Assembly (NCBI GenBank): GCA_943327105.2
Contig: CALPVV020000012.1
Location: 1 to 36,739 of the forward strand
Length of the DNA: 36,739 nt
Origin: Nitrosovibrio sp. Nv4
Lineage (GTDB): Bacteria > Bdellovibrionota > UBA1018 > CAIMNF01
Direction of reading: 5' to 3'
Shown piece after piece: positions 1-36,739 of the stretch. Each line of letters begins with the position of its first letter. The first letter of the stretch is position 1. The position numbers and the translations under genes were made by a program. Under the pieces are notes generated by a model, which did not search any database, was not told the origin of the DNA, and saw only the letters and a program-made list of their open reading frames with translations.

Positions 1-203
1 GAACGTGTTTTAGATTCATGTAAGAGTTCGGGAATGTGTCGTCGTAATACTTTGTCAGAAAGTACGGTCGCGCTGACGCGTACAAATTCACTCACGCAGT
101 AATCGTAATATCCGGTGCGGGAGATGAATTCCCGAAACGGTGCATCGGTGATGCCTTCCATCGGCGCGAGAATCACGGCGGGTTTTTCGGGATTTAAAAA
201 CAT
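1..203 (-). CDS. tRNA-dihydrouridine synthase, 5' part (gene runs off the window)
   Basis: This is the N-terminal 67 codons of a Dus-family flavoenzyme, which reduces uridine to dihydrouridine in the D-loop of tRNA using FMN and NAD(P)H. Reading leftward from the ATG at 203, residues 12-23 give the family signature LAPMEGITDAPF, which lies at the start of the FMN-binding TIM barrel. It is followed by CVSEFVRVS, the next barrel strand. The EFVRV wording recalls DusC-type enzymes, but with only the N-terminus visible I do not assign a subfamily. No stop codon is reached before base 1, so the 3' end lies outside the window. The Shine-Dalgarno match is weak (AGAG eight bases before the ATG). An extended -10-like TGCTAGAGT lies just upstream at 211-219, so the leader would be very short. 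Confidence 0.88.
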   Translation of the reverse strand, partial: MFLNPEKPAVILAPMEGITDAPFREFISRTGYYDYCVSEFVRVSATVLSDKVLRRHIPELLHESKTR

Positions 204-239
204 GGTTTGGACTCTAGCAGGGTTTTGTAAATTGAAAAA

Positions 240-291
240 CCACTTTCAGGAACTGTGGGATTGAGGGGGAGAGGGCAGTTCCTGAAAGTGG
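240..291 (-). terminator. Intrinsic terminator of the 309-929 lipoprotein gene
   Basis: A perfect 16-bp inverted repeat, CCACTTTCAGGAACTG at 240-255 and its complement at 276-291, encloses a 20-base loop. Read on the minus strand it comes 17 bases after the lipoprotein stop and is followed by a run of five T. This is a rho-independent terminator layout, and it separates the lipoprotein gene from the dus gene downstream. Confidence 0.85.
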
Positions 292-308
292 GTATTTGGG
301 ATAACTTT

Positions 309-929
309 TTATTCCATGTAGTAGCCGTCAACTTGGTAAGCGACTTTGAAACTTGCTTGGTGTGAGTAATAAAGTGGCTTCATTCCGCATTGAGCACCAC
401 CATAAGCAGATGGATCGCTGTAACGACAGTTGTCGTATTCAGCATCGCTGATCACAACGGTCACAGGTTGACCGCTACCGGTCATGTAACCGGTAAAATC
501 AAGAATCTGTGAAGTCGGTGCACTTGCGCAGTTTGAATCGGTAAGGCCATCTACGCGTAGAATTGCAGTTTGTTGTACGATTCCATTTACTGAAACTTTT
601 ACGCGCATGCATCCGTATGGGTGAGTCCAGTTGGTTTGAACGGTATCGTGCACTGCTGACATTGCGGTGATCTTTACGCGCATTTTCATCGAAGTGCTTG
701 CAGTTGCTGTGAAGGTGGGTTTCGAACCGGTAGAGCCGGTGAGATAAGCCATTGTTTCAGGAGCAAGAGGAAGACCGTATACGTTGCCGGTGCCTGAGCT
801 CACTGGGTTAAAACTTGTTCCTTGGTTTGAAGTAATGCTTAAGGCCCCATCTTTTGAAGATTGTGATCCACATGCTGACAAGATCACCATCAAACCTAAA
901 ACCATTGAAATTTTACTAAGCTTTTTCAT
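309..929 (-). CDS. Hypothetical secreted lipoprotein
   Basis: A 206-residue protein I do not recognise. It starts MKKLSK, followed by a hydrophobic stretch and the lipobox LSAC with the lipidated Cys at about residue 20. It should therefore be exported by Sec and processed by signal peptidase II. The mature part is rich in Ser, Thr and Gly, looks beta-rich, and has four further cysteines in its C-terminal two-thirds that could form disulfides. The ATG at 929 is chosen over an in-frame ATG at 986 because it has an AGAGGG ribosome site and makes the signal peptide begin properly. The gene stands alone, with its own terminator at 240-291. Its leader can fold over the ribosome site (see 933-962). 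Confidence 0.8.
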   Translation of the reverse strand: MKKLSKISMVLGLMVILSACGSQSSKDGALSITSNQGTSFNPVSSGTGNVYGLPLAPETMAYLTGSTGSKPTFTATASTSMKMRVKITAMSAVHDTVQTNWTHPYGCMRVKVSVNGIVQQTAILRVDGLTDSNCASAPTSQILDFTGYMTGSGQPVTVVISDAEYDNCRYSDPSAYGGAQCGMKPLYYSHQASFKVAYQVDGYYME

Positions 930-932
930 AAT

Positions 933-962
933 GCCCTCTTGCCTATGTAATAAGCATAGGGC
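933..962 (-). promoter_or_regulatory. Leader hairpin able to cover the ribosome site of the lipoprotein gene
   Basis: In the leader, GCCCT (958-962 on plus) is complementary to AGGGC (933-937), which is part of the AGAGGG ribosome site. The same GCCCTATG can instead pair with CATAGGC to form a local stem (942-947 with 955-960, seven-base loop). The two pairings exclude each other. This is a shape seen in the sequence; a regulatory role is inference. Confidence 0.35.
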
Positions 963-1151
963 GTGCCAAAAGGTGGGGTGGGTCAAGGCGCTGTGAAGTC
1001 ATTGAGATGATTGAGGGATTTATTCGATCAATGAATGTCGTTCACGAGTAGTGCCTGCTCAATGATCAGTAGGGTGTAAAAAAGTTAGTCGTTTTGATGC
1101 CAGATTGACCCCCCAAAAGACCGTGATTTGTGTAAAGTGATCTCTATATAT

Positions 1152-1691
1152 ATGAAGAATAAATTTTCAATTGAGTGGCTGTTTTTCATCTTGGGTATCG
1201 CCTATTGGGTAGTCAGTATGAATCTTCAACCCATAACCATGGTTTGTGTCTTCTATTCCCTCTATGTCGGTTTCGTTTGGGGAGCCATACCGGAGATCTC
1301 AAAAACTGAACCCATGTCCTGGCGACACATTTTGCCGCCGTTTGTACTCGTTTTGCTGATGATGTTTTCGGCGAATCTTCGCATCTTGCCATCTGCCGAA
1401 GTGGTTACGGTTACGGCGATGGCATTGATTCATCTTCGTGCCGCTGTTTTGTCAATCTCACGTCTTGCATTAAGTGGATTCGGCTTTGCACTTCTTCAAC
1501 TGATGGGCTTCATTTTATCAGTCTTGTATCTCTTTCAGAAAAATGTACTTTCGTTTGAATTGAAAAAAGGTGTTTTTCAGATGTTGATCGTGTTGATCGG
1601 CAGTTTGGGTTTTGGAATCTTGATCATCATGAAAAGGAATATGAATGCAAAAAGGGCGATCGACGACGGTAGCATCTCAAGCCATTCTTGA
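1152..1691 (+). CDS. Hypothetical inner-membrane protein
   Basis: A 179-residue polytopic membrane protein of unknown function. About five hydrophobic segments can be seen, at roughly residues 8-25, 28-42, 60-76, 105-127 and 140-158. The C-terminus is basic (KRNMNAKR). No catalytic motif is apparent. The start is uncertain: ATG at 1152 gives a good N-terminus, and the same frame is open back to a TTG at 1128 with a GTG at 1137. None of the three has a clear ribosome site. The last 47 bases overlap the start of the next gene in another frame, so the two are probably transcribed together and translationally coupled. Confidence 0.65.
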   Translation: MKNKFSIEWLFFILGIAYWVVSMNLQPITMVCVFYSLYVGFVWGAIPEISKTEPMSWRHILPPFVLVLLMMFSANLRILPSAEVVTVTAMALIHLRAAVLSISRLALSGFGFALLQLMGFILSVLYLFQKNVLSFELKKGVFQMLIVLIGSLGFGILIIMKRNMNAKRAIDDGSISSHS

Positions 1692-2469
1692 GTGTTATCA
1701 GAATTTTCATGATCCGAAATATCTTGAGCTTGACCCCCTATTGATCATTCGCGCGTATCTTGGAAAAAGAGAAGCGGAAGAGATCGCTCTTATCGGTGCA
1801 CTGTTTGCTTTTGGAGCTGTGGCTCAGATTCAAAAGTCGCTGCATCTGGCGATTTCCAGAACGGCAGGAATAGATCTTTATCATCCCCAAGTTGATGAGA
1901 AAAAAGCGGCAGTGCTTCTTTTTGATGCGCTCAAGGGTTTTCGACATCGGATTTACGTTGATCGTGATCTGGTGATTTTGAAATTGCTTTATCGCCGAAG
2001 CGTTTTGAAATTTGGTACCCTTGAAAATCACTTTCTTGCTCATCACCAATCAACTGATGAAACCATAGAAAAAGGTCTTGCAGGATTGATTGCTGACTGG
2101 CGCCAATGGGTTGAGGAAATTGAATTTAAGCCAGGTGCGCATTTCGGGCACATGCTGAATTCGCCAGTACAAAAAAGTGCCTGTAAAAGATGGGTGATGT
2201 TTTTAAAATGGATGGTTCGTAAGGATGACGGCATGGATCTCGGGCTTTGGAAAAATCCGGCAATCCGGGCAGATCAATTGGTCATTCCGATTGATACGCA
2301 TCTTTACAAGATTTCAAGAAGTCTTCGCCTTACCCGACGCAAAACGGTAAATTGGCTGACTGCGCTCGAGGTAACCCGTTCGCTGAAGAAGATTGATGCC
2401 AATGATCCGACGCGATTTGATTTTTCACTTTGTCGAATCGGTATGCTGAAGTATCGAAAAAGAATCTGA
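1645..2469 (+). CDS. TIGR02757 (DUF2400) family protein
   Basis: A 274-residue protein that I place in the TIGR02757/DUF2400 family from its C-terminal half. Matching stretches are SACKRWVMFLKWMVRKDDG (about 176-194), the following LGLWKNP, then QLVIPIDTHLYKISRSL and DPTRFDFSLCRIGML. The N-terminal part has the family's AYLGKREAEEIALIGALFAFG. The layout resembles a helix-hairpin-helix DNA glycosylase fold, but no activity is established for the family as far as I know. The ATG at 1645 has AAGGA six bases upstream. The start lies inside the 3' end of the preceding membrane-protein gene, and trmO follows after 13 bases, so these three probably form one operon. Confidence 0.85.
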   Translation: MQKGRSTTVASQAILECYQNFHDPKYLELDPLLIIRAYLGKREAEEIALIGALFAFGAVAQIQKSLHLAISRTAGIDLYHPQVDEKKAAVLLFDALKGFRHRIYVDRDLVILKLLYRRSVLKFGTLENHFLAHHQSTDETIEKGLAGLIADWRQWVEEIEFKPGAHFGHMLNSPVQKSACKRWVMFLKWMVRKDDGMDLGLWKNPAIRADQLVIPIDTHLYKISRSLRLTRRKTVNWLTALEVTRSLKKIDANDPTRFDFSLCRIGMLKYRKRI

Positions 2470-2482
2470 AAAGGAATGTTCA

Positions 2483-3205
2483 ATGATAGAGATGCAGCCG
2501 ATAGGCGTGATTCAAACTTGTTTTACTGAGAAATTCGGAGTTCCACGTCAATCAATGATGGTGAAAGAGGCGCGTGGGGTGATCAAGCTCGGCAAAGAAT
2601 ATTCGCACCCTGACACTGTTTTGCATTTGGAAGGCTTCAGCCATCTGTGGGTGATTTATCTGTTTCATAAAGGTCAAAACGAAAATCATCTTCAAAAGTG
2701 GACGAACACGATTCAACCACCGAGAATCGATGCACCTAAAAAAGTCGGAGTATTTGCTTCAAGGTCACCGCATCGCCCCAACCCGATCGGAATGTCCGTA
2801 GTCAAATTAGAGCGGATTAACCAAAACGCAGAAAATGGAATTGAGATCGAAGTCAGTGGCGTCGATATTCTAGATGGAACCCCCTTGATTGATATCAAAC
2901 CCTATATTCCCTATGCTGATGCACTTGTCGATGCAACAAGTGGTTGGATCACCAATGAGATCTCTCGTTATGCTGTCGAATATTCAGAAGAGGTGATGAA
3001 TTCTCTTCGCGATGAGCCGCTCAAAACGTTGATCACCGGAATTCTGGAATGGGACCCTCGTCCACGCTCTCAACGAGAGCATTCGCCCATTGAGAATGAA
3101 AAGAGCATTGGCAAGCGATTTGCTTTTCGTTTGATGAACCATGACATTCACTGGGTGATTGAAAGCGGCGCAAGAATTCGGGTCGTCGAGATCCGTACCT
3201 TGTGA
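2483..3205 (+). CDS. trmO: tRNA (N6-threonylcarbamoyladenosine-37) methyltransferase TrmO
   Basis: TrmO (formerly TsaA/YaeB) uses S-adenosylmethionine to methylate the t6A37 base of certain tRNAs to m6t6A, which tunes decoding. The 240-residue length fits. The N-terminal all-beta VirR/TsaA-like domain is clear: MQPIGVIQT at the start, then GFSHLWVIYLFH (about 51-62) and GVFASRSPHRPNPIGMS (about 88-104), the most conserved block of the family. DILDGTPLIDIKPYIPYAD (about 130-148) closes the domain. The C-terminal part, with SIGKRFAFRL and residues around GARIRVVEI, matches the extra domain of bacterial TrmO. The ATG at 2483 has AAAGGA upstream. It lies 13 bases after the TIGR02757 gene. Confidence 0.93.
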   Translation: MIEMQPIGVIQTCFTEKFGVPRQSMMVKEARGVIKLGKEYSHPDTVLHLEGFSHLWVIYLFHKGQNENHLQKWTNTIQPPRIDAPKKVGVFASRSPHRPNPIGMSVVKLERINQNAENGIEIEVSGVDILDGTPLIDIKPYIPYADALVDATSGWITNEISRYAVEYSEEVMNSLRDEPLKTLITGILEWDPRPRSQREHSPIENEKSIGKRFAFRLMNHDIHWVIESGARIRVVEIRTL

Positions 3206-3207
3206 TT

Positions 3208-3228
3208 GCTTAACATTTGCAGTTAAGC
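3208..3228 (+). repeat. Small hairpin after trmO
   Basis: GCTTAAC at 3208-3214 and GTTAAGC at 3222-3228 form a perfect 7-bp stem with a seven-base loop, starting two bases after the trmO stop. No T-run follows, so it is not a textbook terminator, but it may protect the trmO mRNA end. Confidence 0.4.
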
Positions 3229-3298
3229 ATGGTGCAGGAATTGCCCTGCGACAAATTTATGGCGTCACTTCGACGGTTCCATCTCCTTTGATTTCCTT

Positions 3299-3304
3299 TA
3301 TGAT
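3299..3304 (+). promoter_or_regulatory. Candidate -10 box for the 3311 gene (possible leaderless start)
   Basis: TATGAT (five of six to the sigma-70 consensus) ends seven bases before the ATG at 3311, which would put transcription start on the A of the ATG. No ribosome site is present. The -35 region (GTTCCA at 3276-3281, 17-base spacer) is weak. Confidence 0.4.
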
Positions 3305-3310
3305 GAATGA

Positions 3311-4357
3311 ATGGGTGGGATTCTACTGAAGTCGATTTTACTTCTGTGGTTGGGGATGAGCGCGACTTTCGCGCATGCAATCCCTGTCGGATTCAATCAA
3401 TCCTGGTTTCATAATGATTATGCTGTTCAATACCTCGATGGTGTTTATGACCGGCAAGAAGTCGAGCGCATCTTTGAACTGACCTCGTTGGCAGGATCAA
3501 AAACCATTCGCCTGTGGTTTTTTGAATCTTCTGATTTTCCAATGATCGAATGGAAGAGTGGGCAAATCGTTTCTTTAAGACAAGATTACATTCGAAATGT
3601 TCTTGAGACTTTGCGTCTGGCGCGTAGCAAGGGCATTCGCGTTTATATGACCTTGCTTGATGGACAATCGTATCGTCCCGATGTTTTGAGTTCCAACTCA
3701 TTGAATCGATTGAAATCGATTTATCAGCAAAAAGGTGGGGCGGTTTTTTTATCGAAAGTGCTCGGGCCACTACTTGAAGCAATTCAAGATGCCGGCCTTG
3801 CGGAAGTCGTAGGTCGTATTGATCTTTCCAATGAAATGGATGCGGTCATCAAACGATTCGGATTTCAAGGTAACTGGAAGGGGGCATCTCGGATGCTTTG
3901 CCAGTGGCGTGAATTCATTCATGGCTATCATGCCTTTGCGACTACACCGGTGACGTTCTCAGTACGCCTTCATCCGCTGGTTAGCCTGCCAGATGATGTA
4001 ATCAGTGACCATGGACCGATGGCTTGTGCCGATCATCTTGATTTTCATTCATACGACGATCAGGGTGTGATCATGCGTTGTGGTGAGCTTCGAGAATATT
4101 CGAAAAAAGGAAAGAAAGACCTCATACTCGGTGAATTTGGCCAAAGTTATTTCAATTCCAACTACGATGACGAACTTCAAAAACGACTGACTGATAATTA
4201 TATCAAAAATGCTCCAACTTGCGGCTTTAAAGAGGCTCTGACTTGGCGACTATCAGATGTGCGTCCTGGTTATAATAAAGAGGCGCGTTATTCTTTCGAG
4301 TCTTATGGTAAAATGCGCCCGGCATTTTGGTTGATTCAACAGCACAACCTCAAGTAA
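3311..4357 (+). CDS. Secreted glycoside-hydrolase-like TIM-barrel protein
   Basis: A 348-residue protein with a Sec signal peptide (hydrophobic core about residues 8-20, likely cut after AHA at 23). The mature part looks like a clan GH-A barrel, the fold of cellulases and mannanases (GH5-like). TIRLWFFES sits on an early strand. IDLSNEMD (170-177) has the Asn-Glu pair (N174, E175) expected of the acid/base. DFHSYDD (244-250) matches the conserved His/Tyr strand, and LILGEFGQS (271-279) holds the probable nucleophile E275. Substrate and GH family cannot be set by reading; a pseudo-enzyme is possible but both glutamates are present. The gene stands alone between trmO and the RDD gene and has no Shine-Dalgarno match. 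A -10 box ends seven bases before the ATG. Confidence 0.68.
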   Translation: MGGILLKSILLLWLGMSATFAHAIPVGFNQSWFHNDYAVQYLDGVYDRQEVERIFELTSLAGSKTIRLWFFESSDFPMIEWKSGQIVSLRQDYIRNVLETLRLARSKGIRVYMTLLDGQSYRPDVLSSNSLNRLKSIYQQKGGAVFLSKVLGPLLEAIQDAGLAEVVGRIDLSNEMDAVIKRFGFQGNWKGASRMLCQWREFIHGYHAFATTPVTFSVRLHPLVSLPDDVISDHGPMACADHLDFHSYDDQGVIMRCGELREYSKKGKKDLILGEFGQSYFNSNYDDELQKRLTDNYIKNAPTCGFKEALTWRLSDVRPGYNKEARYSFESYGKMRPAFWLIQQHNLK

Positions 4358-4370
4358 CGATCAATGTCGT

Positions 4371-4399
4371 TTGACAGTCTAGTCTCAAACGATCATAAA
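4371..4399 (+). promoter_or_regulatory. Candidate promoter of the RDD gene
   Basis: A perfect -35 TTGACA (4371-4376), a 17-base spacer and CATAAA (4394-4399, four of six to the -10 consensus) put transcription start at 4406 or 4407. The gene's ATG is at 4407, so the message would be leaderless. No ribosome site is seen. Confidence 0.5.
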
Positions 4400-4406
4400 T
4401 GAACGT

Positions 4407-5024
4407 ATGGAAAACACTCTACCTGAAGCTGATGTAGCCAACGCGGCTAATAAGCCTGCTCAATTCTTGTTTCGGCTTTTTGCACATTTCATTGATGCTG
4501 CCATTATTGGAATTCCGGGAAACGGATTGATTGCGATCATTCGAAATTATCTTGGTGAATTGAACACAGAAAAGGCGAAACTGTTGATCATCATCAGTGG
4601 AGCAATGCCGTTTTTGTTGATGATTCCATATTTCGGATATTGCTATTCGCAAAAAGGTACGACTCTAGGAAAAATGATTTTAGGGCTTCAGGTTGAGCGT
4701 TATCCAGCTGGTGGTAATCTGACTTTCTTAAAGGCGGCACTTCGGGAAGTCATTGGAAAATCAGTTTCACTCCTCACTCTTGGTATTGGTTATTTGATGA
4801 TCTTCTTTCAGCCTGAAAAAAGAGCACTTCACGATTTGATGTTTGAAAGCCAAGTGCGCAAAGTTGCACCCATCCGTCCGGTTCTCGTGGTTGCTGGTAT
4901 TTTCACCATGATTTTCAACTACAGTTTAACCAACTGGAACGCCTCAAAGATGAAGCCTGTTGCTTCAGATGAAAAGCCGGCAGCGGCAAGTACTTCGACT
5001 GTTAGTCCTGCTGAAGGAAATTAA
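4407..5024 (+). CDS. RDD family membrane protein
   Basis: A 205-residue inner-membrane protein of the RDD family, named for a conserved Arg and two Asp residues. The family signature is visible: FRLFAHFIDAAIIG (21-34, with R23 and D30) starts the first membrane segment, GTTLGKMILGLQVE (84-97) is the typical loop, and KRALHDLMF (138-146) holds the second Asp, D143. Hydrophobic segments lie at about 29-46, 58-76, 115-134 and 157-173. The C-terminus is a short Ala/Ser-rich tail. Family members have been linked to small-molecule or ion transport, but no substrate can be inferred here. The last 23 bases overlap the end of the convergent outer-membrane protein gene. Confidence 0.85.
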   Translation: MENTLPEADVANAANKPAQFLFRLFAHFIDAAIIGIPGNGLIAIIRNYLGELNTEKAKLLIIISGAMPFLLMIPYFGYCYSQKGTTLGKMILGLQVERYPAGGNLTFLKAALREVIGKSVSLLTLGIGYLMIFFQPEKRALHDLMFESQVRKVAPIRPVLVVAGIFTMIFNYSLTNWNASKMKPVASDEKPAAASTSTVSPAEGN

Positions 5025-5565
5025 AACGGAAGTTTGCCGTCACAGAATACCAGTTTACGTTACTGCTGAGATAGGCAACGGCTTCTGGCATGAGTTGCAA
5101 CTCTATGTCTTTTCGAAAAGTCAAAATGGGTTGAGTTAAATATGAGATTCCGCCACCGTAAGCCAAGTTGGTTCCGGTAGGTGATGGAATTCGAGTCGCG
5201 CCATCAGCCAGATCACGGTCAAAAACACTTTGAAGTCCAAGGGCTATGGAAAGATTGATTCCCCAGATGATCTCTCTTGAGAAACCAAGCATGTAATGGG
5301 TGATCTGTGTATCAGAGTCATACATCGATGTTGCAAGATTCAAAGTCGCATTGCCGAGATTACCTATTTTCAAGCCACCTTCGGCACCAACCGTCAGCCC
5401 GCCATTCATTGAAAGACCCGTTGGTTTTAAAACCTCTGCTCCGATTTTTGGGCCAACAAAAGCAGTAACATTACTTTCAGCTTGGGCTGAATTGATCCAC
5501 GCAACCGCAATAGTAATCAATATGATTACAAGTGCGAGACTTGATTTAATCATTTTTGTGACCAT
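5002..5565 (-). CDS. Predicted small outer-membrane beta-barrel protein
   Basis: A 187-residue protein with a signal peptide (MVTKMIKSSLALVII, likely cut after AQA). The mature chain of about 160 residues alternates polar and hydrophobic residues and is rich in Gly, Asn and aromatics (FVGPKIGAEV, LTVGAEGGLKIG, YGGGISYLT). It ends in an aromatic strand (VTANFRFNF) plus a short tail, as expected of a small eight-stranded barrel. I do not recognise a named family. The start at 5565 is four bases beyond the tldE stop, so it is probably the last gene of the tldD-tldE operon; ATG at 5553 is an alternative. Its 3' end overlaps the convergent RDD gene. Confidence 0.65.
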   Translation of the reverse strand: MVTKMIKSSLALVIILITIAVAWINSAQAESNVTAFVGPKIGAEVLKPTGLSMNGGLTVGAEGGLKIGNLGNATLNLATSMYDSDTQITHYMLGFSREIIWGINLSIALGLQSVFDRDLADGATRIPSPTGTNLAYGGGISYLTQPILTFRKDIELQLMPEAVAYLSSNVNWYSVTANFRFNFLQQD

Positions 5566-5569
5566 CCAT

Positions 5570-6901
5570 TTAGATTCCGGCAACTTTGATTCCTCCGAAG
5601 CGAATCGATGGTGCAAAAAAAGAACGATTTGAAGTTGTGTGAACTGTGCTACCGATCGCCTCGATGTTTTTCAATAGTGCAAAAAAGTTACCAGAAATCG
5701 TAATTCCTTTTACACCTTGAGTGGCTTCACCGTTCTCATAGATTTGTCCGCTTGCTGCAAGCGAGAAGTCTCCGGAAGAGGGATTCACTCCCGCATGCAA
5801 TCCTTCCAGCGCAAAAACATGCAAAGTTTTTCCACTGAGCAATTGGCTGTTGTTGCTGCTTCCAGCATCAATAAACAATTGGGTAAGGCTGGTACTCAGG
5901 TGCCCCTTGGCACCTCTGCTTGCGTGTCCGGTATTGGCTACTCCAAAATATCTTGCTGTTGCTGAGTTATGGTAAAAGGTTCTTAACTCGCCTTTTTCAA
6001 TCAGGTGCAGATCTTTTTTAATGAACCCTTCCGAGTCAGAATGTGCACAGATAAAGCCTTCTTCATAATGTGGCAGGTCTCTTAAGCTGAATTCCGGGTG
6101 AGCGATTTTCTGGTCGATCGAGTCTTTGAAGCTGCTATAGCCGTCTTTAACCGATTTTCCGGAAAATTGTCCTAAGAAACATCCCAGAAGGCTTTCGAGT
6201 GTTTCTGTTTCAAAGATAAGATCGTAATTTCCAGTCGGGATCGGGGATGCGTCCAGAAGAATTCGGGTTTTGTAGATCGCATTCTTGATGACTTCTTGCG
6301 GGTTGAGTTCGGCAAAGGTTCGTCCGCTCATGCCATCATAGAACAATGCCTGTTTGTCTCCGTCCTTGATTAAAGAAGAGGTATAGCAAGAAAAGGTTTT
6401 ATCTCGTTCATACGAGTAAAGACCAAGATGATTGCCATAGTGACGGTGATTGGAAGATTCACTGTAGCCATTGTATGGTACTGCCGAAGTTCTTGGTTCC
6501 TGACGCTTCACTTCGTTATCGAGTTGAATTGCCAGATCGATCTTTGTTTGAATTTCAGTATGATCATCCCGAAAGGTCTTCGGGTTTTCATCAATGATGG
6601 TTGCTTTTTCATGAGTAATGGCCTGATATTCATCAACTTCGGCAAACGAACTCGATTTCAGTGCGCTTTGAACCATAGTTTTAAGAGATGAATCAGAAAG
6701 ATCTTCAGAGTAGCTAATGCCCACTTTCTGACCATGAATCACCCGAACCCCGATGAGTCGTGAAGAGTTTACCTTGTAAGTTTCAATTTTACCTTCTTGT
6801 GAACTCAGATTGAGTGATTGTGATTCACTCAAGATCACATCGCATTGATCAATCTTCAGGTCATTGGCCATTGAAATCGTTTTTTCAATGATGTCTTTCA
6901 T
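5570..6901 (-). CDS. pmbA: TldE/PmbA metalloprotease partner subunit
   Basis: TldE (PmbA) is the non-metal-binding subunit of the TldD/TldE heterodimeric protease. In enterobacteria the complex removes the microcin B17 leader and degrades unfolded CcdA. The 443-residue length fits. The N-terminal domain has SSQEGKIETYKVNSSRLIGVRV (read in two parts, about residues 32-53), typical of the family. The C-terminal beta-barrel domain has VNPSSGDFSLAASGQIYENG (about 368-387) and GVKGITISGNFFALLKNIEAIG (about 392-413). The HExxxH zinc motif of TldD is absent, as expected for TldE. The start overlaps the tldD stop by four bases (ATGA), which indicates translational coupling. Confidence 0.93.
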   Translation of the reverse strand: MKDIIEKTISMANDLKIDQCDVILSESQSLNLSSQEGKIETYKVNSSRLIGVRVIHGQKVGISYSEDLSDSSLKTMVQSALKSSSFAEVDEYQAITHEKATIIDENPKTFRDDHTEIQTKIDLAIQLDNEVKRQEPRTSAVPYNGYSESSNHRHYGNHLGLYSYERDKTFSCYTSSLIKDGDKQALFYDGMSGRTFAELNPQEVIKNAIYKTRILLDASPIPTGNYDLIFETETLESLLGCFLGQFSGKSVKDGYSSFKDSIDQKIAHPEFSLRDLPHYEEGFICAHSDSEGFIKKDLHLIEKGELRTFYHNSATARYFGVANTGHASRGAKGHLSTSLTQLFIDAGSSNNSQLLSGKTLHVFALEGLHAGVNPSSGDFSLAASGQIYENGEATQGVKGITISGNFFALLKNIEAIGSTVHTTSNRSFFAPSIRFGGIKVAGI

Positions 6902-8286
6902 TTTGCACCTCCAACGAGAATTTCATCGACTTTGACCGCAGGTTGTCCAACGCTTGCTGGAATTGAACCACTGACAGAGCCGCACATTCCTGCCATCAGT
7001 TTGAAGTTGTCAGCGACCATTGAAATGCGTGAAAGCGTTTCAGGCCCGGTTCCGATCAAAGTTGCGCCTTTTACAGGCTTGTCAATTTTACCGTTTTTGA
7101 TCAGATAACCTTCTTGAACTGAAAAGTTGAATTCACCCGTTCCAGTTTTTACCGAGCCACCACCCATAGAGCGAGCGTAGATACCGTTATCAATGCTGGC
7201 GATCAATTCTTCCAACTTGTGTGGGCCGGCTTCGATAAAAGTATTGCGCATACGAGAGGCAGGTGCAAATTTGTAACTTTGTCTTCGAGCCGAACCCGTA
7301 CGGGGATGTCCGGTTTTCAACGAGCCGACATAATCAGACATGAAATTTTCAAGTTTGCCATTCTTAATGAGTTGAGTTCGTTGCGTGCTCATCCCCTCAT
7401 CATCAATTCTGATCGAACCCCAGCCTTCGTGAATTGTTCCATCATCAACCGCATTCACGGCTGCATTGGCAATCATTTCGCCCTTTTTATCCCAGAAAAC
7501 CGACGCTTTCTTTTCTACCGAGGTGGTTTCAAGCAAATGTCCGCAAGCTTCGTGGAATATCACGCCGCCAAAACCATTGTCGATTACGACTGGCATTTTT
7601 CCCGCAGGACATGGTTCTGCATTCAATGATGTCAATGCCTTCCGGGTAATTTCAGACGCGATGAATTTAGGATCCATGTTTCGGGCTAGTTCCCAACCGC
7701 CGAATCCGCCCGGGCCAAAGAAGCCCGAGTCTTTCTTGGTTCCATCGGTTGCGATGACATCTGCAGCAATGCGGGTGTAGAAGCGTTCATCATTTGCGTG
7801 CAGGCCGAGTGAGTTGAAAATTTCGATTTGTTGATGGCGTTCGATAGAGCTCGCAGTTACCTGTGAAATACTGGTACTGACTGCTCTCGCTTCGAAATCG
7901 ATTGATTTCAGAAATTGAATGCGTTCATCCAGATCATAGGACTGATTGATGCCATTGATTCCAGCGAGAGTTTGTAGAGGTGATGACCGAATAAAATCGA
8001 TTGCCTTGGTGTTTGCGGCACCTTGTTTGTCGAGTGCGCACAGTAATCGGGTAATGCGTAAAAGTTCTTCCTCGTCGGTAGAGTTGGTAAAGCCGTATAG
8101 TACTTTGGTTCCGAACAGCACTCGAATGCCGATACCAAAATCGATTCCATCTGAAATCTGTTCGATTTTTTTCGACTTCAGGGAAATAGCCAGTGATTGG
8201 TTTTTTTCAATGAATAAGTCTACAAAACTTGCGCCATCACTGATTGCACTGTTGATCACTTTTTGAGCCGTTTGTTCTTTGAGCAT
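6898..8286 (-). CDS. tldD: TldD zinc metalloprotease subunit
   Basis: TldD is the catalytic subunit of the TldD/TldE protease, a cytosolic enzyme that threads unfolded peptides through a narrow channel. The 462-residue protein has the zinc motif HEACGH at 245-250 (HExxxH: H245, E246, H250), preceded by VIDNGFGGVIF. The C-terminal Cys expected as a third metal ligand is C435, in MAGMCGSVSGSIP. GPGGFGGWE (about 191-199) and GSARRQSYKFAPASRMRNT (about 332-350) are further family blocks. It is the first gene of a tldD-tldE-outer-membrane-protein run. No Shine-Dalgarno sequence precedes the ATG at 8286, but a -10-like box lies at the leaderless distance (8293-8298). Confidence 0.95.
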   Translation of the reverse strand: MLKEQTAQKVINSAISDGASFVDLFIEKNQSLAISLKSKKIEQISDGIDFGIGIRVLFGTKVLYGFTNSTDEEELLRITRLLCALDKQGAANTKAIDFIRSSPLQTLAGINGINQSYDLDERIQFLKSIDFEARAVSTSISQVTASSIERHQQIEIFNSLGLHANDERFYTRIAADVIATDGTKKDSGFFGPGGFGGWELARNMDPKFIASEITRKALTSLNAEPCPAGKMPVVIDNGFGGVIFHEACGHLLETTSVEKKASVFWDKKGEMIANAAVNAVDDGTIHEGWGSIRIDDEGMSTQRTQLIKNGKLENFMSDYVGSLKTGHPRTGSARRQSYKFAPASRMRNTFIEAGPHKLEELIASIDNGIYARSMGGGSVKTGTGEFNFSVQEGYLIKNGKIDKPVKGATLIGTGPETLSRISMVADNFKLMAGMCGSVSGSIPASVGQPAVKVDEILVGGAK

Positions 8287-8292
8287 GCTTAT

Positions 8293-8298
8293 ATGATA
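8293..8298 (-). promoter_or_regulatory. Candidate -10 box of tldD
   Basis: On the minus strand TATCAT (five of six to consensus) ends seven bases before the tldD ATG, so transcription would start on the A of the ATG. No convincing -35 is seen. A perfect TATAAT at 8316-8321 is an alternative -10 that would give a leader of about 23 bases without a ribosome site. Confidence 0.35.
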
Positions 8299-8479
8299 AG
8301 AAATTCTAAGCAGGAATTATAGGGTAATTCTGCGTCAAAGCATTGTCATGACATAGACTCATCGCATTTCTTGCTCCTTTAGTTTCAAAATTGATGATTA
8401 GGCATTGATGCAGTTCAATCCATTTGAGAAAATAAACCGTGAGTTTCAATGCTCTACGGCAATCAAGGAAGATTAGGCC

Positions 8480-8962
8480 ATGATAAAAAAAATGAGTTTT
8501 GCGTTTTTCCCGCTACTGCTGATCTTTTTAAGCTCATCATCATTCGCCATCAATGGACCAATGGGAATTGTTTTGAATTCCAAAATCTGGAACTACTACC
8601 CACCCGGAGCTTTGAAGCCGGGCGGGCTATTACCCATCACCAAAGATGACGGTGTCGTTGCCAAGAATATTAATTCCAATCAAAAAAGAATTATCTATCT
8701 CGTTCGTGAAGTCCCTCTTACGACCACAGCGAAGGAATTTTGCAATTTGAATCAAAAGTTCTCCTCGACTGATTCTGTTGAAGTTGATGAGAAAACCTGT
8801 TTTGTGCTGGGTAAGGAAACAGACGGTTTTCGTTCTTATCAGCTGGTGTCAACCAATGTACGAAGGTTGAAGTTGCTGACCATTGCAACCAAGGTGCCGG
8901 TAAAACAGCATGAAGAAGTGCTGAAAGATTTTAAGATTTTCAAAAAAGGAATTCGCCAATGA
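8480..8962 (+). CDS. Hypothetical secreted protein, first of a coupled pair
   Basis: A 160-residue protein that I do not recognise. It has a clear Sec signal peptide (MIKKMSFAFFPLLLIFL, probably cut after SFA at about 23). The mature part begins NGPMGIVLN, has a Pro/Gly-rich stretch (YYPPGALKPGGLLP) and two cysteines, at about 89 and 108, that could form one disulfide. The C-terminal third is basic. The start has AAGGA about ten bases upstream. The stop overlaps the start of the 765-residue secreted protein by four bases (ATGA), so the two are translationally coupled and likely act together. A weak promoter, TTGATG (8391-8396) and TTCAAT (8414-8419) with a 17-base spacer, could serve the pair. 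Confidence 0.75.
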   Translation: MIKKMSFAFFPLLLIFLSSSSFAINGPMGIVLNSKIWNYYPPGALKPGGLLPITKDDGVVAKNINSNQKRIIYLVREVPLTTTAKEFCNLNQKFSSTDSVEVDEKTCFVLGKETDGFRSYQLVSTNVRRLKLLTIATKVPVKQHEEVLKDFKIFKKGIRQ

Positions 8963-11256
8963 TGACTGTTCGTTTGTTGATCGCCTTTCAACTCATCGCT
9001 GCGCCATTGATTGTTTACGCACAAACTAATTCGAATGGTGGTATGGGGAACCCGACTGGTGGTATGGGGAATCCGAATGGCAACGCTACTCTTAACCCCA
9101 CTGGTGAGCCAACGAAAAAGGGCAAACCGGTTTCAGTAGGATGTCCTTATGAAACCAAGTCGGCAGATGCCAAGTCATTGGTCGACAGCGTTACCCAGAA
9201 TGTAGATGACTTGATCAAAAAACTGGAAAAAGATGGAAAAGATTGTGCTATTCCGCCTCAAGTTCAGTCCGACTTCAATTCTTTTTCAACAGCGATTAAG
9301 AATCTGAGTAACGATCAATATCCGACTCAAAAAGACATGGGGCAGTTTTTATTGATTGGTAACTCCAGTTTTTCTTGTTCCGCAACTCATCAACCTCTTT
9401 ATTCCTTTATTGGTAGCTATATAAGTGATCGCGTCACACAGTTATCTTCTGGGGCCATGATCCCATCTTCAGTTTCTGGAATGCTTGGACAAAGTATTGA
9501 AAGTGCAATTCAGAGCTGTAAACAGTCAAATACCCCTGCTTCGGGTGTGATTGATGCCACTATTCAGGAAAACATCAAGACCTGTATTTATGAGACTCTA
9601 AAATTCAACCCTAATCAGGCAAACAACCCTTCGTCGCCGATTGATACTTATTATAGAACCGCGTGTATCGGTGATTCTTCTCAGGCATATGACGAGCAGT
9701 TTTCAAGTGATCAAAAAAAATTGGAACAAAAGAAGAAAGACTTTGAAAGCAAGGTCAGTCTCATTGCTGCTACCGCTGGCAGCATTACCAGTTCTTTGGT
9801 TAACACCGGAAACAAGTGTGCTGATGTAAAGTCAGCGCTGAATATTGCCATTCAAAAAGGAATCAATTTGACCGGCGCTTTGTCGGGACCCTGGGGGGTT
9901 CTGACGGCTTCAACACTAGCGCCGCTGGTAAATCAAACCATGGGAATGATCGGCACCAATCAGCGCAAAATTAAAAAGTTAATCGCAGTTAAGGACTCTT
10001 TTTACGAAGATGATTTCAGAGACCGTTTTTCATGCAACATCTTTCATGCAAACAAGTTGAAATGCGAATACTTCAATCGGGTCAACAGTGCTTTCATGAC
10101 CAAAGAAGCCGAATGTACTAATCCATTGGTCAGTGAAAACAGTCTTCGTGAAATCATCAATTTGGGGAAGAAGTTCAAAGAGAAAGGTCAAAAAGACCAA
10201 ACTCCAATCAGCCCGGACAAGCTGACCTCTGAACAGGCCGATTCATTCTATAAGAAAATGTTCGAAACTAAATTACAGATCAATGGATCTGAAAAGCCCC
10301 CTTACGAAGTGTTGTTTGATCAGAACAAGGGAATGGTTACGGAAGTGCTGAAGCATCAGGACGGGCTGAAGAAGCAAGGGGGAGGTAAGCAGAGATCCAT
10401 TGAAAAAGTAATGGTTCGTGAAATGAATGAACTGAAAGCAAATCTTGATCAGTTCAAAAAAGAATACGAATCAGATATGGTGGGAAATTACCCTTCAGGC
10501 GCGAAAGCAATTCAAAATGTTGTTTCAGGTTCATATAATCTTGCCATGCTCAGTTATCTGAAAATGGTTTCAGAAAAGAATGTCGAAAAAATGAGTTCTG
10601 TCTCAAAGGCGACAGTTTCGACTGCGGATGTGCCGTTTCTGATTGACGGAAAGCTTTCTCAGGAGCTTGCCGAACAGATGGTAAATCAAGCGATGGACAT
10701 GCTTTCCACGGAAATTCCAACCAATCTGGATGAGACTGCAGACTTGAGCAAAAACTTAAATCAGTTTTACGATCAATTTCTGATCAAGGATGAAATTCGT
10801 AAGAATTATATCTTGGCTCCTACAATTGAAAACCTGAAGAAGCTGACAAATGACCTGAATAAGAGTGTAAGATATGACTCTAATGGAAAACTCAAAGACG
10901 CACCGGCGCAGTTGACGACCACCCTTTATCCCATGTTTCGTGACTGTGTGATGAACTATCAGGCGGGGCTCGAACCACAGAAAGACGGCACCTTCAGTGT
11001 GAACAAGGACTACCAAAAGTCTTGCGGATTTTTAAAGTCGTGTGAAGGAACCAAAAACACCATCGGCTTGCCTTTTGACTTGAATTCGAAGGAGCAAGGA
11101 AATCCAAAGGCGACGAACGCCAAGGATTTCAAGGCGTGTTCGATTGCATATAATTTTGAACTGCTTTCAAGTCGATTCAAGGATGAAATCTTGAGCAAGA
11201 ATTCGATTTGCGGAACACCAGTCAAAGAGGCAATTCAAGGCTTGCCTAAACGTTAA
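8959..11256 (+). CDS. Large cysteine-rich secreted protein, unknown function
   Basis: A 765-residue protein with a signal peptide (about residues 1-21, cut after VYA). The mature N-terminus is a Gly/Asn/Pro-rich stretch with two copies of a seven-residue repeat, (N/T)GGMGNP. The rest is mostly alpha-helical, with Lys/Glu-rich coiled-coil-like segments (for example around 240-256 and 480-505), and contains about 16 cysteines spread along the chain, such as CGFLKSC near the C-terminus. This suggests a disulfide-stabilised periplasmic or exported protein. No enzyme motif, membrane anchor or known domain was recognised. The start could be either of the two adjacent ATGs at 8959 and 8962; the first overlaps the upstream stop. 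No terminator follows, and tRNA-Phe is convergent 21 bases later. Confidence 0.78.
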   Translation: MMTVRLLIAFQLIAAPLIVYAQTNSNGGMGNPTGGMGNPNGNATLNPTGEPTKKGKPVSVGCPYETKSADAKSLVDSVTQNVDDLIKKLEKDGKDCAIPPQVQSDFNSFSTAIKNLSNDQYPTQKDMGQFLLIGNSSFSCSATHQPLYSFIGSYISDRVTQLSSGAMIPSSVSGMLGQSIESAIQSCKQSNTPASGVIDATIQENIKTCIYETLKFNPNQANNPSSPIDTYYRTACIGDSSQAYDEQFSSDQKKLEQKKKDFESKVSLIAATAGSITSSLVNTGNKCADVKSALNIAIQKGINLTGALSGPWGVLTASTLAPLVNQTMGMIGTNQRKIKKLIAVKDSFYEDDFRDRFSCNIFHANKLKCEYFNRVNSAFMTKEAECTNPLVSENSLREIINLGKKFKEKGQKDQTPISPDKLTSEQADSFYKKMFETKLQINGSEKPPYEVLFDQNKGMVTEVLKHQDGLKKQGGGKQRSIEKVMVREMNELKANLDQFKKEYESDMVGNYPSGAKAIQNVVSGSYNLAMLSYLKMVSEKNVEKMSSVSKATVSTADVPFLIDGKLSQELAEQMVNQAMDMLSTEIPTNLDETADLSKNLNQFYDQFLIKDEIRKNYILAPTIENLKKLTNDLNKSVRYDSNGKLKDAPAQLTTTLYPMFRDCVMNYQAGLEPQKDGTFSVNKDYQKSCGFLKSCEGTKNTIGLPFDLNSKEQGNPKATNAKDFKACSIAYNFELLSSRFKDEILSKNSICGTPVKEAIQGLPKR
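9034..9075 (+). repeat. Two tandem 21-base units inside the large secreted protein gene
   Basis: Units 9034-9054 and 9055-9075 differ at two positions and encode NGGMGNP and TGGMGNP. Such in-frame tandem units can change copy number between strains. Confidence 0.8.
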
Positions 11257-11277
11257 TATTTATAAGGATTGATTAAG

Positions 11278-11353
11278 TGGTGGCCTGGGACGGAATCGAA
11301 CCGCCGACACAAGCCTTTTCAAGGCTCTGCTCTACCGACTGAGCTACCAGGCC
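11278..11353 (-). tRNA. tRNA-Phe (anticodon GAA)
   Basis: The 76-base cloverleaf folds fully. The acceptor stem is GGCCTGG with CCAGGCC, followed by A and an encoded CCA end. The D arm is GCTC/GAGC. The anticodon arm is GAGCC/GGCTT around the loop TTGAAAA, giving anticodon GAA (plus strand 11318-11320). The T arm is GGCGG/CCGTC around TTCGATT. It lies convergent to the large secreted protein gene. Confidence 0.97.
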
Positions 11354-11432
11354 GAATGGAAATCATTCAAACGAGAGATTGAAAATTATTCGAGATAGTC
11401 AAAAATTGCAACAAAAAATCTGAATATGAAGA

Positions 11433-11462
11433 GGGGCCAGCATTTTAAATGCGATTGGCCCC
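11433..11462. terminator. Hairpin between the small secreted protein gene and tRNA-Phe
   Basis: GGGGCCA (11433-11439) pairs with TGGCCCC (11456-11462), and inside it GCATT pairs with AATGC. On the plus strand TTTT follows. On the minus strand it lies nine bases past the stop of the 11472-11783 gene, with a less T-rich tail (TCTTCATATT). It probably ends that gene's transcript before the tRNA. Confidence 0.6.
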
Positions 11463-11471
11463 TTTTCGAAA

Positions 11472-11783
11472 TCAGTTTTTACTGCTTTTTTTGCTTTTCA
11501 TCGATTTTGTAGAAACCTTTTTCTCAGGTTTTACAGGCTTCGATAAGGCCTGAGCGGCGTCGAGCTCATTCATGGAATCAACCACATATTCGTCTCCGCT
11601 GTTGGCCGTATTGCCCGTCTCAGAGTCAATGCTGGTCGGAATTTCAGCTGAAGAACGCTCTAGTTTAACAGAGTCTGCATAAAGCTCGTCTGTGTTTGTG
11701 GTGGTCATTGCACTTGCATGCATAGACGCGATTCCCATGCCCCCCAGCATAAGGATACTAAAATACTTGGTTTTAACAGACAT
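11472..11783 (-). CDS. Small secreted Lys/Ser-rich protein, unknown function
   Basis: A 103-residue protein with a signal peptide (basic MSVKTK, hydrophobic core, likely cut after ASA at about 25). The mature 78 residues have no cysteine and look unstructured: an acidic, Ser/Thr-rich front half (TNTDELYADS, SIDSETGNT) and a strongly basic tail made of Lys, Ser and Pro (KPVKPEKKVS, KSMKSKKSSKN). A basic tail like this could bind nucleic acid or the cell envelope, but this is a guess. It has a strong ribosome site (AGGGGGCAG, three bases before the ATG). The promoter and leader share a pattern with the PhaR-like gene 9.6 kb away. It is divergent from groES. Confidence 0.7.
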   Translation of the reverse strand: MSVKTKYFSILMLGGMGIASMHASAMTTTNTDELYADSVKLERSSAEIPTSIDSETGNTANSGDEYVVDSMNELDAAQALSKPVKPEKKVSTKSMKSKKSSKN

Positions 11784-11786
11784 GGT

Positions 11787-11834
11787 CTGCCCCCTTTACT
11801 AAGTACGAATATTTAATTTTAACCCCTAACAATG
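11787..11834 (-). promoter_or_regulatory. Promoter and leader block shared with the PhaR-like gene (copy 1)
   Basis: Reading toward the gene: CATTGTTAGGGGT (11834-11822), then TAAAAT as a -10 candidate, nine bases, GTACTTA (11806-11800), five bases, GGGGGCAG (11794-11787), three bases, ATG. The same ordered parts precede the gene starting at 21352. The upstream part overlaps the palindrome at 11828-11843. Confidence 0.5.
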
Positions 11835-11843
11835 CGCATTGTT
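11828..11843. promoter_or_regulatory. Perfect 16-bp palindrome between divergent genes
   Basis: AACAATGCGCATTGTT is an exact inverted repeat. It lies 45 bases upstream of the small secreted protein ATG and 63 bases upstream of the groES -35. On the minus strand a TTGACA (about 11859-11864 on plus) sits upstream of it. Its size and position fit an operator for a dimeric regulator; which one is unknown. Confidence 0.45.
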
Positions 11844-11905
11844 TATTGCGGGGCGTCGCCTATGTCAACAAAAAAGATTTAATGTTAAAAAAACAGCCCC
11901 CATCA

Positions 11906-11935
11906 TTGACAATTGGGTATCCGAAACCATCTAAT
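11906..11935 (+). promoter_or_regulatory. Sigma-70-type promoter of groES-groEL
   Basis: TTGACA at 11906-11911 and TCTAAT at 11930-11935 with an 18-base spacer. The predicted start near 11942 gives a leader of about 44 bases ending in a strong ribosome site (GGAGG) before groES. No CIRCE element is seen. Confidence 0.65.
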
Positions 11936-11985
11936 CACATGAAACCAAAATAACGGTTTAACTTTAACTAAAACCCGGAGGTAAC

Positions 11986-12273
11986 ATGCAGGTTCGTCCA
12001 TTACATGATCGTGTTCTCGTAAAGAGATTCGTAGAAGAAGAAAAATCAAAAGGCGGAATCATCATTCCAGACACCGCTAAAGAAAAGCCAATCCAAGGCG
12101 AAGTGATTGCTGCAGGAACAGGCCGCGTAACTGAAGACGGAAAAGTTCGTCCACTCGAAGTGAAAAAAGGCGACAAGGTTTTGTTCGGAAAATATTCTGG
12201 AACTGAAATCAAAATTGAAGGCGAAGACTTCCTCATGATGCGCGAAGAAGACATTCTCGGCATCATTCAATAA
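11986..12273 (+). CDS. groES: Co-chaperonin GroES (Hsp10)
   Basis: GroES forms a seven-subunit cap on GroEL and closes the folding chamber. The 95-residue length is standard. The N-terminus [12 protein letters not shown] (3-14) is the family signature. The mobile-loop region lies around [17 protein letters not shown] (about 19-35), and [21 protein letters not shown] closes the barrel (about 72-92). The ribosome site GGAGG lies six bases before the ATG. groEL follows after 22 bases in the same operon. Codon use here looks more even and C-ending than in neighbours, as usual for a highly expressed gene. Confidence 0.98.
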
Positions 12274-12277
12274 TTAA

Positions 12278-13942
<1,665 letters not shown>

Positions 13943-13993
13943 TTCATGCTTCCAGGCGCTTAAGCACCGGAAGGCTCAACTCAAATTGAAAAG

Positions 13994-14025
13994 GCCTCGT
14001 TGACGAAAGTCAGCGGGGCTTTTTT
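13994..14025 (+). terminator. Intrinsic terminator of groES-groEL
   Basis: GCCTCGTTGAC (13994-14004), a GAAA tetraloop and GTCAGCGGGGC (14009-14019) form an 11-bp stem with two G-T pairs, followed by six T (14020-14025). Confidence 0.92.
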
Positions 14026-14040
14026 ATTGCCACACCATAA

Positions 14041-14078
14041 GATAGTTTTTATCTATCAAACGATAGAATCAATCGAAT
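14041..14078 (+). promoter_or_regulatory. OxyR-like operator upstream of ahpC
   Basis: GATAGTTTTTATCTATC (14041-14057) has both half-sites GATAG-N7-CTATC of the OxyR dimer motif exactly. A second GATAG at 14062-14066 is followed by a poor match (CGAAT at 14074-14078). The two start 21 bases apart, against 22 in the E. coli tetramer motif. The block ends on the -35 of the ahpC promoter, where an activator would touch polymerase. Confidence 0.65.
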
Positions 14079-14106
14079 TCATAAATGACTCCATATCGGC
14101 GATACT
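14078..14106 (+). promoter_or_regulatory. Predicted promoter of ahpC-ahpF
   Basis: TTCATA (14078-14083), a 17-base spacer and GATACT (14101-14106) make a weak sigma-70 promoter of the kind that needs an activator. It abuts the OxyR-like site. Confidence 0.5.
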
Positions 14107-14137
14107 GGTTTTAGAAACAAAACCAAAGGAGCAATTT

Positions 14138-14704
14138 ATGAATACTATCATCAACAGCAAGATCCCTGATTTCAAAGTACAAGCTTATGTAAATGGAGAA
14201 TTTAAGACCATCTCTCAAGCGGACCTGAAGGGTAAATGGTCTATCTTCTTCTTCTATCCAGCTGACTTCACATTTGTGTGCCCTACTGAGCTTGGCGATA
14301 TGGCAGACAAATATTCGGAGTTCAAGAAAATGGGAGTAGAAGTTCTTTCAGTCAGCACCGACACTCACTTTGTACATAAGGCATGGCATGATGCTTCAGA
14401 TACCATTAAAAAGATTCAATACCCGATGCTTGCAGACCCAACAGGTCATCTCTCTCGTTCATTCGGAGTTCACATTGAAGAAGAAGGGCTTGCTTACCGC
14501 GGGACCTTCGTTGTGGACCCTGAAGGCAAGATCAAGATTGCGGAAATGCACGATAACGGAATCGGAAGAAATGCTGACGAATTGCTGAGAAAAGTTCAAG
14601 CAGCTCAATTCGTTGCATCGCACCCGGGTGAAGTTTGTCCGGCAAAATGGACTCCAGGGGCAAAAACTCTTAAGCCTGGACTTGATCTAGTGGGTAAAAT
14701 CTAA
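14138..14704 (+). CDS. ahpC: Alkyl hydroperoxide reductase AhpC (2-Cys peroxiredoxin)
   Basis: AhpC reduces hydrogen peroxide, organic peroxides and peroxynitrite in the cytosol. The 188-residue protein matches the AhpC subfamily. The peroxidatic cysteine is C48 in FTFVCPTEL, and the resolving cysteine is C167 in GEVCPAKW. YRGTFVVDPEGKI (about 120-132) is the usual core strand. The ATG at 14138 is chosen because AAAGGAG lies just upstream and the protein then has the standard N-terminus; the frame is open further upstream to 14000 but that stretch covers the promoter. ahpF follows 55 bases later. An OxyR-like site upstream suggests peroxide induction. Confidence 0.97.
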   Translation: MNTIINSKIPDFKVQAYVNGEFKTISQADLKGKWSIFFFYPADFTFVCPTELGDMADKYSEFKKMGVEVLSVSTDTHFVHKAWHDASDTIKKIQYPMLADPTGHLSRSFGVHIEEEGLAYRGTFVVDPEGKIKIAEMHDNGIGRNADELLRKVQAAQFVASHPGEVCPAKWTPGAKTLKPGLDLVGKI

Positions 14705-14759
14705 GTTTTAAACTCAATTTCATTGTTGGTTAATTCATCAATAATAGGAGAGCTCAGTC

Positions 14760-16313
14760 ATGTTAGATCAAGACTTGAAAGAACAATTAAAAAGTTTATT
14801 CGAAAACCTTGAACACACGATTGAGTTCTCTTATTCAAAATGTGAACAAACTGATCAATCCCAATTGATCGAGATGCTTTCTTCAGTTGCTGAAACCAGC
14901 CACAAAATTGTTTTAAAAGAATCTTCAGAGCTTGCTAGTTATCCACAATTTAAGATTTTAAAGGATGGCAGTGAAACCGGAATTCGATTCAATGGCATTC
15001 CCAATGGGCACGAATTCAGTTCACTTATTCTTGCTGTACTGAATGCTGATGGTAAAGGGCGCATGCCAGATGATGGGTTGACTGCCAGAATCAAAAACCT
15101 CAAAGGTCCTATTGAAATTAAAACCTATATTTCCCTGACCTGCGAAAATTGTCCGAATGTGGTTCAGGTATTGAACCAGATGGCCCTCTTGCACCCTGCT
15201 TTCAAGCACACCATGATTGATGGCGCCTATGTCCAAGACGAAATCTCAAGACTTGGTATTCAAGGTGTGCCGAGTGTGATGGTGAATGAAAAATTAATTC
15301 ATTCCGGAAAAATCAGTCTCATTGATTTGATTGCCAAACTTGAATCGGTATTCGGAAGTAATTCAAAAGTTGATCTTGAAAAAGATCTTGGCCAATTTGA
15401 TGTCGTGGTGGTGGGTGGTGGCCCAGCCGGTGCATCGGCCGCAATTTATAGTGCCAGAAAAGGCTTAAAAACAGCAATTATTGCTGAAAAAGTCGGTGGC
15501 CAAGTCCAAGACACCAAAGGAATCGAAAATTTGATTTCTGTTCTTTACACTGAGGGCCCTCAACTGGCGGCACAATTGCATCAACATATTCAAAGTTATC
15601 AAATCAAGTTGCTTGAGCATCGTCGAGTCATAAAAATTTCAAAAGATGCCATTAAGAAAATAGATTTGGAAGGTGGCGAGTTTCTTAATGCAAAATCAGT
15701 CATCATTGCAACTGGTGCGAAATGGAGAGAATTGGGAATCCCCGGTGAAAAAGAATATATCGGCCGTGGCGTTGCTTTTTGTCCTCACTGTGATGGTCCA
15801 TACTATAAAGGTAAAAAAATTGCAGTGATTGGTGGCGGAAATTCAGGTGTTGAAGCTGCGATCGATCTAGCCGGAATCGTTCATGAAGTGGTCTTGATTG
15901 AATTTGGTTCACAAATGAAGGCCGATCGGGTGCTTGTTGAAAAGTTAAACTCGCTACAAAATGCAACCATCATTCTGAATGCTAGATCGTCACAAATTAT
16001 CGGAGATGGCCAAAAAGTAAATGCGCTGGAATATGAAGATCGCACGGATCAATCGATCAAGATGATCAATCTTGATGGAGTATTTGTTCAAATCGGTTTA
16101 TTGCCAAATACTCAATTCCTGAAAGATACGGTTGAACTGACCAAGATGGGTGAAATTGTTGTAGATCAGAAGGGTAGAACTTCTGAACAGGGAATCGATG
16201 CTGCAGGTGATGTGACTACTACACCATACAAGCAGATCATTATCGCAATGGGTGAGGGTGCAAAAGTGGCATTGGCATCTTTTGAAGACTCGATGTACAC
16301 GTCACAGCACTAA
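14760..16313 (+). CDS. ahpF: Alkyl hydroperoxide reductase subunit F (AhpF)
   Basis: AhpF is the flavoprotein that passes electrons from NADH to AhpC. The 517-residue protein has all the expected parts. The N-terminal domain, two thioredoxin-like folds, carries the active-site pair CENC (C128, C131). The FAD-binding motif is [13 protein letters not shown] (about 216-228). The thioredoxin-reductase-like redox pair is CPHC (C341, C344) in [15 protein letters not shown]. The NADH-binding motif [10 protein letters not shown] follows, and [20 protein letters not shown] near the C-terminus completes FAD binding. GGAGAG lies upstream of the ATG. It forms an operon with ahpC. The stop is only four bases from the end of the convergent TPM gene, with no terminator between. 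Confidence 0.97.
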
Positions 16314-16317
16314 TGAG

Positions 16318-16746
16318 TTAATGAGTTTCGGTAATATCGTTCTTTAGCTCATTGGTATCATCTTTTGAACCCGGAAAATGAATTGCCAGTTTTTCCCCGA
16401 GCGCTTGAACTGCATCGATGATGCCGGTCAAAAGGTCTTTATCATGAATGGTTGAACGTACGTGTTGAACCAAGTCGTTCCAGTAGGTTTGTCCCAATTT
16501 CTCATAGATTCCCAAGTCACCATAGAGGGCAAACTTTCGAGCCTTAGGGTTAAAATAAACCAATACCCCATTGCGCTCACGAGTTTCATGCATATTCAGT
16601 TTTGTAAAAATCGCGATTGCAGCTTCAAGTGGCTGGTCGTCTTTTGATTGATAGGTAACATGAACACGAATCTCGCCCGTGGTCTTTGCCTCGGCCTTTG
16701 TGATTTCTTGCATGATGACTTTTTTGTCGCTTGATGTAAGTTTCAT
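16318..16746 (-). CDS. Soluble TPM-domain protein
   Basis: A 142-residue protein consisting of little more than one TPM domain (the TLP18.3/Psb32/MOLO-1 fold). Early KTTGEIRVHVTYQS (about 21-34) and then RNGVLVYFNPKARKFALYGD (about 58-77) are the family's core strands, followed by a helix with YWNDLVQHV. There is no signal peptide or membrane segment, so it is predicted to be cytosolic, unlike its upstream neighbour. Its start directly follows the stop of the membrane-anchored TPM gene (no gap), and both follow lemA. TPM proteins next to LemA are seen in many bacteria and have been linked to envelope stress; the biochemical role is not known. Confidence 0.82.
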   Translation of the reverse strand: MKLTSSDKKVIMQEITKAEAKTTGEIRVHVTYQSKDDQPLEAAIAIFTKLNMHETRERNGVLVYFNPKARKFALYGDLGIYEKLGQTYWNDLVQHVRSTIHDKDLLTGIIDAVQALGEKLAIHFPGSKDDTNELKNDITETH

Positions 16747-17511
16747 TTACCAATCCCCGCTCGCACCACCGCCGCCACTCATACCGCCACCACCGGAAAA
16801 TCCACCACCACTTGAACTTCCGCCTGAACCACCAAACCCACCACCGCCAAAGCCACCCCAGCCACTGTCATTTCGATAATGACGATGAACGCCGGTACTG
16901 CTGATTGTATTTGATTTTAGACGATCGATAAAATTAAGAATCACAAATATGATGACCAAAAAAGCGAGTTGAACCCAGTTGAGTTTTCTCTTGTGAGGTC
17001 TTTGAACGGGTTCTTGGTTGGAGCCATCCGAATGGATGATTTTTTGAATTTCACCAACGGCTTCAATAAAACCCCTGCCATATTGTTTTTCACGAAAAGC
17101 AGGGCCAAGAAAATCAACGATGATTCGCTTGCTTTTTGCATCGGTAAGATAGGGTTCAAGTCCGTAACCTACTTCAAACCGAATTTTTTTTTCAGCAAGA
17201 AAAGCTGCTAGAACGATGCCGTTATTTTTTCCTTTTTGTCCGGGGTTCCAGGCCTTGAATAATCGATTGGTATAATCGACGTGATCTTCGCCATCAAGTG
17301 ACTTGAAGACGGCAATCAGGATCTGATTGCCGAATTTTCGATCTTCTTCAGTAAGTAATGCTGATAGTTGAGAAGCAGATGCCCCAAGGGCACCTGCTTC
17401 ATCAAGTACATAATTAACCGGTGAAGTAGGAATCTCTTTGGCTGCATCGGCGTTCGATACAAAAAAGGAACCAAAGAAAAGAACTGATGCGAAAAGCAGA
17501 TTTTTGAGCAT
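16747..17511 (-). CDS. Membrane-anchored TPM-domain protein (YgcG-like)
   Basis: A 254-residue protein with a signal peptide (about 1-23, ending NADA), an extracytoplasmic TPM domain (about 30-150, with VNYVLDEAGALG at its start, NNGIVLAAFLAEKKIRFEVG in the middle and YGRGFIEAVGEI at its end), one membrane segment (about 178-195, VQLAFLVIIFVILNF) and a C-terminal tail almost entirely Gly and Ser (GGGGFGGSGGSSSGGG) ending GDW. This is the standard YgcG layout, including the glycine-rich end. It lies five bases after lemA and is directly followed by the soluble TPM gene, so the three form one unit. Confidence 0.88.
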   Translation of the reverse strand: MLKNLLFASVLFFGSFFVSNADAAKEIPTSPVNYVLDEAGALGASASQLSALLTEEDRKFGNQILIAVFKSLDGEDHVDYTNRLFKAWNPGQKGKNNGIVLAAFLAEKKIRFEVGYGLEPYLTDAKSKRIIVDFLGPAFREKQYGRGFIEAVGEIQKIIHSDGSNQEPVQRPHKRKLNWVQLAFLVIIFVILNFIDRLKSNTISSTGVHRHYRNDSGWGGFGGGGFGGSGGSSSGGGFSGGGGMSGGGGASGDW

Positions 17512-17516
17512 GAAGC

Positions 17517-18095
17517 TTAGAACTTCACTTCTGGAGCATTTTCAGCGCCAGCTTTTGCCGCGAAGTATGCACGTTCTTTAAAGCCTTTGTTGCCGGCAAC
17601 AATTGATGCAGGAAACTGGCGAATAGCGGTGTTAAAAGCGCGTGCCGTTTCATTGAAGCGTTGGCGTTCAATCGTAATGCGGTTTTCAGTACCTTCAAGC
17701 TGGCTTTGAAGCTCAAGGAAGCTTTTGTCGGCTTTGAGTTCAGGGTATTTCTCGGCGACGACCATCAATCGTGAAAGCGCACTTGAAAGACCGGTTTGAG
17801 CCTGGTCGAATTTTTTAAGATCTTCAGGTGAGTTGACTTTGATTTGACCGACAGAAGCGCGAGCTTGAGTAACCGTCTCAAGAACTTCCGCTTCATGTTT
17901 GGCATAGCCTTTTACTGTATTCACCAGATTTGGAATGAGATCAGCACGACGTTGGTAAACGTTTTCTACTTGTGACCAACTTGAGCTCACGCCTTCATCG
18001 AGGGCGATGAGTGAGTTTCCGGTAGATACATACCAGAATGATCCAAGTAGTATGGTTCCAACAATTGCCAAAACTGCAATGAGACCTTTATTCAT
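17517..18095 (-). CDS. lemA: LemA family protein
   Basis: LemA proteins are anchored by one N-terminal membrane segment and present a helical bundle outside the membrane. This 192-residue protein has the anchor at about 4-22. The signature SWSQVENVYQRRADLIPNLV (39-58) is followed by NTVKGYAKHE. ENRITIERQRFNETARAFN (about 135-153) and IRQFPASIVA complete the family pattern. LemA genes are commonly next to YgcG/TPM genes, as here, and are placed in membrane-stress networks. It overlaps the upstream unknown gene by four bases. The exact role is not established. Confidence 0.95.
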   Translation of the reverse strand: MNKGLIAVLAIVGTILLGSFWYVSTGNSLIALDEGVSSSWSQVENVYQRRADLIPNLVNTVKGYAKHEAEVLETVTQARASVGQIKVNSPEDLKKFDQAQTGLSSALSRLMVVAEKYPELKADKSFLELQSQLEGTENRITIERQRFNETARAFNTAIRQFPASIVAGNKGFKERAYFAAKAGAENAPEVKF

Positions 18096-19189
18096 TTTCT
18101 AGCTTCCTTTTCGTATTGTTCAAGTTGATTGAGATAAACTTTTCTTCCGCCTTGATAAATCAGGCCCCATGAATATTGATCGACGATTCGAATCATTCGA
18201 GGGCCAACAATGAAATTAAGATTCGAGTTTTTCATACATGCTGAAAGCATGATTTTAGGAAGTGAACTCATCGTCCAGCGTTGAATTGCGCGTTTGGGAA
18301 AGAATCGAACCACACTGAAGCCAGTGTCATAGGGGATGATTTTTTCGCCCATCGTCTTCTTGCCTTCGTTTTCTTTTTTCTCGGGAACAATCACGTCGTA
18401 GATAGGGCGCTTAATCAGTGTGTTCGTTGCATAGTCGGTAATGGTTCTTTGAGTAAAGTCTTTCCAGATACCGGCATTGTTGTCGATCAGCTTCTTGACC
18501 ACTTTTCCTGAAACATAACTGCTCACTGTATTTCCGGTGAGATCAGCGGCGAGCAATCGAGCTTTATCTCCCCACTCGGGGTCAGTTGGATTGAAAATTT
18601 GAGGATTCACGGTCACAAAGCCCGCTGTAGTTACGGTAATGCTGGCGATCATTCCGTCTTTGACAAAATTATCACCACGGAGCTGAGCTCCCATTTTATC
18701 GGTACAGCGAAATACATTCGCTTTTTGATATTCTGGTTTGGTCTTATGCTTGAAGTTAAAAGCGCTTTCTTTTTTAATCACATTCTCAACTTCGTTCGGC
18801 GAAAGATCGATCGAATGTTTCGAGTCATAGACGAAGTTTTTAGTAGAAGGGTCATAAAAGAATTCGCCCGATTCCTTGATGATGTAGCCCTCTTTGCTTT
18901 TCGGGTCACTTAGAATGACAAATGAGTTTTCACTTTTAGGCAGGCTTCCCGCATCACCAAAGTGAATGTGATTGTGATCATCCACCCAGTAGGTAAAGCG
19001 TTTACCTTTTTCGGCATCATTGATTAATTTCTTGCTCATCCGCTGCGTGCGAAGAGCGAGTATTTCTTGTTGAACCCCTTCTTCTGCATTTCTGAAAATG
19101 TGTTTCAACAATTGCTCTGGGTCGCACTTTGGGTTTGCAAATGCAAGCGAAGCTGAGAGCAAGGTGATGAAGAACAGGGGCTTGTTCAT
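18092..19189 (-). CDS. Hypothetical exported protein in the hslO-lemA run
   Basis: A 365-residue protein that I do not recognise. It has a signal peptide (MNKPLFFITLLSASLAFA, cut after about residue 18). The mature N-terminus has one Cys (CDPEQLLKHIF), and two more lie at about 162 and 317. The middle is mixed alpha/beta and basic (YWVDDHNHIHFGDAG, EFFYDPSTKNFVYD). A stretch around 195-230 (TVTTAGFVTVNP, AADLTGNTVSSYVSGKVV) is more hydrophobic and might meet a membrane. It overlaps hslO by four bases upstream and lemA by four bases downstream, so it is locked into this operon. Its job is likely related to envelope or redox stress, but that is inference from neighbours only. Confidence 0.75.
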   Translation of the reverse strand: MNKPLFFITLLSASLAFANPKCDPEQLLKHIFRNAEEGVQQEILALRTQRMSKKLINDAEKGKRFTYWVDDHNHIHFGDAGSLPKSENSFVILSDPKSKEGYIIKESGEFFYDPSTKNFVYDSKHSIDLSPNEVENVIKKESAFNFKHKTKPEYQKANVFRCTDKMGAQLRGDNFVKDGMIASITVTTAGFVTVNPQIFNPTDPEWGDKARLLAADLTGNTVSSYVSGKVVKKLIDNNAGIWKDFTQRTITDYATNTLIKRPIYDVIVPEKKENEGKKTMGEKIIPYDTGFSVVRFFPKRAIQRWTMSSLPKIMLSACMKNSNLNFIVGPRMIRIVDQYSWGLIYQGGRKVYLNQLEQYEKEARK

Positions 19190-20079
19190 TTTCTTAGGTT
19201 TTTTCCAATCTCAGCAAGCATGTCTACCGTGAAAGTGTATTTTTCCGAGCAAAAGTCGCAATTGACTTCAACGTCTTTGGCTTCCTCGATCATGGAATCG
19301 ATTTCTTCCGGACCAACAAGTGCAATCGAACGTCTCACTCGTTCAAGCGAGCAAGTGCATTTCACACAAAGCGGTTTTTCTTCAAGTACGCTAAATGCTT
19401 GGTTTTCAAGTAAGAATGAAAGCAGATGAGTCGGTGTTTTTCTTTGTGCAGAGTCAGGGTCCAGATGATTGAATTTTCGCATGTGGTCTTCGATCGTCTG
19501 GAGATCTTCATCAGTAGCGCCTGGAAGTGCCTGAATCAGGAAGCCCTGAGCAAAAGTAACCGTATTGTTGTCGAAGTCGAGTTGAACGTCGATACCAACG
19601 GCTGAGTGCACTTGCTCTGATTGTAACCAGTAATAGGTGAGGTCTTTCGGAAGGTGTCCGGTCAAGAGTGGTACTGTACCGATATAGGGTGTGGATTCTT
19701 CGGTCTTTGTTCTGAGAACTGAAAGTAGACCGATTCCCCATGGGCCAACATTTTTTGCGAGTTGGATATCATCGTAATTTCTTTCGATTACATAACCACG
19801 AACTTCAGCGTTCGCATTCGCATCGAAGATTGCCTGATGACACCATCCAGATGCCTGAATGTTCAAATTGATTTTTTCCGCATCTTTGCAATATGAAGAA
19901 AGCAAGAGACTGGCGATCACGCCCTCAGAGAGTGATTTAGTACCGGCTAAAGCGGTATTGTGTCTCTTGGCTAGGTAATTGGTGATCTCGGTTGCATTCA
20001 CGGCCACAGCACGAATGGTTCCTGAGTTCGAGATGCATTTTACCCATTTGTCTTGTTGTGGTTGAAATTCGATTGCCAT
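19186..20079 (-). CDS. hslO: Redox-activated chaperone Hsp33
   Basis: Hsp33 is a cytosolic holdase that is switched on by oxidation: its four zinc-binding cysteines form disulfides and expose a binding surface. The 297-residue protein has the switch at the C-terminus, CTC (C241, C243) and CDFC (C274, C277), 30 residues apart, which matches CxC...CxxC. An extra Cys at 238 precedes it. The N-terminal core has GTKSLSEGVIASLLLSSYCK (46-65) and GYVIERN, as in the family. GGGA lies before the ATG. It follows the outer-membrane barrel gene by 21 bases and overlaps the next gene by four. Its grouping with GroESL and AhpCF fits a protein-oxidation stress role. Confidence 0.96.
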   Translation of the reverse strand: MAIEFQPQQDKWVKCISNSGTIRAVAVNATEITNYLAKRHNTALAGTKSLSEGVIASLLLSSYCKDAEKINLNIQASGWCHQAIFDANANAEVRGYVIERNYDDIQLAKNVGPWGIGLLSVLRTKTEESTPYIGTVPLLTGHLPKDLTYYWLQSEQVHSAVGIDVQLDFDNNTVTFAQGFLIQALPGATDEDLQTIEDHMRKFNHLDPDSAQRKTPTHLLSFLLENQAFSVLEEKPLCVKCTCSLERVRRSIALVGPEEIDSMIEEAKDVEVNCDFCSEKYTFTVDMLAEIGKNLRK

Positions 20080-20100
20080 GTAATTCCCATTTGCCCGACT

Positions 20101-20802
20101 TTAAAAAGTGACACCTGCATGAATCATAAAGGAAACAAAAGATCCGCCAATGGGACGGGCAGTGCCGTTGGATGACGCTTTCGATGAATCAAACATGTTG
20201 TGATAGTTCAAACGTGTACCAAAAAAGAAGCTTCTATTCAGCAATAGATCGACACCACCACCAAGTTGTAGGCCGAAAAGCAAAGCGCTCAGCTTTGAAT
20301 TGTCGGCAAGGGTTTCAGATGGATTATAGAACCCTAATCCGAGTGATGCAAATGGAACAAGTTGGTCGAAGTAAACCAAGTTCGTGCGAAGGGCCGCATC
20401 AAGATTTACCAGTGAAAAGTTGCCATTAGAGTGGGAACTATAGCCAAAGTCTGACTCAAATGAAAAAAGGTCGCTCACTCCGTAAGTGTAGTGAAGTTGA
20501 GTGCCGAGAGAATTTTCGTATTGGTTAGACAGTTGCCCCATAAGGAAGATCTGCCCTACGCCTATTGAAAGGTTATGAGTACCTGGCGAAAGCGGAGATG
20601 TGCTTTGGTTATAGTGTTTATTCGGCGTGGTCGATTCATTGCGATTATTGGTATCGCGAGATGAACGAGTCATGCGAATGGATTCGCTATCGCTGGTGGA
20701 AAAAGTTGATCTGGAAGTAGGGTATGAAAAAGCAAAAGGTAAGGAAACCGAATACACTCCAGAAATCAAAGCTATGAACGCTAATTGAGTTACACACTTC
20801 AT
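20101..20802 (-). CDS. Predicted outer-membrane beta-barrel protein
   Basis: A 233-residue protein. It has a signal peptide (MKCVTQLAFIALISG, cut near AFS), a Ser/Thr/Asn-rich stretch of about 55 residues that looks disordered, and then alternating strands typical of a small porin-like barrel (LSIGVGQIFLMGQ, LFSFESDFGYSS, VPFASLGLGFYNP, LLFGLQLGGGVDLLL). The C-terminus SFVSFMIHAGVTF ends in Phe, the usual signal for the BAM complex. The start at 20802 gives the signal peptide; the frame is open to 20844. There is no good ribosome site, but TACACT (20809-20814 on plus) lies at the leaderless distance. It is the likely first gene of the hslO-lemA-TPM run. Confidence 0.75.
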   Translation of the reverse strand: MKCVTQLAFIALISGVYSVSLPFAFSYPTSRSTFSTSDSESIRMTRSSRDTNNRNESTTPNKHYNQSTSPLSPGTHNLSIGVGQIFLMGQLSNQYENSLGTQLHYTYGVSDLFSFESDFGYSSHSNGNFSLVNLDAALRTNLVYFDQLVPFASLGLGFYNPSETLADNSKLSALLFGLQLGGGVDLLLNRSFFFGTRLNYHNMFDSSKASSNGTARPIGGSFVSFMIHAGVTF

Positions 20803-20877
20803 CTCTAAAGTGTATTCGGTGACTTGAAAGAAGCAAAGCCTCATTTGAGGTGCGTCAAATTAAACGCGTTCTCAATG

Positions 20878-20906
20878 TTTTTCGGGTAAAAGCTTTACCT
20901 GAAAAA
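20878..20906. repeat. Inverted repeat downstream of the PhaR-like gene
   Basis: TTTTTCGGGTAAA (20878-20890) pairs with TTTACCTGAAAAA (20894-20906) with one G-T pair and a three-base loop. In both directions the T-run comes before the stem and the A-run after it, so it is not a normal terminator although it may act as one through a longer A-T stem. Confidence 0.5.
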
Positions 20907-20980
20907 GAGACACAACTTAAAGTTGGTTGAGAATGTAAAAGGACTAAAACCTTGTCAACAGGCTGACGCAGTAATCAGAA

Positions 20981-21352
20981 TTACTGATTCATGGTCGGTG
21001 CGTTTACAACAGTTGCAGAAGTTGCCGCTTGTGCTGCTGCTTCTGCTTCGATTGCGCTCAACTCTGATTTCATGTGCTCAGCAATGAAGCCTGAGAAAGA
21101 ACCATCGCCACTGCGAATGATTGCTTTCAACAAGTTTACAGACGGTTGAGTTTTAGCTTTGCGCTCAGATTCATAAAGAAGTTGAGTCAAAGTAATACCT
21201 GTGATGTCGTTCTTGGTTTTGTTATCGATCACGCGAATTTCTTCGCCGTTGCGGATCATTTTTGAGATTTCATCAAGAGTAACGTAGCTAGACTCGTGAG
21301 TGTCATACAACTTACGGTTTTGATAACGCTTAATGATTTTTGCTTCTTTCAT
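20981..21352 (-). CDS. Short PhaR-like polyhydroxyalkanoate regulator
   Basis: A 123-residue protein with the PHB/PHA accumulation regulator DNA-binding domain at its N-terminus: IIKRYQNRKLYDTHESSYVT (6-25), then LDEISKMIRNGEEIRVID and DITGITLTQLLYESE (about 49-63). This domain in PhaR represses phasin and PHA genes and also binds PHA granules. The second PHA-accumulation domain is represented by one short region (LLKAIIRSGDGSFSGFI, about 74-90), and the tail is Ala-rich. PhaR proteins are often longer, so this is a compact form. No phaC or phasin gene is in the window, so its targets are unknown. It has a strong ribosome site (AGGGGGCAG) and shares its promoter and leader pattern with the 11472-11783 gene. 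Confidence 0.88.
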   Translation of the reverse strand: MKEAKIIKRYQNRKLYDTHESSYVTLDEISKMIRNGEEIRVIDNKTKNDITGITLTQLLYESERKAKTQPSVNLLKAIIRSGDGSFSGFIAEHMKSELSAIEAEAAAQAATSATVVNAPTMNQ

Positions 21353-21355
21353 ATA

Positions 21356-21404
21356 CTGCCCCCTAAATAAGTACCTAGGTTAATAATAGTTACCCCAAAC
21401 AGTG
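21356..21404 (-). promoter_or_regulatory. Promoter and leader block shared with the small secreted protein gene (copy 2)
   Basis: Reading toward the gene: CACTGTTTGGGGT (21404-21392), then TATTAT as a -10 candidate (21388-21383), eight bases, GTACTTA (21374-21368), four bases, GGGGGCAG (21363-21356), three bases, ATG at 21352. This repeats the order and spacing seen upstream of 11783. Confidence 0.5.
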
Positions 21405-21638
21405 AATTGATGTGTTGGAAAGAAAAACATGTAAACCCCCGTTTTTCGCCCCTTTAACACCTCTTTTGCATGAGGTTGCGTGACAAGTGATGCAGAAATG
21501 ACATACTGCAACGCTTGCTGGCACCTAATCCAATAACAACGAGATGAGTTGATGTCAAGATAATCACTACCCGCATCTAAAATTGGAAACTTCAGTTTTG
21601 CTGGAAAGATGACGAAAAGAGTATGAGGGGGGCTTTGC

Positions 21639-23405
21639 ATGCAAGGCTTGGTTCTTAACACATTGGAATTACTAAAGAAAAATAGATCATCGGGGATCCT
21701 GATGTTAGGTCTGTTTTTACTTTCTTCCTGCTCCTCAGTCCCGATGAAAAATAGTTTAGAGATGGACGGCGCAACGAGTAGCGTCGCCAAGAAATCTCAA
21801 GAGGCATGGGAAAAACAAGATCATACAGCTACAGCCGACTTTCATTTTGCTTTAGGGCAGGCTTATTCGACTGAAGGAAAAGTGGATTCTGCAATCGAAG
21901 AGTTCAGGGCTGCATTGGTCTACGACGAAAAATCGGCAATGCTGCACACTAAGCTTGCAGCGGAATACCTGCGCAAAGGTTCGACAAGCCTTGCGATTGA
22001 AGAGTGTTCACGTGCGATAGAAATTGATCCAAAATCAATCGATGCGAGACTGATGCTTGCCGGGATTCACACCATCAACAACGAGCACGATCAGGCGATT
22101 GAAGAGTATGAAGAAGTTCTGAAAAATGATCCGGGCAATGATGAAGCTGCTGTGTTTAAGACTCAGTCATTAGTGGAAAAAAGTAGGCCAGATGAAGCAC
22201 TGGCATTCATTCGCAAATTTGTGAAGACGACTAAAGACTCGGCAGCAGCTTGGTATTACTCGGGAAAGTTGGAGCATTTAAGAGGCAACACCAATGGCGC
22301 GGTTGCGGATTTCAGGAAGGCACTTGAAGTTCGTCCCGGGTTTGTTCAGGCAAGTATGGCTCTTGGAATGGTGCTTGAAAGTGTTGGAAAAACAGATAAG
22401 GCAAAAGAAGTTTACGAAGATCAGCTCGAGGCCAAATATGATTTGAATGTATCAGGCAGATTGGTCGCTTTATACCTGAGAAACAGTCAGTTTGAAGAGG
22501 CTTTGAAAACACTTGAGGTAATGAGTGTACTCGACGCTGAAGATCTGAACACAAAAATGAAGATCGGGCTAATTCAGATGCAGAAGAAAGACTGGATCGG
22601 CGCACAAGCGACGTTTGCTTCGATTCTTGGAAAGGTGCCCGATTCAGACAAAGCCAATTATTATCTTTCAGCGGCATTTGAAGAGCTGGGTAAGCCTGAA
22701 GATGCAGTATCGCACCTGTTGAAGATTTCGCCTGATTCAAAACTATTTGAAGATGCGAACATTCACGTGGCGATGTTTTACAAGAAAAGTGGAAACGTTG
22801 CAAAGGCCCATGAAACCGTGAGTGTCGCCATCATGAAAGCACCTGAAACGGCAGGATTTTATGTGCTCAAAGCGAGTTTTCATGAAGATGAAAAAGATTT
22901 TAAAAAAGCTGAAAATGCTCTAGCCGATGGCTTGAAACTATTTCCTGAAAATGAAAAAATGAGATATTTCTACGGAGCCATTCTCGACAAACAGTCCAAA
23001 CAGGACGAAGCAGTCGCAGAGATGGAAAAGATTCTGAAGTTGAATCCGGAGCACGCCGATGCTCTGAATTATATTGCTTATACTTGGACTTCCCGTGGTG
23101 TCAGATTGACTGATGCTGAAGAAATGCTGAAGCGCGCTTTGAAAGTAAAACCACAAAGCCCTTTCATTCTTGATAGTCTTGGTTGGAACCAGTTTCGACT
23201 TGGTAAGCAAGGTGCGGCGTTGAAATATCTTGAAAAAGCAGTGAATTTGAAAGCGGATGAACAGACGATTCTTGAACATCTGGCAGAAGTTTATTCCAGC
23301 AATCAAATGCCGGAACGCGCTCAAGCCATGAGAATGAAAATCCGTAAATTGAATCCTGATGTTGAAGAAACATCAATTCGAGCTCCCGCTTCTGTCGAAC
23401 CGTGA
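21639..23405 (+). CDS. TPR-repeat lipoprotein
   Basis: A 588-residue lipoprotein built of about a dozen tetratricopeptide repeats. The signal peptide ends in the lipobox LSSC with the lipidated Cys at 31. TPR units are clear, for example HFALGQAYSTEGKVDSAIEE (about 66-85), TKLAAEYLRKGSTSLAIEEC and DALNYIAYTWTSRGVRLTDA. These are protein-binding scaffolds; the location is periplasmic, attached to a membrane. The ATG at 21639 has GAGGGGGG upstream. An in-frame ATG at 21702 would also leave a lipobox but has no ribosome site. A LolB-like lipoprotein gene follows 12 bases later. TPR lipoprotein genes next to lolB are common in other proteobacteria, which supports an outer-membrane lipoprotein role. 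Confidence 0.88.
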   Translation: MQGLVLNTLELLKKNRSSGILMLGLFLLSSCSSVPMKNSLEMDGATSSVAKKSQEAWEKQDHTATADFHFALGQAYSTEGKVDSAIEEFRAALVYDEKSAMLHTKLAAEYLRKGSTSLAIEECSRAIEIDPKSIDARLMLAGIHTINNEHDQAIEEYEEVLKNDPGNDEAAVFKTQSLVEKSRPDEALAFIRKFVKTTKDSAAAWYYSGKLEHLRGNTNGAVADFRKALEVRPGFVQASMALGMVLESVGKTDKAKEVYEDQLEAKYDLNVSGRLVALYLRNSQFEEALKTLEVMSVLDAEDLNTKMKIGLIQMQKKDWIGAQATFASILGKVPDSDKANYYLSAAFEELGKPEDAVSHLLKISPDSKLFEDANIHVAMFYKKSGNVAKAHETVSVAIMKAPETAGFYVLKASFHEDEKDFKKAENALADGLKLFPENEKMRYFYGAILDKQSKQDEAVAEMEKILKLNPEHADALNYIAYTWTSRGVRLTDAEEMLKRALKVKPQSPFILDSLGWNQFRLGKQGAALKYLEKAVNLKADEQTILEHLAEVYSSNQMPERAQAMRMKIRKLNPDVEETSIRAPASVEP

Positions 23406-23417
23406 TAAAGTTGGTTC

Positions 23418-24107
23418 ATGCAGAACCTGAAATCGTATCTTCCTGTTGCGCTGAGTTTTTTGCTCTATTCATGCAGCACGATGCCCAAAGCCAGTCATGA
23501 GGCATTTTCAACTGATGAAGCCAGAAACTTTCTTCAAACCTATTGTTCTTCGATCGGTGACTCTGAAAAAAAAATGCAAGAAATGAACGGCGAGATATTG
23601 GTGCGTTCCAGTACTCGAGAGTTCAAAGGTCAGTATCCAGCCAGTATTCACTTCTCAAAAGAGGGTTCATTTAGTCTTGAGGTCACGAATGTGATTGGCG
23701 GAACGATTGCAATGCTCAAGGGTGGGCATGAAACAGTTGATGTGATTTCCTCTTCCAAGCCTCAATACAATCAAAAATCGGTTAAACAGTATATGGGCTT
23801 ACCGGTAAAGTTGCTTGCCCAGTTGCTTCATGGAGATTTGCCGTGCCCTTCCATTTCCAATCACCGTACCGAAGGTGAGAAAATTGTGATCAGTGACGGA
23901 CGTTTGGAATGGCAAGTGGAGCGCTCAGATCGGGATTCCGGCGCGGTTCCCTACCGGGCGCGCATTTATGAAGGATCAAAGTTAAAAATCGACCTCATTA
24001 TTGAGCGCTGGAACGCAAAGGAAGCTTATGCGGAAAAGGTGAGGGTTGCGACTCCCGAGGGAGACCTCAAATGGACCTGGCGCTCACGAAATTGGTTTCC
24101 TCATTAG
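23418..24107 (+). CDS. LolB-like outer-membrane lipoprotein
   Basis: A 229-residue lipoprotein with the lipobox LYSC (Cys 19). The mature chain has the general pattern of LolB, the receptor that inserts lipoproteins into the outer membrane: [10 protein letters not shown] opens the half-barrel, [16 protein letters not shown] (about 89-104) matches the block TNPLG in LolB, and [19 protein letters not shown] (about 124-142) matches the GLP...L...L.G segment. The remainder is beta-rich. The match is by pattern, not by search, and a DUF4292-type protein is the main alternative. It lies after the TPR lipoprotein gene. It has no ribosome site, so it may depend on coupling or on a weak -10 (GATAAA, 23404-23409). 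Confidence 0.55.
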
Positions 24108-24130
24108 TCGATTTGAGGCAAAATCGAGAA

Positions 24131-25150
24131 ATGACTATGGAAAAGATTCTTGAAGTGAAAGACCTGCAGACGTCTTTCTTTACCGACCGGGGTGAAGTGA
24201 AGGCGGTTGATCATGTGAGCTTCGATCTCTACAAAGGAAAGACTGTCGGTATTGTGGGTGAATCGGGTTGCGGAAAATCCGTTACGTCACTTTCCATCAT
24301 GCGGTTGATTCCAAGTCCTCCTGGAAAAGTCGTTGGCGGACAAATTCTTTATAATGGTCAGGATCTTTTAAAGCTCGACATGGAGCAGATGAGAAAAGTT
24401 CGCGGCAATGAAATCTCCATGATCTTTCAAGAGCCGATGACTTCACTGAATCCGGTCTTTACCGTGGGTAACCAATTGGTTGAGGCGATTCGCCTGCACC
24501 AGGATCTTTCAAAAAGCGCTGCTGTTGAAAAAGCAATATCGATGTTGAAGCTGGTGGGTATTCCGGCTCCTGACAAACGCATTCACGATTATCCACACCA
24601 GTTGTCAGGTGGGATGAGGCAACGGGTGATGATTGCAATGGCGCTTTCTTGTAACCCGAACATTCTGATTGCCGATGAGCCGACCACTGCGCTCGATGTA
24701 ACCATTCAGGCTCAGATTCTTGATCTATTGCGCGACCTTCAGCAGAAAATGGGAATGTCGATCATGTTGATCACCCATGATTTGGGAGTGGTTGCCGAGA
24801 TGGCTGATGAGGTCGTGGTGATGTACGCAGGAAAAGTGATTGAGCGTGCGCCAGTAAAAGAAATTTTTGCTTCACCGAAACATCCTTATACTCAAGGCCT
24901 GTTGAACAGTATTCCAGTATTGAGTAAAGACCCGACAGGAAAGATCAAAAAAACACGATTGGAGCCAATTCCAGGCATCGTGCCAAACCTTTTGGATTTA
25001 CCAAAAGGCTGTCGTTTTCAAGAACGTTGCAAGTACGTCACATCGGCTTGTACTGAAAATGAGCCTGAATTAAAGGTGGTTTCAGGATCTCCGGTTCATC
25101 GAGAAGTGCGTTGCGTTCGGTCTGAAGAAATTGCGGGGATGTCGAGATGA
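24131..25150 (+). CDS. Oligopeptide/dipeptide ABC transporter ATPase (OppD/DppD type)
   Basis: A 339-residue ATPase of the peptide/nickel importer family. The Walker A motif is GESGCGKS (43-50), the ABC signature LSGGMRQR (158-165) and the Walker B ILIADEP (178-184) followed by TTALD. The C-terminal oligopeptide-transporter extension has [18 protein letters not shown] with three cysteines, a region that can hold an Fe-S cluster in DppD. The start at 24131 (ATGACTATGG) is preferred over 24071, which lies inside the preceding gene; 24137 is also possible. It overlaps its partner by four bases. No permease or binding protein is nearby, so the substrate is unknown. Confidence 0.92.
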
Positions 25151-26169
25151 GTTCAGTTGAAAACAAAGAAGTACTCTTGTCTGTAAAAAACCTCGTTAAA
25201 AGCTTTCCGGTAAAAGGTGGCTTTTTTGGGCGTGAGATCGCATCCGTCAAAGCGGTTCAAAATGTTTCATTTGATATCTATAAAGGTGAAACACTGGGAC
25301 TAGTGGGTGAATCAGGCTGTGGTAAGTCGACCCTTGGTCGCACCATACTTCGTTTGATTGAACCGACTTCAGGCGAGATTTTTTTTAAAGGTCAAGACAT
25401 CACCAGAATCGGCCAAGCCGAGTTGCGTAAACTTCGCCGTAACATGCAGATTATTTTTCAAGATCCATTTGCATCCCTCAATCCACGCATGACGATTGAA
25501 GAGATTCTTTCAGAGCCACTCGAAATTCACCAATTGGCAAAAACCCGTGATGAGCGATTGAAGCGTATTTATCAGCTTTTTGAGTTGGTAGGATTGAGAC
25601 GCGAATCATTAACCCGTTATCCACATGAATTCTCAGGTGGTCAGCGTCAGCGTATTTGTATTGCCCGTGCACTGGCTGTTGAACCTGAGTTCATTGTATG
25701 TGATGAACCGGTGTCTGCATTGGACGTTTCGATTCAAGCCCAGATTGTAAACCTGCTTCAGGATCTGCAAAAGGAATTGAAACTCACCTATCTGTTCATT
25801 GCCCATGATCTGAAAGTGGTCGAACACATTTCGAATCGTGTTGCGGTGATGTATCTTGGAAAAGTTGCCGAGATTGCCGAAGGAGAGGAGCTTTATTCTG
25901 CACCTAAACATCCTTATACCAAGGCACTTCTGTCTGCGATTCCAATTCCAGATCCGACCCATAAAAAAGAACGGGTGATTTTGCAGGGTGATGTACCGTC
26001 GCCTTTGAATCCTCCAAAAGGTTGTTTCTTTCATCCGAGATGTCCTGTTGTTCAGGATAAATGTAAAATTGACCACCCGGAATTGTTGATTGCCGGTAAA
26101 AATGAAATTCACAGAGCGGCTTGCCACTATCCAAGTGACTTGCCATTATCTGCCGGAGTACAAAAATGA
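25147..26169 (+). CDS. Oligopeptide/dipeptide ABC transporter ATPase (OppF/DppF type)
   Basis: The 340-residue partner ATPase. Walker A is GESGCGKS (54-61), the signature FSGGQRQR (162-169) and Walker B is [12 protein letters not shown]. The C-terminal extension has [15 protein letters not shown], again with three cysteines. Residues 19-35 ([17 protein letters not shown]) match the insertion typical of OppF/DppF. It starts inside the stop of the preceding ATPase gene (ATGA) and ends inside the start of the next gene (ATGA), so three products are translationally coupled. The two ATPases would form the heterodimer of an importer whose membrane subunits lie elsewhere. Confidence 0.93.
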
Positions 26170-26450
26170 AACTGACCCCGAATCAAATTGATATCGAGCT
26201 CAAGCAAATTGCTGATTGGAAATTGAATGCTGCTGGTGAAATCGAGAAAAACTTCACCTTTACCGGTTTTCCCCAGTCATTGATGTTTGTTCAGGCGGTG
26301 GGGCTTTTGGCGGAATCGAAAAACCATCATCCTGATATTTTAATTCAGTGGAACAAGGTGCGACTTGCTCTCACCACGCATGATGCAGGTGGATTGTCTT
26401 CAAAAGACTTCGAGCTTGCGAAGATGATCAATGCTCTTCCGGTGATTTAA
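26166..26450 (+). CDS. phhB: Pterin-4a-carbinolamine dehydratase
   Basis: This 94-residue enzyme dehydrates 4a-hydroxytetrahydrobiopterin to regenerate the pterin cofactor of aromatic amino-acid hydroxylases. The key blocks are present: KNHHPDI (52-58) with the two catalytic His H54 and H55, and THDAGGLSSKDFELA (71-85) with H72 and D73. The N-terminal IADWKLN and the following FTGFPQSLMFVQAVG are also typical. GGAG lies before the ATG, which overlaps the upstream ATPase stop by four bases. No phenylalanine hydroxylase is in the window. In bacteria without one, this protein may serve pterin recycling in another way. Confidence 0.94.
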   Translation: MKLTPNQIDIELKQIADWKLNAAGEIEKNFTFTGFPQSLMFVQAVGLLAESKNHHPDILIQWNKVRLALTTHDAGGLSSKDFELAKMINALPVI

Positions 26451-26453
26451 ATT

Positions 26454-27245
26454 ATGAAAAAAACCATTCTGATCACAGGGGCTTCATCTGGAATCGGCGA
26501 GGCGCTTGCTGTGGAGTGGTCGAAACAAAAACACATTCGGCTCATTTTGGCGGCGCGCGATTTGGAGCGCCTTGAAAAGACCCGCGAAAAGTGTGTTTCC
26601 AATGGTGCAGAAGCGATTGTCATTGGTCTTGATCTGGCTAGTGGTCATGCCATTGACAAAACAGTAAATGAAATTGAAGCCAGGTTTTCGGCCATTGATA
26701 TCGTTGTGCATAACGGCGGAATTTCGCAGCGATCATTGGTCAAGGATACGGTGATGGCGGTTTACCGACGCTTGATGGAAGTGAACTTCATGGGTACGGT
26801 GCACCTGACGAAGTTGTTACTGCCGCGAATGCTTGAGCGCAAGTCAGGTCACTTTGTCGTAGTAACGAGTGTAGTGGGTAAGATTGGTACACCTGTGAGA
26901 TCTGGTTACGCGGCATCTAAGCATGCGCTTCATGGTTTTTTTGATTCTCTTCGTGCCGAAGTTTGTCATAGCGGATTAAAAGTTACGATCGTATGCCCGG
27001 GCTATGTAAGAACCAATCTGTCATTGAACGCGTTGAAGGCGGATGGAGCACTTCATAATCAAATGGATGAAGCAACGGCTAAGGGTTTGGACCCAGCAAT
27101 TTTTGCTAAAAAGTTGATTACTGCAGTCGAAGCTGGAAAAGAAGAGGTTTACATCGGTGGGTTCCGCGAAGTCTTTGGTATTTACTTAAAACGTTTCTTC
27201 CCAAGGGTTCTTTCAAGAATTGTTTCAAAAACAAAAGTCACCTGA
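26454..27245 (+). CDS. Short-chain dehydrogenase/reductase
   Basis: A 263-residue NAD(P)-dependent oxidoreductase of the classical SDR type. The cofactor-binding motif TGASSGIG is at 8-15. The NNAG position reads HNGG (86-89), a mild variant. The catalytic Ser is S139, and YAASK (152-156) holds Y152 and K156. The C-terminus is basic (LKRFFPRVLSRIVSK) and could lie on a membrane, as in DHRS7-like SDRs. Substrate cannot be inferred. It begins three bases after phhB without a ribosome site, so it is likely in that operon by coupling. pruA follows behind its own promoter. Confidence 0.9.
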   Translation: MKKTILITGASSGIGEALAVEWSKQKHIRLILAARDLERLEKTREKCVSNGAEAIVIGLDLASGHAIDKTVNEIEARFSAIDIVVHNGGISQRSLVKDTVMAVYRRLMEVNFMGTVHLTKLLLPRMLERKSGHFVVVTSVVGKIGTPVRSGYAASKHALHGFFDSLRAEVCHSGLKVTIVCPGYVRTNLSLNALKADGALHNQMDEATAKGLDPAIFAKKLITAVEAGKEEVYIGGFREVFGIYLKRFFPRVLSRIVSKTKVT

Positions 27246-27265
27246 TTTGACGCGATACGACCCAA

Positions 27266-27294
27266 GTGACACCTGATCGGTTTTCGGCTATAGT
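27266..27294 (+). promoter_or_regulatory. Promoter of pruA with predicted leaderless start
   Basis: GTGACA (27266-27271, five of six), an exact 17-base spacer, and TATAGT (27289-27294, five of six). The usual seven-base step from the end of the -10 lands on 27301, the A of the pruA ATG. No ribosome site is present between them. Confidence 0.65.
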
Positions 27295-27300
27295 GCATGA

Positions 27301-28935
27301 ATGTCACAATCTACCAATTTCAAAGTCGGCAACATTGTTAATGAACCAATTTATGGCTACATGAAGGGTTCAAAAGAAAAACAGCTTTTGAAAGAAGCTC
27401 TTAAAAAAGTGGAGAGCGAAGTTGTTGAAGTCCCCTGTATCATCGGTGGAAAAGAGATTAAAACCGGAAATATTTTTGAAGTTCGAATGCCACATGATCA
27501 TCAGCATGTGATTGCGCGAGTGCATCTTGCCGGTAAAGAGGAAGTGAAGTTGGCGGTCGATGCGGCCCTTCAGGCAAAGCACGAGTGGGAATCTCTGGCT
27601 TGGCATGAACGCTCGAAGATTTTTTTGAAAGCTGCTGATCTGCTTGCCGGGCCTTGGCGCTACCTTTTGAATGCTGCCACCATGCATGGACAATCAAAAA
27701 ATGCATTTCAGGCAGAAGTTGATTCTGCATGTGAGATGATTGATTTCTTCCGTTTCAATGCTGCTTTCTATGAGAAAATTTTAGCTGATCAGCCGTTGAG
27801 TGTTTCTGGAATTCATAACTCAGTTGATTATCGCCCGCTTGAAGGTTTTGTTTTTGCGGTAACTCCGTTTAACTTCACAGCGATCGCAGGTAACTTGCCA
27901 GCAGCACCGGCAATGGTCGGCAATACTGTGGTTTGGAAGCCGTCTGAACAACAGTGTCTGGCGGCCTACTACACAATGAAATTGTTCATGGAAGCGGGAA
28001 TGCCCGCTGGTGTAATCAACTTCGTCCCGGCATTTGGCCCGGTTGCAGGGGAAGTGTGTTTGAATCACCCCGAACTTTCAGGTGTGCATTTCACCGGTTC
28101 AAGTTCAACCTTCAACCATATTCAAAAGACCATTGGCAACAATATTGAACTCTATAAGGGATATCCACGCATCGTGGGTGAGACCGGTGGAAAAGATTTT
28201 GTGTTCGCCCATCCTTCTGCAGATCTTGATGTTTTGAATGTGGCACTGATTCGTGGAGCTTTTGAATACCAAGGTCAAAAATGTTCGGCTGCATCAAGAG
28301 CATATATTCCACAATCACTTTGGACGAAGCTTCAGCCTAAATTGATTGCTGACATCGAATCACTAAAAATGGGCAGTGTTTCTGACTTTAGAAACATGGT
28401 TACCGCGGTAATTGATGAACGATCTTTCAATAAGATCAAGGGGTATATTGATCGTGCAAAAGCCGATTCGAAAGTTAAGATTTTGACCGGTGGTGAATGT
28501 GACAGTACAAAAGGCTGGTTTATCAAGCCAACCGTGATTCAAACGACCGATCCGAAATCACAAACCATGTGTGAAGAGATTTTCGGTCCAGTGCTCACCA
28601 TCTACGTTTATGAAGATGCAAAGTTTGGAGAGACTTTGAAGCTATGTGCTGAGACCTCTCCGTATGCGCTTACTGGTGCAATCATTTCTCAAGATCGAAT
28701 CGCACTTAATCAGGCAATGGATGCGCTCAAGCAATCAGCGGGTAATTTGTACCTCAATGACAAACCAACGGGAGCTGTTGTTGGCCAACAGCCATTTGGT
28801 GGTGCTCGTCGATCTGGTACAAACGATAAGGCGGGAAGCGCCCTCAATATTACTCGGTGGATCAGCATGCGAACCATAAAAGAGAACTTTGTTCCGCCGA
28901 AATCGGTTTTGTATTCATACATGGACGAAGAGTAG
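27301..28935 (+). CDS. pruA: L-glutamate gamma-semialdehyde (P5C) dehydrogenase
   Basis: This enzyme oxidises glutamate-semialdehyde to glutamate with NAD, the second step of proline breakdown. The 544-residue length fits the stand-alone type related to mammalian ALDH4A1, not the PutA fusion. PFNFTAIAGNLPAAPAMVGN (189-208) is the substrate and cofactor block. HFTGSSST (263-270) binds cofactor. The catalytic residues are E294 in VGETGGKDF and C328 in GQKCSAASR. QQPFGGARRSGTNDKAGS near the C-terminus is typical. No proline dehydrogenase is in the window. A good promoter lies upstream with a predicted leaderless start; the M32 carboxypeptidase gene follows 18 bases later, which suggests joint use for amino acids from peptides. 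Confidence 0.95.
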   Translation: MSQSTNFKVGNIVNEPIYGYMKGSKEKQLLKEALKKVESEVVEVPCIIGGKEIKTGNIFEVRMPHDHQHVIARVHLAGKEEVKLAVDAALQAKHEWESLAWHERSKIFLKAADLLAGPWRYLLNAATMHGQSKNAFQAEVDSACEMIDFFRFNAAFYEKILADQPLSVSGIHNSVDYRPLEGFVFAVTPFNFTAIAGNLPAAPAMVGNTVVWKPSEQQCLAAYYTMKLFMEAGMPAGVINFVPAFGPVAGEVCLNHPELSGVHFTGSSSTFNHIQKTIGNNIELYKGYPRIVGETGGKDFVFAHPSADLDVLNVALIRGAFEYQGQKCSAASRAYIPQSLWTKLQPKLIADIESLKMGSVSDFRNMVTAVIDERSFNKIKGYIDRAKADSKVKILTGGECDSTKGWFIKPTVIQTTDPKSQTMCEEIFGPVLTIYVYEDAKFGETLKLCAETSPYALTGAIISQDRIALNQAMDALKQSAGNLYLNDKPTGAVVGQQPFGGARRSGTNDKAGSALNITRWISMRTIKENFVPPKSVLYSYMDEE

Positions 28936-28953
28936 AAAATTAGGAGCATCAGA

Positions 28954-30450
28954 ATGAACCAGTCGAAATACCAACAGTTCAAAAAGCAAATGGCCAAAGT
29001 GGCCGATCTTTCGAATGCAAGCGCAGTTCTTGCCTGGGATCAAGAAACCTACATGCCTAAAAAAGGCGGTGATTTTAGGGCTCAGCAAATGGCAACTCTT
29101 CAAACGATGGCGCATGAGGTGTTTGTATCGGAACAGACTGGCCAACTCATTCAAGAGGCTTTGAAAGAAGATCTAACTGAGCTTGAGCGGATTAACCTTC
29201 TTTTGGCTCAAAAAGATTACGTGAAGAAAAAGAAGTATCCGGCAGCCTTCGTCGAGGAAATGGCCAATGCAACTGCAAGTGGGTTCAATTTTTGGCATGA
29301 AGCACGAACCAAGAATGACTTCAGTCTGTTCAGCCCTTTGCTTGAAAAAATCGTTAAATTAAAAAGGGAAGAGGCAAAAATTCTCGGATATGAAGCGCAT
29401 CCGTATGATGCCTTGATGGATGAGTATGAATCAGGCCTCACCGTTGCCAAGATCGATGAGATCTTTGATGATGTGAAAAAAGATCTGTTCCCTTTCCTGA
29501 AGCAGGTTCTGGCGAAGTCAAAACCAAGAGTTGATTTTATTCATCGTCACTTTGATAAGAAAAAACAGTGGGATTTCTCTGAAAAAATGGTTCGAAAAAT
29601 GGGCTACGATTTCGAAGGTGGCAGAGCTGACTTTGCACCGCACCCGTTTTGCACTACTTTTGGTCCGGGTGATGTACGCATCACCATTCGCGCAAGTGAA
29701 AACTATTACAATGAAATGTTCTTCGCTGCGATTCATGAGGCCGGACACGGATTGTATGAGCAGGGATTACCGATGAAAGAACATTACGGTCTTCCGATGG
29801 GAAGCGCACTTTCGATGGCATTTCATGAATCACAATCACGCTTGTGGGAAAATAATATCTTTCGTTCAAAAGCTTTTTGGATGGGTTCGTTTCCCATGCT
29901 TCAAAAAGACTTTCCCGAAAGTCTTGGCGATGTGAGTACTGAAGAGTTTTATAAAGGGGTGAACCTGGTCGAGCCTTCATTTATCCGTGTTGAAGCGGAT
30001 GAGCTGACTTATCATGCCCATATTTACATTCGTTATCTGATCGAAAAGTCATTGATCGAAGGATCAATTGAAGTGAAAGATGTGCCTAAGATCTGGAATG
30101 AAAAGTATGAGGAATATCTTGGAATTCGTCCGGCAAATGATGCCGAAGGTTGTCTGCAAGATGTTCACTGGAGTTTCGGTGGAATCGGTTATTTCCCGAC
30201 ATACTCTTTAGGAAGTTTTTATGCGGCTCAATTGATGGCGGTGATGAAGAAGTCCATTCCGACTCTTGAGGAAGAAATCCACTCAGGCAACTTTGAAAAA
30301 GCATTGAAGTGGCTCAGGGAAAATATTCATGTTCACGGACGGAAATTCAATTCTGAAGAAATTCTCACGATGGTGAGTGGTTCAGGACTAAAGTTTTCAT
30401 ATTTCATGGATTACGCACGTAAGAAGTACGGCGAAATTTACGGAATTTGA
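28954..30450 (+). CDS. M32 family metallocarboxypeptidase (carboxypeptidase Taq type)
   Basis: A 498-residue zinc carboxypeptidase that removes C-terminal amino acids from peptides in the cytosol. The zinc motif is HEAGH (261-265; H261, E262, H265), and HESQSRLWEN (291-300) holds the third ligand E292. AWDQETYMP (27-35) near the N-terminus is typical of the family. DVRITIRA (240-247) is another block. The length matches. AGGAG lies before the ATG. It follows pruA, and peptide importer ATPases lie upstream, so a peptide-use theme is plausible. It ends six bases from the convergent ntrX gene, with no terminator. Confidence 0.95.
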   Translation: MNQSKYQQFKKQMAKVADLSNASAVLAWDQETYMPKKGGDFRAQQMATLQTMAHEVFVSEQTGQLIQEALKEDLTELERINLLLAQKDYVKKKKYPAAFVEEMANATASGFNFWHEARTKNDFSLFSPLLEKIVKLKREEAKILGYEAHPYDALMDEYESGLTVAKIDEIFDDVKKDLFPFLKQVLAKSKPRVDFIHRHFDKKKQWDFSEKMVRKMGYDFEGGRADFAPHPFCTTFGPGDVRITIRASENYYNEMFFAAIHEAGHGLYEQGLPMKEHYGLPMGSALSMAFHESQSRLWENNIFRSKAFWMGSFPMLQKDFPESLGDVSTEEFYKGVNLVEPSFIRVEADELTYHAHIYIRYLIEKSLIEGSIEVKDVPKIWNEKYEEYLGIRPANDAEGCLQDVHWSFGGIGYFPTYSLGSFYAAQLMAVMKKSIPTLEEEIHSGNFEKALKWLRENIHVHGRKFNSEEILTMVSGSGLKFSYFMDYARKKYGEIYGI

Positions 30451-30456
30451 GTTTGA

Positions 30457-31860
30457 TTAATCTTCTTCTACTTCGATGCCGAACGAATTCATCCGACGAT
30501 GGAGATAGCTGCGCTCAATGCCAAGCGTCTGTGCGGTCTTGGTGATGTTCCAGCCATGATCTTTTAGCGCTTGAACAATGTATTCACGCTCGAAATCTGC
30601 TTTTGCGTCTTTCAGGCTCATTCCGCTTGATAGTGCGACTGCACTTTTGGGTGCTTCACTGAAAGACTCAGCAGATACGGGTACACCCTCATTCAAGTGC
30701 GCTCTTAGTTCGTCAGCGGTAATTGGTTTTTGTTCATCTTCTGGTGATTGCAAGATGGTTAAACGCTCGGCCAGGTTTTTTAATTCACGGATATTTCCTG
30801 GCCATGGATAATTTTCGAGTAAATCGATCGCCTCTTTTGTGACTTCGCGTACTTTTTTCTGGTGCATCGACGCAAACTCTTTAAGAAAATGTTTTGTTAA
30901 AAGTGCGATATCGCCCTTTCTTTCGCGAAGCGCAGGGAGATGAATACGAACGACGTTCAGGCGGAAATACAGGTCTTCTCTGAAGTTTCCCTTTCCAATT
31001 TCCTGTTTCAATTCTTTATTAGTGGCAGCGATCAGTCGCACATCCACGGTCTGGGTCTCATGTCCGCCAACCCGTTCAAATTTCTGTTCTTGCAAGATAC
31101 GAAGCAGTTTTGCTTGAGTCTTGAGTGACATGTCGCCGATTTCGTCGAGAAAAATGGTGCCATTGTCTGCAAGGTCAAATCGGCCACGGCGAAGTTGTGT
31201 TGCTCCGGTGAACGCGCCTTTTTCATGACCGAAAAGTTCGCTTTCTATCAATTCTTCAGGGATGGCTGCACAGTTCACTTCAATCAAAGGTTTTTTGAAT
31301 CGACTGGAAAGCGAGTGAATCATCTGAGCAACCACTTCTTTTCCTGTACCGTTTTCTCCTGTGATGAGAACTGAACCGGAAGTCGGCGCAACCCTTTTAA
31401 TCAGCTCTTTCAATTGAAGGATCACCGGTGATTCGCCAATCAATTGCTTGCGTGTGGTAATTTGTCTGCGTAATGCATGGTTTTCTTGAATCAGGTCACG
31501 CGCAGAAAGTGCGTTTCGAATCAAAACGAGAGTGCGGTCAAGTTCGATTGGTTTTTCTAGAAAATCAAATGCACCAAGCTTGGTTGCTTTGACGGCAGTT
31601 TCAATGGTGCCGTGTCCCGACATCATGATGACCGGGGTTTCAATTCCTTGTTGTTTGATTTCATTTAGCGCAGTGAGGCCGTCGAGATCTGGCATCCAGA
31701 TATCCATGAGAACGAGATCTGGATTGTTCTTTTTCATCAACTCGATGCCTTGTGCGGCATTGGGTGCACTCATGACTTGATAGCCTTCATCACTCAATGC
31801 CCCTGAAAGGGATTGGCGAATGGAAGCTTCGTCGTCGATAATGAGGATGGTGCGTCTCAT
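30457..31860 (-). CDS. ntrX: Sigma-54-dependent response regulator (NtrX-like)
   Basis: A 467-residue response regulator. The receiver domain has the acidic pair D9/D10 and phospho-acceptor D53 in LVLMDIWMPDLDG. The AAA+ domain has Walker A GENGTGKE (168-175), the sigma-54 contact loop GAFTGA (215-220) and Walker B GTIFLDE (234-240). The C-terminal Fis-type helix-turn-helix is at about 438-463 (NITKTAQTLGIERSYLHRRM), with the wording typical of NtrX. NtrX acts with the kinase NtrY in nitrogen, redox and envelope control. It overlaps ntrY by four bases, and the pair forms one operon. Confidence 0.93.
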   Translation of the reverse strand: MRRTILIIDDEASIRQSLSGALSDEGYQVMSAPNAAQGIELMKKNNPDLVLMDIWMPDLDGLTALNEIKQQGIETPVIMMSGHGTIETAVKATKLGAFDFLEKPIELDRTLVLIRNALSARDLIQENHALRRQITTRKQLIGESPVILQLKELIKRVAPTSGSVLITGENGTGKEVVAQMIHSLSSRFKKPLIEVNCAAIPEELIESELFGHEKGAFTGATQLRRGRFDLADNGTIFLDEIGDMSLKTQAKLLRILQEQKFERVGGHETQTVDVRLIAATNKELKQEIGKGNFREDLYFRLNVVRIHLPALRERKGDIALLTKHFLKEFASMHQKKVREVTKEAIDLLENYPWPGNIRELKNLAERLTILQSPEDEQKPITADELRAHLNEGVPVSAESFSEAPKSAVALSSGMSLKDAKADFEREYIVQALKDHGWNITKTAQTLGIERSYLHRRMNSFGIEVEED

Positions 31861-34067
31861 GAAACCAGCTTAACCCGTTTCGTCGGGAGTTCAATGTTAA
31901 AGGTGCAGCCCGCGCCTGGTTGGGAACTCACTCGAATATAACCACCATGATCATTGATGATTCTTTTTACGATTGCCAGCCCAAGTCCGGTTCCTTCTTT
32001 TTTGGTAGAAAAATACGGTTCAAAAATGCGTTCTTGAGTTTCTGAGTTCATGCCTGGCCCATTATCTTGAATGGTAATGGCGGCCATTTCGAGGTTCTCG
32101 TTATAATGAGTCTCAATTTGAATTCTTCCAGGCCCCGTTTTTTGAATTGCCTTGATTGCGCTGACAGCATTTTCAATCAGATTGAGTAACACGCGTTTAA
32201 TCTGGTCTTTATCGAGATTGATGAGTGGAAGTCGTGTTTCCAGTTTCGTAATGAAGTGAATCTCAGGATGCGCGGAAAGATAAAGAGGCATGGTCTCCTG
32301 GATGATGTCATTCAATTGAGTTGGTTCGGGTGAGATTTCAGGCAGTCGTGCAAAGTTCGAAAATTCGTTCACCATTTCTTTTAGTTCATCGGTGTGTTGA
32401 ATGATGACACTAGTGCATTCTTGGACCAGTTGGCCATCTTTACCCTGCATTTCACGTAATCGTCTTTGAATTCGTTGTGCTGATAATTTGATCGGCGTCA
32501 GTGGGTTTTTGATCTCGTGTGCAATCCGCTTTGCAACTTCACGCCAAGCAGCTTCTCGTTGGCCTTTGACGATCATGGTGAGATCTTCCAGTACGGCTAC
32601 AGCTCCCCAGATTTTACCCTTTTCTTTAAGAGGTGTTGCAATCGCAGTAAGGTTTTTCACTTCACCATTCACTCGTGCTGACCATGATTGTTCGCGTTCC
32701 GATTGAGGCAGGTCTTTCAGACCGGCACTAAGGGCATAGAGTAGAGCTTGATGTTCTTCAGAGGAGAAGATTGCTTGCATCGGGCGATTGAAGTAATCGC
32801 CGTTTTGCAGTTCGAGTAATTCGCGAGCAGAATTGTTCAGGGTAAGAAGGTTTCCGTTTTGGTCGACGAGCATGACGCCAGTGGCGATATTTGAAAGAAT
32901 CGCCTCGAGTTGCTGGGTCCTTTGCCGTAACTTAGATTGATTTTCTCTAAGATCGGCAGTCATTTTGTTGAAGCTGTCAATCAGGATGGAGATCTCATCA
33001 TTGCCAACTTTTTCCAGTGAAATATCAAGTTTTCCACGCCCCACTTCACGGGCTGCTTTCACGAGGCTTTCCACTGGAATGGTGAGCTGTCGAGCAAGGT
33101 AGAGACCAAGCCAGATTTCGGCGAAAATAATCATCAAAGTGATTAAGATCAAGATACTGAAATAAGTGGTCTTGATCGGGTAACGAAGGGGGTTGATGTC
33201 TTTGTAGTCAGCAGCAGTATGGGCAATTTGTCCTGCTTTCGCGGTTAAATTTACTGGAATCAACGTATTAACCACGACAACGGCTCTGACTCTACCGGAA
33301 GAGTAATCGATGATCGGCGCGCATGAACGCACCAAATCTGCATACCCCATATTTTGAATGTAAGAAAAACGATTGCCGCGGAAAGCCTGCTGAAGTCGAT
33401 CTTGAGTCAGGCGAGAATAAGCATTCGGGTTGTTGATGCGTGACTCCGGGTCCATCACGATCATCGGTGAAGAAAGCGGATCAAAGTAGAGTTCAACTGC
33501 ATTGAGTGCGTAAAGAGAACGAAGGGACTCGATATTCAGATTTTTCGCTTTTGCCCTGCTTGGCAATTGTTTTGCGATCAACTCGGCAAAGTGTGAGGAG
33601 TTGTTTTCCGCATTTTTGTAATAAAGGCTCGTGATCTCTAGAGAGCTTTGAAGTGTGTTTTGAATTTTCAGTGAAAACCATTTATCAAAGCTCTGATTGA
33701 TGTAAAGAGAGGAAATCAGAAAAAGGGTTAAAGTGGGGATGATGGAAAAGCCGATGAACGCCGCAACGAGTTTCGTTTTCAGTCGGGATCCCAAAAGTCG
33801 GCTTCTTCGTTCAAAAAAGATCTTTCCGACATTTTTGAAGATCAGCCAGAGCAAGGCGACCAAGATAATGATGTTGAAATTGATTAATCCGAAGAAAAAG
33901 ATCGAATTGACGAAGGGTAGCGTCGCCGAAATTTTCGATAAACGGAACTCAACGCCTGTAAGCAATGCGAAAACAAGGGCCAGTCCAATGATCAGGAACC
34001 GCTCCCGCTTCCGTTTCTTGCTTTCCAGTTTTTTTTCACCTGGTTTTTCTTCGGGTTTTGAGGCCAT
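31857..34067 (-). CDS. ntrY: Membrane sensor histidine kinase (NtrY-like)
   Basis: A 736-residue kinase. Its N-terminus is very Lys/Glu-rich. Membrane segments lie at about residues 25-40, 55-78, 100-122 and 302-327, with an extracytoplasmic sensor region between the last two. A HAMP domain follows (about 327-380), then a PAS domain (about 382-500). The phospho-acceptor is H517 in [13 protein letters not shown], and the ATPase domain has [16 protein letters not shown] and [12 protein letters not shown]. This is the NtrY layout. The start is uncertain: 34067 gives MASKPEEK, and 34106 in the same frame gives 13 more residues but would overlap the -10 region of divergent proS. It is co-translated with ntrX. 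Confidence 0.92.
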
Positions 34068-34121
34068 TTTTTCTTGTTTTTTCTCTTCCGCGGCACAGAA
34101 TATCATACTATTCTATCGGGC

Positions 34122-35594
34122 ATGGCAGAAAAAATCACTCCCCGCACAGAAGACTTTCCTCAATGGTACCAAGATGTTGTATTGCAAGCCAAGCTTGCCG
34201 ACTACAGTCCGGTGAAGGGGTGCATGGTCATTCGTCCGAACGGTTATTCCATCTGGGAACGCATCCAGCAGGAAATGAATCGTAGAATCAAAGATGCGGG
34301 TGTGCGTAACGCGTATTTCCCAATGTTTATTCCAGAGAGTTTTTTGACCAAAGAAGCTGAACACGTAGAAGGCTTTGCTCCTGAGGTTGCGGTAGTGACC
34401 TATGCAGGAGGTAAAGACCTCGAGGAAAAACTCGTTGTTCGCCCGACCTCTGAAACCATTATTAACTCGATGTTTGCAAAATGGGTCCAAAGTTATCGAG
34501 ACCTTCCGTTACTCATCAACCAATGGGCGAACGTTGTTCGTTGGGAAATGAGAACCCGTTTGTTCCTTCGTACTACTGAATTTCTTTGGCAAGAAGGTCA
34601 CACGTGCCATTCGACTCTTGAAGAAGCAGAAGAGTTTACGATTCGAATGTTGAAAATGTACCATGAGTTTGCTGAAAATGTTCTGGCGATGCCGGTGATT
34701 CCTGGGCGCAAGTCTGATTCTGAAAAGTTCGCAGGTGCGCTTCGCACATTTACCATCGAAGCCATGATGCAAGATGGTAAGGCTTTGCAAGCCGGAACAT
34801 CACATAACTTGAGTGACAACTTTGCAAAGGCTTTCGAAACGAAGTTTCTTGATAAAGACGGAAAACAAAAACACGTTTATCAAACCAGTTGGGGTGTTTC
34901 GACACGTTTGATTGGTGGAATGATCATGACTCACTCTGATGATAAAGGTCTTGTTCTTCCGCCGATGCTGGCTGACACCCATGTGGTGATCGTACCGATC
35001 GTACCGAAAGCGAATCTTGCACCAGCAGTTTACGAGGCTGCAGACAAATTGGCTGCTCAGATCAAGGAAAATGCGGCCGTATTGGGTCTTCCATATCAGG
35101 TTCGTGTTCACGTTGATAAAGACGAAACCAAGCAAGCCGGTTGGAAATTTCACGAGTATGAGTTGATCGGGATTCCGGTTCGTATTGAATTGGGGCCGAG
35201 AGACATTGAAAAACAACAAGCTGTTTTCACTCGTCGTGATAAAGGCGTGAAGGAATTCATTCCACTTGCGGAACTTCCTTCAAAAATTGGCGCTGAATTG
35301 GCGGCTATGCAAAAAGAGCTTCTTGAAAAAGCTCGTGCTCACCGAGAGCAAAATACGCATGATGTTGATTCCTATGATGCATTTAAATCCATGCTGGAAG
35401 AAAAGGGCGGTTTTTACCGAGTGCCTTGGGGCTTAGATCGTGATGCAGAAGCAGCAATCAAGACTGAAACCAAGGCGACACTCCGTTGTTTCTTGCTTGA
35501 TGAGAGCAATGAACCGGTGAAAACTTCGAAACCTTGTTTTAAAACGGGTAAAAAAGACGGCAACGTGATTGCCATCTTTGCCAGAGCGTACTGA
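34122..35594 (+). CDS. proS: Prolyl-tRNA synthetase, archaeal/eukaryotic type
   Basis: ProS charges tRNA-Pro with proline. The 490-residue enzyme is the short type without the editing insertion found in the usual bacterial form. Motif 2 reads [15 protein letters not shown], as in archaeal-type enzymes. Motif 3 lies around [17 protein letters not shown]. The anticodon-binding domain begins near [10 protein letters not shown], and the zinc-domain-like C-terminus ends in FARAY, with the final Tyr typical of this type. The start at 34122 (MAEKITPR) is chosen over 34074, which lies inside ntrY. There is no ribosome site; -10-like TACTAT lies at 34107-34112. pyrF follows with no gap. Confidence 0.95.
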
Positions 35595-36311
35595 ATGATG
35601 AACCGAATGACTGACCTTGTGGTCGCGCTTGATTTTAATCAGGCTACTGAAGCTGAAAAGCTGATGAGCGCCTTGCAAGATTTGCCCTTGATTTACAAGG
35701 TTGGTTTAGAGTTGTTTACGGTTGTTGGTCCTGAATGGGTCATGAAGCAGACATCGAGTGGAAAACGAATTTTTCTCGATCTCAAGTTGCATGACATTCC
35801 AAATACGGTGATGAAGACTATACTTCAAATTGAAAAAATGGGAGTTGAGTTCACAACCGTTCATTTGAGTGGCGGCCACAAAATGCTTGATACCATCGCT
35901 GATAATCTGCCACCCGGTTCCAAGTTGAAAGTTCTAGGGGTTAGTGTTCTAACCTCGTTCGAGGAAGAAGAGTGGATTTCAAACATGTCTCTCATCGCAA
36001 AGCTTGGTGCTGCCAGATCGATACACGACTCAGTATTGCATTATGCTGCTTTGGCAAGTGATCATCCTGCGATAGCCGGTATGGTTTGTTCTCCTCATGA
36101 GGTTTCTGAAATCAAGAACAAGCACCATGGTTTATTCTTGATGGTGCCTGGAATCAGGCCAGAGGGTATTGAAAAAAATGATCAGGCACGGGTGATGACT
36201 CCGGAAGAGGCTAACCTTGCCGGTGCCTCGGCAATCGTGGTCGGTCGACCGATCACTCAATCTGAAAATCCACGAAAAATTGCAGAACAGATCCTGCATG
36301 ATCTGACTTAA
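35595..36311 (+). CDS. pyrF: Orotidine 5'-phosphate decarboxylase
   Basis: PyrF makes UMP from OMP, the last step of pyrimidine synthesis. The 238-residue protein has the catalytic block DLKLHDIPNT (62-71, with D62, K64 and D67). It also has VALDF at the start, VHLSGG (about 93-98) and PGIRPEG plus VVGRPIT for phosphate binding near the C-terminus. Its ATG directly follows the proS stop, so it is translationally coupled. A second ATG three bases later is equally possible. The rlmB-like gene starts ten bases downstream. Confidence 0.96.
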   Translation: MMNRMTDLVVALDFNQATEAEKLMSALQDLPLIYKVGLELFTVVGPEWVMKQTSSGKRIFLDLKLHDIPNTVMKTILQIEKMGVEFTTVHLSGGHKMLDTIADNLPPGSKLKVLGVSVLTSFEEEEWISNMSLIAKLGAARSIHDSVLHYAALASDHPAIAGMVCSPHEVSEIKNKHHGLFLMVPGIRPEGIEKNDQARVMTPEEANLAGASAIVVGRPITQSENPRKIAEQILHDLT

Positions 36312-36320
36312 GGAAAAAAA

Positions 36321-36739
36321 ATGGCTGAATCAGAAGTATTTGTAAAAAACCCACACAGTATCCTTGAAGCGTTGAAGCGTCGACCAAAAGAGGTTTTGTC
36401 GGTTAGTCTGCCACGGGATGAATTTGACGGAGTGTGGGAGCAGATCGAAGAACTGGCTAGAAAAAACAAGGTTCGGGTTGAGGAAACTTCTGCTGTTGAT
36501 CGTTCCGCAGGAAGACGTGAGCGAAGTCATTTTAAAAACAACATTGGTGGTCGTGAGAGCGGTCATGGTGCATTGTTGCGTCCAAAAACGTCGATTCCGA
36601 TTGAAACCATGTTTTCGGGAGTAAGTGAATCAAGTCGTGGAGTTTGGCTCGCTTTGGATTCCCTGCAAGACCCGCAAAATTTAGGTGCGATTTTTCGTTC
36701 CGCTTCTTTTTTTGGGGTGAAGGGAATCATCATGACGAC
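36321..36739 (+). CDS. SpoU-family rRNA 2'-O-methyltransferase (RlmB-like), 5' part
   Basis: The first 139 codons of a TrmH/SpoU-family methyltransferase, cut by the window edge. The N-terminal substrate-binding domain runs from residues 6 to about 52 (VKNPHSILEALKRRPKEVLS). After a basic linker, the catalytic SPOUT domain begins with LALDSLQDPQNLGAIFRSAS (motif 1, about 112-131) and FFGVKGIIMT. RlmB, which methylates G2251 of 23S rRNA, is the likeliest assignment; other TrmH-group enzymes cannot be excluded without the C-terminus. AAGGA lies seven bases before the ATG. It follows pyrF closely in the proS operon. Confidence 0.88.
   Translation, partial: MAESEVFVKNPHSILEALKRRPKEVLSVSLPRDEFDGVWEQIEELARKNKVRVEETSAVDRSAGRRERSHFKNNIGGRESGHGALLRPKTSIPIETMFSGVSESSRGVWLALDSLQDPQNLGAIFRSASFFGVKGIIMT

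Follow-up and report, generated by a model that had tools for sequence, protein, structure and literature searches.

A hairpin enclosing the start codon of an outer-membrane barrel gene (omp) is a more unusual feature of this locus than the gene run headed by omp, and is newly described here. Our overall reading, which we hold to be evenly poised between right and wrong, is that a family-specific operon was built from older pieces and that a genus-specific start-codon hairpin limits omp, with hslO coupled to it. In the literature, we found no account of any hslO-lemA link or of a start-codon hairpin at omp. All coordinates refer to the window, i.e. the whole stretch of 36,739 nucleotides that was analysed (Table 1).

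Table 1. Features of the omp-hslO-lemA locus and its surroundings
Feature	Position	Strand	Description
ahpC-ahpF	14138..16313	+	convergent; at the hslO site only in the window's genome; outside the unit
TPM2	16318..16746	-	soluble TPM domain; no signal peptide, no membrane segment
TPM1	16747..17511	-	signal peptide, TPM domain, membrane segment ~177-195, Gly-rich tail
lemA	17517..18095	-	LemA family; one N-terminal membrane segment
unk (exported protein)	18092..19189	-	365 aa; invariant Cys22, Cys162, Cys318
hslO	19186..20079	-	Hsp33 redox chaperone; CxC (241, 243), CxxC (274, 277)
omp	20101..20802	-	exported 8-stranded outer-membrane beta-barrel; head of the run
start-codon hairpin	20747..20820	-	arm 1 ~20801-20820; arm 2 ~20747-20766; omp ATG (20800-20802) apical
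promoter-like stretch	20809..20836	-	TTGCTT (20831-20836), spacer 16-17, TACACT (20809-20814); weak consensus match
invariant block CTTTGCTTCTTT	20827..20838	-	directly upstream of the hairpin; 12/12 genus genomes
phaR homologue	20981..21352	-	upstream codirectional neighbour of omp across the order

Gene layout and proteins

The original prediction described a tightly spaced minus-strand run of six genes, omp-hslO-unk-lemA-TPM1-TPM2, and its coordinates, strands and spacing are all borne out. omp and hslO are separated by 21 bases, hslO and unk as well as unk and lemA overlap by four bases each, lemA and TPM1 lie five bases apart, and TPM1 and TPM2 abut with a gap of 0. From these overlaps and gaps and from the conserved order, we infer a single transcript running from omp to TPM2; phaR, upstream of omp, is a possible source of read-through.

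HslO matches the Pfam HSP33 family above its cut-off (234 bits), possesses the four-cysteine zinc centre, with CxC and CxxC invariant in 8/8 sequences, and matches known Hsp33 structures (PDB 1vzy, 1i7f) over its full length; its NCBIfam equivalog score of 224.5 is slightly below the cut-off of 244. Compared with known Hsp33, the protein is ordinary, and only its genomic company is unusual. LemA exceeds the cut-off of PF04011 (200 bits), carries the N-terminal membrane anchor and matches structure 2etd, and both TPM proteins exceed that of TPM_phosphatase (PF04536), with domain scores of 100 bits for TPM1 and 58 bits for TPM2. An anchored LemA beside a TPM protein with signal peptide, membrane segment and Gly-rich tail is also what known LemA-TPM neighbourhoods with YgcG/Psb32-type TPM proteins contain; here, by contrast, the pair stands behind hslO (behind unk in two genomes), and the cassette includes another TPM protein, which is soluble.

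The omp product, whose orthologue adjoins phaR across the order, is predicted to form an 8-stranded barrel, with high confidence from about residue 70 onwards (AlphaFold2 mean pLDDT 78.5). OmpA, OmpW and NspA are among the best PDB matches and share this fold, but by sequence the protein stays below the gathering cut-off of Pfam OMP_b-brl (22.8 versus 28.7 bits), and it lacks a periplasmic OmpA domain. For the unk protein, neither Pfam nor NCBIfam yields a family above cut-off, its residues Cys22, Cys162 and Cys318 are invariant among 15 aligned sequences, and its AlphaFold2 model is poor (mean pLDDT 46.8; 6 sequences). Its structural matches to GPCRs and PI3K coiled coils are within noise, as is a likeness of residues 48-152 to phosphohistidine phosphatases (Z 4.5-4.8).

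Conservation of the hslO-lemA linkage

The proposed conservation of hslO-lemA neighbour order in relatives holds within the family and fails beyond it. hslO is followed by lemA-TPM-TPM in five of 13 family genomes; since these represent both genera, the linkage predates the window's genome. The tight order omp-hslO-(unk)-lemA-TPM1-TPM2 is also found in G003, G005, G010 and G012, where lemA starts -34 to +45 bases from the preceding gene, and this recurrence indicates that the run is more than chance. The link is missing in eight of the 13 family genomes, and G008 and G011 keep the cassette apart from hslO.

In other families of the order or class, the hslO-lemA-TPM link is absent from all 28 hslO loci, and no lemA was found within 2 kb of hslO at the 27 loci from other phyla, so that we reject it as a general bacterial link. 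One locus of another phylum (L230) has a weak lemA match about 9 kb from hslO on the opposite strand. The phylum sample comprised 240 genomes, whose rows were compared by eye among the matches listed. In such a by-eye comparison, no order or class genome among the 26 with both genes places them less than 10 kb apart on a single contig, and the closest pair is separated by 36 kb (G025); in the genus g73, again by eye among the matches listed, lemA lies 22-66 kb from hslO, non-adjacent, in at least eight genomes. Judged by gene order, the hslO-lemA-TPM linkage is a local, lineage-restricted arrangement.

The facing ahpCF genes had been thought to strengthen a stress theme, an idea that we reject, as they are a neighbour of hslO in the window's genome only. 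Among 40 hslO loci from relatives, of which some are truncated by contig edges, neither ahpC nor ahpF was found, and full-length AhpF occurs elsewhere in 4/12 relatives, on other contigs or 69 kb off. Moreover, the two units converge, with ahpCF stopping at 16313, four bases before the end of TPM2, and therefore have no promoter in common.

Origin of the locus

Across the order, the ancestral block consists of groEL-hslO facing a convergent phaR-omp pair. In all 13 family genomes, hslO and omp share a strand, and they lie on opposite strands at all 21 loci outside the family at which both genes were detected. For groEL the pattern is the reverse: it shares the hslO strand at each of the 20 loci outside the family that yielded it, and is opposite hslO in each of the 11 family relatives that did so. 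As this comparison of gene orientation and order shows, hslO was inverted in the family ancestor and now reads with omp, close behind it, and a self-contained lemA-TPM-TPM cassette came to sit behind hslO. The simplest history would be one cassette gain and about three losses. In the species tree, G012 is placed outside the window's genus; the main-type LemAs of the family without that of G012 form one clade (support 0.977), and the G012 LemA does not group with the other family LemAs (support 0.08). Because it falls apart from the others, a second cassette insertion is possible. In places, the LemA tree conflicts with that of TPM1, and in G004 the TPM1-lemA order and the placement of TPM1 differ.

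Two other accounts of the gene grouping have to be weighed. The cassette may simply be a passenger without a functional tie to Hsp33 or the barrel, having entered a site behind hslO that tolerates insertion and where the operon promoter suffices. We regard this as quite possible, if somewhat short of even: outside the family, lemA-TPM-TPM travels alone and occupies numerous unrelated positions across the order, within the family it is missing at hslO in about three lineages, with two genomes keeping it elsewhere, and the hslO-groEL interval takes other genes in single genomes, namely a GNAT acetyltransferase, a desaturase, a methyltransferase or ahpCF. However, the tight gaps have been retained across two genera at 55% hslO identity. 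The original prediction instead saw one stress system, in which oxidation-sensing Hsp33, LemA-TPM and the barrel place the envelope under the control of cytosolic oxidation. While the common strand, the overlaps and the family-level conservation would suit such a system, the link does not occur outside the family, many family genomes lack it as well, and ahpCF adjoins hslO in one genome only; we find the idea not borne out and consider it improbable.

A hairpin around the omp start codon

The hairpin has a stem of 14-20 bp that encloses the omp start codon, with its second arm encoded in the signal-peptide codons of omp. A model of it finds one place per genome in all 12 genus genomes (E 1e-19 to 1e-27; a second row per genome reflects the palindrome being read on the opposite strand) and none in 46 genomes outside the genus at E<0.01, and neither the exact pattern nor the model reveals further copies in the window's own genome. 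It folds in 12/12 genus genomes (z -3.5 to -6.6), with -31.6 to -50 kcal/mol including flanks. Covariation amounts to 11 double-change cells compared to 3.8 after shuffling (0/500), and at the three inner pairs, pairing is seen in 19 of 24 cells, over eight lineages, compared to 12.9 under row permutation (0/5000); the outer pairs show none (P 0.19). As the 15-pair core hardly varies, the covariation rests on three to four inner pairs. The three fourfold sites within the hairpin are conserved in 12, 11 and 12 of 12 genomes; of the 26 remaining fourfold columns in omp, not one is conserved in as many as 11 (Fisher p 0.0003).

No curated Rfam covariance model matches the hairpin, cis-regulatory and thermometer families included, the sole match being chance (18.2 of 70 bits), and CTTTGCTTCTTT has no constant long-range partner. 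In the window, neither omp nor hslO is preceded by a motif resembling a Shine-Dalgarno sequence (SD). Several other genes of the window lack one as well, so that this lack is not special by itself. Outside the genus, with starts chosen by rule and mononucleotide shuffles, a strong fold near the chosen omp start was found at two of 22 loci (L044/G016, L055/G026), with unrelated sequences, and AAGGA, AGGAG or GGAGG lies within about 16 bases of the start at 13 of these 22 loci, as counted by eye.

The conserved element might also act as DNA: a promoter would produce a leaderless omp mRNA, and a repressor would bind two inverted operator copies, one of which overlaps this promoter. We lean against this possibility without dismissing it. 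Transcription would then start at the omp ATG, and arm 1 would be absent from the RNA. This would agree with the invariance of CTTTGCTTCTTT and arm 1, with the TTGCTT-TACACT spacer of 16 bases in 9/12 and 17 in 3/12 genomes, and with an ATG that lies exactly 6 nt past TACACT in 12/12 and has no SD. However, both hexamers are poor sigma-70 matches that the promoter scan did not list, the arm-to-arm span varies between 73 and 97 bases without helical phase, and the lineage-wise covariation of the inner pairs would not be required of two operator copies.

We read the hairpin, from its sequence conservation and covariation, as a putative cis-regulatory RNA element gating omp and, via coupling, hslO. 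A bolder proposal, which we consider rather unlikely, is that it represents a new class of cis-acting hairpins, replacing the omp SD in one bacterial genus, whose opening would via coupling switch on Hsp33 and, where present, LemA-TPM.

Proposed mechanism and implications

mRNA structures that occlude the start codon are known from rpoH and from ROSE and FourU thermosensors. The omp hairpin resembles these in that leader and early codons pair around the AUG, but it is very stable as folded, involves no SD and has no Rfam match. Its computed stability at 37 °C argues against simple thermometer-type melting.

In our preferred reading, the hairpin at the head of omp would restrict omp translation for as long as it stays closed; a protein, a helicase or changed conditions would open it. 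hslO, which stands close behind and lacks a clear ribosome site, would be coupled to omp translation. Hsp33 holds oxidised proteins in the cytosol, while a role at the inner membrane, in the assembly or repair of membrane complexes, is probable for LemA and the membrane-bound TPM1 and has been proposed for TPM/Psb32 proteins; PMC11237479 treats TPM as chaperone-like in membrane-complex assembly. Hsp33 and LemA-TPM would then share a transcript and an occasion, i.e. stress, rather than a demonstrated pathway.

The gene run is an example of the local re-wiring of conserved chaperone and envelope blocks, and of how far an operon from a single genome can be trusted as evidence for function. If RNA control holds true, the hairpin would be a compact, single-copy, genus-wide element that ties Hsp33 dosage to the translation of an outer-membrane protein, and thereby a concrete tie between envelope and cytosol, by another route than the one from oxidation to the envelope.

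The six-gene run and its proteins

The run put forward in the original prediction is present with the same order and spacings (21, -4, -4, 5 and 0 bases from omp to TPM2), and Pfam confirms the assignment of Hsp33, LemA and both TPM proteins. The window is an entire contig, from a source genome of 2.3 Mb that is 92% complete. In the Pfam search of its protein, the omp barrel lies below the cut-off; an AlphaFold2 model from a 20-sequence input has eight strands at high confidence, and its top PDB matches include OmpA, OmpW and NspA. Hsp33 retains its CxC and CxxC cysteines, which are invariant in all eight aligned relatives.

The exported protein encoded by the third gene constitutes a separate small family. 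Its gene adjoins hslO in six genomes of the family (the window's genome, G000, and G001, G004, G005, G007 and G009), and distant homologues (21-28% identity) occur at other sites in seven genomes of the order. Cys 22, 162 and 318 are invariant in 15 sequences, as are a few further residues including E106, G108, R248, R334 and R349. Together with the signal peptide, the invariant cysteines suggest a periplasmic protein with a disulphide; its structure model was too poor for use.

Features of the window
Feature	Position	Strand	Remark
omp	20101-20802	minus	first of six genes
hslO	19186-20079	minus	second of six; Pfam Hsp33
unknown exported gene	18092-19189	minus	third of six
lemA	17517-18095	minus	fourth of six; Pfam LemA
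TPM1	16747-17511	minus	fifth of six; Pfam TPM
TPM2	16318-16746	minus	sixth of six; Pfam TPM
omp hairpin, arm 1	about 20801-20820		upstream of omp
omp hairpin, arm 2	about 20747-20766		in signal-peptide codons
TPR protein and LolB-like lipoprotein	21639-24107		divergent from phaR-omp across the order
ahpC hairpin	14072-14148	plus	imperfect; second arm carries ahpC Shine-Dalgarno sequence and start codon
inverted repeat	235-296		21-nt arms, 90% complementary; 20-nt loop

Reach of the linkage

The hslO-lemA-TPM linkage holds as a putative family-level operon, but it is absent at hslO beyond the family: across the order and class, 28 hslO loci in other families (some of which end with their contig) show neither lemA nor TPM, and in 27 loci from other phyla lemA never lies within 2 kb of hslO. 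Likewise, 26 genomes of the order and class carry both hslO and lemA, and in none do the two share a contig at a distance of 10 kb or less. lemA-TPM-TPM is frequent in the order at many sites, independently of hslO. Among the matches listed for the phylum sample, at least eight genomes of genus g73 (e.g. G144, G125, G168) carry lemA 22-66 kb from hslO, a loose regional linkage.

The original prediction had also held that the facing ahpCF strengthens a stress theme. This argument falls, because ahpCF stands beside hslO in the window only (0/40 relatives' loci); full-length AhpF is found at other places in four of the 12 family relatives. What stands is the putative family-level operon. The ahpC hairpin folds at -25.4 kcal/mol (z -3.8, mononucleotide shuffles); the z values of -1.7 and -2.2 in two relatives in which a start was found do not demonstrate conservation.

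In the literature, TPM domains are discussed alongside PspA as chaperone-like aids in membrane-complex assembly, the photosystem example being Psb32/TLP18.3 (PMC11237479), and lemA and a TPM gene are both up in a Flavobacterium columnare sppA mutant, together with membrane and oxidative-stress genes (PMC13236525). The open-licence literature yielded no report of an hslO-lemA linkage or of the omp start-codon hairpin described below.

An old and a young layer

The neighbourhood consists of two layers, an old order-wide block and a young part behind hslO. In other families, omp and hslO are encoded on opposite strands in all 21 loci where both were found, and each of the 20 groEL genes located in other-family loci shares the strand of hslO. 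In the window's family, hslO is on the omp strand in 13/13 genomes, and groEL is opposite hslO in all 11 relatives where it was found. By this contrast, hslO was inverted in the ancestor of the family and became part of the omp unit. The gap between omp and the hslO start is 8-21 bases in 12 of the 13 genomes and 68 bases in G003, where the start is uncertain. The order-wide block extends with phaR, a TPR protein, a LolB-like lipoprotein (23.8 bits in the window, barely above the cut-off of 23.7) and oppDF; the TPR/LolB-like and phaR-omp genes form an old outer-membrane-themed block. A second instance of hslO-groEL proximity (about 2 kb or less, same strand) is seen in four gammaproteobacterial loci (L241, L242, L244, L245), one titled Coxiellaceae.

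In the young layer, lemA-TPM1-TPM2 stands behind hslO in G000, G003, G005, G010 and G012, the last a member of the sister genus with an hslO that is 55% identical. Neither this cassette nor the exported-protein gene was found behind hslO in G002, G006, G008 and G011; the G006 contig stops about 210 bases past hslO, and its genome has no LemA, TPM or exported-protein match anywhere. G008 and G011 carry the same cassette at other sites, with lemA first and a divergent neighbour before it, and their LemAs fall in the family clade. A single gain followed by about three losses accounts most simply for this distribution, but two separate insertions may also do so, since the LemA of G012 is placed without support (0.08). 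A tandem pair of divergent LemA genes, lacking TPM, occurs in G002 (G002:C5:141546-142541); this divergent LemA type is also present in G001, G007, G009 and G010.

A hairpin around the omp start codon

The most unusual feature is a hairpin at the head of the run. A DNA alignment of the genus has a near-invariant stretch upstream of omp, composed of CTTTGCTTCTTT, a few variable bases, CACCGAATACACT, a mostly conserved CTAA and the start codon, and the CACCGAATACACT part recurs inverted within the signal-peptide codons. Folding gives a stem around the start codon in all 12 genus genomes, of 14 to 20 pairs except in G010 (13 pairs, one mismatch beyond), with z scores between -3.5 and -6.6 relative to dinucleotide-shuffled sequences. 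A covariance model from the 12 finds one place per genus genome (E 1e-19 to 1e-27) and nothing at E below 0.01 in 46 other genomes; Rfam gave no match resembling the hairpin. Near the omp start of locus L044 (G016), a different strong hairpin of unrelated sequence occurs (AAAAGGCCGTATT / GATACGGCCTTTT, z -5.5).

Two tests indicate that nucleotides are kept here, not protein alone: the fourfold sites of arm 2 are frozen, and the inner pairs covary. Only the three fourfold-degenerate omp positions in arm 2 are conserved in at least 11 of the 12 genomes, a level reached by none of the other 26 (Fisher p 0.0003). With all 12 sequences, 11 double-change cells compare with 3.8 after shuffling (0/500). 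With eight sequences, one per near-identical lineage, 19 of 24 cells at the three inner-end pairs can pair, compared with 12.9 when arms are swapped between lineages, and 0/5000 permutations reach 19. As there is little variation in the 15-pair core and no covariation signal in the outer pairs (P 0.19), the case for pairing rests on the inner pairs, the folds and the frozen synonymous sites.

The weak point of reading the element as an RNA stem is that the arm 1 region also looks like a promoter, with TTGCTT, 16 or 17 bases, TACACT and exactly 6 bases to the ATG in 12/12 genomes; should transcription begin at the ATG, the message would lack arm 1. These hexamers fit sigma-70 poorly and are absent from the list of a consensus scan. 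The arm-to-arm distance, which ranges between 73 and 97 bases and keeps no helical phase, speaks against two looped operators.

If an RNA stem forms, a start codon at the tip of this stable stem would see little use as long as the stem stays closed. omp has no Shine-Dalgarno-like motif in the window, nor by eye in the genus relatives; among 22 orthologues from beyond the genus, 13 show such a motif by eye. Since hslO starts close behind omp, and in the window no clear ribosome site precedes it, hslO is likely to depend on the translation of omp. If the two are coupled in this way, Hsp33 dosage would follow omp translation.
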